Shown piece after piece: positions 1 through 64,000 of a stretch of 64,000 nt of DNA. The notes beneath the pieces are model-generated. The model saw only the letters and a list, made by a program, of their open reading frames with translations. It was not told the DNA's origin and made no database searches. This stretch comes from Agromyces mariniharenae (GTDB lineage Bacteria > Actinomycetota > Actinomycetes > Actinomycetales > Microbacteriaceae): positions 1,906,891 to 1,970,890 of the forward strand of contig NZ_VSSB01000001.1 in the NCBI RefSeq assembly GCF_008122505.1, given 5' to 3'. The position numbers and the translations under genes are program-made. Each line of letters starts with the position of its first letter. Position 1 is the first letter of the stretch.

Positions 1-58
1 CGCCGAGGAGCAGGACTCCGGCGATGATCGAGATGGTCACGATGGTGCGCTTCTGCAT
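1..58 (-). CDS. N-terminus of a membrane or secreted protein (partial)
   Basis: An ATG at position 58 on the minus strand opens a frame that leaves the left edge after 19 codons. The visible residues read [19 protein letters not shown]: a positive start followed by a hydrophobic stretch, as in a signal peptide or first membrane helix. An AGGA lies about eight bases upstream of the ATG. The gene diverges from clpB. Its function cannot be read from so short a piece, and the call rests only on start, ribosome site and hydrophobicity. Confidence 0.5.
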
Positions 59-270
59 GCGGGGGTCCTGTCGTACGGCGGGGTTTCTCCAGCATGACGC
101 TCGAGGCAATGAGCTGGCTGTGGGTCGGTCGACCGAGCGGTGTGCGGCGGCGGGCATCCGCTGGCCGGGTGGGCCGTCCGTGACGGTGGCGCCGGTTCGG
201 CCATCGGTCTAGCGTGAACCGCGGGGGGATTCCGGCGCAGCTGGTCGGAACAACGCTCCCACCTCGCAAA

Positions 271-291
271 GTTGAGTTCGGTAGACTCAAG
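271..291. promoter_or_regulatory. HAIR element, HspR operator upstream of clpB
   Basis: The sequence TTGAGT, seven bases, ACTCAA is centred 48 bases before the clpB start. It matches the HspR-associated inverted repeat CTTGAGT-N7-ACTCAAG at 13 of 14 positions, the first base being G instead of C. In Streptomyces and Mycobacterium, HspR binds this element with DnaK and represses dnaK and clpB operons until heat shock. The 270-base gap 59-328 holds no gene that I can support, and this is its clear regulatory site. Confidence 0.88.
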
Positions 292-328
292 TTTGAAGAA
301 GGCCTGTATTCCCGGAAAGGATTTGGCC

Positions 329-2560
<2,232 letters not shown>

Positions 2561-2575
2561 CCGGGCGCGGCCGCA

Positions 2576-2610
2576 CCGCGGCATCCGGTGCACATGAACG
2601 GATGCCGCGG
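2576..2610. terminator. Bidirectional hairpin between clpB and an MFS gene
   Basis: A 12-bp perfect stem, CCGCGGCATCCG and CGGATGCCGCGG, encloses an 11-base loop between the converging stops at 2560 and 2616. There is no clear U-tract, which is common in actinobacterial terminators. The arms contain the genome-wide GGCATCC/GGATGCC word. Confidence 0.7.
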
Positions 2611-2615
2611 CCCGG

Positions 2616-3908
2616 TCAGCTCGGCGGCACCGGCGGCACCGGCGGCGCCTGCGGCACCTCGACGGGTTCGGTCACGCCGTTCGCGCTCGCCGGGATGCGG
2701 CGTTCGAGCGCGATCGCGAGGACGCCGATGACCAGGCAGCCGATCACCATCACCGCGATGTACGCGACGTCGAGCCCCTGGTCGAGGAGGATCCCGGCGG
2801 CGATCGGACCGGTGATCGCGCCGGCCTGGAACGCCGCCGAGTTGATGGCGTTGTAACGACCGCGGTTGTGGTCGGAGGCGAGGTCGTTGTAGACCGCCGG
2901 CACGGTGGGTTGCAGCAGGGTCTCGCCGAACGCGAAGACGCCCATGAACGCGAGCACGCCGATCGCCGCGGTCAGGGTGTCGGGCAGCAGGCCGGCCCCG
3001 CCCAGGATGAGCCAGGACACAGCCCAGACGGCGGCCATCACGAGCATCACCCGCGTGCGGCGGCGGCCGCTGATGCGCTTCAGCACCGTGAACTGGAGCA
3101 GCACGATGACGGCCGTGTTGACCGCGAACGCGAGTCCGACCGTGCGCGTCGACACCTCGGCGACCTGGCGCGCATAGGCCGGGAAGCCGGCCTCCATCTG
3201 CCCGTAGCCGATGAACATCGCGATGAAGGTGAGCAGGCTGAGCCACAGGACCGCGGGCTGCCGGATGATCTCGCGGTAGCCGCCAGAGGCCGGGGCGTCG
3301 TCGGCGGGCGCGTGCTGCGTGCGGACGTGGCGCAGCGGCCCGAGCAGCAGCGCCATCGGGATCAGGCTCGTGGCCGCGTCGACGAGGAAGATCACGGTGA
3401 ACGTCTCGGGCGAGCTCACGTCGACGTAGAACCCGCCGATGATGCCGCCCACGCCGATGCCGAGGTTGACGAGCGCGAAGTTGACGCCGAAGTACTGCTG
3501 GCGCAGGTCGCCGTCGACGACCGATGCGATGAGCGCGTTGAACCCGGGCCAGGAGACGCCGAAGTTCACGCCGATGAGCACGAGCGCCACGGCCGCGACC
3601 GCGGGGTGGGTCGCGAAGGCGAGCAGCGTGCACCCGGCGATCATCGCGGTCAGCCCCACGAGCAGCACCGCCTTGGCGCCGTAGCGGTCGATGAGGGAGC
3701 CGCCGGGTCCGGTGACGATGAGGCCGGTGATCGCGATGAGGCTCATCAGCGCGCCGGCGAGGTCGAGCTCGAAGCCGCGAACCTCGTGCAGGTAGATGAT
3801 CGTGAACGGCAGCGTGAGCCCGCGGCCGAGCGTCTGGATCGCGACGGTCGACAGCAGCCAGCGACCCTCGGTGGGGAGTGCGCTCCAGAACGTCCTGATG
3901 CCGATCAC
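2616..3908 (-). CDS. MFS efflux-type transporter
   Basis: Twelve-helix major facilitator protein of about 430 residues, likely exporting small molecules by proton antiport. The typical loop after helix 2 reads GGSLIDRYGAKAVL. I choose the GTG at 3908 because CAAGAT sits exactly six bases upstream (3920-3915), the leaderless arrangement seen throughout the window. An in-frame GTG at 3983 would add 25 poorly hydrophobic residues and run almost to the divergent promoter of the esterase. Substrate is unknown. The gene converges on clpB with a hairpin between them. Confidence 0.8.
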   Translation of the reverse strand: MIGIRTFWSALPTEGRWLLSTVAIQTLGRGLTLPFTIIYLHEVRGFELDLAGALMSLIAITGLIVTGPGGSLIDRYGAKAVLLVGLTAMIAGCTLLAFATHPAVAAVALVLIGVNFGVSWPGFNALIASVVDGDLRQQYFGVNFALVNLGIGVGGIIGGFYVDVSSPETFTVIFLVDAATSLIPMALLLGPLRHVRTQHAPADDAPASGGYREIIRQPAVLWLSLLTFIAMFIGYGQMEAGFPAYARQVAEVSTRTVGLAFAVNTAVIVLLQFTVLKRISGRRRTRVMLVMAAVWAVSWLILGGAGLLPDTLTAAIGVLAFMGVFAFGETLLQPTVPAVYNDLASDHNRGRYNAINSAAFQAGAITGPIAAGILLDQGLDVAYIAVMVIGCLVIGVLAIALERRIPASANGVTEPVEVPQAPPVPPVPPS

Positions 3909-3987
3909 TGCAACATCTTGGCGGATGCCGCCGACATCGCGCACATCGGCCGTGGCAAGCACCTCGCACACCGGCCCGCTCACGACC

Positions 3988-4000
3988 TAGGCTCGGAGCA
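3988..4000 (+). promoter_or_regulatory. Leaderless promoter, TAGGCT-N6-ATG
   Basis: TAGGCT at 3988-3993 is followed by six bases and the ATG of the esterase gene at 4000. A TANNNT -10 box at this distance puts the transcription start on or next to the A of the start codon. No Shine-Dalgarno sequence is present. Confidence 0.6.
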
Positions 4001-5556
4001 TGCCGGAGTTGCTCGGGCGCGCGACGGGGGCGGAGCCGCGACTGGTCGAGACCGATGCGGGCGCCCTGCGCGGGGTCCGCCGGAGCGGGGTGCGCAGCTG
4101 GCGGGGCATCCCGTACGGCGATTCGACGGCCGGTGAGCATCGATTCCGCGCGCCGCGACCGGCACCGGGGTGGGACGGCGTGCGCGACGCGATCGAGTTC
4201 GGACCCGTTGCGCCGCAGAACCGTCGCGGGCAGTTCATCGGCGCGCACCCGGGCCTCGCGCGCAGCGAGGACTGCCTCAGCCTCAACGTCATCGCGCCCG
4301 ACGAGCCCGTCGAGGGTCGCCCGGTCATGGTGTTCATCCACGGCGGCGCGTACAGCGTGGGATCGTCGGGCGAGTACCCCCGGCAGGGCGAGCTGCTCGT
4401 GCGGCGGCACGGCGTCGTCTACGTGAGCCTCAACTACCGGCTCGGCGCGCTCGGCTGGCTCGACTTCCGCCGGTACGCGACGGAGCGGCATCCGCTCGAG
4501 TGCAACCTCGGCCTGCGCGACCAGGTGCTCGCGCTCGAATGGGTGCGGCGCAACATCGGGGCCTTCGGCGGCGACCCCGGCAACGTGACGCTGTTCGGCG
4601 AGTCGTCGGGCGGGAACTCGGTGACGACGCTGATGACCGTCCCGGCGACCGAGGGGCTCTTCGCCCGGGCGATCGCGCAGAGCGCGCCGTCCGCCGCCGT
4701 GTACACGGCCGCCGTCGCCGCCCGCGTCGCCGACGAGTACGTGCGGATGCTCGGCGGCATGGTGGGTCACGACGACCTCGCCGACTCGGCCGAAGGCGCG
4801 TCGCTCCTGCTCCGCACGGCCGACGCGACGGTGCTCGCCGAGGCGACGACGGCGCTCTCCCTGCGGACGCCCGACGAGCGGCCCGGCACCCTCAGCCTCG
4901 CGCCCGTCATCGACGGCGAGTTCCTCCCCGAGCGTCCGCTCGACGCGTTCCGCGACGGCGGCGCCCACCGGATCCCGCTCATCATCGGCACGAACGACCG
5001 GGAGGGATCCCTGTTCCAGGGCCGCATCGGCATCCTGCCCACGACGAAGCCGCGCATCCGCGCGATCTTCGCGAACACGCGCAAGAAGGCGCGCAAGGCG
5101 ATCAAGCGGCAGTACCCGGGGCTGCCCGACCCGCGTCCGGCCGCCGACTTCGGCGGGGACATCACGTTCTGGTTCCCGACCGTGAAGGTGGGCGAGCGGC
5201 ACTCGCGCTACGCCCCGGTGTACTTCTACCGGTTCGACGCCGCGCCCCGCATCGCACGGCTCATCGGCCTCGACGCGACGCACGGCCTCGACCTCTTCGC
5301 GCTGTTCGAGAAGTTCGATACCTGGACCGGAGTCGGGCTCACGCTGCTCGGCGGTCGCCGCATGTTCCGCGAGGTCGGGCGGCGGATGCAGCGGCACTGG
5401 ACGGCGTTCGCGGCATCCGGTGCACCCGAGCCCACGTGGCCCCGGTACGACGAGGCCGCTCGACGCACGCTCGTGTTCGACCGCGTCGACCGGGTCGAGT
5501 CGGATCCGCGACGCGCGAAGCGGCTCGCGTGGCAGGCGTTCGTGCCGCACGTGTGA
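4000..5556 (+). CDS. Type B carboxylesterase
   Basis: Alpha/beta hydrolase of the carboxylesterase type B family, 518 residues, hydrolysing carboxylic esters; there is no signal peptide, so it is probably cytoplasmic. The catalytic serine is S202 in G-E-S-S-G. The family signature EDCLSLNV lies near residue 90 and the oxyanion-hole HGGAY near 115. The acid is probably E335 in NDREG, and the catalytic histidine is H428 in DATHGLD. Expression is probably leaderless. It diverges from the MFS gene at 3908, so a shared control region is possible. The natural substrate cannot be told from sequence. Confidence 0.9.
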   Translation: MPELLGRATGAEPRLVETDAGALRGVRRSGVRSWRGIPYGDSTAGEHRFRAPRPAPGWDGVRDAIEFGPVAPQNRRGQFIGAHPGLARSEDCLSLNVIAPDEPVEGRPVMVFIHGGAYSVGSSGEYPRQGELLVRRHGVVYVSLNYRLGALGWLDFRRYATERHPLECNLGLRDQVLALEWVRRNIGAFGGDPGNVTLFGESSGGNSVTTLMTVPATEGLFARAIAQSAPSAAVYTAAVAARVADEYVRMLGGMVGHDDLADSAEGASLLLRTADATVLAEATTALSLRTPDERPGTLSLAPVIDGEFLPERPLDAFRDGGAHRIPLIIGTNDREGSLFQGRIGILPTTKPRIRAIFANTRKKARKAIKRQYPGLPDPRPAADFGGDITFWFPTVKVGERHSRYAPVYFYRFDAAPRIARLIGLDATHGLDLFALFEKFDTWTGVGLTLLGGRRMFREVGRRMQRHWTAFAASGAPEPTWPRYDEAARRTLVFDRVDRVESDPRRAKRLAWQAFVPHV

Positions 5557-5623
5557 GGCGCGGCGCCGTGCAGGGTGCCGTCCGGGCGTGCTCACGCGGG
5601 GGCTGCGCGCGTAGGCTCGGACC

Positions 5624-6673
5624 ATGCTCGCCACGCTCATCCACGCACCCCGCGACATCCGCGTCGAGACCGTGCCCGACCCCGTGCTCTCGACCGGCGG
5701 CGACGCGATCGTGAAGGTCGTCGCCTCGTGCGTGTGCGGCTCCGACCTCTGGCCGTACCGGGGCGTCACCCCCACTCGCGAGCCGCACCGCATCGGCCAC
5801 GAGTTCGTCGGCGTCGTCGAGGCCATCGGCGACCGCGTCGAGCGCATCCGGGTCGGCGACTTCGTGATCGCGCCGTTCTACGTGTGCGACAACACGTGCA
5901 TCAACTGCCGCAACGGCTTCTCGACGTCGTGCCTGCACGGCGGATGGTGGGGGAGCGACGACCGTCTCGGCGGCTTCGCCGACGGCGGCCAAGGCGAGCG
6001 GATCCGGGTGCCGCTCGCCGACGGCACGCTCGTGCCGGTGCGCGAGGAGATCACCGACGACCTGGTGCCGGGGCTGCTCACGCTCTCCGACGTCATGGGC
6101 ACCGGCCACCACGCGGCGGTCTCCGCGGGGGTCGCGCCGGGCGACTCCGTCGCGGTGGTCGGCGACGGGGCCGTCGGGCTCTGCGCGATCATCGCGGCGC
6201 GCCGGCTCGGGGCGACGACGATCATCGCGATGTCGCGGCATCCCGACCGCCAGGCCCTCGCCCGCGAGTTCGGCGCGACCCACATCGTGGCGGAGCGCGG
6301 CGACGTCGGGATCACCGCGGTCCGGGAGCTCACGCACGGCATCGGCGCCGACCGGGCCCTCGAGTGCGTGGGCACGAAGGAGTCGATGGACCAGGCGCTG
6401 CGCTCGGCGCGGCCCGGCGGCATGGTCGGGTTCGTCGGCGTGCCGAACGGCGGTCCCGAACTTCCGCTGCGGCGGATGTTCGACACCAACGTCGGCGTCC
6501 GCGGCGGCGTCGCGCCGGTGCGCGGCTACATCGACGAGCTGCTGCCCGACGTGCTGTCGGGCGCGATCCAGCCGGGGAGGGTGTTCGACCTCGAACTCCC
6601 GCTCCGCGATGCCGCAGCGGCGTACGCCGCCATGGACGAGCGCCGCGCGATCAAGGTGCTGCTGCGGCCATGA
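5624..6673 (+). CDS. Zinc-dependent alcohol dehydrogenase (MDR family)
   Basis: Medium-chain dehydrogenase of 349 residues, oxidising an alcohol or reducing an aldehyde with NAD(P). The catalytic zinc site is shown by CGSD near residue 38 and GHEFVG near 61. The structural zinc lobe has four cysteines in CDNTCINCRNGFSTSC near 88-103. The Rossmann motif VVGDGAVGL lies near 180. TAGGCT at 5612-5617, six bases before the ATG, indicates a leaderless start; the TAGGCTCGG string is identical to the one before the esterase gene. The stop overlaps the next ATG as ATGA, so the two genes are translationally coupled. Confidence 0.92.
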   Translation: MLATLIHAPRDIRVETVPDPVLSTGGDAIVKVVASCVCGSDLWPYRGVTPTREPHRIGHEFVGVVEAIGDRVERIRVGDFVIAPFYVCDNTCINCRNGFSTSCLHGGWWGSDDRLGGFADGGQGERIRVPLADGTLVPVREEITDDLVPGLLTLSDVMGTGHHAAVSAGVAPGDSVAVVGDGAVGLCAIIAARRLGATTIIAMSRHPDRQALAREFGATHIVAERGDVGITAVRELTHGIGADRALECVGTKESMDQALRSARPGGMVGFVGVPNGGPELPLRRMFDTNVGVRGGVAPVRGYIDELLPDVLSGAIQPGRVFDLELPLRDAAAAYAAMDERRAIKVLLRP

Positions 6674-7143
6674 GCGAGCTTCAGGACCGCCTCGTGGCCG
6701 AGGACGCCGAACTGCGCTTCGCGGCCTTCACGCTCGACGACGCGTGGGAGCTCGGCGTCCGGCTCCGCGCGGCCGCCGCCGAGCGCGAGCTGCCGGTCGC
6801 GATCGCGATCTGGCTCGGGCCGCAGCGCGTGTTCCACGCGGCGCTGCCCGGCGCGAGCGCCGACAACGACGGCTGGCTCGACCGCAAGCACCGCGTCGTG
6901 GAGCGGTTCGGGCAGGCGTCGCTGCTCGTCGGCGAGGCGTTCCGCGCGAACGGCGAGGACTTCGACACGCACGCGCGGCTCGACCCGCGGGAGTACGCCG
7001 CACATGGCGGCGTCGTGCCGATCCGCCTCGAGGGCGGCGTCGTCATCGGCGCGGTCGGCGTCTCGGGCCTGCCGCAGCAGGACGACCACGACCTCGTCGT
7101 GGAGCACCTTCGCGCGTACCTCCTGGAGCGGCGCACGAGCTGA
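6670..7143 (+). CDS. UPF0303 / heme-degrading-domain-like protein
   Basis: Protein of 157 residues resembling the UPF0303 (YBR137W, GlcG/HbpS-like) family. Features fitting this are VAIAIWLGPQRVFHAALPG, WLDRKHRVVERF, the FDTHARLDP segment, and the end GGVVIGAVGVSGLPQQDDHDLV typical of the fold. The ATG overlaps the alcohol dehydrogenase stop, so it is co-translated with that enzyme. The biochemical role of the family is not settled; heme binding or a chaperone-like role has been proposed for relatives. A link to redox metabolism is inference from the coupling only. Confidence 0.75.
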   Translation: MSELQDRLVAEDAELRFAAFTLDDAWELGVRLRAAAAERELPVAIAIWLGPQRVFHAALPGASADNDGWLDRKHRVVERFGQASLLVGEAFRANGEDFDTHARLDPREYAAHGGVVPIRLEGGVVIGAVGVSGLPQQDDHDLVVEHLRAYLLERRTS

Positions 7144-7153
7144 GCGACGCTCG

Positions 7154-7783
7154 CTACAGCCGCGTCCCGTAGGTCTCGGCGACGTCGACGATGCCCGACA
7201 TCGCCTCCACGCTCATCATCGTGAACCAGACCATCGTCGTGACGAACACGAGCACGGTCGACCAGATCGCCACATGCATCGGAGCCGAGCCGCGGCCGGC
7301 TTGTCGGCGTACGAGGACCGAACGGCCGATCACGTAGACGAGCGACCACAGGAACGCCCAGGCCCAATGGAATCGCCGGGCGTATCGGAGCCGGCCCAGA
7401 GCGGCGTAGTCGAAGTAGGCGAACAGCACCGTCGCGCCGTAGGCGCCCCAACCGACCACGACGCTGCCCAGGTACCACGGGTCGAGGTACATCAGCATCA
7501 CGGCGGACGGATCGGTCATCGATCGAAGCATGTAGTCGCTCATGTCGAACCCGAACAGGAGCAGCACGGGGAGCACCGGCACGGCCACCACGAGCCAGAT
7601 CCAGACGGTGCCGACGAGTGTCCCCGACGGTACCCGCTGAGGCTCGAGGTGCTCTCCGTACGGCCGGAGGGCGGGGACGACGTGGCCGGTCCACCGGGCG
7701 CCGTCCCACCAGCGCTGCGACGACGCATCCGAGGGGTCGGGGTACCAGCCTGCGGGCGCCTGCAGGGCGACGTCGTTCGTCAT
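7154..7783 (-). CDS. DUF2510 membrane protein
   Basis: Protein of 209 residues. The N-terminus has the DUF2510 signature GWYPDP followed by RWWDGARWT, a short cytoplasmic module found before membrane helices in actinobacteria. About four hydrophobic segments follow, the first being VWIWLVVAVPVLPVLLLFGF. The start has a good GGAGG site, and a TAGCAT -10 candidate lies about 40 bases upstream, so this gene has a leader. It diverges from the large secreted protein gene; the 173-base gap holds both promoters. Function unknown. Confidence 0.8.
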   Translation of the reverse strand: MTNDVALQAPAGWYPDPSDASSQRWWDGARWTGHVVPALRPYGEHLEPQRVPSGTLVGTVWIWLVVAVPVLPVLLLFGFDMSDYMLRSMTDPSAVMLMYLDPWYLGSVVVGWGAYGATVLFAYFDYAALGRLRYARRFHWAWAFLWSLVYVIGRSVLVRRQAGRGSAPMHVAIWSTVLVFVTTMVWFTMMSVEAMSGIVDVAETYGTRL

Positions 7784-7956
7784 CGAGCCTCCGGTTCGGG
7801 TCGTTCGGGTCGGCTCATGCTAGCGACGCGCACGGTCACAGCAGTGCAACGAAACGAGCGGATGCCGCGTCGTCGTGTCCCCCGAACGGGGTGCATCCGC
7901 CGCATCACGGGCGCACATATGCTGCACCTGCCCGAACAGACAGGAACCCCACAGAA

Positions 7957-10900
7957 TTGAATACGACCGTGCTTCGACGGCGCCCTACCTCGCTCGTCGC
8001 ACTGCTCATCGCACTCCTCACGACCTCCTCGCTGCTGCAGCCCGCCCAGGCCGTCGCCGTCGAGGACTCGACGCCCCAGCTGGTCTCCCTCCAGCGAGAA
8101 TCCGGTGACGTCGTCGCGCACGGCGACGAGGTCGCCATCGCCTGGTCCTTCGACGCGCCCGTCGAATCGGTGATGGTGACCCTTCGCGACGGCCTGGGGG
8201 GTGTCCAGTACGCCACGGCCTGGGTCGGGAGCGGCGGTGCGGCATCCGGCGTCGCCCGCATCGTGGTCGACACGGCCACCTGGCCCGGCGGCACGTCCGT
8301 GTTCGGCGGCCTGTACTACACCTGGACGGCGGCGGACGGCGGGTGGAGGTCCGTGCAGCTCGACGCGACCGGTGCGGTGATCTGGAAGAGCGAGGGCGTC
8401 GGTGCGGTGTCGCCCGCCGGCGATCGGCTCGGGGTGGCGCCGTTCGAGGTCCGGTCGGATGTCGACCTGTCCGTGCCGCCGATGCTCACCAGTGCAACGC
8501 GCGTCTCCGCGGACACGCTCCGCGACGGTGACGTCGCCGAGGTCGCCTGGCAGGCCGATCGACCACTGCAGTCCGTGCGCTTCCGGTTCCGTGACCTGTT
8601 CGGCGGCCGCCACTTCGCGGAGTGGTCGGCCTGGCAGTCGGAGACCGGGTCGCCTTCGACCGAAGGTGTGGCGCGTGTTCCGGTGCTGACGTCGGCGTGG
8701 CCGGGTGGCGCGACGGCATTCGACGGCGTCGAGTACACCTGGGCCGGCGGATGGATCTCGCTCGGTGCGGACGGCGACGTCGAGAACCGCAGTCCCAACG
8801 GCCTCGCCGACGCGACCCTGCCGGGGGGCACGGACCTCCTGTCCTTCACGGTCGAGTCCGAGGTCGATCTGAGCGCGGTCCCGAAGCTGCTCTCGGCACA
8901 GCGGATCTCGCCGGATGTGGTGGTCGACGGCGACGAGGTGGTCGTGCGCTGGGCGTTCGACGGCCCCGTCGCGTCGGTGAACATCACCGTGCGCGATGCG
9001 ATCGGCCGACTCCACGTGCTCAGTTCCGGGTGGAGCAGCACGCCGTCGGCGACCGGCGAGAGCCGGGCGGTCGTGGAGGATGCCGACTGGGCCGCGGGTC
9101 CGGTGCAGCTTCACGAGCTGAACTACACCTGGGGGTGGGGCACGGGCTCCGAGTGGGCGGTGCTGAACGCCGACGGCGACGTGGTCAGCATCAGCGACCC
9201 CGACGCCGACCTGCCCTCCGCCCGGGACGCGATGAACGTGGCGCCGTTCGAGGTGCGCTCCGGCGTCGACCTCACGAAGCCCGCGTCGCTGACGAGCGTC
9301 TCGCGCGTCTCGGCCGACGTGCTCGCCGACGGCGAGACGCTCGAGATCGCGTGGACCGCCGATCGACCGCTCGATCGGATCATCTTCCGCCTCCGGGACG
9401 GGCTGGGGGTCCAGCACACCGCGTGGTGGTCGATGTGGTCGGGCGGCGAGAACGTGCGACGGACGGAGGGCGTGGTCAGGGTGGAGATCGACACCGCCAC
9501 GTGGTCGGGCGGAGAGACCGTGTTCGACGGGGTCGAGTACGGATGGCTCGGTGGATCGATGTCGCTCGATGCCGACGGCGACGTCGTCTTCCGCGAGCCG
9601 AGCGGGATCGCCGATGCGGCGCTCCCCGAGGGCGGGCTCGACGACCTCGCGTTCACGGTCGACTCGGACATCGATCTCGCAGCGGTGCCGTCCGTGATCT
9701 CGGTCACGCGGGAGTCCGCCGACGTGCTCGCCGGCGGCGGTGAGCTGCGGATCGCGTGGGAGACCGACGCGCCGGTGACGTGGATGTCCTTCCAGTTCGA
9801 GGACGGGTTCGGCCGACAGCAGTACGTCTGGTGGGTGGGCGATCCGTCCACGTCCGGCGTGATGACGGCCACGATCGACGCCGCGACGTGGGCGCCCGGG
9901 GATTCCGAGCTGGTGCAGGTCCGCTACTCGACGCCCACCGATCACACGTTGGCCCTGGCCCGCGACGGCTCGCAGTGGTCCAAGTGGCCGGCGGGGATCG
10001 ACGACGCGAAGCCGTACGTGCCGGGGTTCGCTGCGCTCGACTTCGAACTCGACTCCGACGTGGTCTTCGAGGCGGTGCCGGTTCCGGCCCCGACGTTCAC
10101 GGACGCCACGTGCGACGCTCCGGCGCACCTGAAGCTCGAGGACTTCCCGCACGGTTGGTGGTCGTGGGGCGAGACGTTCGGCGACCAGCTCGACGGCGAG
10201 CCGTGGGGCATCCAGGTCGGGAAGCCGTACGTGGTCACCGCGATCTTCGACGACGGCTGGGGCACGACGGGCCAGGCGCAGTGGACCTTCCGGCTCACCG
10301 ATCCGGGTTCCTGCGAGCCCGAGCTGGAGCTGACGTCGGCGCCCGTGCCGATCGTGACGGGCGACCCCTCCGTCGGCTCGACGCTCGCGGCCGATGCCGG
10401 TGCATGGGAGCCGGCGCCGGTCGAGCTCTCGTACCAGTGGTTCCGTGACGGGCTGCCGGTGCCCGCCGCGGAGGACGACCGGTACGAGCTGACTGCCGCC
10501 GATGCCGGCACCACCGTCACGGTCGAGGTGACCGGAACGAAGACCGGGTACCGCACGACGGCACGGATGAGCGAGCCGGTGGAGGTCCAGCAGCCGTCGA
10601 CGCGCGACATCCCGGCTGTCGTCCATGACGCGCTCGACGAGCTCGGCCCGCGCCGGCTCGTGGTTCGGACCGAGCCGGGCGTCATCGGCCGCATGATCTC
10701 GCAGGCGATCGCGGCATCGAAGGGCGCGCCGCGATCGGACGCGGAGGTCGACGTGTTCGCGGCATCCGCGCAGTACTCGGCCGAGCACTTCGCGCCCGGC
10801 GTCGAGGTCGTCTACGTGGCGAGCGGTGTCGGACTCCGGGCGGCACCGACCGTCGACGCGCTCGACGGCCCCCTGCTGCTCGTGACGCCCTCGTCGATCC

Positions 10901-11016
10901 CGCCGGTCGTCGAGGCGGAACTCGCCCGCCTGCAGCCGAAGCGCATCGTGGTGCTCGACGGCGCTCGCGGGATCGGCCGCCCGGTCGTGCAGGCGCTCGA
11001 GGGATACCTCCACTGA
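7957..11016 (+). CDS. Large secreted protein with five ~135-residue repeats and a CWB2-like end
   Basis: 1,019 residues from a TTG at 7957 with AGGAA upstream; a GTG at 7969 is an alternative. A signal peptide ends near A-Q-A at residue 33. Five repeats of about 135 residues begin near 40, 172, 307, 442 and 577. Each opens with a strand pattern like SVxRxSxDVLxxG, followed by xIAWxxDxPV and a TWxGG motif, and closes with DLxFTVxSxVDL. A WWSWGETF region (about 712-790) precedes an Ig-like unit with YQWFRDG. The last about 120 residues resemble one cell-wall-binding repeat 2 (VVYVASG, GPLLLVTP, RIVVLDG); canonical proteins carry three. I recognise no enzyme motif in the repeats. Likely an exported adhesin or wall protein. 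Confidence 0.8.
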   Translation: MNTTVLRRRPTSLVALLIALLTTSSLLQPAQAVAVEDSTPQLVSLQRESGDVVAHGDEVAIAWSFDAPVESVMVTLRDGLGGVQYATAWVGSGGAASGVARIVVDTATWPGGTSVFGGLYYTWTAADGGWRSVQLDATGAVIWKSEGVGAVSPAGDRLGVAPFEVRSDVDLSVPPMLTSATRVSADTLRDGDVAEVAWQADRPLQSVRFRFRDLFGGRHFAEWSAWQSETGSPSTEGVARVPVLTSAWPGGATAFDGVEYTWAGGWISLGADGDVENRSPNGLADATLPGGTDLLSFTVESEVDLSAVPKLLSAQRISPDVVVDGDEVVVRWAFDGPVASVNITVRDAIGRLHVLSSGWSSTPSATGESRAVVEDADWAAGPVQLHELNYTWGWGTGSEWAVLNADGDVVSISDPDADLPSARDAMNVAPFEVRSGVDLTKPASLTSVSRVSADVLADGETLEIAWTADRPLDRIIFRLRDGLGVQHTAWWSMWSGGENVRRTEGVVRVEIDTATWSGGETVFDGVEYGWLGGSMSLDADGDVVFREPSGIADAALPEGGLDDLAFTVDSDIDLAAVPSVISVTRESADVLAGGGELRIAWETDAPVTWMSFQFEDGFGRQQYVWWVGDPSTSGVMTATIDAATWAPGDSELVQVRYSTPTDHTLALARDGSQWSKWPAGIDDAKPYVPGFAALDFELDSDVVFEAVPVPAPTFTDATCDAPAHLKLEDFPHGWWSWGETFGDQLDGEPWGIQVGKPYVVTAIFDDGWGTTGQAQWTFRLTDPGSCEPELELTSAPVPIVTGDPSVGSTLAADAGAWEPAPVELSYQWFRDGLPVPAAEDDRYELTAADAGTTVTVEVTGTKTGYRTTARMSEPVEVQQPSTRDIPAVVHDALDELGPRRLVVRTEPGVIGRMISQAIAASKGAPRSDAEVDVFAASAQYSAEHFAPGVEVVYVASGVGLRAAPTVDALDGPLLLVTPSSIPPVVEAELARLQPKRIVVLDGARGIGRPVVQALEGYLH

Positions 11017-11020
11017 AACG

Positions 11021-11062
11021 ACGAGCGGATGCCGTACCCGGGTGGGTCCGGCATCCGCTCGT
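11021..11062. terminator. 14-bp hairpin after the secreted protein gene
   Basis: Perfect 14-bp arms, ACGAGCGGATGCCG and CGGCATCCGCTCGT, with a 14-base loop. It lies between the converging stops at 11016 and 11097 and probably serves both strands. The arms again carry the GGATGCC word. Confidence 0.75.
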
Positions 11063-11096
11063 GTTCGCTCGACGCCGTCGGGCGCCGCGGGGTGGG

Positions 11097-11690
11097 CTAC
11101 TCGCCCGCGACGACCAGCTCGTCGAGCGGCTTGCGCATGCGCGGAGCGACCTCGCGCTCGCGCAGGGGCTCGGGGAGCGCGTCGACGTCGCCGAGCACGC
11201 CGATCGCGGTGATCGAGACGACCTCGAGGTGGTCGGCGAGGCCGAAGGCCTGCGCGATGCGGGCGCCGTCGAAGCCGCCCATCTGGTGGGTGTGCAGGCC
11301 CTCGTGCTGCGCCTGGACGGTGAGGTGCGCGACGGCCTGGCCGAGGTCGTAGCGTGCCCAGGGGCGGGGCTTGCCCTCGGCGTCGGCGGTCTCGGCGATG
11401 TTCACGATGAGCACCGCGGCGGAGTCGGCCCAGGCCTGGTTGAAGCCCATGAGCGCGTCGTGCACGGTCGTGAACGCGTCGCTGCCGCGGCGGGCGACGA
11501 TGAAGCGCCACGGCTGGGTGTTGTTCGCCGACGGCGCCCAACGGGCGGCCTCGAGGATGGTGCGGAGCACGTCGGTCGAGACCTCGGCCGTGGGGTCGTA
11601 GGCGCGCGGGCTCCAGCGCTCGACGAGCGGGTGGATGAGCGGCGCGGTGGTGTCGGCCTTGCGGGAGGTGAGGTCGGTGACGAGGGTCAT
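11097..11690 (-). CDS. Nitroreductase family protein
   Basis: FMN-dependent nitroreductase-fold protein of 197 residues, reducing nitro groups, quinones or similar substrates with NAD(P)H. The FMN site is shown by the start RWSPRAYDP, then RWAPSANNTQPWRF near residue 50, and the middle helix NQAWADSAAVLIV. The HMGGFDG-like QMGGFDGARIAQAFGL is typical of the family. The gene stands alone. The physiological substrate cannot be told from sequence. Confidence 0.88.
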   Translation of the reverse strand: MTLVTDLTSRKADTTAPLIHPLVERWSPRAYDPTAEVSTDVLRTILEAARWAPSANNTQPWRFIVARRGSDAFTTVHDALMGFNQAWADSAAVLIVNIAETADAEGKPRPWARYDLGQAVAHLTVQAQHEGLHTHQMGGFDGARIAQAFGLADHLEVVSITAIGVLGDVDALPEPLREREVAPRMRKPLDELVVAGE

Positions 11691-11797
11691 GAGCGATCAG
11701 CTTTCGAGCGATGGAGCGGTTGCCGGGGCGCCGTCGACCCAGTCCATTCCAACGCATGGAAGCTGGAGATATTCCGGATGCCGCAGCGAGACGCAGC

Positions 11798-11836
11798 CGG
11801 AACTTCGGAACTTCGGAACCTCGGAACTTCGGAACC
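11798..11836. repeat. Short tandem repeat, five copies of an 8-bp unit
   Basis: CGGAACTT repeats head to tail: copies 1, 2 and 4 are exact, copy 3 is CGGAACCT, and copy 5 is partial. The block sits in the 164-base gap between the nitroreductase start and the threonine aldolase stop, so it lies in the upstream region of the nitroreductase gene. No other tandem array of this kind is seen in the window. Confidence 0.85.
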
Positions 11837-11854
11837 GAGTTCTCCGGCGGAACC

Positions 11855-12934
11855 TCAGGCGGCGGCGTGCAGCTCCTCGCGGATGCCGGTGACGAAGTCG
11901 TCGATGTCGGCCTCGCTCGTGTCGAACGAGCACATCCAGCGCACCTCGTTGCGTGAGGCGTCCCAGTCGTAGAACTTGAAGCCGCGGTCGCGCAGCCGGT
12001 CGGCGACCCCCGCCGGAAGGGTGGCGAACACGCCGTTCGACTGGGTCTCCTGCGTGAAGCCGAGGCCGGGCAGGTCGCCAGAGGCGATGCCGGCGTCGAG
12101 CGCGTCGCGCAGCCGTCGGGCCATCGCGTTCGCGTGCGACGCGCTGCGGATCCACAGGTCGCCCTCGAGGAGCGCCACGAGCTGCGCCGAGACGAACCGC
12201 ATCTTCGAGGCGAGCTGCATGTTGAGCTTGCGCAGGTACTTCAGGCCCTCGGATGCCTCGGGGTTCAGCACGACGATGGCCTCGGCTCCGAGCGCGCCGT
12301 TCTTGGTGCCGCCGAAGCTCAGCACGTCGACCCCGGCGTCGCGCGTGAAGGCGCGGAGCGGCAGCCCGAGCGACGCGGCCGCGTTCGAGAGCCGGGCGCC
12401 GTCGAGGTGCAGGCGCATGCCCCGCTCGTGCACGTGATCGGCGATCGCCCGGATCTCCTCGGCGGTGTACGCCGTGCCGAGCTCGGTCGTCTGCGTGATC
12501 GACGCGACGAGCGGCTGCGCGCGGTGCTCGTCGCCCCACCCCCACGCCTCGCGGTCGATGAGCTCGGGCGTGAGCTTGCCGTCAGGCGTCGGCACGGTGA
12601 GGAGCTTGATGCCGCCGACGCGCTCGGGCGCGCCGCCCTCGTCGGAGTTGATGTGCGCCGTCGACGCCGAGACGACCGCGCCCCAGCGGGGCAGCATCGA
12701 CTGCAGGCCCGTCACGTTGGCACCCGTGCCGTTGAACACGGGGAACACCTCGACGCCCTCGCCGAAGTGGCCCGCGAACACCGCCTGCAGGCGCTCAGTG
12801 TACTGGTCCTCGCCGTAGGCGATCTGGTGCCCGCCGTTCGCGGCGGCGATCGCGTCGAGCACCTCGGGGTGCACGCCGGAGTAGTTGTCGGAGGCGAAGC
12901 CGCGGAAGCCTGGGTCGTGGAGCTGGTCGGTCAC
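11855..12934 (-). CDS. ltaE: Low-specificity L-threonine aldolase family
   Basis: PLP enzyme of fold type I, 359 residues, cleaving threonine or allo-threonine to glycine and acetaldehyde. Evidence: the start FASDNYSGVHPEVLDAI, the substrate segment FNGTGANV near residue 65, ALHLDGARL-like RLHLDGARLSNAA near 170, and the PLP lysine in FGGTKNG near 202. The GTG at 12934 is chosen because CAGGAT lies exactly six bases upstream (12946-12941), a leaderless layout; longer in-frame starts add 44 low-complexity residues. A small inverted repeat CGGCCG-tt-CGGCCG lies just upstream of the -10. Confidence 0.88.
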   Translation of the reverse strand: MTDQLHDPGFRGFASDNYSGVHPEVLDAIAAANGGHQIAYGEDQYTERLQAVFAGHFGEGVEVFPVFNGTGANVTGLQSMLPRWGAVVSASTAHINSDEGGAPERVGGIKLLTVPTPDGKLTPELIDREAWGWGDEHRAQPLVASITQTTELGTAYTAEEIRAIADHVHERGMRLHLDGARLSNAAASLGLPLRAFTRDAGVDVLSFGGTKNGALGAEAIVVLNPEASEGLKYLRKLNMQLASKMRFVSAQLVALLEGDLWIRSASHANAMARRLRDALDAGIASGDLPGLGFTQETQSNGVFATLPAGVADRLRDRGFKFYDWDASRNEVRWMCSFDTSEADIDDFVTGIREELHAAA

Positions 12935-13033
12935 CGGACCATCCTGCCATCCGGCCGTTCGGCCGCCGAACCGAGCGGATGCCGCGGCCGCCCGCCGACG
13001 GCACGGAAGCCGTGTTGGAGAGCGGGGAGGGGA

Positions 13034-13059
13034 CCCGGCGCCGGTAGGGCGGCGCCGGG
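13034..13059 (-). terminator. Hairpin after the chaplin-like gene
   Basis: A 9-bp stem of CCCGGCGCC and GGCGCCGGG with an 8-base loop lies 12 bases past the stop at 13071 on the minus strand. Confidence 0.65.
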
Positions 13060-13070
13060 CCCTCATCCGA

Positions 13071-14426
13071 TCAACGGTGGAGTGAGTACCGCTTCGTGAG
13101 GAGCAGGCCCGCGCCGGCGATGAGCACCAGCACGGCCAGTCCCGCGAGGTCGGCGTTCGCGCCCGTGGAGGCGAGCGTCGCTGCGGCCGGGATCACCCTC
13201 GTCCCGTGCGACGACGCCACCGTCGAGCCGTCCGAGCCGCCCGGGCCCGTCGGGTTCGACGGATCGGTCGGGTCGGTCGGATCCGTCGGATCGACGGGGT
13301 CCACCGGGTCGACGGGGTCGACCGGGTCGACGGGCGGGTTGACGACGGTCGTCGCCCCGTCCGTCGTGCTGTCGCCGATGACCGAGATCGCGTTTCCGCC
13401 GATCGTGATGGGCAGGGACAGGACCGGGATGAGCTGTGTTCCCCCGAGCAGCCCGTCGGATCCGTCCGTCGTGGCGGAACCGCCCCCGGTTCCCGTCGTC
13501 ACCACCGTCGTCGCGTCGCGCGACGTGGCGTCCCCGATCACGGAGACGGCGTTGCCGGCGACCGTGACCGGGAGGTCGAGGTCCGCGAGCAGCTGGGTGC
13601 CGCCGAGGATGGAGTCCTCGCCCGAGGTCCACGCGTCGCCGCCGTGGGCGGTGCCGTCGCCGGAGCCGCCGGTGGCGACCCGGGTCTCGGCGTCCTTCGA
13701 CCTGGCGTCCCCGATCACGGAGACGGCGTTGCCGGCGACCGTGACCGGGAGGTCGAGGTCCGCGAGCAGCTGGGTGCCGCCGAGGATGGAGTCCTCGCCC
13801 GACGTCCACGCGTCGCCGCCGTGGGCGGTGCCGTCGCCGGAGCCGCCGGTGGCGACCCGGGTCTCGGCGTCCTTCGCCGTCGCGTCCCCGATCACCGAGA
13901 TCGCGTTGCCGCTGACGGTGATCGGTGCCGACAGGTCGATGAGCGCCTGCGTGCCGCCGAGGATCGAGTCCTCGCCGCTCGTCGTCGCCGACCCGCCACC
14001 GGATGCCGCGGTCGACTCGGATGCCGCAGCCGGCTCCGACGTCACGACCGCCGTGGAGGCGTCGCTCGACGAGCTGTCGCCGATCACCGAGATCGCGTTG
14101 CCCGCGATCGTCACCGGCGCCGAGACGTCGACCAGGGCCTGCGTCCCCGAGCCGATGCCGTCGTCACCCGAGGTGACGGCGACGGGCTCGGATCCTCCGC
14201 CCGTGGCGACGAGGGTCGTGGCATCCGACGAGTGCGAGTCCCCGATGACGGAGATCGCATTGCCGCTCACCGTGACCGGGGCCTCGATCGAGATCCCGAG
14301 CTGGGTTCCGGAGAGGATGCCGTCGTCGCCGCCCGTTTCGGACGCGTGCGCCACGCCGGCTCCGAGGAGCGTGAGCCCCCCGGCGAAGAGGGTCGCGTAC
14401 AGCGCCCTCAAGGCCAATCGCTTCAT
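13071..14426 (-). CDS. Chaplin-like surface protein with six repeats and LAxTG sorting signal
   Basis: 451 residues from an ATG with a strong AGGAGG site. A signal peptide ends near VAHA at residue 28. Six units (about 36-70, 89-124, 153-188, 212-247, 271-306, 325-358) share the pattern GTQ, then PVTVxGNAISVIGDS. This pattern resembles the chaplin domain (PVNVCGNxxNVIG) of Streptomyces but has no cysteine. A Pro-Asp-Val/Thr wall spacer follows at about 364-395. LASTG at 418-422, a hydrophobic helix and KRYSLHR form a class E type sorting signal, as in long chaplins. Probable role: sortase-anchored, self-assembling hydrophobic surface layer. The chaplin assignment is by motif only. Confidence 0.65.
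   Translation of the reverse strand: MKRLALRALYATLFAGGLTLLGAGVAHASETGGDDGILSGTQLGISIEAPVTVSGNAISVIGDSHSSDATTLVATGGGSEPVAVTSGDDGIGSGTQALVDVSAPVTIAGNAISVIGDSSSSDASTAVVTSEPAAASESTAASGGGSATTSGEDSILGGTQALIDLSAPITVSGNAISVIGDATAKDAETRVATGGSGDGTAHGGDAWTSGEDSILGGTQLLADLDLPVTVAGNAVSVIGDARSKDAETRVATGGSGDGTAHGGDAWTSGEDSILGGTQLLADLDLPVTVAGNAVSVIGDATSRDATTVVTTGTGGGSATTDGSDGLLGGTQLIPVLSLPITIGGNAISVIGDSTTDGATTVVNPPVDPVDPVDPVDPVDPTDPTDPTDPSNPTGPGGSDGSTVASSHGTRVIPAAATLASTGANADLAGLAVLVLIAGAGLLLTKRYSLHR
13528..13881. repeat. 177-bp tandem duplication inside the chaplin-like gene
   Basis: Two nearly identical 177-bp blocks (about 13528-13704 and 13705-13881) encode repeats 4 and 5 and the linker between them. 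The stretch TCCCCGATCACGGAGACGG occurs at 13531 and again at 13708. The near identity at the DNA level points to recent duplication by unequal recombination, which would let copy number vary between strains. Confidence 0.85.
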
Positions 14427-14481
14427 GTTCAGTCCTCCTGACTGGATTCGGAATGTCGCTCCCGGGCAGGGAGCGATGATC

Positions 14482-14514
14482 GTCTCCACCCGCCGGACGG
14501 CAGGCGGAGCAGAC
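14482..14514 (-). terminator. Imperfect hairpin between two surface-protein genes
   Basis: GTCT and CCGCC pair with GGCGG and AGAC around a small loop, just past the stop at 14520. A second small hairpin, CGCTCCC-N5-GGGAGCG at 14457-14475, lies in the 5' leader of the chaplin-like gene. Either could attenuate or separate transcription of the two genes. Confidence 0.4.
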
Positions 14515-14519
14515 CCCGA

Positions 14520-15560
14520 TCAGTCAGGGGTGGTGTCGGTGTCGTACACCGGCGACGACGGGAGTTCGTCGTCGACCGAGTTGAGCACCAGCGACGCGAG
14601 CGCGTCGAGGCCGAACGCGGTGAAGGCCGCGTCGGAGGTTCCGGATGCCCCGCCGGCACCGCCGGCACCGGCCGCGCCCGAGCCGCCGCCGTTGCCGGCG
14701 GGCGAGGCGGGGAGGTCGCCGCCACCGGGCGGCAGGCCGCCGCCGGAGGGCGTGATCGTGCCAGGCGGAGCCGTGGCAGCGACGGGTGCCGGGGACGAGC
14801 GTGTCGTGCCCGCCGGAAGCCCGGATCCCGACGGTGCGGCGGCAGCCGCGCTCGAGCCGTCACCCGGCAGCCCTGGAACGCCGGGTCCTCCTGTGCCCGG
14901 CGACCCGGGGGCGCCCGGGAACAGCGGGATCACGGGAAGCTGCGGGAGGATCCCGCTGCCGTCGGTGGGCAGTTCCCCCGTCGAACCCACGACGGCGCCG
15001 AGCGTGCCGTCGACGAGGCCGGCGACCGGGGCGACCACCCCACCCAGGGTGTCGTCGCCGACGAGGTCGCCGACGATCGGAACCGAGCCGACCACGCCGT
15101 CGAGCAGCCCGGTGACCGGCGCCGTGACGGCGCCGACCGTGCCGCCGCCGGCAACGTCGGAGACGGTGCCGGTGAGCCCGTCGACGACGGTGCCCACCGC
15201 AGTGTTCGCGCTCGAGACCGTGGCGTTCGCGGCATCCGTCGCCGTCTCGACGACCGCGGGAGCGGCCTCGGGCACCGGCGCGGGAGCCGCCGCGACGACG
15301 GGCTGCAGCACCTCGCCGACCGGCGAGACGACGGTGTCGACCACCTCGCCGAGCGTGTCACCGGCCGCGCCGGTGACCTCGGTGGCGGTGCCGACGACGG
15401 AGCCCACCGCTCCGAGGAGCCCGCTCGGCTCGGGCTCGTCGGCCGAGGCGCTCGTCGACGACGCGAAGAGGCTGATCGCGAGCCACAGCGTGGCGAAGAC
15501 CGCGGCGAGGAGGGCGTAGCGGACCCACGGCACCTGCCGTGCGGCATCCGCTGTCGCCAT
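14520..15560 (-). CDS. Secreted low-complexity partner of the chaplin-like protein
   Basis: 346 residues from an ATG preceded by GGGGAGGG. An N-terminal helix (YALLAAVFATLWLAISLF) ends in a likely cleavage site at SASA before DEPEP. The mature part is Ala/Gly/Val-rich with irregular repeats of GLLDGVVGSV, VVGTATEVTG and VVSPVGEVLQP type, then a Pro/Gly-rich stretch (PGAPGSPGTGGPGVPG) and a short acidic end. No enzyme motif and no sorting signal are visible. Position 93 bases upstream of the chaplin-like gene on the same strand suggests a joint surface role. Family not recognised. Confidence 0.75.
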   Translation of the reverse strand: MATADAARQVPWVRYALLAAVFATLWLAISLFASSTSASADEPEPSGLLGAVGSVVGTATEVTGAAGDTLGEVVDTVVSPVGEVLQPVVAAAPAPVPEAAPAVVETATDAANATVSSANTAVGTVVDGLTGTVSDVAGGGTVGAVTAPVTGLLDGVVGSVPIVGDLVGDDTLGGVVAPVAGLVDGTLGAVVGSTGELPTDGSGILPQLPVIPLFPGAPGSPGTGGPGVPGLPGDGSSAAAAAPSGSGLPAGTTRSSPAPVAATAPPGTITPSGGGLPPGGGDLPASPAGNGGGSGAAGAGGAGGASGTSDAAFTAFGLDALASLVLNSVDDELPSSPVYDTDTTPD

Positions 15561-15672
15561 TGGCCCTCCCCTTGCCTGTTCCCGACCGTACTTGCCGGAG
15601 CATGTGCAGGTCCACCCATTCCCGCGAAAGGATTCCTCGTGTTTCGTGGCCGGCATGCACCCGGACGAGCCG

Positions 15673-16893
15673 TCACGACGGCCGGCGACGCTCCCCCCGC
15701 AGCGCCTCCGAGAACGGCACCCGGGCGCCGGTGCGCAGGAGCGAGTAGCGGTAGATCCGCTCGCCCACGAGCACCGCGAGCACGGTCGCGGCGATGAGGA
15801 TCACGAGCGACAGCAGGGGTTCCCACCACTCCGCCTGGCCGAGGAAGATCCGCACGGGCATGCCCACCGGCGCCGAGAACGGCACGTAGCTCATGATCGC
15901 GAGCACCGTCGGGTCGTCGTTGAAGAACACGACGAGGAAGTACGGGATCATCACGAGCATCGTCACGGGCGTGGTCACCGATCCGATGTCCTCGGCGCGC
16001 GAGACGGTCGCGGCGGTCGCGGCGAACAGCGCGGCGAGCATCACGAAGCCGACCACGAAGAACACCACGAACCAGACGACGGATGCCCCGAGCCCCCCGA
16101 GCAGCACCCGCTGGCCGGTCACGGCGAGGCCCACGATCGCGAGCGCGCCGATGGCGATGATCTGCCCGAACGCCATCACGCTGTTGCCGAGCACCTTGCC
16201 CGTGAGCAGGGCGCGCGCCGACACCGTGGAGAGCAGGATCTCGATGATGCGGGTCTGCTTCTCCTCGACGACCGACTGCGCGATCGTCTGCCCGAAGGTG
16301 AGCGCCGAGAAGAAGAACACGATGCCGAAGGCGAAGGCCACGAGGTAGGCGAGGAGCGGGTCCGCGGGGGCCGGCTCGAGCACCACCATCGGCGGGACCA
16401 CCGCGAGCGCCTCGGCCACGTCGTCGGGGAGCTGGTCGAGGCCGATGACCGTGACGTCGAGGCCGGCGGCCGCGGCATCCGTCGACCTCGAGTCCGAGGT
16501 CGCCTCGAGGCCGGATGCCGCGACGACGTCGGTCGGCGCCACGATCGCGGACACCTCGTCGTCGCGGAGCATCGCCTCGGCGGCGTCGAGGTCGTCGGCC
16601 GGCACCGGCTCGAGCGTGGACGCACCGGCCACCACATCGGATGCCGCGCCGACCACGGCGACCTTCGTGGGCTCGCTGTTCGCGGCGAACACGGAGCCCA
16701 GGATCACCGAGGCGAGCACGGCGACCATGAGCACGATCGTCGAGATGACGAACGCCCTGCTCCGCAGGCGAGACGTGACCTCGCGCGAGGCGACCAGCCA
16801 GGCGGCCTCCGTGAAGCGCGGCTCGCGGCGTTCGGCCGCGGCATCCGCCGGACGGGGCGCGCGACCCGCGCGCGTGTCGAGCTTCGAGCTCAT
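15673..16893 (-). CDS. ABC-2 type exporter permease (NatB/YhaP-like)
   Basis: 406 residues. The first helix (ISTIVLMVAVLASVILG) is followed by a long extracytoplasmic domain (about 55-160). Five or more helices then follow, starting at PLLAYLVAFAFGIVFFFSALTFGQ. The segment QSVVEEKQTRIIEILLSTVSARALLTGKVLG is the hallmark of Na+/drug ABC-2 permeases. The ATG overlaps the ATPase stop as ATGA, so both subunits are made together. Substrate is unknown; NatAB exports Na+, but many relatives do not. Confidence 0.85.
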   Translation of the reverse strand: MSSKLDTRAGRAPRPADAAAERREPRFTEAAWLVASREVTSRLRSRAFVISTIVLMVAVLASVILGSVFAANSEPTKVAVVGAASDVVAGASTLEPVPADDLDAAEAMLRDDEVSAIVAPTDVVAASGLEATSDSRSTDAAAAGLDVTVIGLDQLPDDVAEALAVVPPMVVLEPAPADPLLAYLVAFAFGIVFFFSALTFGQTIAQSVVEEKQTRIIEILLSTVSARALLTGKVLGNSVMAFGQIIAIGALAIVGLAVTGQRVLLGGLGASVVWFVVFFVVGFVMLAALFAATAATVSRAEDIGSVTTPVTMLVMIPYFLVVFFNDDPTVLAIMSYVPFSAPVGMPVRIFLGQAEWWEPLLSLVILIAATVLAVLVGERIYRYSLLRTGARVPFSEALRGERRRPS

Positions 16894-17774
16894 CGGACGA
16901 CCTCCCGGAAGATCTGGGCGAGCGTGGTCTGCTCGCGGCCGAAGCTCACGACGTCGCCGCGCGAGACGGCCTCCGCGAGCACCGCATGGCGCGCCGACTC
17001 GGTCGACGCCTCGAAGAGGGCCCAGCCGCCGTCGAAGCTCACGACGTCGACGCCGGGGACGCCCCGCACCCAGCCCGCGTCGCCGGTCGTGAGCAGCTCC
17101 CAGCGCTCGGAGCCGTGCTCCGCGCGGAGGGCCTCGCGGGAGCCGGCGGCGCGGATCCGTCCGTCGGCGATGATCACGAGGTCGTCGCAGAGGCGCTCGA
17201 CCACGTCGAGCTGGTGCGAGGAGAAGAGCACGGGCGCGCCCTGCGCGGCGGCATCCGACAGCACCGACTGCACGGTCTCGACGGCCATCGGGTCGAGACC
17301 CGAGAACGGCTCGTCGAGCACGAGCACCTCGGGCCGGTGCACGAGGGCCGCGGCGATCTGCGCGCGCTGCTGGTTGCCGAGCGAGAGGGACTCCACGGTG
17401 TCGTCGAGGCGCTCGCCGAGGCCGAGCCGCTCGAGCAGCTCGGCGGCGTTGCGGCGCGCGGCGACGGGCGCCCAGCCGTGCAGCCGCGCGAGGTAGACCG
17501 TCTGCTCGAGCACGCGCATCTTCGGGTAGAGGCCGCGCTCCTCGGGCATGTAGCCGAAGCGGCGGCGGTCGGTCGCGGTGACCGCGGCGCCGTCGATCGT
17601 CACGGTGCCCGAGTCGGTGGCGAGCACGCCGAGCACGATCCGCATGGCGGTGGTCTTGCCGGCGCCGTTGCCGCCGACGAATCCCGTGAGCCGGCCGTCG
17701 CCGACCGTGAAGCTCACGGAGTCGAGCGCGAGGCGGTCGCCGTAGCGCTTCGTGAGGTCGTGGAGTTCGAGCAT
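16890..17774 (-). CDS. ABC transporter ATPase subunit (exporter)
   Basis: 294 residues. Walker A GGNGAGKTT lies near residue 34, the ABC signature is LSLGNQQRAQI near 135, and Walker B is VLVLDEPFSGLD near 155, with the H-loop in SSHQLD near 188. The C-terminal extension of about 80 residues is typical of NatA/CcmA-type exporters. The start is the ATG at 17774: TAGCGT at 17786-17781 is exactly six bases upstream, a leaderless layout; the GTG two codons earlier would leave no room. A 26-bp palindrome abuts this -10 box. Confidence 0.9.
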   Translation of the reverse strand: MLELHDLTKRYGDRLALDSVSFTVGDGRLTGFVGGNGAGKTTAMRIVLGVLATDSGTVTIDGAAVTATDRRRFGYMPEERGLYPKMRVLEQTVYLARLHGWAPVAARRNAAELLERLGLGERLDDTVESLSLGNQQRAQIAAALVHRPEVLVLDEPFSGLDPMAVETVQSVLSDAAAQGAPVLFSSHQLDVVERLCDDLVIIADGRIRAAGSREALRAEHGSERWELLTTGDAGWVRGVPGVDVVSFDGGWALFEASTESARHAVLAEAVSRGDVVSFGREQTTLAQIFREVVR

Positions 17775-17786
17775 GGCCACACGCTA

Positions 17787-17812
17787 CGGATGCCGCGACG
17801 GCGCGGCATCCG
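17787..17812. promoter_or_regulatory. 26-bp palindrome abutting the -10 of the ABC operon
   Basis: CGGATGCCGCG, four bases (ACGG), CGCGGCATCCG: perfect 11-bp arms. It begins on the base next to the TAGCGT -10 box and spans the spacer and -35 region, where a repressor or activator would sit. A palindrome of identical arms and length occupies the same place before the cupin gene at 23225-23250. Confidence 0.6.
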
Positions 17813-17951
17813 TCGGCCGGATGGTTCGGGGGCTCCGCCGCGCGGGGGAGGCGGAGGTCGCGGGGTCTCGCGACGCCACCCGCGCCGGCCGCGCCGGCTC
17901 CTCGTCCTCCCAAGGGTTCCCGATGTCGGCGGGTCTGGTTACCCTCGCATG

Positions 17952-19430
17952 GTGACCGAGGGAACGGACGTCCCCGAGGCGGGGGCGACAGCAGCGACCG
18001 AAGCGACGGCTGAACGCGAGGACGGAGCGGCGACCGGGCGAGCGGCGAGCCCGCAGCCGCCGCCGCACGGCATGCGCACGTTCCTGCAGGTGCTCGCCAA
18101 CACCGCGATCGCGAACGTCACCACGAGCTTCCTGTGGTTCGCGCTGACCTTCTGGGTCTACCTCGAGACGCGATCGGTGCTCGCCACGGGCATCATCGGC
18201 GGCGCGTACATGCTGCTCATCGCGTTCTTCGCGATGCTGTTCGGCACCATCGTCGACCGGCATCGCAAGCTCCAGGTGATGATCTTCTCGAGCCTCGTGA
18301 CGCTCGGGTCGTTCGTGGTCGCGGGCGTGCTCTTCCTCCTGCAGCCCGAATCGGCGCTCCTCGACCTGGGCGGGCCGTGGTTCTGGGCGTTCACGGGCGT
18401 CATCCTGTTCGGCTCGGTGGTCGAGCACATGCGCAACATCGCGCTGTCCACGACGGTCACCCTGCTCGTGCCCGAGGAGCGCCACGCGAACGCCAACGGC
18501 ATGGTCGGCACGGTCCAGGGCGTCGCGTTCATCGTGACGAGCGTGTTCAGCGGCCTCGCGATCGGGCTGCTCGGCATGGGGTGGACGCTCGTGATCGCGA
18601 TCGCCCTCACGCTCGTGGCGCTCGTGCACCTGCTCTTCCTGAAGGTGCCCGAGCCGCGCCCCGAGCCGCCCGAGGGCGAGCGAGCCCCGACGATCGACTT
18701 CCGCGGGAGCGTCGCGGCGGTGCGGAACGCGCCCGGGCTGTTCGCGCTGATCCTGTTCTCGACGCTGAACAACCTCATCGGCGGCGTCTACATGGCGCTC
18801 ATGGACCCCTACGGCCTCACGATCTTCTCCGTGGAGGTCTGGGGCATCGTGCTCGGCGTCACCGCGACCGGGTTCATCATCGGCGGCCTCGCGATCGCGA
18901 AGTTCGGCCTCGGCAGGAACCCGATCCGCACGATGCTGCTCGTCGTGATCGCGATGGGCGTGCTCGGTGCGTTCTTCACGATCCGCGAGTGGTGGCTCCT
19001 CTACGCCCTCGGCATCTGGGCCTACATGTCGATCATCCCCGTGGTGGAGGCGTCCGAGCAGACCGTGATCCAGAAGGTCGTGCCGTTCCAGCGCCAGGGT
19101 CGCGTGTTCGGGTTCGCCGCGGCCGTCGAGTCGGCGGCGGCGCCCGTCACCGCGTTCCTCATCGCGCCGATCGCGCAGTTCTGGATCATCCCGTACATGG
19201 AGTCCGAGCAGGGGCAGGCGACGTGGGGCTGGCTGCTCGGCGACGGCGACGCCCGCGGCATCGCCCTCGTGTTCTTCTTCGCGGGCCTGATCATGGTGGT
19301 GCTGGCGCTGCTCGCCTTCACGACGAAGTCGTACCGGCTGCTCTCCGCGGAGTACGCAGGCACCACCGAGTCGGTGCCCGCACCCGAGCCCGGGGCGGAG
19401 GAGCAGGCGGCCGCAGACCCGCGTCGCTGA
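17952..19430 (+). CDS. MFS transporter, macrolide-efflux-like (MFS_3)
   Basis: 492 residues. A cytoplasmic N-tail of about 40 residues (Ala/Glu/Pro-rich) precedes twelve helices. FGTIVDRHRKLQVM after helix 2 and the helix-7 region TLNNLIGGVYMALMDPYGL fit the MefA-like group. The GTG at 17952 is preferred over the ATG one codon earlier because TACCCT (17940-17945) lies six bases upstream. The gene diverges from the ABC exporter. Substrate unknown; drug efflux is only the family average. Confidence 0.82.
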   Translation: MTEGTDVPEAGATAATEATAEREDGAATGRAASPQPPPHGMRTFLQVLANTAIANVTTSFLWFALTFWVYLETRSVLATGIIGGAYMLLIAFFAMLFGTIVDRHRKLQVMIFSSLVTLGSFVVAGVLFLLQPESALLDLGGPWFWAFTGVILFGSVVEHMRNIALSTTVTLLVPEERHANANGMVGTVQGVAFIVTSVFSGLAIGLLGMGWTLVIAIALTLVALVHLLFLKVPEPRPEPPEGERAPTIDFRGSVAAVRNAPGLFALILFSTLNNLIGGVYMALMDPYGLTIFSVEVWGIVLGVTATGFIIGGLAIAKFGLGRNPIRTMLLVVIAMGVLGAFFTIREWWLLYALGIWAYMSIIPVVEASEQTVIQKVVPFQRQGRVFGFAAAVESAAAPVTAFLIAPIAQFWIIPYMESEQGQATWGWLLGDGDARGIALVFFFAGLIMVVLALLAFTTKSYRLLSAEYAGTTESVPAPEPGAEEQAAADPRR

Positions 19431-19462
19431 GCCGCGGCACTCCGGGTCGAGCGGTCCGCGGC
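19431..19462. terminator. Bidirectional hairpin between MFS and response regulator genes
   Basis: A stem of GCCGCGG and CCGCGGC encloses 18 bases, filling the gap between converging stops; the right arm touches the response-regulator stop codon. Confidence 0.55.
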
Positions 19463-20232
19463 TAGGCGCCGGGCTGCACGACGCCGTGCTCGTACGCGTA
19501 CACCACGGCGTGCACGCGATCGCGCAGGCCCAGCTTCTGCAGCACCTTCGAGACGTGGGTCTTCACCGTCGCCTCTCCGACCCAGAGGCGCGACGCGATC
19601 TCGGCGTTCGAGCGGCCCTCGGCGAGGAGCTCGAGCACCTCGCGCTCGCGCTCGGTGAGCGACGCCAGCTCGGGCGGCACGGGTCTGGCGTCGGATGCCG
19701 CGTGCCGGGCGGGCGCGGTCGGTGCCGGGCGGGCGGACGCGGTCGATGCAGACGGTTCGGACGGCGCGGTGCTCGCGGCATCCGTCGGCTGCGTCGCCGT
19801 CGCGCCGCGCGCCGCGGCCGCCTGGATGACCTTGCGCGTGACGTCGGGCGAGAGCAGCGCGTCGCCGCGTGCGACGACCTGCACCGCATCGATGAGCTGC
19901 TCGGGGCTGGAGTTCTTGAGCAGGAACCCGCTCGCACCCGCTTCCAGCGCCTGGAAGAGGTAGTCCTCTCGGTTGAACGTCGTGAGCACGAGCACGGCTG
20001 GGCGGTCGCCGTGCTCGGCGACGATGCGCCGGGTGGCGGTGAGGCCGTCGACGCCGGGCATCTGCACGTCCATGCAGACCACGTCGGGGTCGAGCGCGGT
20101 CACGGCGGCGATCGCGGCGGCGCCGTCGGCGGCCTCGCCGACGACCTCGATGCCGGGCTCAGAGTCGAGGATCGTGCGGAAGCCGCCGCGCACGAGCGCC
20201 TGGTCGTCGACCACCAGCACCCTGATCGTCAC
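19462..20232 (-). CDS. NarL/LuxR-family response regulator
   Basis: 256 residues. The receiver domain (1-120) has acidic residues D9 and D10, phosphoacceptor D55 in CMDVQMPG, and the conserved lysine in FLLKNSSP. An unusually long Ala/Pro/Ser/Thr linker of about 50 residues (145-195) separates it from the LuxR helix-turn-helix, seen as LTEREREVLELLAEGRSNAEIASRL and ATVKTHVSKVLQKLGLRDR. The GTG start overlaps the kinase stop as GTGA. It is the output half of a two-component system with the kinase upstream. Targets are unknown, but the neighbouring MFS is a candidate. Confidence 0.92.
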   Translation of the reverse strand: MTIRVLVVDDQALVRGGFRTILDSEPGIEVVGEAADGAAAIAAVTALDPDVVCMDVQMPGVDGLTATRRIVAEHGDRPAVLVLTTFNREDYLFQALEAGASGFLLKNSSPEQLIDAVQVVARGDALLSPDVTRKVIQAAAARGATATQPTDAASTAPSEPSASTASARPAPTAPARHAASDARPVPPELASLTEREREVLELLAEGRSNAEIASRLWVGEATVKTHVSKVLQKLGLRDRVHAVVYAYEHGVVQPGA

Positions 20233-21548
20233 GACACGGCCCCGGCGCGACGCAGCGGCAGCGTCGCGCGCACGAGGTAGCCGCCGCGGTGCCGCGCGCC
20301 GAGCTCGAGGTCGCCGCCGACCGCGGAGACCCGCTCGCGCATGCCCGCCTGGCCGAGTCCGCCCGAACGGGCGGCGACCGTCGATCCCGCTCCCGTGTCG
20401 CTGACCTCGAGCTCGAGCTCGTCATCGGCCCAGCGCACGCGCACGTCGGCGGTGGCGCCGACGCCGGCGTGCTTGCGCACGTTCGTCAGCGCCTCCTGCA
20501 CGAGCCGATACGCCGTGATGCCGACGACGCCGCTCGTCTCGCGCGGCGTGCCGATCACGCCGAGCGTCGTGGGGACGCCGCTGGCGGAGGACTCGGCGAC
20601 GAGCCCGGGGAGGTCGGCGAGCCCGTGCGGGGCCGCTTCGGCTGGGGCGTCCGTGTCGCCGTCATCGCCCTCGCCGTCGCCCTGCCGCAGGGTGCCGAGC
20701 AGGCCGTGGAGCTCGGCCACCGCCTCGCGCGCGCTGTGCTCGATGGCCGTGAGGGATGCCGCAGCCTCGTCAGGGTCGCGGGCGAGCACCCGGCGGGCGG
20801 CTCCCGCCTGCACGCCGATGACCGACACGTGGTGCGCGACGACATCGTGCAGCTCGCGGGCGATGCGCAGCCGCTCGATCGCGACCGCCTGCTCGCGCGT
20901 GCGCTCGCGCTCGGCGGCGAGCTCCTCGGTGCGCTGCTCGAGCGCGACCCGCTCGCGCGCCGAACGGTAGGCGTTGTCGCCGAAGTACCACGCGCCGCCG
21001 AAGTAGAGGAGGTTCGTGACCACGTTGATGAGCGCGTACGCGACGTAGGGCGACACGAGGCCGCCCTCGCGGGACATCTCGGGCAGGTGGTCGGGTGCGT
21101 TCGCCGCGACGACGAGCCCCCAGATGAGCCACACGAACATGCCGAGCACGATGCCGGCGCGCACCAGCAGCGCGATCCGGCGGCTGCGCCCCCACGCACC
21201 GAGCGTGTAGATCGCGATGAACAGCGTGATGTTCGAGAACAGCAGCTCGCCGATCTCGGCCATCGCGCCGACGAAGAACGCGACCGAGGCCGTGATCGCG
21301 ACGACCTCGGGGGCGACGCGGCGCCAGGCGAGCGGCAGCGACATCGTCGCGGCCCAGATCGCCGAGTGCCAGTACGGCGCCCCGTCGGCGACGCCGGCCG
21401 CGCGGTACAGCGCGGTGCTTCCGAGCGTGCCGCCGAGGAGCACCAGCGCGAGCAGCAGGTCGTTGCGCCGCTGCGCCGGCGTCGGCCGGGGCCGCACCCA
21501 CTCGACGCCGTCGACGACGGGCGAGGCGGCGGATGCTGCGGCGGTCAC
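20229..21548 (-). CDS. Membrane sensor histidine kinase (HisKA_3)
   Basis: 439 residues. Several membrane helices lie between about 30 and 190 and no large extracellular sensor domain is seen, so sensing is probably in or near the membrane. A coiled linker (about 195-225) leads to the dimerisation helix with phosphoacceptor H234 in RELHDVVAHHVS, then a C-terminal ATPase domain with DTGAGS and GLGQAGMRERV. This is the DesK/NarX-like class that pairs with LuxR-type regulators. The GTG at 21548 is fixed by TAGCGT exactly six bases upstream (21560-21555), a leaderless start. Confidence 0.92.
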   Translation of the reverse strand: MTAAASAASPVVDGVEWVRPRPTPAQRRNDLLLALVLLGGTLGSTALYRAAGVADGAPYWHSAIWAATMSLPLAWRRVAPEVVAITASVAFFVGAMAEIGELLFSNITLFIAIYTLGAWGRSRRIALLVRAGIVLGMFVWLIWGLVVAANAPDHLPEMSREGGLVSPYVAYALINVVTNLLYFGGAWYFGDNAYRSARERVALEQRTEELAAERERTREQAVAIERLRIARELHDVVAHHVSVIGVQAGAARRVLARDPDEAAASLTAIEHSAREAVAELHGLLGTLRQGDGEGDDGDTDAPAEAAPHGLADLPGLVAESSASGVPTTLGVIGTPRETSGVVGITAYRLVQEALTNVRKHAGVGATADVRVRWADDELELEVSDTGAGSTVAARSGGLGQAGMRERVSAVGGDLELGARHRGGYLVRATLPLRRAGAVS

Positions 21549-21580
21549 CCGTTCACGCTAGCCGCGGCGGCGGGGCGCGG

Positions 21581-21600
21581 CATCCGTCACGCGACGGATG
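21581..21600 (-). terminator. Small hairpin downstream of the DHFR-like gene
   Basis: CATCCGTC-acgc-GACGGATG, an 8-bp stem with a four-base loop, 47 bases beyond the stop at 21647. It also lies in the -35 zone of the kinase promoter, so a regulatory role is possible. Confidence 0.45.
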
Positions 21601-21646
21601 TCTCGCGCGCCCGCGTCGTCCGCCTCCTGCCTCGCGACCCCCGCCC

Positions 21647-22210
21647 TCACCGCACCGCGTACTGCATGGTCACGAGGCCGCCCGGGTAGGTGACGACGTC
21701 GTCGAGCCGGAGCCGGCGCTCGCCGAGGCCGGACGGCGTGAACGAGCGGCCGGCCCCGATGACCGCGGGCACGACGCGGAGCCGCAGCTCGTCGACGAGG
21801 CCCGCCGCGAACAGCGCGTCGGTCAGCGTGAGGCTGCCCCAGACGATGATCGACCCGGCGCGGTCCTTGAGCGCCGAGACCGACTCTGCCGCGTCCCCGC
21901 GCAGCACCTCGATGGCGCCGTCGCCCCAGGGCGCGACGTCGAGCGTGTTCGACGCCACGTACTTGGGCAGGCGGGCGATCGGCTCGGCCACGGGCTCGAC
22001 GGCCGGGTCGGCCTTCGGCCAGTAGTCGGCGAACATCGAGTACGTGCGGCGGCCGAGCAGGATCGCGTCGACCCGCCTGAGCAGCTCGAGCTGCCCGGGC
22101 TCGTTCGGCGTCAGGTCGGCGTCCATCGCGCCGAAGAACGAGATCCCGCCGTCGGCGTCCTCGGCGTAGCCGTCGACGGTCACGACCTGCTCGACGATGA
22201 GGCGGCCCAT
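21647..22210 (-). CDS. Dihydrofolate reductase family (RibD C-terminal-like)
   Basis: 187 residues. The pattern LIVEQVVTVDGYAED at the start, ILLGRRTYSMFADYWP near residue 55, and GSIIVWGSLTLTDALFAAGLVDELRLRVVPAVIGAGRSF towards the end is typical of the 'dihydrofolate reductase family protein' group related to RibD. True DHFR activity is unlikely in most of these; they are NADPH-binding reductases of unknown substrate. The ATG shares bases with the upstream stop (TGATG). It is the last gene of an arsR-led operon, so it is probably repressed by that regulator. Confidence 0.85.
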   Translation of the reverse strand: MGRLIVEQVVTVDGYAEDADGGISFFGAMDADLTPNEPGQLELLRRVDAILLGRRTYSMFADYWPKADPAVEPVAEPIARLPKYVASNTLDVAPWGDGAIEVLRGDAAESVSALKDRAGSIIVWGSLTLTDALFAAGLVDELRLRVVPAVIGAGRSFTPSGLGERRLRLDDVVTYPGGLVTMQYAVR

Positions 22211-22674
22211 CAGCGCGCCCTGGCGGTGAGCTGCTCGGCCAGCAGGTCGAACGCGGAGTCCCACCCGTCGTAGACGTCCTCGTCGCCGGGCTCGGCGTGG
22301 ATCCCCCTCAGGTGGAAGAGCATCTCGGTGCGGTCGCCCTCGAGCTCGCGCAGGTCGACGGTGATGAGCGGCGCGGTGTCGTCGGGATCGCCGGGCGACG
22401 CCCACGTGAAGACGAGCCGCCTCGGCGGGTCGACCTCGCGGTACACGCCGACGGTCGGGTACTCCTCCCCGTCGGCCGGGTTCACCATCGTATAGGCGTA
22501 CCGTCCGCCGGGCCTGACGTCGATCGCGACGCTGCCCTCCTTGATCTCGATGCCGCGCGGATGCCACCATTCAGCGGCATCCGCCGACTCGGTCCACGCT
22601 CGCCAGACCAGCTCGCGGGGTGCGTCGAAGACGCGGGTGATGGTGAACTGCGCCTCCTGCGTGCGCTCGGTCAT
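22210..22674 (-). CDS. SRPBCC / AHSA1 domain protein
   Basis: 154 residues, START/Bet v1-like fold. The start FTITRVFDAPRELVWRAWTE and the pattern WWHPRGIEI, RPGGRYAYTMVNPADGEEY, YREVDPPRRLVFTW, HLRGIHAEPG and YDGWDSAFDLLAEQL are diagnostic of the AHSA1 (activator of Hsp90 homologue 1-like) family. Members bind hydrophobic ligands; function is not predicted further. Both ends overlap neighbours (ATGA with arsR, TGATG with the DHFR-like gene). ArsR-SRPBCC pairs of this kind recur in actinobacteria. Confidence 0.88.
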   Translation of the reverse strand: MTERTQEAQFTITRVFDAPRELVWRAWTESADAAEWWHPRGIEIKEGSVAIDVRPGGRYAYTMVNPADGEEYPTVGVYREVDPPRRLVFTWASPGDPDDTAPLITVDLRELEGDRTEMLFHLRGIHAEPGDEDVYDGWDSAFDLLAEQLTARAR

Positions 22675-23009
22675 GAGGTCTCCCCTTTCATGCGGCGGAG
22701 CTGCCGGTCGAGCAGGTCGAACCGCTCGTTCCACTCGCCGCGGTGCCGTTCGACCCACTCGGATGCCTCGTCGAGCGGCTCGGTGCGCAGGGTGCAGGTG
22801 CGCCACTGCGCGTGCGCGGTGCGCTCGATGAGCCCGGCCCGCTCGAGCACGTTGAGGTGCTGCGAGATCGCGGGCCGGCTCATCGCGAACGGCTCGGCCA
22901 GTTCCCCGACGGTCGTCGGCCCGACGCGCAGACGCGAGAGGATCGCGCGTCGCGTCGGATCGGCGAGCGCCTGGAACACGAGGCTGAGCTCGTCGTCCGC
23001 GGCTGCCAT
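22671..23009 (-). CDS. ArsR-family transcriptional regulator
   Basis: 112 residues. Winged helix with FQALADPTRRAILSRLRVGPTTVGELAEPFAMSRPAISQHLNVLERAGLIERT. No cysteine metal site is present, so it is not a classical arsenite sensor; this subgroup usually accompanies SRPBCC genes. The ATG has AGGAG at eight bases. It heads a three-gene operon with every junction overlapping. An AT-rich inverted repeat directly upstream suggests autoregulation. Confidence 0.9.
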   Translation of the reverse strand: MAAADDELSLVFQALADPTRRAILSRLRVGPTTVGELAEPFAMSRPAISQHLNVLERAGLIERTAHAQWRTCTLRTEPLDEASEWVERHRGEWNERFDLLDRQLRRMKGETS

Positions 23010-23010
23010 G

Positions 23011-23040
23011 TAAGCAACTCCTTATGTAATGATTTCCTTA
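23011..23040. promoter_or_regulatory. AT-rich operator/promoter of the arsR operon
   Basis: TAAG-N6-CTTA at 23011-23024 overlaps the ribosome site, and read on the minus strand TAAGGA occurs twice, at 23040-23035 and 23024-23019. This is the most AT-rich stretch of the intergenic region 23010-23263. The dyad next to the regulator's own start suggests self-repression. Confidence 0.55.
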
Positions 23041-23135
23041 ACCATAGGTCCAGTCGGATGCCGCGTCAACCCTCTCGTGCCAGTCGCCTCTCCCGTGTTC
23101 GCTCGCCCGCCCGCACCCTCGGCCATGAACCGGCT

Positions 23136-23153
23136 CGTTCGTTGCCACGAACG
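23136..23153. promoter_or_regulatory. Inverted repeat in the arsR-cupin gap
   Basis: CGTTCGT-TGCC-ACGAACG, perfect 7-bp arms, lies mid-way between the divergent arsR and cupin genes. Its role is unknown; it may be an operator or a hairpin. Confidence 0.35.
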
Positions 23154-23224
23154 AAGGAACTTCCGGCCGGCACGCCGAGCGGACGGGTCCGACACGCCGT
23201 CGGGTCGTCGATTCGTCCTGCATT

Positions 23225-23250
23225 CGGATGCCGCGGGCCCGCGGCATCCG
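23225..23250. promoter_or_regulatory. 26-bp palindrome abutting the -10 of the cupin gene
   Basis: CGGATGCCGCG, GGCC, CGCGGCATCCG: fully palindromic over 26 bp. One base separates it from the GATGAT -10 box at 23252-23257. The arms, length and position match the palindrome at 17787-17812. Confidence 0.6.
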
Positions 23251-23263
23251 CGATGATCGGGTC

Positions 23264-23641
23264 ATGACCGGACCCGTGCGCAACCTGCAGGCCGCCCTCG
23301 ACTCATTCGCGGAGCCGTGGTCGCCGAGACGCCTCGCCAGCGTGAACGACTACGACGTCAAGGTGTTCAAGGCGCAGGGGGAGTTCACCTGGCACTCGCA
23401 TCCCGACACCGACGAGTTGTTCCTCGTGATCTCGGGGCGGCTCGTGATCCAGCGGCGCGAGGCCGACGGCGGCGACGTCGAGCTCGGTCCGGGCGACGTC
23501 TACGTCGTGCCGCGCGGCGTGGAGCACTGCCCGCGTGCCGACGGCGAGGTGTCGGCGCTGCTCATCGAGCCGCAGGGAACCGTGAACACGGGCGACACTC
23601 CGAGCGCCCGCACCGCGACGCTACGCGAGCTCGACGACTAG
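23264..23641 (+). CDS. Small cupin-domain protein
   Basis: 125 residues, single-domain cupin. Metal-ligand motif 1 is WHSHPDTDELFLVISG near residue 43 and motif 2 is GPGDVYVVPRGVEHCPRAD near 78, with the two histidines, glutamate and final histidine of the cupin site. The ATG at 23264 has GATGAT six bases upstream, so it is probably leaderless. An upstream in-frame ATG at 23228 would lie inside the palindrome and is rejected. Substrate unknown. Confidence 0.85.
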   Translation: MTGPVRNLQAALDSFAEPWSPRRLASVNDYDVKVFKAQGEFTWHSHPDTDELFLVISGRLVIQRREADGGDVELGPGDVYVVPRGVEHCPRADGEVSALLIEPQGTVNTGDTPSARTATLRELDD

Positions 23642-23721
23642 CTGCCGCGGCATCCGATCGGCCGGCGTCCATGTGGACGAGCGATGCCGCCCGGGCGCAC
23701 GACCCGCTACGCTCCATGCGC

Positions 23722-24291
23722 ATGACCGCGCCGTCGACCGACGCCCACGCCCCGAACGCCGCCGCCCGAGCGGGCGCCGGCGCCGACCCGTGCCGGCCGC
23801 CGAACCTGCCGCTGCGGCAGCGGCCGCTCGACTGGTTCTTCATCGTCGTGTTCTCGCTGTTCACCGTGACGAGCATGATCAGCGACATGCTGCCGACGCT
23901 CGGCGTGGACTTCTCGCAGCCGTCGCCGAACTTCCTGGTGAACGCGAACTGGTGGTACGCGCACGACACCGATCCGCTGTTCATGGATCCGCCCGTGTGG
24001 ATGCGCATCGTCACCGGGCTGTCGGCGTTCGTCTACCCGGTGTTCTCCGTGCTGCTCGTGATCTCGCTCGTCCGGGGCTGGAACCGGATCCAGCTGCCGA
24101 GCGTGATCTACGCGACGATGATCGCGACGATCACCGGGGTCGTCGTGTTCGGCGTCGAGTTCTTCGGCGAGCCCGAGTGGATCACGCCGAACCCGGTGAA
24201 GTTCCTCGCCTTCAACCTGCCGTACGTGCTCATCCCGATCCTGCTGCTCGTGCGCATGCGGAAGCCGCTCCCCTTCGCCCGGAGGTTCTGA
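23722..24291 (+). CDS. Four-helix membrane protein resembling EXPERA/TMEM97
   Basis: 189 residues (191 if the ATG at 23716 is used). TACGCT at 23708-23713 is the probable -10; eight bases to 23722 favours that start. After a 30-residue polar N-tail come four hydrophobic segments. The pattern WYAHDTDPLFMDPPVWMRI, then a helix, then RIQLPSVIYATMIATIT resembles the EXPERA domain of TMEM97/emopamil-binding proteins (DPL..PPxW, then P.xIYG.H). Eukaryotic members handle sterols; the bacterial role is unknown. The resemblance is by eye and needs a profile search. Confidence 0.6.
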   Translation: MTAPSTDAHAPNAAARAGAGADPCRPPNLPLRQRPLDWFFIVVFSLFTVTSMISDMLPTLGVDFSQPSPNFLVNANWWYAHDTDPLFMDPPVWMRIVTGLSAFVYPVFSVLLVISLVRGWNRIQLPSVIYATMIATITGVVVFGVEFFGEPEWITPNPVKFLAFNLPYVLIPILLLVRMRKPLPFARRF

Positions 24292-24300
24292 CTGCACGCG

Positions 24301-24336
24301 CGAGGCCCGCGCCCCGACACGGGGACGCGGGCCTCG
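24301..24336. terminator. Strong bidirectional hairpin
   Basis: CGAGGCCCGCG pairs with CGCGGGCCTCG, with CCCC and GGGG extending the stem inward, between converging stops at 24291 and 24361. Confidence 0.8.
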
Positions 24337-24360
24337 ACGCTCGAAGACCGGGCCGGAGCC

Positions 24361-24744
24361 TCAGCCCATCGCCTTCGCCTTCAGGGCCTGGAACTCGGTC
24401 TCGTCGATCGTGCCGGCATCGAGCAGCGCCTTCGCCTTCGCGATCTCGTCGGTCGGGCTCGCGCTCGCGCCCGCGACCGAGCGGATGTAGTCGTCCTGCG
24501 CCGTCCGGATCTGCGCCGCCTCGCGCCCGGAGCGCTCGGCCATGCCGCGACCGCGCGCGATCATGTAGACCAATGCGGTGATGAACGGGAAGAAGATCAG
24601 GAAGATGATCCACACGGCCTTCCACCAGCCGTTCAACGTGTGGTCGCGGAACAGGTCGGCCACGATGTAGAAGAGCACCATGAGGTAGGCGACGAACACC
24701 CACACCCACAGGAACCACCAGAACAGATCCCAGAAGTTGTCCAC
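24361..24744 (-). CDS. PLDc_N + SHOCT membrane protein
   Basis: 127 residues. Two helices (FLWVWVFVAYLMVLFYIVADLF and AVWIIFLIFFPFITALVYMIARG) with a WWK turn form the PLDc_N/cardiolipase-N-type hairpin. After a short coiled segment, a C-terminal SHOCT module (DEIAKAKALLDAGTIDETEFQALKAKAMG) follows. SHOCT is a short oligomerisation or targeting helix pair. The GTG start has GGAGG about eight bases upstream. The role is unknown; such proteins are often stress- or envelope-related. Confidence 0.85.
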   Translation of the reverse strand: MDNFWDLFWWFLWVWVFVAYLMVLFYIVADLFRDHTLNGWWKAVWIIFLIFFPFITALVYMIARGRGMAERSGREAAQIRTAQDDYIRSVAGASASPTDEIAKAKALLDAGTIDETEFQALKAKAMG

Positions 24745-24926
24745 GCTGCAGACCTCCGTCTCTTCGGTCCTGGCTCCGTCGGGCGGCGCGCGGACGGAGG
24801 CGGACCTCGACCGAGCGACCTCCTCCTTCCCAGGGTGAGCGGCAGGCTAGCACCGGCGCGAGCCGCTGCGGAAGAGCGATCGATCCGAGTTCACCGCGGC
24901 GCCAGCGGGCGGGCCTCGGGCGGGGC

Positions 24927-24939
24927 TAGCCTGCTGCCA
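24927..24939 (+). promoter_or_regulatory. Leaderless promoter, TAGCCT-N6-ATG
   Basis: TAGCCT at 24927-24932, then six bases, then the ATG of the zinc-finger gene; no ribosome site. The gap 24745-24938 holds nothing else I can name. Confidence 0.6.
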
Positions 24940-25334
24940 TGACCGACGAGACGCCGGCGATCGACCCCGACGTGCCGCCCACCGGCGACGGCTGCGTCGA
25001 GTGCCTCGCCGGCGACACGTGGTGGCTGCACCTGCGCCGGTGCACCCAGTGCGGGCACGTCGGATGCTGCGACAGCTCGCCCGAGCAGCACGCCTCGCGC
25101 CACGCGCGCGAGCAGGGGCATCCGATCGCGCAGTCGTTCGAGCCGGGCGAGGACTGGTTCTGGGACTACGCCTCCTCGCAGGAGGTGACCGGCCCGGCGC
25201 TCGCGCCGCCGAGCAGCCGCCCGGTCGAGCAGGGCTCGCCCGCGCCGCGCGACCGCGTGCCGCGGGACTGGAAGCACCGCCTGCACGCCGTGCGCGAGCT
25301 GCCGCCGCACCTGCGACGACGCGCGCGACCGTAG
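24939..25334 (+). CDS. UBP-type zinc finger protein
   Basis: 131 residues. The first 70 form a ZnF-UBP: GCVECLAGDTWWLHLRRCTQCGHVGCCDSSPEQHASRHAREQGHP contains all the cysteine and histidine ligands. In eukaryotes this domain binds the free C-terminus of ubiquitin. In actinobacteria, which mostly lack ubiquitin, it occurs alone in small proteins of unknown role. The rest is Pro/Arg-rich, with WFWDYASSQEV just after the finger. TAGCCT-N6-ATG indicates leaderless expression. Confidence 0.88.
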   Translation: MTDETPAIDPDVPPTGDGCVECLAGDTWWLHLRRCTQCGHVGCCDSSPEQHASRHAREQGHPIAQSFEPGEDWFWDYASSQEVTGPALAPPSSRPVEQGSPAPRDRVPRDWKHRLHAVRELPPHLRRRARP

Positions 25335-25404
25335 TCGGCGGGCGGCCGGCTCCCGCAGAATGGGCTCACGGCCGACGACGGCCGCCGACGCGAGGAGCAT
25401 CCGC

Positions 25405-26823
25405 ATGGGCATCGACACCGCCGTCGACGCGGGCGCGGTCGACCCCGCGGTCGTGCGCGAGGACCTGCGACGGATGCTGCGCGCCGACCAGGTGCTGGCG
25501 GATGCCGCGTCGCTCGACGCCTACGCGCACGACGACGCCGAGTGGGCGCCGTTCGAGCCGCCCCTCGCGGTGGTGCTCGCCGAGCGCGAGGAGGACGTCT
25601 CGGCCGTGGTGCGGCTCGCCGCGGCATCCGGCCTGCGCGTCGTGCCCCGCGGTGCGGGCACCGGGCTCTCGGGCGGCGCCAACGCGATGGCGCGGTCGAT
25701 CGTGCTGTCGCTCGAGCGGATGACCCGCATCCTCGAGGTGAACGCCGCCGAGCGGTACGCCGAGGTCGAGGCCGGCGTCATCAACGACACGCTCCGCGAG
25801 GCCGTCGCCGAGCAGGGGCTCTGGTACCCGCCCGACCCGGCGAGCTACCGCATCTCGACCATCGGCGGCAACGTCGCGACGAACGCGGGCGGCATCTGCT
25901 GCGTGAAGTACGGCGTGACCCGCGACTACGTGCTGGGACTGCGCGTCGTGCTCGCCGACGGCGACGTCGTGTCGCTCGGCCGACGCACGGCGAAGGGCGT
26001 GACCGGGTACGACCTCACCGCGCTCATGGTCGGGTCGGAGGGCACGCTCGGCATCGTGACCGAGGTGACGCTGCGGCTGCTGCCGCTCGGCGGGCGCGAG
26101 GACCGGGCGATCGTCGGCTCCTTCGGCTCGCTCACCGCAGCCGGCGTCGCGGTGGCCGAGATCACCGCGGCGGGCATCGTGCCGTCGGCGCTCGAGATCA
26201 TCGACCGCACCTGCATCGAGGCGGTCGACGCCTGGCAGGGCCTCGGCCTCCCGCACGGCGCCGACACCATGCTGCTCGCTCGGGTCGACGAGGTCGGCGC
26301 GGCCGGCGACGAGCTCGCGGCATCCGTCGCCCGCATCATGACCGAGGCGGGGGCGATGTCGGTCGAGCAGGCAGCGGATGCCGCGGACGCGGACCGGCTC
26401 TTCCTCGCCCGGCGCCTCGCCTATCCGGCGCTCGAGCGGCTCGGGCCGGTGCTCACCGAGGACATCTGCGTGCCGCGCGGGCGCGTGCCCGAGATGCTCG
26501 CGCGCATCCAGGCGACGGCCGCCGCGAACGACGTCGTGATCGCGAACATCGCGCACGCGGGCGACGGCAACCTGCATCCGCTGATCATCGCGCCCGAGGG
26601 CGACGACGACGCGAAGGCGCGGGCGAAGCTCGCGTTCGATCGGATCGTCGACGACTGCCGCGAGCTCGGCGGCACGGTCACGGGCGAGCACGGCGTCGGC
26701 CTCTTGAAGGTGCCCGGCGCGCGAGCGGAGCTCGGCGATCGCGTCATCGAGCTGCATCGCGCGATCAAGCATGCGCTGGACCCGCTCGGGATCCTCAACC
26801 CGGGCAAGGCCTACCCGGCGTAG
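25405..26823 (+). CDS. FAD-linked 2-hydroxyacid dehydrogenase (GlcD/LDH type)
   Basis: 472 residues, oxidising glycolate, D-lactate or a similar 2-hydroxyacid. The FAD_binding_4 domain holds VPRGAGTGLSGGANA near residue 82 and SYRISTIGGNVATNAGGICCVKYGVTRDYVLGL near 148. The FAD-oxidase C domain holds ANIAHAGDGNLHP near 385 and EHGVGLLK near 428. The ATG at 25405 with GAGGAG upstream is chosen over an in-frame ATG 15 codons earlier that lies in the probable leader. A transporter gene follows after 23 bases, forming a likely operon; import of an organic acid anion for this enzyme is a reasonable inference. Confidence 0.9.
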   Translation: MGIDTAVDAGAVDPAVVREDLRRMLRADQVLADAASLDAYAHDDAEWAPFEPPLAVVLAEREEDVSAVVRLAAASGLRVVPRGAGTGLSGGANAMARSIVLSLERMTRILEVNAAERYAEVEAGVINDTLREAVAEQGLWYPPDPASYRISTIGGNVATNAGGICCVKYGVTRDYVLGLRVVLADGDVVSLGRRTAKGVTGYDLTALMVGSEGTLGIVTEVTLRLLPLGGREDRAIVGSFGSLTAAGVAVAEITAAGIVPSALEIIDRTCIEAVDAWQGLGLPHGADTMLLARVDEVGAAGDELAASVARIMTEAGAMSVEQAADAADADRLFLARRLAYPALERLGPVLTEDICVPRGRVPEMLARIQATAAANDVVIANIAHAGDGNLHPLIIAPEGDDDAKARAKLAFDRIVDDCRELGGTVTGEHGVGLLKVPGARAELGDRVIELHRAIKHALDPLGILNPGKAYPA

Positions 26824-26846
26824 CCTCGGGGTCGGAGGGGAGCGCG

Positions 26847-28613
26847 ATGGTCGGGGCGCCGGACGAACCGGAGGGGACGGCTGCCGAGCCCTCGACGCCG
26901 TCGACGCCATCTGCGCCGCCGCGAGAGTCGTGGGTCGCCGCCCGCTGGCGGGCGATCCGCGGGGTGTTCCGCCGCGAGACGCTCGGCAAGGACGCCGTGG
27001 CCGGCACGATCCTCGGCGTCGAGAGCGTGCCCGACGGGCTCGCGATCGGGCTGCTCGCGGGCGTCAACCCGGTGGCCGGCCTGTACGCGTTCCTGTTCGG
27101 CATGGCCGGGGCGGCGCTGTTCACGAGCAGCACCTTCATGGCCGTGAACGCGACCAGCGCGATGGCGCTCATCGTCGCCGACAGCGATGTCGGCAACGCA
27201 CCCGACCCCGATCGGGCGCTCTACACGCTCGCGATGCTCACCGGGTTCATCATGGTCGTCGCGGGCCTGGTCGGCGGCGGCCGGCTGCTCCGATTCGTCC
27301 CCACGGCGGTGATGGTCGGCTTCGTGACGGCGGTGGGCATCAACATCGTGTTCGGGCAGCTGGCGAACCTCACCGGCTACACCGGGCGCGGGGCGAACCG
27401 GCTCGTGCGGGCGATGGACACGCTCCTGCACCTCGGGCAGTTCCACGTGCCCACGCTCGTCGTCGGGCTCGTGACGATCGGCCTGATCGTCGTGCTCACT
27501 CGCACCCCGCTGCGTGCGCTCGGACTCGTCGTCGCGATCGTCCTCGGATCGGGGCTGGCCGCGCTCTTCACGTACGCGTTCGACTGGGAGGTGCTCACCG
27601 TCGGCGACATCGCCGACGTGCCGAACGCCCTCCCCGCGCCCGTGCTCCCGAGCCTGGCCGACGTGCCCGACCTGCTGCTGCCCGCATTCGCGCTCGCGTT
27701 CGTCGGCCTCGTGCAGGGCGCGGGCGTCGCGGGCAGCGTGCCGAACCCCGACGGCAGGCCGGCCGACGCCTCGCGCAACTTCGTCGGCCAGGGCGCGGGC
27801 AGCATCGTGGCCGGGGTGTTCCGCGGCATGCCGGTCGGCGGGTCGACGTCCGCCTCCGGGATCCTCGTCGCCGCCGGCGCGCGGACCCGCCTCGCCCTGT
27901 TCATCGCGTCGACGGTCATGGCGATCGTCATCCTGGTGGCCTCGGGCGTGGTGGCGCTCGTCGCCATGCCCGCGCTCGCCGGCCTGCTCATCGTGGTCGG
28001 GATCCAGGCGATCAAGCCGCTGCGCATCCACTCGGTCGTGAAGACGGGCGCGCTGCAGACGACCATCATGGTGGTCACGTTCGGCCTGACGCTGGTGGTG
28101 CCGCTGCAGTTCGCGGTGCTCATCGGCGTCGGCCTCGCGATCATCCTCTTCGTGGCGCAGCAGTCGAACCGCCTGCGGGTCCGCCAGCTCGAGTTCCACG
28201 GGGAGGGGCGCATGCGCGAGACGGACCCGGTGGCCGTCGTCCCGCCGCATGGCGTCGTGGTGCTGCAGCCGTACGGCAACCTCGCCTACGCGACGGCGCC
28301 GGTCTTCGACGAGCAGCTGCCGAAGGTCGACGACGCGTCACGCGGTTCCGTCGTCATCTTCCGGCTGCGCGGGATCGACGAGCTCGGGCTCTCGCTCGTC
28401 GCGGTGCTCGAACGCTACCTCGACGAGCTCGAGCAGCGCGGCTCGACGCTGTGGCTCGTGGTCGCGGGCGACCGGATCCGCAACCAGCTCGCCGCGGGCG
28501 GCCTGCTCGACCGCCTCGGTCCCGACCGCGTCTACGCGAGCTCGGAGTGGATCGGCGAGGCGGTGCACCGCGCGCACGCCGACGCCGAGGCGTGGGTGGC
28601 CGAGCGGCGCTGA
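26847..28613 (+). CDS. SulP-family anion transporter with STAS domain
   Basis: 588 residues. After a 45-residue polar N-tail, the SulP core starts at DAVAGTILGVESVPDGLAIGLLAGVNPVAGLYAF. It includes the QGAGVAGSVPNPDGRPADASRNFVGQGAGSIVAGVFRGMPVGGSTS region that forms the anion site, then further helices. A cytoplasmic STAS domain spans about 460-575 (VVVLQPYGNLAYATAPVFDEQL, SVVIFRLRGIDELGLSLVAVLERY). SulP proteins move sulfate, bicarbonate or dicarboxylates. The start has GGAGGGGAG upstream. Co-transcription with the dehydrogenase favours an organic acid but does not prove it. Confidence 0.9.
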   Translation: MVGAPDEPEGTAAEPSTPSTPSAPPRESWVAARWRAIRGVFRRETLGKDAVAGTILGVESVPDGLAIGLLAGVNPVAGLYAFLFGMAGAALFTSSTFMAVNATSAMALIVADSDVGNAPDPDRALYTLAMLTGFIMVVAGLVGGGRLLRFVPTAVMVGFVTAVGINIVFGQLANLTGYTGRGANRLVRAMDTLLHLGQFHVPTLVVGLVTIGLIVVLTRTPLRALGLVVAIVLGSGLAALFTYAFDWEVLTVGDIADVPNALPAPVLPSLADVPDLLLPAFALAFVGLVQGAGVAGSVPNPDGRPADASRNFVGQGAGSIVAGVFRGMPVGGSTSASGILVAAGARTRLALFIASTVMAIVILVASGVVALVAMPALAGLLIVVGIQAIKPLRIHSVVKTGALQTTIMVVTFGLTLVVPLQFAVLIGVGLAIILFVAQQSNRLRVRQLEFHGEGRMRETDPVAVVPPHGVVVLQPYGNLAYATAPVFDEQLPKVDDASRGSVVIFRLRGIDELGLSLVAVLERYLDELEQRGSTLWLVVAGDRIRNQLAAGGLLDRLGPDRVYASSEWIGEAVHRAHADAEAWVAERR

Positions 28614-28658
28614 CGGCGCGGCATCCGTGGGCCCGGCATCGGGACGCGACGCGGGACG

Positions 28659-29468
28659 TCAGCGTTGCAGGAACCCGAGCAGCTCGGCGTTGAACCGCCC
28701 CGGCTGCTCGATGTTCGCGGCGTGCCCGTCGCGCTCGATGACGGTCGACGTCCCGCGCCGGTTCAGGGCAGCGGATGCCGCGGCGTGCTCGGCCGGCCAG
28801 AACTCGCTCTCGGCGCCGGCGATGAAGAGCACGGGCACGTCCACCTCCGCGACCGTGCTGCGCCAGTCGCGCGTGGCGTGGTCGTGGAGCAGCTCGAGCT
28901 CGGCGGACGTGAAGGTGGGCTTGCCGCCCTTCGGCAGGTCCATCGCCTTCAGGACCCTGGCGATGCGCACGAGTCCCTTCGACTTCGCCGGGTGCCGGCC
29001 GGGGTCGGGGATGCCGGTCGCGAACATGGCATCGACGTTCGAGGCGTCGTAGTCGTAGAACCCGAACGGCCAGTCGGCCGTGTTCAGCATCTTCGGCGTC
29101 TGGTCGACGATGACGATGTCCCGGATGCCGCCGGTGCCGAACTGCCGCACGCACGACCAGATCGCGTTGCCGCCCATCGACTGGCCCACGAGCGTGACGT
29201 CGTCGAGCCCGAGCTCGAGCAGGAGGTCGTGGATGTCGGCGCCGTGCCGGTCCATGGTGTGGTCGTCGGGACCGACCTCGGACGCGCCGTGGCCGCGCCG
29301 GTCGAACGCGATCACGCGGAGGCCGGCCCGGGCCAGCGGCTTCACCTGGTACGACCAGCTCGTCGCGGCCGCCGTGAACCCGGCGATGAGCACCACCGGA
29401 CGGGCTGCCGGGTCGCCCGTCTCGACGTAGTGCAGCCGGGTGCCGTCGGAGCTCGTGATGGTCGGCAT
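28659..29468 (-). CDS. Alpha/beta hydrolase
   Basis: 269 residues. Nucleophile elbow GQSMGG with the serine near residue 97; the oxyanion region is LIAGFTAAATSW near 30; FDRRGHGAS near 57; the acid is probably in the FIAGAESEFWP strand near 215; the histidine is in ERDGHAANIEQPGRF near 250. This arrangement resembles epoxide hydrolase, haloperoxidase and ester hydrolase families, and the substrate is open. The ATG at 29468 with GAGGCGACG upstream is used instead of longer in-frame starts. Confidence 0.88.
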   Translation of the reverse strand: MPTITSSDGTRLHYVETGDPAARPVVLIAGFTAAATSWSYQVKPLARAGLRVIAFDRRGHGASEVGPDDHTMDRHGADIHDLLLELGLDDVTLVGQSMGGNAIWSCVRQFGTGGIRDIVIVDQTPKMLNTADWPFGFYDYDASNVDAMFATGIPDPGRHPAKSKGLVRIARVLKAMDLPKGGKPTFTSAELELLHDHATRDWRSTVAEVDVPVLFIAGAESEFWPAEHAAASAALNRRGTSTVIERDGHAANIEQPGRFNAELLGFLQR

Positions 29469-29550
29469 CGTCGCCTCGTTCCTCGGGTGGGCGGCCGGAG
29501 TGATCCGGGCTGCCCCCAGTCTGGAACCGCGCGGAAGTGCGGGCAAGCCC

Positions 29551-30396
29551 TCAGCGGATCGGGTCGGCCTCGAGGTCGCGCACGGTGTAGAACTCCTGGT
29601 CCCAGAGGGCGTAGACGAGCCACGTGGGCAGCAGGTACGACTCCTGCAGGAAGTTCGCCTGCGACGCGTGGATGCTCCAGCCCTCGTGCTTCTTCTGCAC
29701 CTCGGCGGGCATCGCGTACTCGGGCTTCGGCTGGTGCTCGACCACGAACCTCCCGGTCTCGCCGCCGAAGATCGACAGCGCCGTCGAAGGGCTGATCGTG
29801 TAGACGAAGTGCTCGGGGCCGCGGTAGTCGCCGTCGGATGCCGCGAGCTCGGCGATCGCCCGCTCGGTGACCTCGCCCATCCGCATGTGGTCCTCGTGGC
29901 CGGTCGCGCCCGACTCGGGCCAGAACCCGACGACGACGTCGGGGCGGACCCGCTCCATCTCGGCGACGACCCGCTCGACGAGCTCGTCCCCGTCGACCTC
30001 GGGCACGCCGCCGTCGGGGTAGTCCCACACGACGTGCCGGTCGACGCCGAGGTTCCAGCTGTTCTTCAGCGCCTCGGCCGTGCGGATCTCACCGAGGTCG
30101 GACTGGCGTCCGACCGTGGGCGACTGCTCGCCCGCCTCGCCCTGCGTCGCGGTGATCATCGCGGTGTAGGCGCCGTCGTCGCGCTTGGCGCGCCAGAACA
30201 GGCCGTTGACCGTCTGCTCGTCGTCGGGGTGGGCGAACACCCCGAGCACGCGCGTGCCGCCGAGCTCGCCGACCACGGAGTCGACGCCTCGCGCGGCGGG
30301 CTCGTGGAACAGGTGTCGGCCGGCCCAGTACACGCCGCCGACGAGGGCGAGCAGGACGGCAGCGGTGACGAGGAGCGCGACGGTGCGCTTGCGCAT
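29551..30396 (-). CDS. Membrane-anchored PIG-L family deacetylase
   Basis: 281 residues. N-terminal membrane anchor (TVALLVTAAVLLALVGGVYWAG), so the enzyme faces outside. The zinc motif AHPDDE lies near residue 55 and the second ligand region is GHEDHMRMGEV near 165. This LmbE/PIG-L family removes acetyl groups from GlcNAc-containing substrates such as mycothiol precursors. An external location argues against MshB and towards wall or capsule sugars. A TTAGCAT element about 85 bases upstream may be the -10, giving a long leader. The gap 30397-30561 shows nothing else. Confidence 0.85.
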   Translation of the reverse strand: MRKRTVALLVTAAVLLALVGGVYWAGRHLFHEPAARGVDSVVGELGGTRVLGVFAHPDDEQTVNGLFWRAKRDDGAYTAMITATQGEAGEQSPTVGRQSDLGEIRTAEALKNSWNLGVDRHVVWDYPDGGVPEVDGDELVERVVAEMERVRPDVVVGFWPESGATGHEDHMRMGEVTERAIAELAASDGDYRGPEHFVYTISPSTALSIFGGETGRFVVEHQPKPEYAMPAEVQKKHEGWSIHASQANFLQESYLLPTWLVYALWDQEFYTVRDLEADPIR

Positions 30397-30561
30397 GGGC
30401 GGGGCTTTCGGGTTCGGGTCGGGGTCGCGGCGCGCCGATGAAGGGAGGCCCGCCGCGGGGAGGGGGCGACGAGCATGCTAACCCGGAGCGCGGCGAACGC
30501 CGAATCATGCTCGGCTTCGCGGGATCCCGGCCGAATCCGGGCTCCGCGAGCAGCGCTCGGG

Positions 30562-30948
30562 TCAGGCCTTCCGTTCGCTCCGGCGGCGGTCGATGAGGAA
30601 CTTCGCCGCGAGCCAGCCGAGCAGCGCGGTCGTGAGCCACACGACCACGGCGGCGAGGATCCACGCCGCGACGCCGTCGAAGCTGAGCCCGTCGGAGAGG
30701 AGGGTCGCGAGCCACAGGGCGAGGAACGTCGACGCCAGGCCGGCGATGCCGGCGACGGTCGGCGCCGATCGGTGGAAGATGCGCTCGATCAGCCACTCGA
30801 TGAGGGCCTGTGCGGCGGCGAACACGAGGATCGCGACGATGAAGCCGGTCGCATGCACGTGGAAACCGGGGATGAGCAGCGCCGCGAGGAGCAGGCCGAG
30901 CGCGGCCGCGCCGAGGAAGACGGCGATGCGGATGAGGAGGCGCACCAT
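30562..30948 (-). CDS. Four-helix phage-holin-family membrane protein
   Basis: 128 residues with four hydrophobic segments (LLIRIAVFLGAAALGLLLAALLI, GFIVAILVFAAAQALIEWL, VAGIAGLASTFLALWLATLL, GVAAWILAAVVVWLTTALLGWLA) and a basic end. The layout matches the 'phage holin family / mycobacterial 4 TMS' group, PF04020-like. Despite the name these are widespread chromosomal membrane proteins and there is no prophage here. Function unknown. Confidence 0.75.
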   Translation of the reverse strand: MVRLLIRIAVFLGAAALGLLLAALLIPGFHVHATGFIVAILVFAAAQALIEWLIERIFHRSAPTVAGIAGLASTFLALWLATLLSDGLSFDGVAAWILAAVVVWLTTALLGWLAAKFLIDRRRSERKA

Positions 30949-31017
30949 GAGCGGAGGGTATCGAACGCGGCATCCGACCTCTTGGCGTGGCGCGCCGCCG
31001 CGGTGGAAGATGAACGG

Positions 31018-31044
31018 GTGACGCCACGACGGGGAGCGGCATGA
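31018..31044 (+). promoter_or_regulatory. Possible leaderless 8-codon upstream ORF
   Basis: GAAGAT (31006-31011), six bases, then a GTG opens an eight-codon frame (V-T-P-R-R-G-A-A) whose TGA overlaps the ATG of the MFS gene as ATGA. The spacing is the same as at leaderless gene starts in the window. If real, translation of the mini-ORF would feed ribosomes to the MFS start; the MFS gene also has its own GGGGAG site. Confidence 0.35.
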
Positions 31045-32357
31045 CCCAAGCCGGACCGAACCGGGCCGCCCGCCGTGTCCAGGGCGTGTACTACACGCTC
31101 ATGCTCGGGAACACGCTGGCGGCCTCGTTCATCTGGGGCATCAACACGCTGTTCCTGCTCGACGCCGGGCTCTCGAACCTCGAGGCGTTCGCCGCCAACG
31201 CGTTCTTCAGCGCGGGCATGTTCATCTTCGAGATCCCCACGGGCGTGGTCGCCGACACGGTCGGGCGCCGGGCGTCGTACCTGCTCGGCACGCTGACGCT
31301 CGCCGTGACCACGGTGCTGTACTGGCTGCTCTGGGTCTGGCAGTCGCCGTTCTGGGCCTGGGCGATCGTGTCGGTGCTGCTCGGCCTCGGCTTCACGTTC
31401 TTCTCGGGCGCGGTCGACGCGTGGCTCGTCGACGCGCTGCACGCGACCGAGTACCGGGGCAGCCTCGAGACCGTCTTCGGCCGCGCGATCATCGTCGGCA
31501 ACGTTGCCATGCTCGGCGGCTCGGTGCTCGGCGGCATCGTGGCGCAGCTGACGAACCTCGGCGTCCCGTTCTTGCTGCGGGCGGGCATCCTCGTCGTGAT
31601 GCTCGTCGTGGCCGCGCTGCTCATGCGCGACCTCGGGTTCACGCCCGAACGCGGCGCCGGGCCGATCAAGGCCACCGGCAACGTCCTGCGCGCCTCCGTG
31701 AAGTACGGCCTCGGCAACCCGCCCGTGCGCTGGCTCATGCTCGCCACGCCGTTCACCGCCGGCGTCGGGATCTACGCGTTCTACGCGCTGCAGCCGTACC
31801 TGCTCGAACTGTGGGGCGACGAGGAGGCCTACACGATCGCGGGCCTCGCCGCCGCCCTGCTGTCGGGCGCCGGGATCGTCGGCGGCATCCTGGCACCCCG
31901 GGTGCGCCGGCTGTTCCGCAAGCGCACGTCGACCATCCTGCTCGCCACGCTCTCGAGCACGGCCGTGCTCATCGCGCTCGCCTTCACCACGAACTTCTGG
32001 ATCGCCGTCGTGCTCATCGCCGCGTGGGGCGTCGCGTCGTCGATCGACGACCCGGTGCATCGCGCCTACCTCAACGACATGATCCCGTCGAAGCAGCGCG
32101 CGACGGTGCTCTCCTTCGACTCGCTGCTCGGCAGCGCGGGCGGCGTGGTCTTCCAGCCGATCCTCGGCCGTTCGGCCGACCTCGGCGGCTACGGCGCCTC
32201 GATGCTCTGGAGCGGCGTCATCACGGCGTTCGCCGCGCCGTTCGTGCTGCTCAGCCGTCGGCAGCGGGCGCCGGCCGACACCGCGCGCACGGTCACGCAG
32301 GCGGCCGAGACGGGCGACGAGCCCACGGCGGATGCCGCGGCGCCGCCCACGGCGTGA
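31041..32357 (+). CDS. MFS transporter
   Basis: 438 residues with twelve predicted helices. IPTGVVADTVGRRASYLLG after helix 2 is the MFS signature, and the GLGFTFFSGAVDAWLVDAL helix is typical of a drug/sugar MFS subgroup common in actinobacteria. The polar C-tail (RAPADTARTVTQAAETGDEP) is cytoplasmic. The ATG at 31041 has GGGGAG upstream and overlaps the stop of a possible upstream mini-ORF. No regulator gene is adjacent. Substrate unknown. Confidence 0.82.
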   Translation: MTQAGPNRAARRVQGVYYTLMLGNTLAASFIWGINTLFLLDAGLSNLEAFAANAFFSAGMFIFEIPTGVVADTVGRRASYLLGTLTLAVTTVLYWLLWVWQSPFWAWAIVSVLLGLGFTFFSGAVDAWLVDALHATEYRGSLETVFGRAIIVGNVAMLGGSVLGGIVAQLTNLGVPFLLRAGILVVMLVVAALLMRDLGFTPERGAGPIKATGNVLRASVKYGLGNPPVRWLMLATPFTAGVGIYAFYALQPYLLELWGDEEAYTIAGLAAALLSGAGIVGGILAPRVRRLFRKRTSTILLATLSSTAVLIALAFTTNFWIAVVLIAAWGVASSIDDPVHRAYLNDMIPSKQRATVLSFDSLLGSAGGVVFQPILGRSADLGGYGASMLWSGVITAFAAPFVLLSRRQRAPADTARTVTQAAETGDEPTADAAAPPTA

Positions 32358-32406
32358 CGATCCGGTCACGAAGCCCCGTGCCCCTTTCGGGGGACACCGA
32401 TCGTCG

Positions 32407-32412
32407 CTAGCA
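32407..32412 (+). promoter_or_regulatory. Probable -10 box for the secreted protein gene
   Basis: TAGCAT about 60 bases before the ATG at 32474. A small hairpin, CCCC-tttc-GGGG at 32381-32392, lies upstream and may end transcription from the MFS gene. Confidence 0.4.
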
Positions 32413-32473
32413 TGTCCGGACACGGGCGCCGCCGCCGGCGCCCCGACGGCGGACGACGGGCGGGGGTGCGGGG

Positions 32474-33115
32474 ATGCGCAAGGCGTGGCTCGTGAGCCTC
32501 GGTGTCGCCGTCGCGGTCGGCGCCGCCGCCTTCGTCGGCGCCGCCGCGGCCACCACGGGCGCGCCGGTCTTCTACGACGCGCGTCACCCGGCGCCCGCCC
32601 CGACCGACGCCGGCGGGTACGACGTTTCTGCAGGCGCGGATCCGGGCTCGACGACCGACGGCGCCGTCGACGAGGCGGATGCGGGTGGCGCGCCGGTCGC
32701 GTCGAACGGGCCGACCCCGCCCGATCGCGCATCGGGAGCGACCCCGGCCACGCCGACGCCGACACCCGCCCCCGCACCGACTCCGACACCCGGCGCCGAC
32801 GATCCCGATCGCGCCCACGGCGTGCCCGACGTCACCGTGCCGCCGACGCTGGCCGAGCGCGAGTCCTGGCTCGCGTTCCAGCAGGTGCTCCGCGACTGCA
32901 TGGCCGACGCGGGCCACGAGTACCTCTACTGGGAGTGGTGGAACCCTGGGCCCGACACGTCGAACCGGTTCCCGGCGATGCCGCCCGACCTGTCGCGCGG
33001 CGAGGTCGGCCGGTGGCAGGCCGCGCTCGAGTGGTGCAGCGACCAGGCGGGTTCGATGCGCTCGGGTGTCGAGCCGCCGCCCGCCGACGGCATCGGGATC
33101 GAGACCGAGGACTGA
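32474..33115 (+). CDS. Secreted or membrane-anchored protein, family not recognised
   Basis: 213 residues. N-terminal signal or anchor (AWLVSLGVAVAVGAAAFVGAAAA), a long Ala/Asp/Pro/Thr-rich linker with a Thr-Pro tandem (about 90-110), then a compact C-terminal domain of about 95 residues with two cysteines: LRDCMADAGHEYLYWEWW and ALEWCSDQAGSM. The CMAxxG motif also occurs in the converging gene at 33150-33887, so the two may be distant paralogues. No lipobox and no catalytic motif. Role unknown. Confidence 0.75.
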   Translation: MRKAWLVSLGVAVAVGAAAFVGAAAATTGAPVFYDARHPAPAPTDAGGYDVSAGADPGSTTDGAVDEADAGGAPVASNGPTPPDRASGATPATPTPTPAPAPTPTPGADDPDRAHGVPDVTVPPTLAERESWLAFQQVLRDCMADAGHEYLYWEWWNPGPDTSNRFPAMPPDLSRGEVGRWQAALEWCSDQAGSMRSGVEPPPADGIGIETED

Positions 33116-33149
33116 CCAGGGCACGCGAGGGCCGCGGCCGCCCGGTCAG

Positions 33150-33887
33150 TCAGTGCATGTTGTCGTTGCCGAGGACATGGACGGCGTAGCCGTGGCATCC
33201 GGCGTCCTCCCAGCGGTAGGCGGCACCGGTGCCCGCGTCGCCGTACATCGCGACCCACCAGGCGTCCGTGCCGTCGTCGAACTCGCCGAAGCCCTGCTCG
33301 GCCAGGCACGCGCGGATCTCGTCCTGGAACGCCGCCATCTCCTCCTCCTCGGTCATCGCGTTCGGGTCGGGCGCCGGCACCGGCGCCGAGAGCGGGGTCC
33401 CTGCTGCCCGGGCGACCGCCACGGCGTGCTCCCCCACGCCGAGGCAGCCGCGCTGCTTCCAGTCCGAGGCCGGCACCGACCAGTCGTCGCGAGCCTCGCC
33501 GTAGAACGCGTTGAGCCACATGATCGACTGCTCGAAGCTCAGCCCTCGCGGCTGCGAATCCTGGTTGAGCCACGGGGCCGCGGGCACGTACGTCGCGCCC
33601 TTGCCGGCCATGCACTCGGCGATGACCTGCTCCCGGCCCATGTACTCCTCCTGGCCCTCCACCGTCGAGAGGTCGGAGATGGGCACCTCCATGGCCATGG
33701 CATCGACGGTCGAGGCATCCGAGTCCCCAGCGTCGAGGTCGACGGTCGCGCCGCCTGCTGCGACGTCGTCGCCGGCGAGCTCGAACCAGGACGTCCCGAA
33801 CGCGCCGAAGGCCGTGAGCGCGACCGCCGCCGCGCAGACCAGGATGCCGCCCATGGCGATCGGAGCGGCCAGTCGCCTGACGTTCAT
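33150..33887 (-). CDS. Membrane-anchored extracytoplasmic protein of a PadR operon
   Basis: 245 residues. N-terminal anchor (AAPIAMGGILVCAAAVALTAFGAFG), then a soluble domain with four cysteines in AECMAGKGATYVPAAPWL, QRGCLGVGEH, IRACLAEQGFGEF and EDAGCHGYAVHV, suggesting two disulfides outside the cell. The ATG overlaps the stop of the upstream membrane protein gene (ATGA), making it third in a padR-led operon. It shares the CMAxxG motif with the gene converging on it. Family not recognised. Confidence 0.75.
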   Translation of the reverse strand: MNVRRLAAPIAMGGILVCAAAVALTAFGAFGTSWFELAGDDVAAGGATVDLDAGDSDASTVDAMAMEVPISDLSTVEGQEEYMGREQVIAECMAGKGATYVPAAPWLNQDSQPRGLSFEQSIMWLNAFYGEARDDWSVPASDWKQRGCLGVGEHAVAVARAAGTPLSAPVPAPDPNAMTEEEEMAAFQDEIRACLAEQGFGEFDDGTDAWWVAMYGDAGTGAAYRWEDAGCHGYAVHVLGNDNMH

Positions 33888-34639
33888 TCCCCGTCCTCGG
33901 GCCGAGCGGCCGGCTCGGGCTCGGCCACGGCCTTCGGTGCGGTCCACCACGCGGCCATCGAGAGGAAGAACAGCACGGCAGCACCCGTCGCGACCCGGTT
34001 CAGCAGCACCATCTGCGCGGTCGAGGTCGAGAAGTACGCCGTGAAGCTCACGCTCGTCTCCATGAGCGCGTAGGTGCCGAATCGGATGAGCAGGTACGCC
34101 GCGATCGCCAGCACGAGCCCGGCGAACGCCCGTCGCCGGGCGACCATGAGCAGCCACGACCCGACGAGCGCCAGGACAAGGCCGACGACCGAGAGCTCGG
34201 CGACGTCGGCCGCGCCGCGCCAGTCGCCGATGAGCACGCTCCGCACCACGCGCCAGACGATGAACCCGCCCCAGGCGACGAGGGCGATCGCGGCGAGGTG
34301 CGCGAGCGCCGGCATCGCGAGCGGGAACGTGCCCCTCGGGGCGCCCATCGCGGCGCGACGCAACCGGGCGCCGCGCCAGGCGAGGTCGGCCGGGATGCCG
34401 CGGATGGCCCTTCCGAGGATCGAGCCCGTCGCACGGGCACCCGAGTGCTCGCGTTCCTCGTAGAGGTCGGAGGCGACCTCGGCCCGGCGTTCGGACGCGA
34501 CGTCGTCGGGCAGGTCGGCGGTGTACCACCGGCACCAGGCGAGCACCGTCGCGTCGACGCGCCCCGCAGCACGATGTCGAATGCGCGCGGATGCCTCGAG
34601 CCCGAGCCCGCCGTCGGGTTCGAGCGTGACGGCGCTCAT
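33884..34639 (-). CDS. Multi-helix membrane protein, second gene of the PadR operon
   Basis: 251 residues. The soluble N-part has WCRWYTADLPDDVASERRAEVASDLYEERE, a pattern seen in PadR-linked 'permease prefix' type proteins of actinobacteria. Five to six hydrophobic segments follow (for example LAHLAAIALVAWGGFIVWRVV). Both ends overlap neighbours. By analogy with PadR-controlled membrane-stress operons (LiaI/DUF1700-like), it may sense or counter envelope stress, but this is inference from context. Confidence 0.72.
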   Translation of the reverse strand: MSAVTLEPDGGLGLEASARIRHRAAGRVDATVLAWCRWYTADLPDDVASERRAEVASDLYEEREHSGARATGSILGRAIRGIPADLAWRGARLRRAAMGAPRGTFPLAMPALAHLAAIALVAWGGFIVWRVVRSVLIGDWRGAADVAELSVVGLVLALVGSWLLMVARRRAFAGLVLAIAAYLLIRFGTYALMETSVSFTAYFSTSTAQMVLLNRVATGAAVLFFLSMAAWWTAPKAVAEPEPAARPEDGE

Positions 34640-34989
34640 GCGAACGCCGTCCTCGGGCTCGGTGCGAGCGCGGTGCGCTGCTCGGTCTCGGCGCGACAGG
34701 CGGCGACGCCGGCGCCGGTCACCCGGTAGAGCCGCCGTCGAGGGCGGCCCTCGTCGGCGGCGATGCCCGGATCCTCCCATTCGGATTCGACCAGGCCGCG
34801 TTCGGCGAGGCGGCTGAGCGCCTTGTAGAGGGTGCCGTGCGCGGTGAGCGCCGTGGCTCCCGCGCGGTCGGCGATGCGCTTGGCGAGTGCGAAGCCGTAG
34901 AAGTCGCCGTCTTCCGCCTGGAGCTCGATCCCAGCGCCGAGGATGTCGACCTCGAGGTCGACCAGCCGCCCTTCCCGTCTGCGTGGCAT
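34636..34989 (-). CDS. PadR-family transcriptional regulator
   Basis: 117 residues. Winged helix with LGAGIELQAEDGDFYGFALAKRIADRAG, TLYKALSRLAERGLVESEWED, and GRPRRRLYRVTGAGVAACRAE, the PadR signature. The ATG at 34989 is fixed by TACACT exactly six bases upstream (35001-34996), a leaderless start; a longer in-frame start would sit inside the repeat operator. It is first in a three-gene overlapping operon. Three phased repeats in its promoter indicate autoregulation. Confidence 0.9.
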   Translation of the reverse strand: MPRRREGRLVDLEVDILGAGIELQAEDGDFYGFALAKRIADRAGATALTAHGTLYKALSRLAERGLVESEWEDPGIAADEGRPRRRLYRVTGAGVAACRAETEQRTALAPSPRTAFA

Positions 34990-35000
34990 GGGAACAGTGT

Positions 35001-35057
35001 AGGAAGATATCGTCCAGTTGTATAGGAAGATATCTGCCGAAACTATAGGAAGATACC
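35001..35057. promoter_or_regulatory. Three 23-bp-phased operator repeats at the padR promoter
   Basis: AGGAAGATATC at 35001-35011, AGGAAGATATC at 35024-35034 and AGGAAGATACC at 35047-35057. Spacing is exactly 23 bp twice, about two helical turns, so copies face the same side of the DNA. Copies 2 and 3 are each preceded by TAT and followed by TGCC. The first copy overlaps the padR -10 box. The third lies near the promoter of the divergent DUF4232 gene (TATGCT/TAGCGT at about 35064-35073). Confidence 0.8.
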
Positions 35058-35142
35058 TGCCCATATGCTAGCGTCCCCCCGAGTCGCCTGATCGGCGGCC
35101 CAGACGGAGCCGTCTCATCGGGTGGCTCGGAAGGGGAACGAC

Positions 35143-36246
35143 ATGTACACCAAGAGGGTGGTGTTTCGAGCGATCGCCGGGGTGGCGTTGACGGCGACGC
35201 TCACCGGGGGAACGGCGTGGATGGCGGGCGCGTCCGACGCGGGCGGGCTGGACCCCGTCGGCGCGTCCGCCTCCATGGTGATGAGCGAGGTCCTGGCCGC
35301 CGAGGCGAGCAGGGTCTCGAACGCGGTGACGGCGACGGTCGCGGGGGCGACGGCGCCGGCGGCCGGTCCCGACCACTGCGAGGACTGGAACCTCACCGCG
35401 GACTACCGCGAGCGGCCCGACCGGTCGACCGCGGAGGCGACCGCGTTCGACCTCGTCTTCACGAACGTCGGGTCGCGACCGTGCTCGTTCGACGGGTGGC
35501 CGGGCTTGGTCGCGGAGGACGCCGACGGCGCAACGCTCACGTGGGCGCTCGCGTCGGGACCGACGAGCACGCTGGCGGTCCTCCCGCCCAACGGCGGCCA
35601 GGCCGTCGCCGAGGGTAGTGCGGCCGTCCCGTCCGCGGTGGGTTGTGCCGCGGCGACCTCCGATCGCCTGCGCGCCTACATCTCGTCGGACGGGGCAGCC
35701 GGCGGAATCGTCGATGACGCCCGGGTCGCCGTCTGCACGGATGGGACCTGGTCGCTCTGGCTCGGACCGCTGGTCGCCCTGCACGGCGCACCGGGCGAGG
35801 TCACTGCGCCCGAGGAGCCGGCCCCGCTCCCTGCGAAGTGCCAGGACGAGCAGCTGACCCTCGAGTTCGTCTCCCGGCCCGACCTGTCGGTCGTCGGGGC
35901 ATCCGGATTCGAGCTGGTCTTCACGAACGCGACGGACACGCCGTGCTCGATCTGGGGATGGCCCGGTCTCGTCGTGGAGGCGGCCGACGACACCCGGATC
36001 GGGTGGTCGTGGGCGGTCGGCGACGACATGGGCGAGCCGTTCGTCCTCGCGCACGGCGACGCCGCCGTCGTGCTCGGCACGGCACCCGACCCGGCCGCGT
36101 GGGGCTGCGAGGCCGTGAAGGCCGACCACCTGCGGGCCTACGTCACCTCGGATGGTGCCGGCCCCGGCGTCGTCGGCGCCGCGCCGATCCCAGTCTGCGC
36201 CGACGGGTCGACGGTGCTGGAGATCGGGGCGTTCGCCGCGGCCTGA
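35143..36246 (+). CDS. Secreted protein with two DUF4232 domains
   Basis: 367 residues. A signal peptide ends near WMAGA. Two tandem DUF4232 units follow: about 78-215, with CEDWNLTADY, FDLVFTNVGSRPCSFDGWPGL and GCAAATSDRLRAYI; and about 235-365, with CQDEQLTLEF, FELVFTNATDTPCSIWGWPGL and GCEAVKADHLRAYV. Each has three to four cysteines, so disulfides are likely outside the cell. The ATG at 35143 follows AAGGGGAACGAC. It diverges from padR across the phased operator, so co-regulation is plausible. Role unknown. Confidence 0.82.
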   Translation: MYTKRVVFRAIAGVALTATLTGGTAWMAGASDAGGLDPVGASASMVMSEVLAAEASRVSNAVTATVAGATAPAAGPDHCEDWNLTADYRERPDRSTAEATAFDLVFTNVGSRPCSFDGWPGLVAEDADGATLTWALASGPTSTLAVLPPNGGQAVAEGSAAVPSAVGCAAATSDRLRAYISSDGAAGGIVDDARVAVCTDGTWSLWLGPLVALHGAPGEVTAPEEPAPLPAKCQDEQLTLEFVSRPDLSVVGASGFELVFTNATDTPCSIWGWPGLVVEAADDTRIGWSWAVGDDMGEPFVLAHGDAAVVLGTAPDPAAWGCEAVKADHLRAYVTSDGAGPGVVGAAPIPVCADGSTVLEIGAFAAA

Positions 36247-36248
36247 GG

Positions 36249-36935
36249 TCAGTCGCCCAGCGTGATGACGGCGCCGTTGAGTTCGCTCGCGGCGCCGTTC
36301 CACATGTCCACGACGGATGCCGCGAGCTGCTCCTCGAGCCCGCTGAGCGACCGAACGCGGAAGATGACGGCGGCCCCGCCGCCGGGCTCCACGGGCTGCC
36401 GTGCCCCGGCCGCGTCGACCGGTCGCGGCGCGAAGCCCTTCGCGAGGGAGTGCATCCACGACTCGCTCGCGGCCTTGACGGCGGCGTAGTTCGCGTTGCC
36501 GGTGGTCGGGTTCTCGACCGTCGTCGAGGAGACGATCGCGATCCGTCCGGCGGTCGACGTGATCATGTCCTGCCAGAACGCGCGGCTCACGTAGCGCAGG
36601 GCCGTGAACGACCGTTCGAGCACGCGGTAGTCCTCCTCGGTCTGGCCCATGATGCCGCCGCCGCCGCGCCAGCCGCCGACGAGGTGGATCACGCCGTCGA
36701 TGTCGCCGGTGCGTGCGCGCACCCGCATCGACAGCTCCAGCACGTCGTCGCCGTCGGTCAGGTCGGCGTTCTCGCCGAGGACGCCCGGGAGTTCCTGCTC
36801 GAGCTCACGGATGCGTCCCTCGTCGCTGCCGACGGCGACCACCCGGGCGCCCGCATCCAGCAGCGCCCGAGCGACGGCCCGGCCGGCCGTGCTCGTCGCC
36901 CCCGCGATGAGCACGGTCCGGCCGGCGACCGCCAC
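36249..36935 (-). CDS. Short-chain dehydrogenase/reductase
   Basis: 228 residues. Cofactor motif TVLIAGATSTAGRAVARAL near residue 8 (a variant of TGxxxGxG), and the catalytic Tyr and Lys in NYAAVKAASESWM near 150. The GTG start is one base after the DUF6421 stop, so the genes are translationally coupled. The C-terminal PVEPGGGAAVIFRV segment is short for the family. Substrate unknown; the partnership with DUF6421 is the main clue. Confidence 0.85.
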   Translation of the reverse strand: MAVAGRTVLIAGATSTAGRAVARALLDAGARVVAVGSDEGRIRELEQELPGVLGENADLTDGDDVLELSMRVRARTGDIDGVIHLVGGWRGGGGIMGQTEEDYRVLERSFTALRYVSRAFWQDMITSTAGRIAIVSSTTVENPTTGNANYAAVKAASESWMHSLAKGFAPRPVDAAGARQPVEPGGGAAVIFRVRSLSGLEEQLAASVVDMWNGAASELNGAVITLGD

Positions 36936-36936
36936 G

Positions 36937-38397
36937 TCAGGCCTCCGAGGCGCCGGTGATGCCGACCGTCGACTCGATGACCGGCTTCATCTTCTTGTCG
37001 AGCGCCTCGTAGAACATCGACAGCGGGAACTCGTCGTCCATCACGAGGTCGGTGTAGCCCTTCGGCGGGCCGGCGAGCACTTCGCGCGGCAGGCCCTCGG
37101 CCCACACCGACGCGGGGTTGGGCGTCAGCACGCCGCGCACGAGCTCGTAGGCCGCGAGCCAGTGCGCCGTCTTCGGGCGGTCGATCGACTTCCAGTAGAG
37201 CTCGTCGATCGCGTCGCCGAGCTCGACGACCGCGTCGGGCACGGCCGACCAGTCGAAGCTCAGCGAGACGTCGGTCCACTCGAGCACGTGCTTCTGGTGC
37301 AGCCACGCGAAGAGCAGCTGGCCGCCGAGGCCGTCGTAGTTCCGCACGCGCGACCCCGTGATCGCGAACCGGAAGATCCGGTCGAAGATCACGGCGTACT
37401 GCACGAGCTTCGCGTGCTCGAGCAGCTGCTGCTCGACCTCGGAGAGCGGGACCGCCTCGGCATCCGTCGTGCGGGCCCGCAGCTGCCGCTCGATCTTGAC
37501 CGACTCGCGGAACGCCGTGAGGTCGCAGCGCAGCTCCTCGAGCGAGTACAGGAAGAACGGCATGCGCTGCTTGATCATGAACGGGTCGAACGGCAGGTCG
37601 CCGCGCATGTGCGTGCGGTCGTGGATGATGTCCCACATCACGAACGTGCGCTCGGCGAGCTCCTGGTCGTCGAGCAACGCGGCGGCGTCCTCGGGCAGCT
37701 CGAGCTTCGTGATCTCGGCGGCGGCGCGCACCACCCGGCGGTAGCGGGCAGCCTCCCGGTCCTGGAAGATCGCGCCCCAGGTGAAGGGCGGGATCTCGCG
37801 CATGGCCACGGTCTCGGGGAACAGCACCGCCGAGTTCGTGTCGTAGCCGGGCGTGAAGTCCACCAGGCGGAGCGAGACGAACAGCTTGTTCGAGTAGTCG
37901 CCCGCCTCGAGCGCGGCGATGAACTCGGGCCAGATGGTCTCGACCACGAGCGCCTCGACGTGCCGATCGGCCGAGCCGTTCTGCGTGTACATGGGGAACA
38001 CGACGAGGTGGCGGATGCCGTCGACGCGGTGCCGTTGGGGCTGGAACTCGACGAGCGAGTCCAGGAAGTCGGGCACGCCGAAGCCCTCGGCCTGCCAGCG
38101 GCGGAAGTCCGCGACGGATGCCGCGAGGTACGCGCGCTCGTGCGGGAACCGCGGCGCGAGCGCCTCGATCGACTCGACGACCGCGTCGACGAGCGCCGAT
38201 GCCTCGGGCCGGTCGCCCTCCTCGGGCACGGAGCCGTCCTTCACCTGGAGGGCTTGCAGCTTCGTGGCCGACTCCTTCAGGCGGAGCCACGCCGGGTCGG
38301 ACTCGACGCCCTGCGCGAGCGCGATGTCGGTTGCGGTGACCTCGTCCTCGAGGACCTCGGGTTCGCCGATGATGGCGTCGATCGTGATGTTCGACAT
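36937..38397 (-). CDS. DUF6421 family protein
   Basis: 486 residues, soluble, no signal peptide. Matches my memory of the actinobacterial DUF6421 family: HLVVFPMYTQNGSADRHVEALVVETIWPEFI, VDFTPGYDTNSAVLFPETVAMREIPPFTWGAIFQDREAARYRRV, and the His-rich FVMWDIIHDRTHMRGDLPFDPFMIKQRMPFFLYSLEELRCDL. The HDRTH segment could bind metal. The ATG has GGAGG upstream. An SDR gene follows after one base, a pairing I believe recurs in actinobacteria. Biochemical role unknown. Confidence 0.8.
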   Translation of the reverse strand: MSNITIDAIIGEPEVLEDEVTATDIALAQGVESDPAWLRLKESATKLQALQVKDGSVPEEGDRPEASALVDAVVESIEALAPRFPHERAYLAASVADFRRWQAEGFGVPDFLDSLVEFQPQRHRVDGIRHLVVFPMYTQNGSADRHVEALVVETIWPEFIAALEAGDYSNKLFVSLRLVDFTPGYDTNSAVLFPETVAMREIPPFTWGAIFQDREAARYRRVVRAAAEITKLELPEDAAALLDDQELAERTFVMWDIIHDRTHMRGDLPFDPFMIKQRMPFFLYSLEELRCDLTAFRESVKIERQLRARTTDAEAVPLSEVEQQLLEHAKLVQYAVIFDRIFRFAITGSRVRNYDGLGGQLLFAWLHQKHVLEWTDVSLSFDWSAVPDAVVELGDAIDELYWKSIDRPKTAHWLAAYELVRGVLTPNPASVWAEGLPREVLAGPPKGYTDLVMDDEFPLSMFYEALDKKMKPVIESTVGITGASEA

Positions 38398-38761
38398 GTG
38401 AACCTCCGTTCCCCGTGGGTGCGTGGACGAGGTCGCGAGTACGACCTCGATGCGGCCGGATCGGCCGGTGTTCCAAGGCTAGACGCAGGCTTCCCGCGAT
38501 GTGTTGCGGTCCGGTGCGGCTTTGTTGCGTGCACGCGCGATCTCGCGACGGACTCCGCCACCTCGCGCACACCTCCGCCGCGCGGCCGGCTCAGGGTGCG
38601 CTCCCCTCCGTTCGGAGCATACGCCGGAGGTTGGCACTGAGAAAAGCTCAGGAATATTCGGGGCCGGTCGGGGTGGGGTCCCGGATCCGGCGTCGTCGTG
38701 GCATCCGTAGCTTCACGACTACCCCACACCTCGTGGACCCCTATCAGGAAGGAAAGGAACC
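38398..38761. other. 364-base gap between divergent genes
   Basis: No gene is supported here: the open frames are Arg/Pro-rich shadows without ribosome sites. It holds the GGAGG site of the DUF6421 gene at its left end, a consensus-like promoter near 38631-38659 for the lipoprotein, and AGGAAAGGA before the lipoprotein ATG. Confidence 0.6.
38631..38659 (+). promoter_or_regulatory. Promoter with an internal dyad before the repeat lipoprotein
   Basis: TTGGCA at 38631-38636 and ATATTC at 38654-38659 (or AATATT at 38653-38658) form a -35/-10 pair with a 16-17 base spacer. CTGAG-N5-CTCAG at 38637-38651 fills that spacer. A dyad there is the usual site for a repressor or a MerR-type activator. The leader would be about 100 bases. 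Confidence 0.5.
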
Positions 38762-39511
38762 ATGAATGCAAGGACGGCGGCACCGGTCATCGCGATCGCG
38801 TCGCTGGTGGTTCTGATGAGCGGCTGCGCCGGCGTGGCCGCACAGGGCGGACAGGTCCGCGACGACCTGCGCCCGGCGGCGAACGCCGCATCCGTGATCG
38901 GTCTCGCCCACGGCGAGGTCATCGTTCGCGACGACCTCTCGCCGACTCGAGTCGAGAACCGCATCACGGCCCGCATGGCCGAGCAGGCCGCGCAGGCGCC
39001 GCGCGAGTTCAGCGCGGACGCGCTCCGCGAGCTGCACTCCCAGGCAGTGGTGCAGGGCCCCGTCGAGTTCAGCGCCGACGTCCGTCGCGAGCTGCACTCC
39101 CAGCCGGTGCTGCAGCAGAGCGCGCGCGAGTTCAGCGCCGACGCCCGCCGTGAGCTGCACTCGCAGTCGGTGACGGTCGAGCAGAAGTCCTTCAGCGCCG
39201 ACGTCGTTCGCGAGCTCAAGGGCAGCACGCAGACCGGAGTGAGCGCCGCGGACATGCAGGGCACGCGGCTCAGCGAGTACGCCGAGGCGCACGCCGCCGC
39301 CGACGTGACGGCGGCCGAGATGCAGGGCCAGCGCCTCAGCGCGTACGGCCAGGCATGGTCGGATGCCGCGGTCCGTGAGCTGAAGGGCAGCGCCCCCGTC
39401 GTGGTGCAGGACGACGTCTCGCCCACCCAGGGCAGCGACCCCGCACCCACGCCCACGCCTCAGGACGACACGGTCGACGACGACCTGTCTCCCAACGGAG
39501 GCTCGTTCTGA
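38762..39511 (+). CDS. Lipoprotein built from short FSADxxRELHSQ repeats
   Basis: 249 residues. A signal peptide with lipobox LMSGC puts the mature protein on the outer face of the membrane. The motif FSADxxRELHSQ occurs at residues near 81, 102, 124 and (as FSADVVRELKGS) 144, with a last variant SDAAVRELKGS near 200. AxxMQGxRLSxY occurs twice (near 162 and 185). DDLxP or DDVSP occurs four times, two before and two after the repeats. No cysteine besides the lipobox and no enzyme motif. The ATG has AGGAAAGGA upstream. I do not recognise the family; it looks like a multivalent binding scaffold. Confidence 0.82.
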   Translation: MNARTAAPVIAIASLVVLMSGCAGVAAQGGQVRDDLRPAANAASVIGLAHGEVIVRDDLSPTRVENRITARMAEQAAQAPREFSADALRELHSQAVVQGPVEFSADVRRELHSQPVLQQSAREFSADARRELHSQSVTVEQKSFSADVVRELKGSTQTGVSAADMQGTRLSEYAEAHAAADVTAAEMQGQRLSAYGQAWSDAAVRELKGSAPVVVQDDVSPTQGSDPAPTPTPQDDTVDDDLSPNGGSF

Positions 39512-39610
39512 ACGGGCGGCACCCCTGCGGTCCGTTCACGGGCGCGGCGAGATCGGAGACGACTCGCCGCGCTCGTTCGCGTGCCGGGCGGTGCCGGTAG
39601 GGTGCCGCAC

Positions 39611-40402
39611 ATGGGGCACGCCACGGATGCCGCGAGCGACACGGATCCCGCAGCCCTCACCGCCGAGGCGGTGCAGGAGGCCCTCGCCCGACTCGCCTCC
39701 CCCGAGCGGGCCGCGGGCTCGGCGCGGTTCTTCAAGACGGGGCCGGGCCAGTACGGCGAGGGCGACGTCTTCATCGGCGTGACGGTGCCCGACACGCGTA
39801 CCGTGGTCGCCCGCTTCGCGGCCCTGCCGCCGCACGAGGTCTCCCGACTGCTGGCGAGCGACGTCCACGAGCACCGCCTCGCCGCGCTCCTCATCATGGT
39901 GCGGCGGTTCCAGGTCGCCGGAAGGCCCCGAACCCGCGACGATGCGGAGCGCGCCGCACTCCACGCGGCCTACCTGCACGCGGTGCACGCAGGGCGCGTG
40001 AACAACTGGGACCTCGTCGACAGCTCGGCGGAATGGCTGGTCGGGGAGGTGCTCGTGGACGCCCGACGGGGCGACGACCCGTTGCTCGACCGGCTCGCGG
40101 TATCCGCCTCGCTGTGGGAGCGCCGGGTCGCCGTGCTCGCGACCTTCGCGTTCATCAAGGCCGGCGACGGGGCGCCGACGCTGCGGCTTTCGGCCCGGCT
40201 CCTCGACGATCGAGAGGACCTCATGCACAAGGCGGTCGGCTGGATGCTGCGCGAGGTCGGCAAGCGCGTCGACCGCGGCGCGCTCACCGCCTTCCTCGAC
40301 GAGTACGCCCCGCGGATGCCGCGCACCATGCTGTCGTACGCGACCGAGCACCTGTCCCCCGAGGACCGGCTCGCGTATCGCGCGATGCGCCGCGCCGTAT
40401 GA
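39611..40402 (+). CDS. AlkD-type DNA alkylation repair glycosylase
   Basis: 263 residues, HEAT-like repeat protein excising alkylated purines. Evidence: ARFFKTGPGQYGEGDVFIGVTVPDTR near residue 38, ARxxxxPPHEVSRLLASDVHEHRLAALLIMV, NNWDLVDSSAEWLVG near 130 with the essential aspartate, SLWERRVAVLATFAFIKAGD, and DLMHKAVGWMLREVGKRV. The ATG at 39611 has TAGGGT seven bases upstream, so it is probably leaderless. The gene stands alone. Confidence 0.9.
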   Translation: MGHATDAASDTDPAALTAEAVQEALARLASPERAAGSARFFKTGPGQYGEGDVFIGVTVPDTRTVVARFAALPPHEVSRLLASDVHEHRLAALLIMVRRFQVAGRPRTRDDAERAALHAAYLHAVHAGRVNNWDLVDSSAEWLVGEVLVDARRGDDPLLDRLAVSASLWERRVAVLATFAFIKAGDGAPTLRLSARLLDDREDLMHKAVGWMLREVGKRVDRGALTAFLDEYAPRMPRTMLSYATEHLSPEDRLAYRAMRRAV

Positions 40403-40452
40403 CGTCGGATCACGGTTGCGTCACCCGGTGACGACTCGCCCGTCGTCGGTCG

Positions 40453-40481
40453 TTGACAGCCGTTCGGCGCGCTGCCAGTAT
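40453..40481 (+). promoter_or_regulatory. TTGACA-N17-CAGTAT promoter
   Basis: TTGACA at 40453-40458, 17 bases, CAGTAT at 40476-40481, giving a leader of about 37 bases before the ATG at 40525. Its sequence parallels the promoter of the next DUF4190 gene (both have GTTGACA, GCGC and GCTGCCA). Confidence 0.7.
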
Positions 40482-40524
40482 GCGGAACGGCCATTCGTCC
40501 ACCAAGATCGCGAGGAACGCTCAC

Positions 40525-40887
40525 ATGACTGATTCAGTACCTCCCCCGGCTTCGCAGCCCGAGCCCACTCCGGCCGCGACGCCGGCGCCGGCTCCGGCCC
40601 CTCCCGCTCCCGCTCCCGCTGCCGCCGCGGCTCCCGCGCCGGCGACCGGGGAGAAGTGGAACGTCCTGTCGATCGTCGCGTTCGTGATCGTCTTCCTCGG
40701 CTTCAGCCTGATCTCGATCATCCTGGGCTTCATCGGCCTCAACCAGATCAAGAAGACCGGCGAGCGCGGCCGGGGCCTCGCCCTCTGGGCGATCGTCCTC
40801 GGCTTCGTGTCGATCATCATCGGCATCATCTTCTGGATCGTCTTCGCCACGGCGCTCATGGCGAACTCGACGGTCACCGTCAACTAG
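40525..40887 (+). CDS. DUF4190 membrane protein, copy 1
   Basis: 120 residues. A Pro/Ala-rich cytoplasmic N-tail of about 45 residues precedes a two-helix DUF4190 domain: KWNVLSIVAFVIVFLGFSLISIILGFIGLNQIKKTGERGRGLALWAIVLGFVSIIIGIIFWIVF. The ATG has GAGGAACGC upstream. A paralogue lies 172 bases downstream with its own similar promoter. DUF4190 has no known activity; such small proteins may act in membrane organisation. Confidence 0.85.
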   Translation: MTDSVPPPASQPEPTPAATPAPAPAPPAPAPAAAAAPAPATGEKWNVLSIVAFVIVFLGFSLISIILGFIGLNQIKKTGERGRGLALWAIVLGFVSIIIGIIFWIVFATALMANSTVTVN

Positions 40888-40988
40888 CCGCACGGCATCG
40901 ACGCGGGAGTCCCCGTCACCGGCTCCGAGGAGTCGGCGGCGGGGACTCCGTCTGTCTGGGGCTGTTCGCGGTGCCCCGATCTGGGCCG

Positions 40989-41018
40989 TTGACACCCCTG
41001 AGGCGCTGCTGCCACGAT
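40989..41018 (+). promoter_or_regulatory. TTGACA-N18-CACGAT promoter
   Basis: TTGACA at 40989-40994, 18 bases, CACGAT at 41013-41018, before the second DUF4190 gene. It resembles the promoter at 40453, suggesting that promoter and gene were duplicated together. Confidence 0.65.
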
Positions 41019-41059
41019 GCAGGTCAGGGACCGTCATCCATCACGCAGTGGGGGGCCAC

Positions 41060-41344
41060 ATGTCCGGATCCGCTCTTCCGCCCGAGTACGACTACGACCA
41101 GCCGCCGGCACCCGCCTCGACCGGCAAGTGGAACGTGCTCTCGATCGTCGCGTTCGTGATCTCGCTCCTCGGGTTCAACATCATCGCGGTCATCCTCGGC
41201 TTCATCGCCCTCAACCAGGTGGGCAAGAGCGGCGATCGCGGCAAGGGCTTCGCCAACGCGGCGATCATCATCGGCCTGGTCACGATCATCCTCGGCTTCA
41301 TCTGGGGCTTCTTCTTCCTCGCCGGCGTCTCCGCGAACGCGTAG
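41060..41344 (+). CDS. DUF4190 membrane protein, copy 2
   Basis: 94 residues from the ATG at 41060 (a GTG at 41048 would add four). A short N-tail with EYDYDQPPAP leads to KWNVLSIVAFVISLLGFNIIAVILGFIALNQVGKSGDRGKGFANAAIIIGLVTIILGFIWGFFF, clearly homologous to copy 1. The poly-G before the ATG is a weak ribosome site. The tandem arrangement and similar promoters indicate duplication. Confidence 0.83.
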   Translation: MSGSALPPEYDYDQPPAPASTGKWNVLSIVAFVISLLGFNIIAVILGFIALNQVGKSGDRGKGFANAAIIIGLVTIILGFIWGFFFLAGVSANA

Positions 41345-41362
41345 CGGCGACCGCCGGCCGAC

Positions 41363-41410
41363 GCATCCGAGGCCCGCCCTGCGCGAGTGCGCGGGACGGG
41401 CCTCGGGTGC
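41363..41410. terminator. Long bidirectional hairpin
   Basis: GCATCCGAGGCCCG pairs with CGGGCCTCGGGTGC (one G-T wobble), with a further inner GCGC pair. It lies exactly between the stop of DUF4190 copy 2 (41344) and the expected stop of the MFS gene (41423). Confidence 0.85.
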
Positions 41411-41422
41411 GATGGGTGGGAC

Positions 41423-42944
41423 TCAGCCCACGGATGCCCCGGCCCCGACGGGTTCGGCCGGGCCCGCCGCCGTCGGCGCCGCCATGTCGGCCGTCGTCGC
41501 AGGCTCCGACGCCGCCGCGGCCTTCGCGGCGCGACCCTGCGGGCAGCAGCATGGCGACGAGCGCGGATGCCACGAGCACGGCCGCGCCCACGAGCACCGC
41601 CGGCTGGGCGCCCACCGCGTAGTCGGTCGGCGTGAGCTCGCCGCCCGCGCCCGTGAACACGGCGGTCGACACCGCGATGCCGAGCGCGACACCCACCTCG
41701 CGCAGCATCGAGTTGGTGCCGCTCGCCTTGGCGTGGTCGTCGGGCACCATGGTGGCCAGCACCGCCGTCGACGATGGGGCGAACACCAGCCCCATGCCGA
41801 CGCCGGCGATCACGAACGGCGCGATGTAGGTGGAGTACTCGACCGAGGCGTCGAGCAGGCCCGAGAGCCAGAACAGCGCGCCGCCGAGCAGCAGCAGGCC
41901 CGACACGATGAGGGCGCGCGTCCCGACGCGAGGCGCGATGAAGCCCGCGAGCGGGGCGACCACCATCGGAGCGAGCGTCCACGGCGAGGTCTGCAGCGCC
42001 GCCTCGAGCGGCGTCGCGCCCTGCACCACCTGCAGGAACTGGATCAGGATGAAGATCGATCCGAACGCGCCGAAGCTGAACCCGAAGCCGGCGAGGTTCG
42101 CCACCGAGAAGCTCCGGTCGCGGAAGAGCCGCAGCGGCAGGAGCGGCGCCGTGGCGCGGGACTCCCACGCGACGAACGCGGCGAGCAGCACGCCGCCGGC
42201 GATCAGGCTGCCGAGCACCTCGAGGCTGTCCCACCCGGCCTCGTTGCCCCGGACGATGCCGTAGACGAGGGCGAGCAGGCCGACGCCCGAGAGCACGAGC
42301 CCGACCACGTCGGCCCGGAGGCGCGCACCGAAGCTGTTCGGCAGCGCGAGCAGCGCGAGCGCGACCGAGACGACCCCGACGGGCACGTTGATCCAGAAGA
42401 TCGCCTGCCAGGCCCAGCCCTCGAGCACGGCGCCGCCGATGAGCGGGCCGGTCGCGACGCCGAGGCCGGCGACGCCGCCCCAGATGCCGATGGCGAGGGG
42501 CCGCTTGGCGACCGGCACGTTGCCGGCGAGGAGCGTGAGGGAGAGCGGCATGATCGCCGCGGCGCCGAAGCCCTGCAGCGCGCGGGCGGTGATGAGCTGG
42601 CCGGGGTCGGCGGCGAGGGCGGCGAACGCCGAGCTCAGCGTGAAGACGACGATGCCGACGAGGAACAGCGTGCGGCGCCCGTAGCGGTCGCCGAGCGCGA
42701 CGGCCATGAGGATCGAGCTCGCGAAGGCGAGCGTGTAGGCGTTCATGAACCACTGCAGCTCCTCGACGGATGCCCCGAACTCGGCGTGCAGCACGGGCAG
42801 CGCGTTCGTCATCACGAGGTTGTCGAGGGTGGCCATGAACATCGGCAGCGCGGTCGCTACGAGGACGAGCCAGAGCGGGCTCGGCCGGCGGCCGGCGGCG
42901 GACCGCGTGCGCGGCCCGGGTGCGGCATCGAGGACGGTGGACAC
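41423..42944 (-). pseudogene. DHA2-type MFS exporter with a C-terminal frameshift
   Basis: Fourteen-helix drug:H+ antiporter (EmrB/QacA type). GDRYGRRTLFLVGIVVFTLSS, RALQGFGAAAIMPLSLTLLAG and GPLIGGAVLEGWAWQAIFWINVPVG are diagnostic. The GTG start has AAGGAG. All helices are intact up to LVAMLLPAG. There, at the CCC run 41535-41537, the frame slips: as written it runs to 41298 in Arg/Gly-rich sequence through the terminator hairpin. Removing one base gives the normal tail GRAAKAAAASEPATTADMAAP and a stop at 41423. Either a sequencing error or a late indel that leaves the transporter largely complete; it is probably still active. It diverges from a TetR gene that likely controls it. Confidence 0.75.
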
Positions 42945-42961
42945 GTCGGCTCCTTGAAGTT

Positions 42962-43003
42962 GTTATCGGATGATTACTTGGACTGTAGTAATCGACTGAT
43001 AAC
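42962..43003. promoter_or_regulatory. 42-bp double dyad, TetR operator
   Basis: GTTATC-N4-GATTAC-N10-GTAATC-N4-GATAAC. Both hexamers are mirrored around position 42982.5, in the short gap between the divergent MFS and TetR genes. The symmetry and length suit two stacked TetR dimers. It covers the TAACAT -10 box of the regulator and lies next to the MFS start, so it could repress both. Confidence 0.8.
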
Positions 43004-43012
43004 ATGTCAAGC

Positions 43013-43624
43013 ATGACGATCCAGGATGTCGCGCCGGCCGCTCGCATGAAGGCCGCCGACCGTCGGGAGCTGATCCTCGCGGCGGCCACGGCCGTGTTCG
43101 GCGCCAAGACCTACGTGGGCACCACGACCGACGAGGTCGCCCGCGCCGCCGGCGTGAGCCAGCCCTACGTCGTGCGGCTGTTCGGCACCAAGGAGAAGCT
43201 GTTCATCGCGGTCATCGAGCGCGCCTACGCGCGCCTCATCGACGAGTTCCGCCGTGCGCTCCCGGGCGACGTCGAGGGTCGGGCGGGCCGGATGGGCAGC
43301 GCGTACACGGGCCTGCTCGCCGAGCGCGGCATGCTCCCGGTCATCGCCAACTCGACGGCGCTCGGGGGCGAGCCCGAGATCGGGCGAGTGGCCCGCGCCG
43401 GCTTCAGCGACATCTGGCGCTTCATTCGCGACGAGGCGGGCTTCTCGGCGGAGGAGACCCGCGAGTTCATGGCGACCGGCATGCTCATCAACGCCATCGT
43501 CGGACTGCGGCTCACCGGCGACTACGGCAACGAGGTCTCGGCCACCGAAGTGCTCGAGGCGTGCTTCCCCGACGCCGTCGAGAAGGTCCGTGCGTTCCTC
43601 CCCGAGATCGGCGAGCCCTGGTGA
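43013..43624 (+). CDS. TetR-family regulator of the adjacent MFS
   Basis: 203 residues. N-terminal HTH: ADRRELILAAATAVFGAKTYVGTTTDEVARAAGVSQPYVVRLFGTKEKLFIAVIERA. The C-terminal ligand domain is all-helical (about 60-200) and ends in VEKVRAFLPEIGEPW. The ATG at 43013 is preferred over 43004 because TAACAT (43000-43005) then lies seven bases upstream. Divergence from the MFS over a large dyad indicates a drug-responsive repressor pair. Confidence 0.88.
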   Translation: MTIQDVAPAARMKAADRRELILAAATAVFGAKTYVGTTTDEVARAAGVSQPYVVRLFGTKEKLFIAVIERAYARLIDEFRRALPGDVEGRAGRMGSAYTGLLAERGMLPVIANSTALGGEPEIGRVARAGFSDIWRFIRDEAGFSAEETREFMATGMLINAIVGLRLTGDYGNEVSATEVLEACFPDAVEKVRAFLPEIGEPW

Positions 43625-43634
43625 GCGGCGGCGA

Positions 43635-44327
43635 CTAGCGCGTCGACCGCAGCAGCGAGATTCCGTACGCGGTGATCCACGCGAACCCGAGCGCGACGCC
43701 CACGAACAGCCGCACGCTCATCCCGGGCCCGAACGGCAGGCAGAGCAGCAGGCACGCCACGCCGATCACGCGCGACCAGATCGCCGCCGCGCGGTGCCCC
43801 TCCCACGTGAGCCGTCGCGCGACGACCCACGTGACGGCGACGAGCGCGAGGAACGCGAGCGGTGCGGCGAACGCGTGCACCGTCCCGTGGAACGTCCACT
43901 CGGTCGGATACCCGTCGGGCGTGCCGATCGGGAACCCGAGGGCCGGGTCGGCGGTGAAGGCGCCCCCGAGTACGAGGCCGACGCCGTAGAGCGCGAACAG
44001 CACGGGCGCCCAGATCCGGCCGGGGCCGTCGCCGAGGCTCCGGCGGGTGCCCACGGCGAACGCGAGCATGAGCACGCCCGCGACGACGAAGTTCGCGATC
44101 TGGATCCAGCCGAGCTCGCCGAGCGAGAGCAGGCTGAGCGGATGCCGCGTCAGGTCGAAGCCCTCGCGCGTGAGCACCTGCACGAGGCCCACGGCGACGA
44201 AGAGCGGGCCCGCGACCACGCCCGCCGTGACGAGGGCGCGGGTCGCGGGATCGCCGGCGTGCGCCGGCCGGCGGCCCGCGGTACTCGGGGCGACTCGGGT
44301 GGTCGCGGTGTCGGTGCGGATGTCCAT
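43635..44327 (-). CDS. DUF998 membrane protein under ECF42-type promoter
   Basis: 230 residues. A polar N-tail of about 30 residues precedes about six helices with the DUF998 pattern ALVTAGVVAGPLFVAVGLVQVLTREGFDLTRHPLSLLSLGELGWIQIANFVVAGVLMLAFAVG and DGYPTEWTFHGTVHAFAAPLAFLAL. The ATG has GGAAGGAA upstream. The promoter read on the minus strand is TGTCGA-N17-CGAC, identical in form to that of the YCII gene across the gap. It is therefore probably a member of the same sigma-factor regulon. Function of DUF998 is unknown. Confidence 0.85.
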   Translation of the reverse strand: MDIRTDTATTRVAPSTAGRRPAHAGDPATRALVTAGVVAGPLFVAVGLVQVLTREGFDLTRHPLSLLSLGELGWIQIANFVVAGVLMLAFAVGTRRSLGDGPGRIWAPVLFALYGVGLVLGGAFTADPALGFPIGTPDGYPTEWTFHGTVHAFAAPLAFLALVAVTWVVARRLTWEGHRAAAIWSRVIGVACLLLCLPFGPGMSVRLFVGVALGFAWITAYGISLLRSTR

Positions 44328-44378
44328 GGCGTCGTTCCTTCCGGTCGTGACCCGGTCGATCGGGTCGTTCACCATGGC

Positions 44379-44457
44379 GTCGCGGCGCGGCATCCGTTCT
44401 CGACATCGATCTCGGAATTCTTCGGACGCATGTCGAGAACGGCGTCGAGCCGCCGAC
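44379..44457. promoter_or_regulatory. Divergent pair of ECF42-type promoters
   Basis: Plus strand: TGTCGA at 44431-44436, 17 bases, CGAC at 44454-44457, towards the YCII and sigma-factor genes. Minus strand: TGTCGA at 44405-44400, 17 bases, CGAC at 44382-44379, towards the DUF998 gene. The two -35 boxes lie in an 11-bp inverted repeat, GTTCTCGACAT (44396-44406) and ATGTCGAGAAC (44430-44440). The form TGTCGA then CG(A/T)C is the signature reported for ECF42 sigma factors in Streptomyces. Confidence 0.82.
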
Positions 44458-44507
44458 GCTATCGTGAGGGCGAGCCGACCGAGCACGCCGCACCCAGGAG
44501 GGATCCC

Positions 44508-44861
44508 ATGCGCTACATGTGCCTGATGAAGTCCAGCGAGTCGAACGGCGAGACGCCCCCAGCCGTCTACGAGGCGATGGCGGAGTACGACCGCTGGGGC
44601 CGGGCGAACGGCGTGCTGATCGACAGCCAGGGGCTGCTGCCCAGCGACGCCGGCGCGATCGTCTCGCTCGTCGACGGGAACATCAAGGCCGTCGACGGTC
44701 CGTTCACCGAGGCGAAGGAGCTCGTCGGCGGCTACGCGGTCATCGAGGTCCGCTCGTACGACGAGGCGCTCGAGCTCGGCCGCCGGCTGATGCAGATCCA
44801 CAAGGACAACTGGCCCGGCTTCGAGGGCAGCGTCGAGATCCGGCAGATCGCCGAGTTCTGA
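44508..44861 (+). CDS. YCII/DGPF-domain protein
   Basis: 117 residues. MRYMCLMKSSE, then YEAMAEYDRWGRANGVLIDSQGLLPS, VDGPFTEAKELVGGYAVIEVRSYDEALELGRRLM and VEIRQIAEF show the DGPF motif (here VDGPF) that names this family. DGPF genes are the conserved partners and targets of ECF42 sigma factors. The ATG has AGGAGG at the best spacing in this region. An ECF42 gene follows 38 bases later and an ECF42-type promoter precedes, so this is the classic autoregulated pair. Confidence 0.92.
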   Translation: MRYMCLMKSSESNGETPPAVYEAMAEYDRWGRANGVLIDSQGLLPSDAGAIVSLVDGNIKAVDGPFTEAKELVGGYAVIEVRSYDEALELGRRLMQIHKDNWPGFEGSVEIRQIAEF

Positions 44862-44899
44862 CGCTTGCACCCGCGCGGCGCGCGTGGTCTCATGCTCGC

Positions 44900-46170
<1,271 letters not shown>

Positions 46171-46174
<4 letters not shown>

Positions 46175-46638
46175 AGCAGCTTCTGCTTGTGCATCGACGC
46201 GGTCTCGTAGCCGAGCTCGTCGTAGAGGCGGATCGCCGGCGTGTTGTAGGCGAACACGTTGAGCCGGATCGACGCCGCGCCCTGCGACCGGGCGACGTCC
46301 TCGGCGAGGAGCATGGTCGCGCGACCGATCCCGCGGCCGCGGAACCGCTCGTGCACGGCGACGTCCCACACCCACCAGCTCGACGCGTCGCTCGACGGCC
46401 CGATCCAGAGCCAGCCGGCGTCCTCGCCGTCGACCTCGACCGTGAACAGGAAGTGGCCGGCGACCAGGCGCCCGCCGGGGAAGAACTGCTGCTCCGAGAG
46501 CTTCCGCGCCTCCGCCGCCTGCTCGGGCGTGTCGCCCGCGCGCATCCGCGCCGCCTCGTAGGCGGCCATCGCGATCGGCAGCCATGCGGCGGTCGCTTCG
46601 TCGGACTTCGGGACGAGTCGGATGTCGGGAGTCGTCAT
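46171..46638 (-). CDS. GNAT-family N-acetyltransferase
   Basis: 155 residues. Acetyl-CoA motif A is VWDVAVHERFRGRGIGRATMLLAEDVARSQGAASIRLNVFAYNTPAIRLYDELGYE. A QQFFPGG segment precedes a beta-strand FLFTVEVDGEDAGWLWIG. Its stop shares bases with the sigma-factor stop in a CTAG tetramer, with no terminator between the converging genes. GAGCAT lies six bases before the ATG on the minus strand, a possible leaderless -10. The acceptor substrate is unknown. Confidence 0.88.
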
Positions 46639-46671
46639 CCGCCCATGCTCGCACGCACCGCCGCCGCATCG

Positions 46672-46700
46672 TTGAACCGATCGGTTCAGTGTTGTACGCT
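46672..46700 (+). promoter_or_regulatory. Promoter with a 16-bp perfect palindrome over the -35
   Basis: TTGAAC (46672-46677), 17 bases, TACGCT (46695-46700), then six bases and the ATG of the DUF1801 gene. TGAACCGATCGGTTCA at 46673-46688 is a perfect 16-bp palindrome that covers the -35 and spacer. It sits in a 68-base gap between divergent genes and is a good TetR-type operator, yet no regulator gene is adjacent. Confidence 0.7.
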
Positions 46701-46706
46701 GCAGGC

Positions 46707-47078
46707 ATGGCAGCCGGACCGCACACGGTGGACGAGTACCTCGCCACCTTCCCCGACGACGTGCGCGACGTACTCGAGCAGGTGCGCGCCGCGATCCACG
46801 CCGGCGTGCCCGACGGCGAGGAGAAGGTGCGGTACGGCATCGCCGCGGTCATGCTCGGCGGGCGCTACGCCATCCACTTCGCCGGCTGGAAGCACCACGT
46901 CGGCCTCTACCCGGTGCCGCGGTTCGACGGCGCGCTCGAGGACGAGATCGCGCCGTTCCGCGCCAAGACCGACTCGGTGAACTTCTCCTACGCGAAGCCC
47001 GTGCCCTACGAGCTGATCACGCGCGTGTCGGCCCAGATCGTCCGGCAGCGACGCGAGGCCGAGGCGTCCGGCGACTGA
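46707..47078 (+). CDS. DUF1801 (YdhG-like) protein
   Basis: 123 residues. TVDEYLATFPDDVRDVLEQVRAAIHAGVPDGEEKVRYGIAAVMLGGRYAIHFAGWKHHVGLYPVP and FSYAKPVPYELITRVSAQIVRQR match the DUF1801 family, related to the frataxin-like fold of Fra/YdhG. The ATG at 46707 is leaderless by the TACGCT-N6 rule. Control by an unknown repressor is suggested by the palindrome upstream. Function not established for the family. Confidence 0.88.
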   Translation: MAAGPHTVDEYLATFPDDVRDVLEQVRAAIHAGVPDGEEKVRYGIAAVMLGGRYAIHFAGWKHHVGLYPVPRFDGALEDEIAPFRAKTDSVNFSYAKPVPYELITRVSAQIVRQRREAEASGD

Positions 47079-47146
47079 CGTCCGGCCCACGGCGACCGCG
47101 CGCGACCGCGTGCGGCGCGTGCATCCGCGTGCGCGAAGATGGACCG

Positions 47147-47986
47147 ATGACGAGAACGGTGCAGGGCGCGAAGGTGCTCATCACGGGCGCGGCGGGCGGC
47201 ATGGGACGCATGTACGCCGAGCGCGCGGTGGTCGAGCACGCGGCATCCGTCACCCTGTGGGACCGCGACGCGGCGGCCCTGGCGCGCACTGCCGACGAGC
47301 TCGGCGCGCTCTCGCGCGGACGCACCGCCGTGCGATCGTACGTCGTCGACGTGGGCGACCTGGGCGCGATCGCGAAGACCGCCCAGCGCGTGCGGCGCGA
47401 GGTCGGCAATCCCGACGTGCTCATCAACAACGCCGGCATCGTGCGCGGCAACCGCTACTTCTGGGAGACCGACACCGGCGAGGACACGCGTCCGACCATG
47501 CAGGTGAACGCGCTCGCCCCGATGTACATCACGCGCGAGTTCATCCCCGGCATGATCGCGAACGCCTACCGGCCGTCGCGCATCGTGAACATCGCGTCGG
47601 CGGCGGGTACGCTCGCCAACCCGCGCATGGCCGTGTACGCCGCATCGAAGGCCGCGCTCATCGGGTGGAGCGACTCCCTGCGGCTCGAGCTCGAGCAGGC
47701 CGACCACGGCAACGTGAAGGTCACCACCGTGACGCCGAGCTACATCTCCACGGGCATGTTCGCTGGCGCGAAGGGGCCGTTGCTCGCGCCGGTCCTCGAG
47801 CCAGAGGTCGTGGTCGACCGGGTGTGGCGGGCGATGCTCGCCGGCTCGCCGCTCGTCGAGCTGCCCTGGAGCGTCGGACTCTCCCGCGCGCTGCGCGGCA
47901 TCCTGCCGACCCGGGTCTTCGACCGGATCATCGGCGACGGGTTCGGCGTCTACCGCTCGATGGAGCGGTTCACCGGGCGGCGCTGA
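47147..47986 (+). CDS. Short-chain dehydrogenase/reductase
   Basis: 279 residues. Cofactor motif GAKVLITGAAGGMGRMYAERA near residue 8, NNAG near 93, the catalytic serine in NIASAAG near 150 and YAASKAA near 164. The C-terminal VSPSYISTGMF-like VTPSYISTGMFAG and RALRGILPTRVFDRIIGDGFG resemble oxidoreductases annotated near lipid metabolism. The ATG at 47147 has GAAGAT six bases upstream, so leaderless; an in-frame ATG six codons earlier is rejected. Its 3' end overlaps a small antisense gene. Substrate unknown. Confidence 0.87.
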   Translation: MTRTVQGAKVLITGAAGGMGRMYAERAVVEHAASVTLWDRDAAALARTADELGALSRGRTAVRSYVVDVGDLGAIAKTAQRVRREVGNPDVLINNAGIVRGNRYFWETDTGEDTRPTMQVNALAPMYITREFIPGMIANAYRPSRIVNIASAAGTLANPRMAVYAASKAALIGWSDSLRLELEQADHGNVKVTTVTPSYISTGMFAGAKGPLLAPVLEPEVVVDRVWRAMLAGSPLVELPWSVGLSRALRGILPTRVFDRIIGDGFGVYRSMERFTGRR

Positions 47987-48108
47987 CCCTCAGTGGAGCG
48001 CACGCGCACCGGCACCGGGCGCGAACGGAGCCGCTGCGCGACGACGCCGAACAGCATCGGCACGGCGAGGCCGGCGGCGCAGATCGCGATCAGGAGTTCC
48101 GTGGTCAT
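47950..48108 (-). CDS. Small leaderless membrane protein (52 residues)
   Basis: An ATG at 48108 on the minus strand opens a 52-codon frame ending in TAG at 47950. The product starts M-T-T-E-L-L-I-A-I-C-A-A-G-L-A-V-P-M-L-F, a single membrane helix, then a basic tail rich in Arg and Pro. TACGGT lies exactly six bases upstream (48120-48115), the same layout as other leaderless genes here. The 3' end overlaps the SDR gene by 37 bases on the other strand. Too short for most annotation cut-offs; the call rests on the promoter and hydrophobicity. Confidence 0.55.
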   Translation of the reverse strand: MTTELLIAICAAGLAVPMLFGVVAQRLRSRPVPVRVRSTEGQRRPVNRSIER

Positions 48109-48210
48109 GCCGAGACCGTACGCGCGCAAGCTGGGCGTCGGCCGCGAATCGCCGGGGCACGGGCCGAGGGCGGCGCGCCGGCCGAGCGGCGACGGATGCC
48201 GCGACTCGCG

Positions 48211-48669
48211 TCAGTCGCCGCCGCCGTTGCCGCTGTTCCCGTTGCCGTTGTTGCCGTTGTTGTTCCCCGGTCCCTTGTTGGGGTTGTCCTCGCCGGGGTC
48301 GGGATCGTCGTCGCCCTCCTGCGTGGGCTCCGTCGTGGGCTCGGGCGCCGGTGTGGTGGCCACGTCGGCCGCCTCGAGGTCGGCGCGAACGACGTCCATG
48401 GCCGTGAGGATCTCGGCCTCGCGCGCGGCGTCGATGCTGCCGTTCTCGGCGGCCGTGGCGACGTCGCGCTCGAGCAGGGCGAGCTCGGCGAGGGCGCCGG
48501 CGTAGTCGCCGGCCGCGGCGCGCTCGGAGATCTGCACGACCGAGGCGTGCATGGCGGCCGCGGTGTTCTCACTCGAGGCCGCGCAGGAGGACAGGCCGAG
48601 GACGAGCCCCGCCGCGAGCATCGCCGCGGGCAGGGCCGTTCGCCGACGGAGCTTCGCGATTCGCATCAT
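48211..48669 (-). CDS. Lipoprotein with Asn/Gly-rich tail, coupled to a Ser/Thr kinase
   Basis: 152 residues. A signal peptide with lipobox LGLSSC gives a mature lipoprotein. A helical segment (about 35-100: VVQISERAAAGDYAGALAELALLERDV) is followed by a Thr/Glu/Pro linker and a C-terminal tail almost only of Asn and Gly (NPNKGPGNNNGNNGNGNSGNG). The ATG overlaps the kinase stop (ATGATG), so it is made with the kinase. It could be an extracytoplasmic partner of that kinase or of the wall; this is inference. Confidence 0.8.
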   Translation of the reverse strand: MMRIAKLRRRTALPAAMLAAGLVLGLSSCAASSENTAAAMHASVVQISERAAAGDYAGALAELALLERDVATAAENGSIDAAREAEILTAMDVVRADLEAADVATTPAPEPTTEPTQEGDDDPDPGEDNPNKGPGNNNGNNGNGNSGNGGGD

Positions 48670-49994
48670 CCGCCTCCCGTCACCGCCTGGTCGAGTTGCT
48701 CGAGGTGCACGCCGAGGTCACCGGGCACGGCGGGCAGCGGCTCGAGCTCGGGCGCCGCCGTGGGTGCGCTGAGCGCGCCGATGATGATCCAGGCGGCGAC
48801 GCCCAGCACCGCGAGGAGCAGCCCGATCGCGATGAGCGGGCGTACCCAGTTGCGCTCGCGGTCGCCGGTGGCGCGGGCCTGTGCGCGCAGCTGGGACCTC
48901 GAGGAGGCGGCCTCGGCATCGGGCCTGGCCGCGGCGGGCGTGGCGAAGAACGAGCGGTCGGGCGTGGGCAGCACGCGCGTGGCGGCGGTGGCGTCCGCCG
49001 CGTCGCCGGGGGTCGTGACGGCGGGCGTGACGGCCACCGTGTCGTCGGAGGTCGGTGCGGCGGGCGTGACCGCCACCGTGTCGGGCCCCGCGGCATCCGT
49101 GAAGGCGAGCGTCGGCGCCGTGGCACCGGGGTCGTCGGACGCCGCGGTGTCGAGCTGCGTGGCGGCCACGGCGACCTCGAGTGCGGTCGGCCGGTCGGCG
49201 GGCTCGCGCGCGGTCATCGTGCGCAGCAGCGCGACCCAGTCGGGGCCGAGCGATTCGGGGATGTCGGGATCGCGTGCCAGTCGCGCGCTCGCGGCCTCGA
49301 CGGCCGGGCCGGGGAACGCGGTCACGCCCGTGCGCGCCTCGAGCACGAGCAGGCCGAGCGAGTAGACGTCGGCGGCGGGTGTCGGCGGGCGGCCGTTCAC
49401 CTGCTCGGGGCTGAGGTAGCCGGGCGTGCCGACGAGGAGTCCGGTGCGGGTGAGGCGCGCGTCGTCGATGAGCCGGGCGATGCCGAAGTCGGCCAGCTTG
49501 GCGTTCCACGTGCGGGTGGGCAGGTGCGCGGGCTCGAGGAGGACGTTCGCGGGCTTCACGTCGCGGTGCACGATGCCGCGGTCGTGGATCACGTGCAGCC
49601 CCTCGGCGAGGTCGGCGAGCAGGCCTGCGGCATCCGCCGGGCTCAGGGGGCCGAGCTTCAGGGCCTCGCGCAGGTCGCGACCCTCGACGAGCTCCATGAC
49701 GAGGAACTCGCGACCGGTCTCGTCGTCGCGCGCCGCGTCGTACAACCGCACCAGCGCGCGATGCGCGAGGCTCGCGAGCAGCGCGGTCTCGCTGCGGCGC
49801 CGCTCGGCGTCGTCGATGCCCTCGGCGGCCTCGGCGAAGACCTTCACCGCCACGGGACGCCCCAGCGACAGGTCGACGCCGCGGTAGACGGTCGCCATGC
49901 CGCCGCGGCCGATGAGGTCGTCGACGCGGTAGCGGCCGCCGAGCGTGGCACCGGCGAAGGGGTCGCCCTTCACGCTGCTGGGGGTGGTCGTCAC
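48666..49994 (-). CDS. Transmembrane Ser/Thr protein kinase (PknA/B-like, no PASTA)
   Basis: 442 residues. Kinase domain at about 22-280: G-loop IGRGGMATVYRG, K51 in AVKVF, HRD with D145 in IVHRDVKPANVLL, DFG with D169, and the GTPGYLSPEQVNG activation end. A long Ala/Thr/Asp-rich juxtamembrane linker (about 285-385) may be autophosphorylated. One helix (PLIAIGLLLAVLGVAAWIIIGAL) follows and then an outside tail of about 30 residues, too small for a PASTA or sensor domain. The GTG start has TACCCT seven bases upstream. The next gene, a lipoprotein, may supply the missing outside part. Confidence 0.92.
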   Translation of the reverse strand: MTTTPSSVKGDPFAGATLGGRYRVDDLIGRGGMATVYRGVDLSLGRPVAVKVFAEAAEGIDDAERRRSETALLASLAHRALVRLYDAARDDETGREFLVMELVEGRDLREALKLGPLSPADAAGLLADLAEGLHVIHDRGIVHRDVKPANVLLEPAHLPTRTWNAKLADFGIARLIDDARLTRTGLLVGTPGYLSPEQVNGRPPTPAADVYSLGLLVLEARTGVTAFPGPAVEAASARLARDPDIPESLGPDWVALLRTMTAREPADRPTALEVAVAATQLDTAASDDPGATAPTLAFTDAAGPDTVAVTPAAPTSDDTVAVTPAVTTPGDAADATAATRVLPTPDRSFFATPAAARPDAEAASSRSQLRAQARATGDRERNWVRPLIAIGLLLAVLGVAAWIIIGALSAPTAAPELEPLPAVPGDLGVHLEQLDQAVTGGG

Positions 49995-50052
49995 GCTTCC
50001 GAGGGTAACGGCCCCGCCTGAGAGCCGCCCAGCCTCCGGCGGGGATTGGCAG

Positions 50053-50100
50053 GCGGCATCCGCTCTGCTACGGCAAACGGCGGCCGGCGTCGGATGCCGC
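50053..50100 (-). terminator. Hairpin downstream of exonuclease III
   Basis: GCGGCATCCG at 50053-50062 pairs with CGGATGCCGC at 50091-50100 across 28 bases, between the exonuclease stop at 50124 and the kinase start. The arms carry the GGCATCC word; the large loop lowers confidence. Confidence 0.45.
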
Positions 50101-50123
50101 GGATGCTGCGGGCTCGTGCGGGC

Positions 50124-50966
50124 TCAGCCGAAGATCATCGGCTGGTCGTCGTCGGTCCGCGACAGGGCGAGATCGACGAGCACGGGCACGTGGTCGCTGG
50201 GCGCGGTGCCCTTGCGCTCGTTGCGGTGGATCGAGGCATCCGTCACCGCCTCGGCGAACGCCGCCGAGCCGAGGATGAAGTCGATGCGCATGCCCTCGTT
50301 GCGGGGGAATCGCAACTGCTTGTAGTCCCAGTACGTGAACAGGCCCTCGGGCACCCGCGACCGCACGACGTCGCTCACCCCCGCGTTCTCGAGCGTGAAG
50401 AACGCCTCGCGCTCGGGCCGGGAGACGTGCGTCGTCTGGCCGACGATGACCGTGGGGTCGCCGTTGTCGACGTCGAACGGCGCGATGTTGAAGTCGCCGA
50501 CGAGAGCGAACGGCACCTCGGGGAACGACGTGGTCTGCTCGCGGGTGTACTCGGTGAGCGCCGCGAGCCAGTCGAGCTTGTACGCGTAGTGCGGGTCGCC
50601 GAGCGCCCGCCCGTTGGGGACGTAGAGGCTCCACACGCGGACACCGCCGACGGTGGCGCCGATCGCCCGCGCCTCCTGCGGCTGGTCGGGGCCCTCGACG
50701 CCCTTGGCGAAGCCCGGCATTCCGGGGAACGCGGTCTCGACCGACTCGATCGGCAGCCGACTCGCGATGGCGACGCCGTTCCACTGGGAGAAGCCGTGCA
50801 GGACGAGCTCGTAGCCCGCCTCCTCGAAGCGCGCCGCCGGGAACTGCTCGGGCTTGCACTTGATCTCCTGCATGGCCAGCACGTCGACGTCTTCGCGAAC
50901 CATCCAGTCGACGACGCGGTCGACGCGGGTGCGGATCGAGTTGACGTTCCAGGTGGCGAGGCGCAT
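50124..50966 (-). CDS. xthA: Exonuclease III
   Basis: 280 residues, AP endonuclease and 3'-5' exonuclease of base excision repair. MRLATWNVNSIRTR at the start, the metal-binding glutamate in AMQEIKCK near residue 33, SQWNGVAI, VPNGR near 115, GDFNIAP near 155, and the C-terminal DFIL and SDHVPVL with the catalytic Asp-His. The ATG at 50966 is leaderless: TAGGCT lies exactly six bases upstream (50978-50973). Single gene. Confidence 0.96.
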   Translation of the reverse strand: MRLATWNVNSIRTRVDRVVDWMVREDVDVLAMQEIKCKPEQFPAARFEEAGYELVLHGFSQWNGVAIASRLPIESVETAFPGMPGFAKGVEGPDQPQEARAIGATVGGVRVWSLYVPNGRALGDPHYAYKLDWLAALTEYTREQTTSFPEVPFALVGDFNIAPFDVDNGDPTVIVGQTTHVSRPEREAFFTLENAGVSDVVRSRVPEGLFTYWDYKQLRFPRNEGMRIDFILGSAAFAEAVTDASIHRNERKGTAPSDHVPVLVDLALSRTDDDQPMIFG

Positions 50967-51010
50967 GCAGCCAGCCTATGCGGCGGCACCGACGCGGAAC
51001 GGCCCGAGGA

Positions 51011-51571
51011 TCATGCCTCGACGTCGGCCTCTGCGTCATCGGCGAGGCTGCGTCTCGCCACGTCGTCATCGCCGCGCATCGCCCGGAGCCGCGGCAGCAC
51101 CACCCAGAAGCCGATGAGGATGAGCGCTCCCAGCACGAACGCGATGATGCCGGCCGCGCGTGAGAGGGCGAAGTCGAACACGAGGGACGTGACGCCGAGC
51201 ACGAGCAGCGCGACGACGACGAGGTGCGCGACGAGCAGCCGGTTGCCGATCCGGACGATGCGGCCCTTGACCCGTTGCCCGAACAGCGTGCGATGCAGGG
51301 TCACCGGTGCGAGGCCGATCACGGTCGCGAGGCCCGCCAGTGCGACGAGCGTCAGGTACAGCGCGAGCTGGTACCCGTCGAGCTCGGTGAACCGCTGCTG
51401 GAAGGCCACCGCGAGCAGGAAGCCGCCGATGAGCTGCGTTCCCGTCAGCGCGACGCGCAGCTCCTGCAGGATGTCGTTCCAGTGCCGGTCGCTCCGTTCG
51501 TTGGGCGTCTCGTCACGCCCGTCGGAAGGGACGGCGTCGTCGTCGAGGGGGTCGGCGTGCCGCGCGTTCAT
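51011..51571 (-). CDS. DUF6328 family membrane protein
   Basis: 186 residues. ERSDRHWNDILQELRVALTGTQLIGGFLLAVAFQQRFTELDGYQLALYLTLVALAGLATVIGLAPVTLHRTLFGQRVKGRIVRIGNRLL matches the actinobacterial DUF6328 family by memory. About four helices and an acidic C-tail. The start at 51571 has TACGAT five bases upstream, a near-leaderless arrangement. Function unknown. Confidence 0.8.
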   Translation of the reverse strand: MNARHADPLDDDAVPSDGRDETPNERSDRHWNDILQELRVALTGTQLIGGFLLAVAFQQRFTELDGYQLALYLTLVALAGLATVIGLAPVTLHRTLFGQRVKGRIVRIGNRLLVAHLVVVALLVLGVTSLVFDFALSRAAGIIAFVLGALILIGFWVVLPRLRAMRGDDDVARRSLADDAEADVEA

Positions 51572-51633
51572 GCCCGATCGTAGGCATGAGGAGGGCCCCG
51601 CGCTCAACCCCTTGCGCCGGCGGGCCCGACGGA

Positions 51634-52098
51634 TCAGGACGCGGCCGGCGTCACGCCCGCAGCGGTGAGCGCGAAGCCGCCGATGAACACCCCGACGATC
51701 AGCAGGATGCCGACGAGCGGGATCCAGAACGCGATGCGCTTCAGCACGAGCACGATCACGGCGGCGATGAGCGCGAACAGGCCCACGACGAGCGGGCCGA
51801 TCATCGCGACCATCATGCCCGTGGCCATCAGGTCGTAGTTGCAGACGGAGCTCGCGCCGCAGGAGTCTCCGGCGAACGCGAGGAAGAGCGAGAAGAACGA
51901 CGCGAGGAGTGCCGCGCCGATCATCAGCACCAGGAGCACGATCGTGGTCACCAGGTCCCACATGATGATCGGCCGCTTCGCGGGTGCCGCGGTCGCGTAC
52001 TGGTCGTACGGCTGCGCCGTCGCCGGCATCGGCTCCGGTATCGGCTCGGGTTGAGCCGGCGGCGGTCGGACCGGCTCCGGCTGGACCGCATCGCTCAT
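51634..52098 (-). CDS. Small multi-helix membrane protein with Pro-rich N-tail
   Basis: 154 residues. A Pro/Gln-rich cytoplasmic tail with PYDQYATAAPAKRPI precedes three or four helices (MWDLVTTIVLLVLMIGAALLASFFSLFLAF, MMVAMIGPLVVGLFALIAAVIVLVL, FWIPLVGILLIVGVFIGGFAL). Two cysteines flank the first outside loop (GDSCGASSVCNYD), a likely disulfide. The ATG has GGGGAGG upstream. It resembles small DUF-type membrane proteins common in Microbacteriaceae, but I cannot name the family with confidence. Confidence 0.75.
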   Translation of the reverse strand: MSDAVQPEPVRPPPAQPEPIPEPMPATAQPYDQYATAAPAKRPIIMWDLVTTIVLLVLMIGAALLASFFSLFLAFAGDSCGASSVCNYDLMATGMMVAMIGPLVVGLFALIAAVIVLVLKRIAFWIPLVGILLIVGVFIGGFALTAAGVTPAAS

Positions 52099-52199
52099 GA
52101 CGGCCTCCCCTCTCGCCCCAGGACGGGCGCCCCACCAGCCGAATTCTGGCAGCGGCGCGCCCGATGCTGCAAGGATCGAAAGCAGGAGCGAGGGAGGCG

Positions 52200-52985
52200 A
52201 TGCCCGTGGCATACCGCATCGAAGGCGTCGAGGGACTGCCCGAGATCCGACCGGGCGACGACCTCGCCCAGCTCGTCGCCGACGCCGTCGAGCTCGAGGA
52301 CGGCGACATCCTGGTCGTGACGTCGAAGGTCGTGTCGAAGGCCGAGGGCCGCATCGTGCAGGCCGACGACCGCGAGGCCGCCATCACCGCCGAGACCGTG
52401 CGCGTCGTGGCGACGCGCGAGTACGAGGGCGGCATCACCCGCATCGTCGAGAACCGGCAGGGCATCATCGGCGCCGCGGCGGGCGTCGACGCGTCGAACG
52501 CCCCGCACGGCACGGTGCTGCTGCTGCCGGTCGACCCCGACGCATCGGCGCGCGCCCTCGCGACCGGCATCCGAGCGCTCACCGGCCGGCACGTGGGCGT
52601 CATCCTCTCCGACACGCTCGGCCGGCCCTGGCGCGAGGGGCAGACCGACATCGCGATCGGCGCCGCGGGCGTGCACGTCTTCGACGACCTTCGCGGGTCG
52701 GCGGATGCCTCGGGCAAACCGCTCGCGGTCACGATGCCGTGCGTGGCCGACCAGCTCGCCGGCGCGGCCGAGCTCGTGAAGGGCAAGTCGTCGGGCGTCC
52801 CGGTCGCCGTGGTGCGCGGACTCGGGCGCTACGTCGGCGACCTCGACCTCCCCGGCGCACGCAGCATCCTCCGCCCGGCGGAGCGCGACCTCTTCCGCGT
52901 GGGCGCCGACGAGGCGTACACCGAGGGCTACCGCGACGGGTTCGACGAGTCGCAGGCCGAAGGGGTCGCCGACTCCGCGGGGTGA
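52200..52985 (+). CDS. cofE: Coenzyme F420-0:L-glutamate ligase
   Basis: 261 residues, adding glutamates to F420-0 with GTP. The pattern [40 protein letters not shown] at the start, [46 protein letters not shown], and [25 protein letters not shown] is diagnostic. The C-terminal nitroreductase domain of mycobacterial FbiB (about 448 residues in total) is absent, so this is the stand-alone form. The ATG at 52200 has AGGAGC and GGGAGG upstream. An F420-dependent enzyme follows after 25 bases. Confidence 0.93.
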
Positions 52986-53010
52986 GCGTCTCGTACGCGA
53001 GGATGGAGGG

Positions 53011-54009
53011 GTGTCAGCGCACATCGGCTACGCCGCCATGCTCGAGCGATTCCCGCCCGCCGAGGCGGTGGCGCTCGCCGCGCTCGCCGAGTCGCACGGC
53101 TTCCGGGGCGTCATGGCGACCGACCACTTCCAGCCGTGGGTGCCCGCGCAGGGCGAGTCGTCGTTCGTGTGGAGCGTGCTCGCGGCCATCGGCGAGCGCA
53201 CGACGGGCGACCTCGGCCCGGGCGTGACGACGCCCACGTTCCGGATGCATCCGGCCGTCGTCGCGCAGGCGAGCGCGACCCTCGGCGCGCTCTACCCCGG
53301 CCGGCACTGGCTCGGGATCGGCTCGGGGGAGGCGCTCAACGAGCACGTCGTGGGGAAGTACTGGCCCGAGGCGCCCGAGCGCATCAACCGCATGTTCGAG
53401 GCGGTCGACGTGATCCGCAAGCTCTTCGCGGGGTCGATCGCCGGTCGCGACGTGCGCCACTCGGGGCCGCACTTCCGGCTCGAGTCGACGCGGCTCTGGA
53501 CGATGCCGCCCGTCGCCCCCGAGATCCTCGTCGCGGCATCCGGCCCCGTGACCGCGCGCCGCGCCGGCCGCAGCGTCGACGGGTTCATCACGATCGGCGG
53601 GCCCACCGATCGGCTCGCGCCGCTGCTCCAGCGCTTCGCCGAGGGGGCCCGCGAGGTCGGACGCGACGCGCGCGCGATGCCGAAGGTCGTGCAGCTCCAC
53701 CTGTCGTGGGCGGCCACCGACGAGGAGGCCATGCGGAACGCGCTCGTCGAGTGGCCGAACGGCGGCATGCGGTTCCCCCGCAGCGACATCCGCTCGCCCT
53801 ACGAGTTCGACCAGCTCGCGCGCACCGTGCGACCAGAGGACTTCGCCGGTCGCATGGTCGTCTCGGCTGATCCCGGTGTGCACCGCGCCGACATCCAGCG
53901 CCACCTCGACCTCGGCTTCACGCGCATCTACCTGCACAACGTCGGCCGCAACCAGGCCGAGTTCCTCGAGGTCTTCGGCCGCGACGTGCTGCCGGGGCTG
54001 CGGGCATGA
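53011..54009 (+). CDS. F420-dependent LLM-class oxidoreductase (Fgd-like)
   Basis: 332 residues, luciferase-like barrel of the F420 G6PDH-like family. DHFQPW near residue 33 and GSGEALNE near 106 keep the His, Trp and Glu that line the Fgd active site. VTTPTFRMHPAVVAQASATLGALYPGR matches the family. The G6P-phosphate-binding region differs from true Fgd at 54680, so another substrate is likely. The GTG start has an AGGA seven bases upstream, and GAGGAT six bases upstream could also give an internal leaderless promoter. The stop overlaps fbiD. Confidence 0.88.
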   Translation: MSAHIGYAAMLERFPPAEAVALAALAESHGFRGVMATDHFQPWVPAQGESSFVWSVLAAIGERTTGDLGPGVTTPTFRMHPAVVAQASATLGALYPGRHWLGIGSGEALNEHVVGKYWPEAPERINRMFEAVDVIRKLFAGSIAGRDVRHSGPHFRLESTRLWTMPPVAPEILVAASGPVTARRAGRSVDGFITIGGPTDRLAPLLQRFAEGAREVGRDARAMPKVVQLHLSWAATDEEAMRNALVEWPNGGMRFPRSDIRSPYEFDQLARTVRPEDFAGRMVVSADPGVHRADIQRHLDLGFTRIYLHNVGRNQAEFLEVFGRDVLPGLRA

Positions 54010-54683
54010 ACGCTGCACCGGATGCCGCGGGGCCGGCCACCTGGACCGTCGTGATCCCCGTGAAGGCGCCCGCCGCGGGCAAGACCCGGCTGTCGCCGGC
54101 GGTGGCGGATGCCGCACGAGCCGAGCTGGCGCGCGCGTTCGCGCTCGACACCATCGCGGCCGCCCGCGCGGCGGCCTCCGTCGACCGGGTGATCGTCGTC
54201 GGCGACGATCCCGACCTCGCGGACGGCGCGGAGTACCTCGCCGAGCCAGGCGCCGACGGCGACGCGACGGCCGAGCGCGGCCTCCTCCCGGCCATCCGCC
54301 GCGGCATCGCCCACGCGCGGTCGGACGAGCCCGTGGCCGTCGCAGTGCTGCTCGGCGACCTGCCCGGCCTGCGGCCCGAGGAGCTCGACCGGGCGCTCGA
54401 CGCGGCGTCGCGGCATCCGCTCGCGTTCGTGCGCGACGCCGACGGCACGGGCACGACGCTCGCCACCGCGCACACCGGCGTCGCGTTCGACCCGCGGTTC
54501 GGGCCGGGCTCGGCCGAGCGGCACGCCGCAGCCGGATTCGTGGAGCTCGCGGCATCCGACACTCCCGGCCTCACGCGTGACGTCGACACGGTCGACGGCC
54601 TCGAAACCGTGCTGCACCATGGAGTCGGCGACCACACCGCCGAAGCCGTGGCCCGCCTCGCCGATCGGAAGGGAACCACATGA
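54006..54683 (+). CDS. fbiD: 2-phospho-L-lactate/phosphoenolpyruvate guanylyltransferase
   Basis: 225 residues (CofC/FbiD). It activates phosphoenolpyruvate or phospholactate with GTP for F420 assembly. Evidence: [20 protein letters not shown] near residue 14, [10 protein letters not shown] near 60, [19 protein letters not shown] near 117, [15 protein letters not shown] near 142, and FGPGSAERH near 166. Overlapping ATGA junctions on both sides tie it to the two F420-dependent oxidoreductases. The partner genes fbiA and fbiC are not in this window. Confidence 0.92.
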
Positions 54684-55696
54684 CGCTCACACTCGGATAC
54701 AAGGCCTCGGCCGAGCAGTTCGACCCGCGCGAGCTCGTCGAGATCGCGGTCGCGGCCGAGGGGCACGGCATGGAGTCGGTGTGGACGAGCGACCACTTCC
54801 AGCCGTGGCGGCACACGGGCGGCCACGCGCCGTTCTCGCTGACCTGGATGGCGGCGGTCGGCGAGCGCACGTCGACCGTGCGGATCGGCACGAGCGTGAT
54901 GACGCCGACGTTCCGCTACAACCCGGCGGTGCTCGCGCAGGCGTTCGCGTCGCTCGGCGTGCTGTACCCGGGCCGCATCATCGCGGGCTTCGGCACGGGC
55001 GAGGCGCTCAACGAGATCGCGACGGGCTTCCGCGGCGCGGGCGAGCAGGACTGGCCCGAGTTCCGCGAGCGGTTCGCGCGGCTGCGCGAGGCCGTACGCC
55101 TCATGCGCGCCCTGTGGAAGGACGAGCGCGTGAACTTCGAGGGCGAGTACTACTCGACCCACGACGCGTCGATCTACGACCGACCGGATGTCCCGGTGCC
55201 CGTCTACATCGCAGCCGGCGGGCCGACCGTGGCGAAGTACGCGGGGCGCGCGGGCGACGGCTTCATCTGCACCTCCGGCAAGGGGGCGGAGCTCTACGTC
55301 GACCAGCTCATCCCAGCGGTCAAGGAGGGCGCCGAGGCCGGGAACCGGTCCTTCGACGCCATCGACCGCATGATCGAGATCAAGCTGTCGTACGAGGAGA
55401 CCGAGGAGGCCGCGCTCGAGAACACCCGGTTCTGGTCGCCGCTGTCGCTGTCCAAGGAGCAGAAGCACGACATCACCGACCCGGTCGAGATGGAGCGCGC
55501 CGCCGATGCCCTGCCGATCGAGGAGATCGCGGGGCGCTGGATCGTGGGCTCCGACCCCGACTGGGTCGTCGAGCAGATCGGGCAGTACGTGGACTGGGGC
55601 TTCGACCACCTCGTCTTCCACGCGCCGGGACACGACCAGCGGCGGTTCCTCGAGCTGTTCGAGCGCGACCTGGCGCCGCGGCTGCGGGCGCGCTGA
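54680..55696 (+). CDS. fgd: F420-dependent glucose-6-phosphate dehydrogenase
   Basis: 338 residues. Very close to mycobacterial Fgd1 in [19 protein letters not shown] (H39, W43), [42 protein letters not shown] (E108) and [18 protein letters not shown]. It oxidises glucose-6-phosphate and reduces F420, supplying F420H2 for the cell. It is the last gene of the cofE operon, with its ATG overlapping the fbiD stop. A strong hairpin follows. Confidence 0.95.
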
Positions 55697-55703
55697 ACGA
55701 CTG

Positions 55704-55735
55704 CGGGGCGGGGGCCGTCCCGAGCCCCCGCCCCG
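55704..55735. terminator. Strong GC hairpin between fgd and ggt
   Basis: CGGGGCGGGGGC pairs with GCCCCCGCCCCG over 12 bp with an 8-base loop, between converging stops at 55696 and 55763. Confidence 0.85.
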
Positions 55736-55762
55736 AATGGCGGCCTGGTGACCGGCCGGCGT

Positions 55763-57631
55763 TCAGTTCGCCGGTTCGACCACCAGGGCCGTTCCGCCGC
55801 CGCGTCGCACCGGCTCGGCGACCGCGGTGATCAGCCCGCCCTGGTCCACCTCGATGGCGGCCACAGCGCCGATCTCGGCGGCCAGCGGGCTCGGGTTGGT
55901 GCCCTGCACCGGGGCGAGCACGTGCCCGAACGGCGCGAGGTCGTCGGCGTACGCGGCGATGAACGCAGATTCGGCCGGGGTCGTCGCCGCGTTCCGCTGC
56001 GAGGCCCGCGGCGCAGCCACCGCCTCGGGCAGGGTCATGCCGAGGTCGAGCCGGTTCAGCAGGACCTGCACGACGGTCGTGATGATCGTCGCGCCGCCGG
56101 GCGAACCGACCACGTACCGCACGTCGTCGCCGTCGACCACGATCGTCGGCGACATCGATGAGCGCGGACGCTTGCCGGGCTCGACGGTGTTCGGGTCGCC
56201 CGGGAATGCGGGGACGAAGTTGAAGTCGGTCAGCTCGTTGTTGAGCAGGAACCCGCGGCCGGGAACCGTCATGCCCGACCCGCCGGTCTGCTCGATGGTG
56301 AGCGTGTAGGCGACCGCGTTGCCCCACTGGTCGACGACCGAGAGGTGGGTGGTCGACACGCCCTGGTCGGCGGATGCCACGGCAGCGGCCGGCTCGCAGC
56401 CCGTCGCCGCGAGGTCGCCGGGCGCGACCGGCTTCGGGCGCGCCTGCGCCGGGTCGATGAGGCAGGCGCGGGAGTCCGCGAACTCCTGGCTGAGCAGCGT
56501 CTCGGTCGGCACGTCGACGAACGCGGGGTCGCCGACGTAGCGGTTGCGATCGGCGAAGGCGTGTGCCGTGGCCTCGAGGTAGAGGTGCAGGCTCTGCGGC
56601 AGCGCGTCGGGGGAGAGTGCGAAGTCCTCGAGGATGTTCAGCGACTCCCCCACCGTGGTGCCGCCCGACGACGACGGCGCCATGCCGTAGACGTCGAGGC
56701 CGTGGTACTCGACGTGCGTCGGCGCCTGCTCGAGCACCTCGTACTCGGCGAGGTCGTCGGCGGTCAGGAAGCCCGACGGCGGGGCGATCGTGGCGTCGGG
56801 GGCGAGCCGCGGATGCTGCGCGACGTCCGCCATCTCGGCCGCCAGCGGGCCGTCGTAGAACACGTCGGTGCCGCGCTGCGCGATGAGCTTCATCGTCTGC
56901 GCCAGGTCGTGGTTCTTGAACGTGGAGCCGACCTGCGGCGCGTCGCCGCCCGGCAGGAACAGCGCGGCCGTGTCGGAGAACTGCGAGAAGCGCGCTGCGT
57001 TGTCGAGCGTCTGCTGACGGAACGTCTGGTCGACGGTGAACCCGCGATTCGCGAGCACGATCGCCGGCTGCAGGGCCTCGCGCAGGGAGTCGGTGCCGAA
57101 CCGGTCGAGCGCGGTCTCCCAGGTCGCGAGCGTGCCGGGGACGCCGACGGAGAGCCCCGACGAGACGGCGGTGGCGAACGGATACGGCGTCCCCGTCGCC
57201 GGGTTGATGAACGCGTTCGGGCCCATGCCGACGGGCGCCGTCTCGCGTCCGTCGAGCGTGGTCACCTCGCCGGTGGCCGCGTCGAAGTACACGAAGTACC
57301 CGCCGCCGCCGATGCCCGCGCTGTAGGGCTCGGTCACGCCGAGTGCGGCGGCCGTGGCGACCGCGGCATCCGCGGCGTTGCCGCCGTCGCGCAGCACCTC
57401 GAGTCCGATGCGGCTCGCCTCGGCGTCGACCGACGAGACGGCGCCGCCCGTGCCGGTCGAGGTCGACGGGGCCGCCGGCGCGGGCCGCCCGGTCGTGACC
57501 GAGGCACCCGGTGGAGCGGCCGTCGGCGCGGCCGTCGCCGGGGCGCCTGCGGCGAGGATCCCGAGCGAGGTGGCGGCGGCGAGCGCGATGCCCGCGCGCC
57601 GAAGCGAACGGCGACGGTCGACGGTGACCAT
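55763..57631 (-). CDS. ggt: Secreted gamma-glutamyltransferase
   Basis: 622 residues. A signal peptide ends near PATAAP. Ntn-hydrolase precursor that cleaves itself before T427 in STTHLSVVDQWGNAVAYT to form the active small subunit. The large subunit has VDAEASRIGLEVLRDGGNAADAAVATAAALGVTEPYSAGIGGGGYF and DGRETAP. The glycine loop SPGGATIITTVVQVLLNRLD and the PSSSGGTTVGESLNILE segment complete the active site. It uses external glutathione or gamma-glutamyl peptides. The ATG at 57631 has GGGGGG upstream. Alone on this strand. Confidence 0.94.
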   Translation of the reverse strand: MVTVDRRRSLRRAGIALAAATSLGILAAGAPATAAPTAAPPGASVTTGRPAPAAPSTSTGTGGAVSSVDAEASRIGLEVLRDGGNAADAAVATAAALGVTEPYSAGIGGGGYFVYFDAATGEVTTLDGRETAPVGMGPNAFINPATGTPYPFATAVSSGLSVGVPGTLATWETALDRFGTDSLREALQPAIVLANRGFTVDQTFRQQTLDNAARFSQFSDTAALFLPGGDAPQVGSTFKNHDLAQTMKLIAQRGTDVFYDGPLAAEMADVAQHPRLAPDATIAPPSGFLTADDLAEYEVLEQAPTHVEYHGLDVYGMAPSSSGGTTVGESLNILEDFALSPDALPQSLHLYLEATAHAFADRNRYVGDPAFVDVPTETLLSQEFADSRACLIDPAQARPKPVAPGDLAATGCEPAAAVASADQGVSTTHLSVVDQWGNAVAYTLTIEQTGGSGMTVPGRGFLLNNELTDFNFVPAFPGDPNTVEPGKRPRSSMSPTIVVDGDDVRYVVGSPGGATIITTVVQVLLNRLDLGMTLPEAVAAPRASQRNAATTPAESAFIAAYADDLAPFGHVLAPVQGTNPSPLAAEIGAVAAIEVDQGGLITAVAEPVRRGGGTALVVEPAN

Positions 57632-57792
57632 GAGCGAACCCCCCGAACTGGTGACACACGACAGGTGCCACTCACGGTAGACCCGTGCCCGCGCCCCCGC
57701 AACGGGTTGCGCCGGATGCGTCGTCGGTGCGCGCACGTCCGTCGTTCCTGAGCGTTCGCCGCCGACCTGGTCCCGGATGCCGCGGGGAGGCG

Positions 57793-57805
57793 TAGCCTGA
57801 GGGCA
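57793..57805 (+). promoter_or_regulatory. Leaderless promoter, TAGCCT-N6-ATG
   Basis: TAGCCT at 57793-57798, six bases, ATG at 57805. A GGATGCCGCGG word lies 8 bases upstream of the -10. Confidence 0.6.
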
Positions 57806-59076
57806 TGCGCCCCCGCGACTCCGGGGCGTCCCGCAGGTTCGCCCGCTGGATCCCAGCCATCGCCGCGCCCATCGTGGTCGGCGTCGCCGTCGTGCTCGTG
57901 CCGTTGCAGGCGAACGCCGCGGTCGACCTCCCCGACCTCACGCCCGAGGAGCTCCTCGAGCTCGCGGCGTCGAGCGACGTCGAGGCGCTGTCGGGCACGG
58001 TCGAGCAGACGTCCGAGCTCGGGCTCCCCGACCTGTCGGGCCTCACCGGCGGCATGGGCGGATCCGCCTCGGCGGCCCCGGGCGCAGAGGGCTCCGACGG
58101 CTCGGGCGGCGACGCGGCATCCGGTGACGGCATCGACGAGCTCCTCTCGCTCATCACGGGGAACCACACCGCGAAGGTCTACGTCGACGGCTCGAACGCG
58201 CGCCTGCAGGTGCTCGACCGCCTCGGCGAGCGCGATGTCTACGTCACGACGGGCGAGGGCGCCTGGATCTGGGACTCGCGCGAGCAGTCGGCCACCCACG
58301 TCACGGTCGACCAGGCGGCGCTCGATGCGCTCGAGGCGGAGGCCGAGTCGCACGCCGACGAGGCTCGCGCGAAGGTCGAGGCCGAGGTCGGCACGGTGCC
58401 GACGCCCGAGCAGGTGCTCGACGACGCGCTCGCGAAGCTCGACGAGACGACCGACGTCTCCGTCGGCACCGACGCCCGCGTGGCCGGACGCGAGGCGTAC
58501 GAGCTCGTGCTCGTGCCGCGCGACGACGCCACGCTCGTCGGCGAGGTGTCGGTCGCGATCGACGCCGACACGGGCGTCGCGCTCGCGGCATCCGGCACCG
58601 CGGCCGGCGCAGCGGAGCCGGCGTTCAGCGTGGCGTTCACCGACGTGTCGTTCGAGGCGCCCGATGCCTCGGTGTTCGCGTTCACGCCGCCCGACGGCGC
58701 GACGGTGACCGAGCACGAGGTGCCGGTGCCGACCGTCGCCGAACTCGAGCAGTGGAAGGCCGAGGCGGAGCCGGGTGCCGCCGCCGAGGGGATGCCGCGG
58801 CCGATCGTGCACGGGTCGGGCTGGTCGACCGTCGTCGAGCTGCCCGCGGGCGCCGGCGGAGCAGCCGGGGGCGCCACCGGAGCAGCCGAGGGCGCCGAGG
58901 GCAGCGAGGGCTTCGCCGACGCGTCGACGCTGCTCGACTCGATCACGCAGCGCGTCGACGGCGGACGCATCGTCTCGACGTCGCTCGTGACGGTGCTGTT
59001 CACCGACGACGGCCGCGTCTTCGCCGGCGCCGTGACCCCCGAGCACCTGCTCGCCGTCGCCTCGAGCGCGCGCTGA
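57805..59076 (+). CDS. LolA-like secreted protein, first gene of an ABC operon
   Basis: 423 residues. A signal peptide ends near LQANA. The LolA/LppX-like fold is suggested by LSGTVEQTSELGLPDL near residue 60, HTAKVYVDGSNARLQVLDRLGERDVYVTTGEGAWIWDSREQSATHV near 123, TPEQVLDDALAKLDETTDV, YELVLVPRDDATLVGEVSVAIDADTGVALA and VAFTDVSFEAPDASVFAFTPPDG. Such proteins carry lipids or act as lipoprotein partners of exporters. The ABC-2 ATPase and permease follow within 11 bases, so they probably work together on a lipid-like substrate. Confidence 0.85.
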   Translation: MRPRDSGASRRFARWIPAIAAPIVVGVAVVLVPLQANAAVDLPDLTPEELLELAASSDVEALSGTVEQTSELGLPDLSGLTGGMGGSASAAPGAEGSDGSGGDAASGDGIDELLSLITGNHTAKVYVDGSNARLQVLDRLGERDVYVTTGEGAWIWDSREQSATHVTVDQAALDALEAEAESHADEARAKVEAEVGTVPTPEQVLDDALAKLDETTDVSVGTDARVAGREAYELVLVPRDDATLVGEVSVAIDADTGVALAASGTAAGAAEPAFSVAFTDVSFEAPDASVFAFTPPDGATVTEHEVPVPTVAELEQWKAEAEPGAAAEGMPRPIVHGSGWSTVVELPAGAGGAAGGATGAAEGAEGSEGFADASTLLDSITQRVDGGRIVSTSLVTVLFTDDGRVFAGAVTPEHLLAVASSAR

Positions 59077-59087
59077 CGGGCCGCAGC

Positions 59088-60050
59088 GTGGCCGCGCCGA
59101 CGTCCGAGCTCGCCATCGAGACGCACGGCCTCACCAAGCGCTTCCGCTCGCAGGTGGCCGTCGACGGCGTCGACCTCGCGGTGCCGCGGGGCTCGGTCTT
59201 CGGGTTCCTGGGGCCGAACGGTTCGGGCAAGACGACCACGATCCGGATGCTGCTCGGCCTCGTCGCGGCGAACGCGGGCGACGCGCGCGTACTGGGCGTC
59301 GACATGCCCCGCCACGTCGACGCGGTGCTGCCGCGGGTGGGCGCCCTCGTCGAGGGGCCGGCGTTCTCGCCGTACCTGTCGGGCGCGGCGAACCTGCGCC
59401 GCTTCGACGCGGCCGACCGGCACGCGCCGCGGCGCAGCCGCGACCACCGGGTGGCGGAGGCGCTCGACCGCGTCGGCCTCTCGCACGCCGCCCGCAAGCG
59501 CGTGCACGCGTACTCCCTCGGCATGAAGCAGCGCCTCGGCATCGCGAACGCGCTGCTGATGCGACGCGAACTGCTCGTGCTCGACGAGCCCACGAACGGC
59601 CTCGACCCGCAGGGCACGCGGGAGGTGCGCGCGCTCATCCGCTCGTTCGCCGACGACGGCACGACCGTGTTCGTGTCGAGCCACCTGCTCGCCGAGGTCG
59701 AGCAGGTCTGCACGCATGTCGGCGTGATGAGCGCCGGACGGCTCGTCGCGCAGGGCACGCTCGACGACTTCCGCGACGAGGGGGAGGCGCGCGTGCGGGT
59801 GCGCACGCCCGACGTCGCCTCGGCCAGGGAGGCGCTCGCCGGGCTCCTGGGCGACGGTGCGATCGAGGCCGATGCCCTCGCCGATCCCGACGGCGCCGTG
59901 ACCGCGCGGCTCGGCGGGACGGCGCCCGAGGCGGTCGTGGCCGCGCTCGTCGGCGCGGGCGTGCGGGTGCGCGGCTTCGAGACCGTGCACGCGAGCCTCG
60001 AGCAGCGGTTCGTGGAGCTCACGGGGGAGGGGTTCGACGTTGTCCAGTGA
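59088..60050 (+). CDS. ABC-2 exporter ATPase
   Basis: 320 residues from a GTG at 59088. Walker A GPNGSGKTTT near residue 44; the ABC signature YSLGMKQRLGIANAL near 143; Walker B LLVLDEPTNGLD near 163; the H-loop in VSSHLLAEVEQ near 197. The C-terminal 80 residues are the regulatory extension usual in DrrA/CcmA-type exporters. It starts 11 bases after the LolA-like stop and overlaps the permease start by 11 bases. Confidence 0.91.
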   Translation: MAAPTSELAIETHGLTKRFRSQVAVDGVDLAVPRGSVFGFLGPNGSGKTTTIRMLLGLVAANAGDARVLGVDMPRHVDAVLPRVGALVEGPAFSPYLSGAANLRRFDAADRHAPRRSRDHRVAEALDRVGLSHAARKRVHAYSLGMKQRLGIANALLMRRELLVLDEPTNGLDPQGTREVRALIRSFADDGTTVFVSSHLLAEVEQVCTHVGVMSAGRLVAQGTLDDFRDEGEARVRVRTPDVASAREALAGLLGDGAIEADALADPDGAVTARLGGTAPEAVVAALVGAGVRVRGFETVHASLEQRFVELTGEGFDVVQ

Positions 60051-60939
60051 GGCCGCTGACGAGCGCGTCGCCGCGGCATCCGTCGTCGACGTCGCCCGCG
60101 CCGAGCCGGCCCGACGGTCGGGCGGCGGCACCCTCTGGCTGCTCGGCTCCGAGCTGCTGACCCTCTTCCGGCGGCTGCGCACGTGGGCCATGCTGGCCGC
60201 GCTCGCGGCCATCCCCGTGCTCATCGGGGTGGCGCTCATCATCGCGGGGCCGGCCCCGAGCGGCCGGGGTCCGACGTTCCTCAGCGAGATCACGAACAAC
60301 GGGCTGTTCGTCGGCATGACGGCACTCATCGTGGCGATCCCGCTGTTCCTCCCGCTCACGATCGGCGTCGTGGCCGGCGACACCATCGCGGGCGAGGCGA
60401 GCCACGGCACCCTGCGCTACCTCCTCATCGCGCCGGCCGGACGCGTGCGGCTCCTCCTCGTGAAGTACCTCGCCGCCGCGGCGTTCTGCGCGGCCGCGAC
60501 GCTGACCGTGGTCGTCGTCGGGACGCTCGTGGGCTGGGCGCTGTTCCCCATCGGCCCGGTGACGCTGCTCTCGGGGGCGACGATCGACGTCGGCGAGGCG
60601 CTGCTGCGCTTCCTCGCGATCGCCGCCTACGTCACGGTGTCGCTGCTCGGCATGTCGGCGATCGGGCTCTTCCTCTCCACGCTCACGACGGTGCCGGTCG
60701 GGGCGATGGCGGCCACGGCGATCCTCGCGGTGGTGTCGCAGATCCTCGACGTGCTGCCGCAGCTCGAGTGGCTGCATCCGTGGCTGTTCACGCACTACTG
60801 GCTGGGCTTCGTCGACCTGCTGCGCGAGCCCATGGTCTGGGACGCGTTCGTCGACAACGCGCTGCTGCAGGCGGGCTACATCCTGGTGTTCGGCGCGCTC
60901 GCGGTCGGGCGGTTCCTCACGAAGGACGTGCTGTCGTAG
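60040..60939 (+). CDS. ABC-2 exporter permease
   Basis: 299 residues. The start is a TTG at 60040 inside the ATPase 3' end, supported by GGGGGAGGGG eight bases upstream. An N-tail of about 30 residues precedes six helices, with GDTIAGEASHGTLRYLLIAPAGRVRLLLVKYLAAAAFC, the ABC-2 family hallmark. It ends FLTKDVLS. It pairs with the preceding ATPase; the substrate is probably lipid-like given the LolA partner. Confidence 0.88.
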   Translation: MSSEAADERVAAASVVDVARAEPARRSGGGTLWLLGSELLTLFRRLRTWAMLAALAAIPVLIGVALIIAGPAPSGRGPTFLSEITNNGLFVGMTALIVAIPLFLPLTIGVVAGDTIAGEASHGTLRYLLIAPAGRVRLLLVKYLAAAAFCAAATLTVVVVGTLVGWALFPIGPVTLLSGATIDVGEALLRFLAIAAYVTVSLLGMSAIGLFLSTLTTVPVGAMAATAILAVVSQILDVLPQLEWLHPWLFTHYWLGFVDLLREPMVWDAFVDNALLQAGYILVFGALAVGRFLTKDVLS

Positions 60940-60950
60940 GCCGAGCGGAT

Positions 60951-60976
60951 GCCGCGGGGCCGGCTCACTCCGCGGC
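60951..60976. terminator. Hairpin overlapping a stop codon
   Basis: GCCGCGG and CCGCGGC pair across 12 bases between converging genes; the loop contains the stop codon of the minus-strand gene at 60965. Confidence 0.5.
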
Positions 60977-61474
60977 GGCGGGTGCCGTCTCCCGGCGCTC
61001 GCCGAAGCTCGGCGGCAGCTTGCAGTAGTCGTAGAAGTAGCGCATCGGCCGGGACTCGTCGGTGTCGTCGACGATGACGTTCGCGCCCGAGTGGGGGAGC
61101 TCGTCGCCCACGAGCGTCCAGATCGAGAAGTGCCAGATGCCGCGCACCGAGTCGTTGAGCAGGCGCATGCCGTCGACGACGAGCACCGTGTCCGCGCCCT
61201 CGGCGCCCTCGAGCGTGCCCGCCCGGAACGGCTCGATCGTCGTGCTGCGGAGGGTCGGCTCGTCGACCTCGCCCAGCGACCGTCGCACCACGACCTGCCT
61301 GCGCTCCGACAGCACGCCGGCCAGGTCGTCCGCGAAGCGCGCCGCCGGTCCGGTCGTCGCGCCCTCGACCGCGACGAGCCGTCGACCCGCCCACGAGTTG
61401 TGCAGGAACTCGTCGGCGATCCAGTCGAGCAGCACCTGGCGGTCGGTCACCTCGTTCATGGAGTCCGTGTCCAT
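60965..61474 (-). CDS. Uridine-kinase-like protein with degenerate P-loop
   Basis: 169 residues. The overall layout follows actinobacterial uridine-kinase-like proteins: RRLVAVEGATTGPAARFADDLAGVL near residue 30, VVVRRSLGEVDEPTLR, TVLVVDGMRLLNDSVRGIW and the C-terminal RYFYDYCKLPPSF. The Walker A position reads EGATTGPAARF instead of DGxxGAGKT/S, so the phosphate-binding lysine is missing and ATP use is doubtful. The ATG at 61474 has TAGCCT seven bases upstream (61487-61482). Could be a binding or regulatory relative of the kinases. Confidence 0.65.
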   Translation of the reverse strand: MDTDSMNEVTDRQVLLDWIADEFLHNSWAGRRLVAVEGATTGPAARFADDLAGVLSERRQVVVRRSLGEVDEPTLRSTTIEPFRAGTLEGAEGADTVLVVDGMRLLNDSVRGIWHFSIWTLVGDELPHSGANVIVDDTDESRPMRYFYDYCKLPPSFGERRETAPAAAE

Positions 61475-61521
61475 GGGGTCAAGGCTACGCCCGGGCTCGA
61501 ATGCGTGTCTCCGCGGTCTCG

Positions 61522-62367
61522 CTACGCCCGGGCGGATGCCCCGTCGCGGTCGGACGTGACGGCCGCACGCTCCGCGACCTCCGAGTACGCGATGAGCGGG
61601 CGCCCCGTCGCCGGGTGCTCGAGCACGGCCGCCTCGACGCTCCACACCTCGCGGATGAGGGCGGGCGTGAGCACGTCGCCGGGCGCGCCCGCCGCACGCA
61701 CCCGGCCCTCGGCGAGCACGACGACATGGTCGGCGTACGCCGCCGCGAGCGAGAGGTCGTGCAGCGCCGCGAGCACCGTGAGCCCGCCGCCAGCGAGCGC
61801 GCGCAGCAGCCCGAGCGCCGTGAGCTGTGCGTGCACGTCGAGGTGGTTCGTGGGCTCGTCGAGCAGCAGCAGCTCGGGCTCCTGCGCGATGGCGCGCGCC
61901 AGGTTCACGCGCTGACGCTCGCCGCCCGAGAGCGTCGCGTACTCGCGGTCGGCCAGGTCGACGAGCCCGAGGTCGTCGAGGGTCCGCCGCACGACCGCGC
62001 GGTCGTGCTCGTCGGGCCCCGCGAACGCACCGAGGTACGGCGTGCGGCCGAGGGCGACGACCTCCGCGACCCGGAGGCCCGGGGCATCCTGCACCTCCTG
62101 CTCGGCGAGCGCGACGAGCCGGGCACGGTCTCGACGTCGCAGCGCGGCGAGGTCGCGGTCGCCGAGGCGCGCTGCGCCGGCATCCGCGTGCTCGACGCCG
62201 GCGATGAGGTGCAGCAGCGTGCTCTTGCCTGCGCCGTTGGGGCCGAGGAGCGCGCCGACGGACCCGCCCGGAACGGTGCAGTCGACGTCGTCGATGATGA
62301 GCCGGCGCCCGCGCGTGAAGCGCACGCGGTCGGCGTGCAGGTCGCGGTGGTCGCTCGGGGCGGTCAC
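61522..62367 (-). CDS. FecE-type importer ATPase (candidate F420-0 importer)
   Basis: 281 residues. Walker A GPNGAGKSTL near residue 39; the signature LSGGERQRVNLARAI near 140; Walker B LLLLDEPTNHLD near 160; the H-loop in ALHDLSLAAAYAD near 193. The family is that of siderophore, heme and B12 importers. The GTG at 62367 overlaps the permease stop (GTGA), so the cassette is translated together. A three-gene cassette of this type near cofE and fgd was proposed by others to import F420-0; whether this one does is inference from its position. Confidence 0.88.
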   Translation of the reverse strand: MTAPSDHRDLHADRVRFTRGRRLIIDDVDCTVPGGSVGALLGPNGAGKSTLLHLIAGVEHADAGAARLGDRDLAALRRRDRARLVALAEQEVQDAPGLRVAEVVALGRTPYLGAFAGPDEHDRAVVRRTLDDLGLVDLADREYATLSGGERQRVNLARAIAQEPELLLLDEPTNHLDVHAQLTALGLLRALAGGGLTVLAALHDLSLAAAYADHVVVLAEGRVRAAGAPGDVLTPALIREVWSVEAAVLEHPATGRPLIAYSEVAERAAVTSDRDGASARA

Positions 62368-63518
62368 GACAGCCTCCGGTTGCGGAGCATGAGCACGGCG
62401 AAGACCGGGCCGCCGACGAGGGCGGTGAGGATGCCGACGGGCAGCTCGCGCGGGTCGAAGAGCGTGCGTGCGCCGGTGTCGGCCCACACGAGGAAGATCG
62501 CGCCCGCGAGCGCCGACAGGGGCAGCAGCGCGCGATGCCGCGATCCCACGAGGAACCGCACGGCGTGCGGGAGGATCAGCCCGACGAACCCGATCGCGCC
62601 GCTCACCGCGACGAGCGCGCCCGTGAGCAGCGCGGTGCCGCCGAGCAGCAGCGCGCGGCTGCGGCCGACGTGCACGCCGAGGGCGGCCGCCGCCGTGTCG
62701 CCGAACGCGAACGCGTCGAGCGTGCGCGCGCTCGCGATGAGGGGGAGGCCGACGACGAGCATCGCGCCGCCCGCGATCGCGACCGAGGTCCAGTCGGTGC
62801 CGGCGAGCGAGCCGAGCAGCCAGTTGAGGATCTCGCGGTAGCTGTCGCCCGTGGCGCTCCAGAAGATGACGAGGCTCGTGATCGCGCCGAACACCGACGA
62901 CACCGCGAGGCCGGCGAGCACGGTGCGGGTCGGCGTCAGGGCGCCACCCGCCCCCGCGAGGGCGAGCGTCGCGACGAGCGCGACGAGGGCGCCGCCGAAC
63001 GCCGCGAGCGGCAGCACGAGTCCGATGCCGAGCACGATCACGAGCACCGCGCCCACCGACGCGCCCGACGAGAGTCCGAGCAGGTACGGATCGGCGAGCG
63101 GGTTGCGGGTGAGCGCCTGCATGACCGCGCCGCAGACGGCGAGGCCTGCGCCGACCGCTGCGGCGGTGAGCACCCGCGGCATCCGCAGCTGCCACACGAT
63201 GCCGTCGCGCAGGGGCGACAGCGTCGGCTCGCCGATGCCGACGTGCGCGAGCACGCTCGCCCACACGTCGGCGGGGCTGAGCCCGGCCGGCCCGATGGTG
63301 ACGGCGACCACGACGGATGCCGCGAGCAGCACGCCGAGCACTGCCGCCCAGGCGCCGGTGCGGAGCCCGGAGGTGCGGCGTCCGGAGGAGCGGACGCCCG
63401 GACGGTCGAGCGAGGCCGAGGGCCGGGCGGGCCATGCGGCCGACCCGGATTCCGTGGGGGGAGCGGTCTCCGGGACGCGGAAAGCGTCCGCGGCCCGACC
63501 CTCGGCGGTCCGTGACAT
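62364..63518 (-). CDS. FecCD-family importer permease (candidate F420-0 importer)
   Basis: 384 residues. After a 55-residue polar N-tail come about ten helices with the FecCD hallmarks: QLRMPRVLTAAAVGAGLAVCGAVMQALTRNPLADPYLLGLSSGASVGAV, GALVAVSGAIGFVGLILPHAVRFLVGSRHRALLPLSALAGAIFLVWADTGART and PRELPVGILTALVGGPVFAVLMLR. The ATG shares bases with the substrate-binding protein stop (TGATG). Substrate class: siderophore, heme, cobalamin or F420-0. Confidence 0.92.
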   Translation of the reverse strand: MSRTAEGRAADAFRVPETAPPTESGSAAWPARPSASLDRPGVRSSGRRTSGLRTGAWAAVLGVLLAASVVVAVTIGPAGLSPADVWASVLAHVGIGEPTLSPLRDGIVWQLRMPRVLTAAAVGAGLAVCGAVMQALTRNPLADPYLLGLSSGASVGAVLVIVLGIGLVLPLAAFGGALVALVATLALAGAGGALTPTRTVLAGLAVSSVFGAITSLVIFWSATGDSYREILNWLLGSLAGTDWTSVAIAGGAMLVVGLPLIASARTLDAFAFGDTAAAALGVHVGRSRALLLGGTALLTGALVAVSGAIGFVGLILPHAVRFLVGSRHRALLPLSALAGAIFLVWADTGARTLFDPRELPVGILTALVGGPVFAVLMLRNRRLS

Positions 63519-64000
63519 CAGGAGCCCAGCTCTCCGAGCTGGTCGACGAGCGATTCGACCGCGCCGACGTTGCGCACGCCGGCCTCGGTCGACGGGAAGT
63601 CCACGACGAGGTACCGCTGCTGCTGCACGGCGGGCAGCGCGGACGTGGCCGGGTTGGCCTCGAGCTTGGCGATCTTCGACGCGGCGGTGTTCCACGGAGC
63701 GTCCACGAGCACGATCACGTCGGGGTTCGCGGCGACGATCGCCTCCCACCCCATCGACGTCCAGGAGTCGTGCACGTCGGCGGCCACGTTCTCGAGGCCC
63801 GCGGCCTCCATGATCATCTGCGGTGCGCCGATGCCCGCGCCGACGAACGGGGTGTCGTCGCCCGAGCTGTACCAGAGCGCGGTGAGGTCGTCCCCGTTCG
63901 GCTCGATCGCCTCGAGCGCCGCGCGCTGGTCGGCCACGAGGTCGGCCGCGGCATCCGGCACCCCGAAGACGGCGCCGGCCTCCTCGAACTCGGCGAAGAC
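63518..64000 (-). CDS. Importer substrate-binding protein (partial, C-terminal part)
   Basis: The frame runs off the right edge; 160 codons before the stop are visible. LTALWYSSGDDTPFVGAGIGAPQMIMEAAGLENVAADVHDSWTSMGWEAIVAANPDVIVLVDAPWNTAASKIAKLEANPATSALPAVQQQRYLVVDF is a BtuF/FecB-type (TroA fold) C-terminal lobe. The signal peptide and lipobox would lie outside the window. It is the first gene of the importer cassette with the permease and ATPase. The N-terminal lobe is needed to judge the substrate. Confidence 0.88.
   Translation of the reverse strand, partial: VFAEFEEAGAVFGVPDAAADLVADQRAALEAIEPNGDDLTALWYSSGDDTPFVGAGIGAPQMIMEAAGLENVAADVHDSWTSMGWEAIVAANPDVIVLVDAPWNTAASKIAKLEANPATSALPAVQQQRYLVVDFPSTEAGVRNVGAVESLVDQLGELGS

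Follow-up and report, generated by a model that had tools for sequence, protein, structure and literature searches.

The window, the whole stretch of 64,000 nucleotides that was analysed (G000:C1:1906891-1970890, in a genome of 4.08 Mb), encodes a DUF998 membrane protein divergently from an operon consisting of a YCII/DGPF-domain protein gene and, 38 bp downstream of it, an ECF42-type sigma factor gene (Table 1). ECF42 sigma factors are described as widely distributed and carry a C-terminal extension of approximately 200 residues that is rich in TPR repeats. The gene identities given in the preliminary description agree with Pfam, as the membrane protein matches PF06197 (E 5e-35, 121 bits against a cut-off of 30), the YCII protein matches PF03795, and the sigma factor matches PF04542, PF08281, and PF20239 (E 3e-37), all above cut-off. 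PF20239, which we take to be the marker of ECF42, accompanies a C-terminal extension of approximately 255 residues; no TPR family was detected in the window's sigma factor at E ≤ 0.001, and one relative (L170) has weak TPR matches below the cut-off. The families recognised by Pfam among the genes adjoining the operon are TetR, DUF998, YCII, and GNAT, none of which is an anti-sigma family, in line with the lack of an anti-sigma that the preliminary description gave for ECF42 factors in general. The DUF998 start codon (ATG 44327) is backed by relatives; an alternative in-frame ATG at 44375, which lies approximately at the expected transcription start and is not kept in relatives, was rejected. 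The genome encodes five sigma factors with PF20239 and has eight YCII matches, and the locus is thus one of five ECF42-like systems. In another ECF42 operon of the same genome (G000:C1:1101567-1103399), two YCII matches share a single open frame, and the promoter reads TGTCGATCC-N14-CGTC.

The gap between DUF998 and YCII, counted from ATG 44327 to the YCII start at 44508, is 180 bp long and contains TGTCGA-N17-CGAC once on each strand, at the sites and with the exact N17 spacing previously proposed. The -35 boxes are indeed located in an inverted repeat, although this repeat is a perfect 13 bp instead of the 11 bp first described. Dinucleotide shuffling of the 180-bp gap gave a perfect repeat of at least 13 bp once in 1000 shuffles and the twin motif once in 20000. 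TGTCGA and CG(A/T)C are reportedly recognised by ECF42 in Streptomyces. This signature is present on both strands of the gap, but in its plain form it is not specific, because the suggested search for TGTCGA-N16-18-CGWC returned 341 sites across the 4.08 Mb genome and 11 in the window, where 4.45 were expected, and by itself it is weak evidence. With the exact N17 spacing there are three sites in the window, two of which are the gap promoters. A longer form common to both strands, TGTCGAGAA-N14-CGWC, is rare, with three sites in the genome: both gap promoters and one site upstream of another YCII-ECF42 operon. Across 16 Agromyces genomes this form occurs at 44 sites, 30 of them in the DUF998–YCII gap (the DUF998-side site of G314 is one base off and outside the 30 counted), compared to a single site for the reversed-pattern control in the same genomes.

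Table 1. Genes and putative control elements at the DUF998–YCII gap, in positions of the window.
Feature	Position	Strand	Remarks
TetR gene flanking DUF998	43004-43624
DUF998 membrane protein gene, 230 aa	43635-44327	-	Start ATG 44327, stop 43635-43637; PF06197
DUF998-side promoter (putative)	44405 down to 44379	-	TGTCGAGAACGGATGCCGCGCCGCGAC; -35 TGTCGA 44405-44400, N17, -10 CGAC 44382-44379
Inverted repeat, left arm	44394-44406	.	CCGTTCTCGACAT; contains minus-strand -35
Linker separating the two -35 boxes	44406-44430	.	25 bp; end bases belong to repeat arms
Inverted repeat, right arm	44430-44442	.	ATGTCGAGAACGG; contains plus-strand -35
YCII-sigma promoter (putative)	44431-44457	+	TGTCGAGAACGGCGTCGAGCCGCCGAC; -35 TGTCGA 44431-44436, N17, -10 CGAC 44454-44457
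YCII/DGPF-domain protein gene, 117 aa	44508-44861	+	PF03795 E 4e-13
ECF42-type sigma factor gene, 424 aa	44900-46174	+	GTG start; sigma2, sigma4, C-terminal extension

A search of 60 Agromyces genomes gave a DUF998 match in 31 and an ortholog of the window's sigma factor (at least 69% identity, group A of the sigma tree) in 16. An intact DUF998 gene is divergent from the ortholog in 15 of these 16 genomes, and all 15 keep both promoters with exact N17 spacing, including the minus-strand motif on whose conservation the preliminary description had staked its reading. The linker between the -35 boxes ranges from 25 to 43 bp in the same 15 genomes, and mean column identity is 1.00 for both -35 boxes, 0.97 and 0.95 for the -10 boxes, and 0.60 for the linker. 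On either strand, conservation continues beyond the -10 box, with CGACG...GTGA in the majority of rows. In the sixteenth genome, G308, DUF998 is fragmented and the DUF998-side promoter is gone, with the sigma-side promoter intact. The linker of L045 (genome G142) holds a long, near-perfect palindrome, ATCCGGAGATTCTCCGGAT, and partial versions are found in other genomes. A further 14 Agromyces ECF42 loci, namely the top-scoring ones among those that yielded a locus, and thus a subset of all, each have one sigma-strand match; a second, minus-strand promoter was found at none of the 14, and at 13 a TGTCGAT...TTCGAC site is clearly upstream of YCII.

The linkage of DUF998 with ECF42 extends to other genera. 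A scan of public genome contigs identified 295 DUF998 relatives, the closest named ones being from Agromyces. Of the best 80, which were analysed, 34 have DUF998 beside an ECF42 gene (E < 1e-20, no more than 4 kb away). Seven linked loci are from Agromyces, with promoter regions identical to seven of the 15 above (not double-counted), and the 27 from outside Agromyces come from Streptosporangium, Nonomuraea, Microtetraspora, Planomonospora, Microbispora, Sphaerisporangium, Actinomadura, Thermomonospora, Streptomyces, Micromonospora, Rhizocola, Terrabacter, Pseudonocardia, and a Propionibacteriales bin. The divergent form is present in Streptomyces gardneri and S. narbonensis, which are close relatives of the model S. 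venezuelae. For the remaining 46 of the 80 relatives, the 4 kb around DUF998 contain no ECF42 gene, and only four of them carry TGTCG[AG]-N17-CG[AT][CG] upstream. On a quick tree of DUF998, linkage to ECF42 needs 12 changes by parsimony, at least five of which are forced on well supported branches. In two Ignavibacteriales bins (L169 and L173), DUF998 adjoins YCII genes with no ECF42 match, and the neighbours, by reading of the open frames, are PhnB/VOC-like, RibD-C-like, and MATE-like genes; DUF998 and YCII may therefore cluster outside Actinobacteria too.

Published accounts of ECF42 describe a C-terminal extension, a YCII neighbour, no anti-sigma, and small regulons, and the passages on ECF42 considered here make no mention of DUF998 (PMC8999054, PMC6180224, PMC8103513). 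As far as these descriptions extend, the known factors Sven_0747, Sven_4377, and Sven_7131 of Streptomyces venezuelae, ECF-10 of P. putida, and RpoE10 of S. meliloti have in common with the window sigma2 and sigma4 followed by a long C-terminal extension, a YCII gene directly upstream, a neighbourhood without an anti-sigma gene, and TGTCG-N17-CG promoters; the window differs in having a divergent second putative promoter that faces a DUF998 gene. Three ECF42-type sites reported for S. meliloti read TGTCGG-N17-CGTC (spacing measured here), and two of the three have mapped starts at RpoE10-induced operons (PMC6180224). The other overlaps its mapped start, and its operon, YCII-rpoE10, gave no response to RpoE10; autoregulation of ECF42 is therefore not universal (PMC6180224). 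The RpoE10 regulon is described as very small, with six genes up on overexpression in separate transcription units with TGTCGG-N17-CGTC (PMC6180224). Separate units that each have a TGTCG-type N17 site resemble the arrangement in the window, although the reported RpoE10 targets are glyoxalase-like and ligand-binding proteins with no DUF998 among them.

The gap of the window is very likely a bidirectional ECF42-type control region from which one ECF42 holoenzyme would read both transcription units, and since one sigma factor would read both promoters, DUF998 would be the dedicated partner of that sigma factor. Polymerase with the ECF42 sigma factor of 44900-46174, or with a paralog of the same -35 preference, would use both sites, such that a rightward start at 44431-44457 would yield the YCII protein and more sigma factor and a leftward start at 44379-44405 would yield DUF998. 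The comparative evidence supports the membership of DUF998 in the ECF42 regulon, as first proposed, and DUF998 very probably belongs to the small regulon of this sigma factor, since in relatives the promoters are retained, lost, or altered in step with the genes. The sequence comparisons thus give good independent support to an ECF42 system in which DUF998 would be a dedicated partner under shared control. Weighing against this reading are the look-alike promoter of one paralog, the unresponsive YCII-rpoE10 operon of S. meliloti, the 46 DUF998 relatives with no ECF42 neighbour, and the partly built-in likeness of the strands at the twin loci described below.

The DUF998 protein is probably a membrane output of this system, and a role as a sensor or feedback element seems rather less likely. 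A structure predicted from 43 sequences has six long helices (mean pLDDT 94.3), in which the conserved polar residues R54, D58, H62, S65, Q76, N79, D127, and H151 are located in or beside loops 1 and 3, with R96, beside loop 2, as the exception. Mean loop charge is -2.3 for loop 3 and +1.2 for loop 2, and by the positive-inside rule loops 1 and 3 would therefore be outside, so that most of the conserved polar residues in the model probably share one, outer face. Searches of solved structures with DUF998 gave nothing convincing. A structural clustering in Nature 2023 is reported to group DUF998 with Frag1-like six-helix bundles (PMC10584675), and DUF998, with six long helices in the model, may resemble Frag1/DRAM/Sfk1-like six-helix membrane proteins. 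One DUF998 clone is also reported as selected in an ester hydrolase screen (PMC6302743). Because of the outer polar face, the Frag1-like grouping, and the ester hydrolase clone, an outward-facing enzyme or binding protein is plausible from the model.

Alternatively, DUF998 could be a sensor or anti-sigma-like partner that provides the signal input, with the shared promoter forming a feedback loop, which we consider unlikely. This possibility gains from the absence of an anti-sigma family match by Pfam among the genes adjoining the operon, from DUF998 being the sole recurring membrane protein, from the clustering of its conserved polar residues mostly on one predicted face, and from a published account in which no partner is yet assigned to the ECF42 C-terminal extension (PMC8999054). 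However, the protein has no cytoplasmic domain, as its N-terminal tail, of approximately 26 residues, is poorly conserved and the remaining inner loops of the prediction are short; moreover, most known ECF42 loci are described without DUF998, and the twin promoter is missing from all 14 of the other Agromyces ECF42 loci. That DUF998 might be the membrane half of ECF42 signalling, binding or acting on an extracytoplasmic compound through a polar site probably outside the cell and reporting to the TPR/YCII module, is similarly doubtful; in that case, twin promoters that evolve with the -35-reading helix of the sigma factor would hold the circuit together across Actinobacteria.

The control of DUF998 by the adjacent sigma factor, as opposed to a paralog, can be approached through the promoter types. 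Divergent loci of type E (15 loci in Streptosporangiales and Streptomyces) have a different twin promoter, TTCCCTGTCACAT, in which TTCCC is followed by CGAC at 16-17 bp, in a repeat that was first picked out by eye. Type C (one bin) has TGTCGA-N17-TGAC and type D (one Nonomuraea) has [TC]GTCGA-N17-CGAG, in each case on both strands, and the codirectional types F and G have TGTCG[AGT]-N17-CG[ATC]N before DUF998 in 10 of 10 loci. An A-rich element, mostly AAAAAATCTTG-like, was observed by eye upstream of the TGTCG -35 box in codirectional DUF998 operons (L174, L180, L191, L183, L203, L211, L213, L231, and L232) and may be an UP-like element. For 36 twin loci of five types, agreement between the two strands averages 15.2 of 17 compared positions inside a locus, against 7.7 between types, a likeness that is partly built in because the locus-collecting patterns were applied alike to both strands. 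Under one of these search patterns, however, each strand was free to have TGTCGA or TGTCAA with any of several -10 forms, independently of the other, and no mixed locus appeared. None of 10000 shuffled pairings reached the observed mean, and when strands are paired by type, the true pairing is the best of 120. Loci of one type resemble themselves no more than their neighbours (15.2 for both), and the concerted signal therefore lies between types, which number only five. The sigma tree resolves types A, B, E, F, and G each as one clade, and the sigma4 recognition helix has an SRAK core in types A-D, [FITV]RAK in types F and G, and A-x-AK, without the arginine, in type E, whose -35 box is the most different among the types.

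The promoters could be real and DUF998 nevertheless be read by one or more other ECF42 paralogs, such that physical proximity alone would connect it to the adjacent sigma factor. There are five ECF42 paralogs in the genome, one with a look-alike promoter (L001); the paralog at 2377642 combines the promoter TGTCGAGAAC...CGAC with the helix motif QRISRAK, near the QRVSRAK of the window's sigma factor; which paralog reads the sites is therefore something we infer. Against this reading, which seems improbable, the promoters of both strands change with the type of sigma factor that they adjoin, TGTCGAT rather than TGTCGAGAA is found at YCII in other ECF42 loci of Agromyces, and the DUF998-ECF42 linkage recurs in several genera. 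It is very improbable that the repeat is a palindromic operator, for example for the TetR of 43004-43624, with an incidental likeness to promoters. In favour of an operator, the 13-bp repeat is perfect, the TetR gene flanks DUF998 in the window, and the long TTCCCTGTCACAT arms of type E, separated by 8 bp at 13 of the 15 loci, suit a dimer site, so that an operator is more conceivable in type E. In Agromyces group A, however, the arm-to-arm distance varies by 18 bp, whereas each strand keeps N17 between arm and -10 box, a pattern that fits two promoters and is the reverse of what a single dimer site requires. Moreover, of 15 relatives searched, only five (G308 included) have a TetR homolog next to DUF998, the arms match the known ECF42 -35 box, and none of four TetR-neighboured DUF998 genes examined carries the motif.

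The conserved, putatively co-regulated, and repeatedly re-formed DUF998-YCII-ECF42 module would provide a concrete partner for both ECF42 and DUF998. The five matched promoter types, together with the sigma4 helix differences, would offer a natural data set on the co-change of a sigma factor and its regulon, pairing one ECF sigma factor with all promoters of a very small regulon.

Other DUF998 genes of Agromyces are found in different settings. The motif is absent upstream of 20 of 22 unlinked Agromyces DUF998 genes and present upstream of two. Another DUF998 group (G300, G306, G311, G342, and G348; loci L127-L130 and L132) is divergent from a TetR-type-looking gene, with a GTGTAGTATTACAC-like repeat and no ECF42 motif in the gap, and is possibly a separately regulated DUF998. 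Genomes G310 and G326 have TGTCGATCC-N14-CGAC just upstream of DUF998 and no ECF42 gene within approximately 2.5 kb. A second system is encoded by G331, G317, G341, and G280, in which DUF998, YCII, and a different ECF42 gene follow one another on the same strand and are preceded, before DUF998, by divergent twin promoters of the form TGTCAA-N17-CGAG on both strands. At L149-L152 and L207, the other putative target of the twin promoter, opposite DUF998, is the gene of a small LVGTW-type protein, for which the Nonomuraea relative (L207) has a DUF1579 match below the cut-off.
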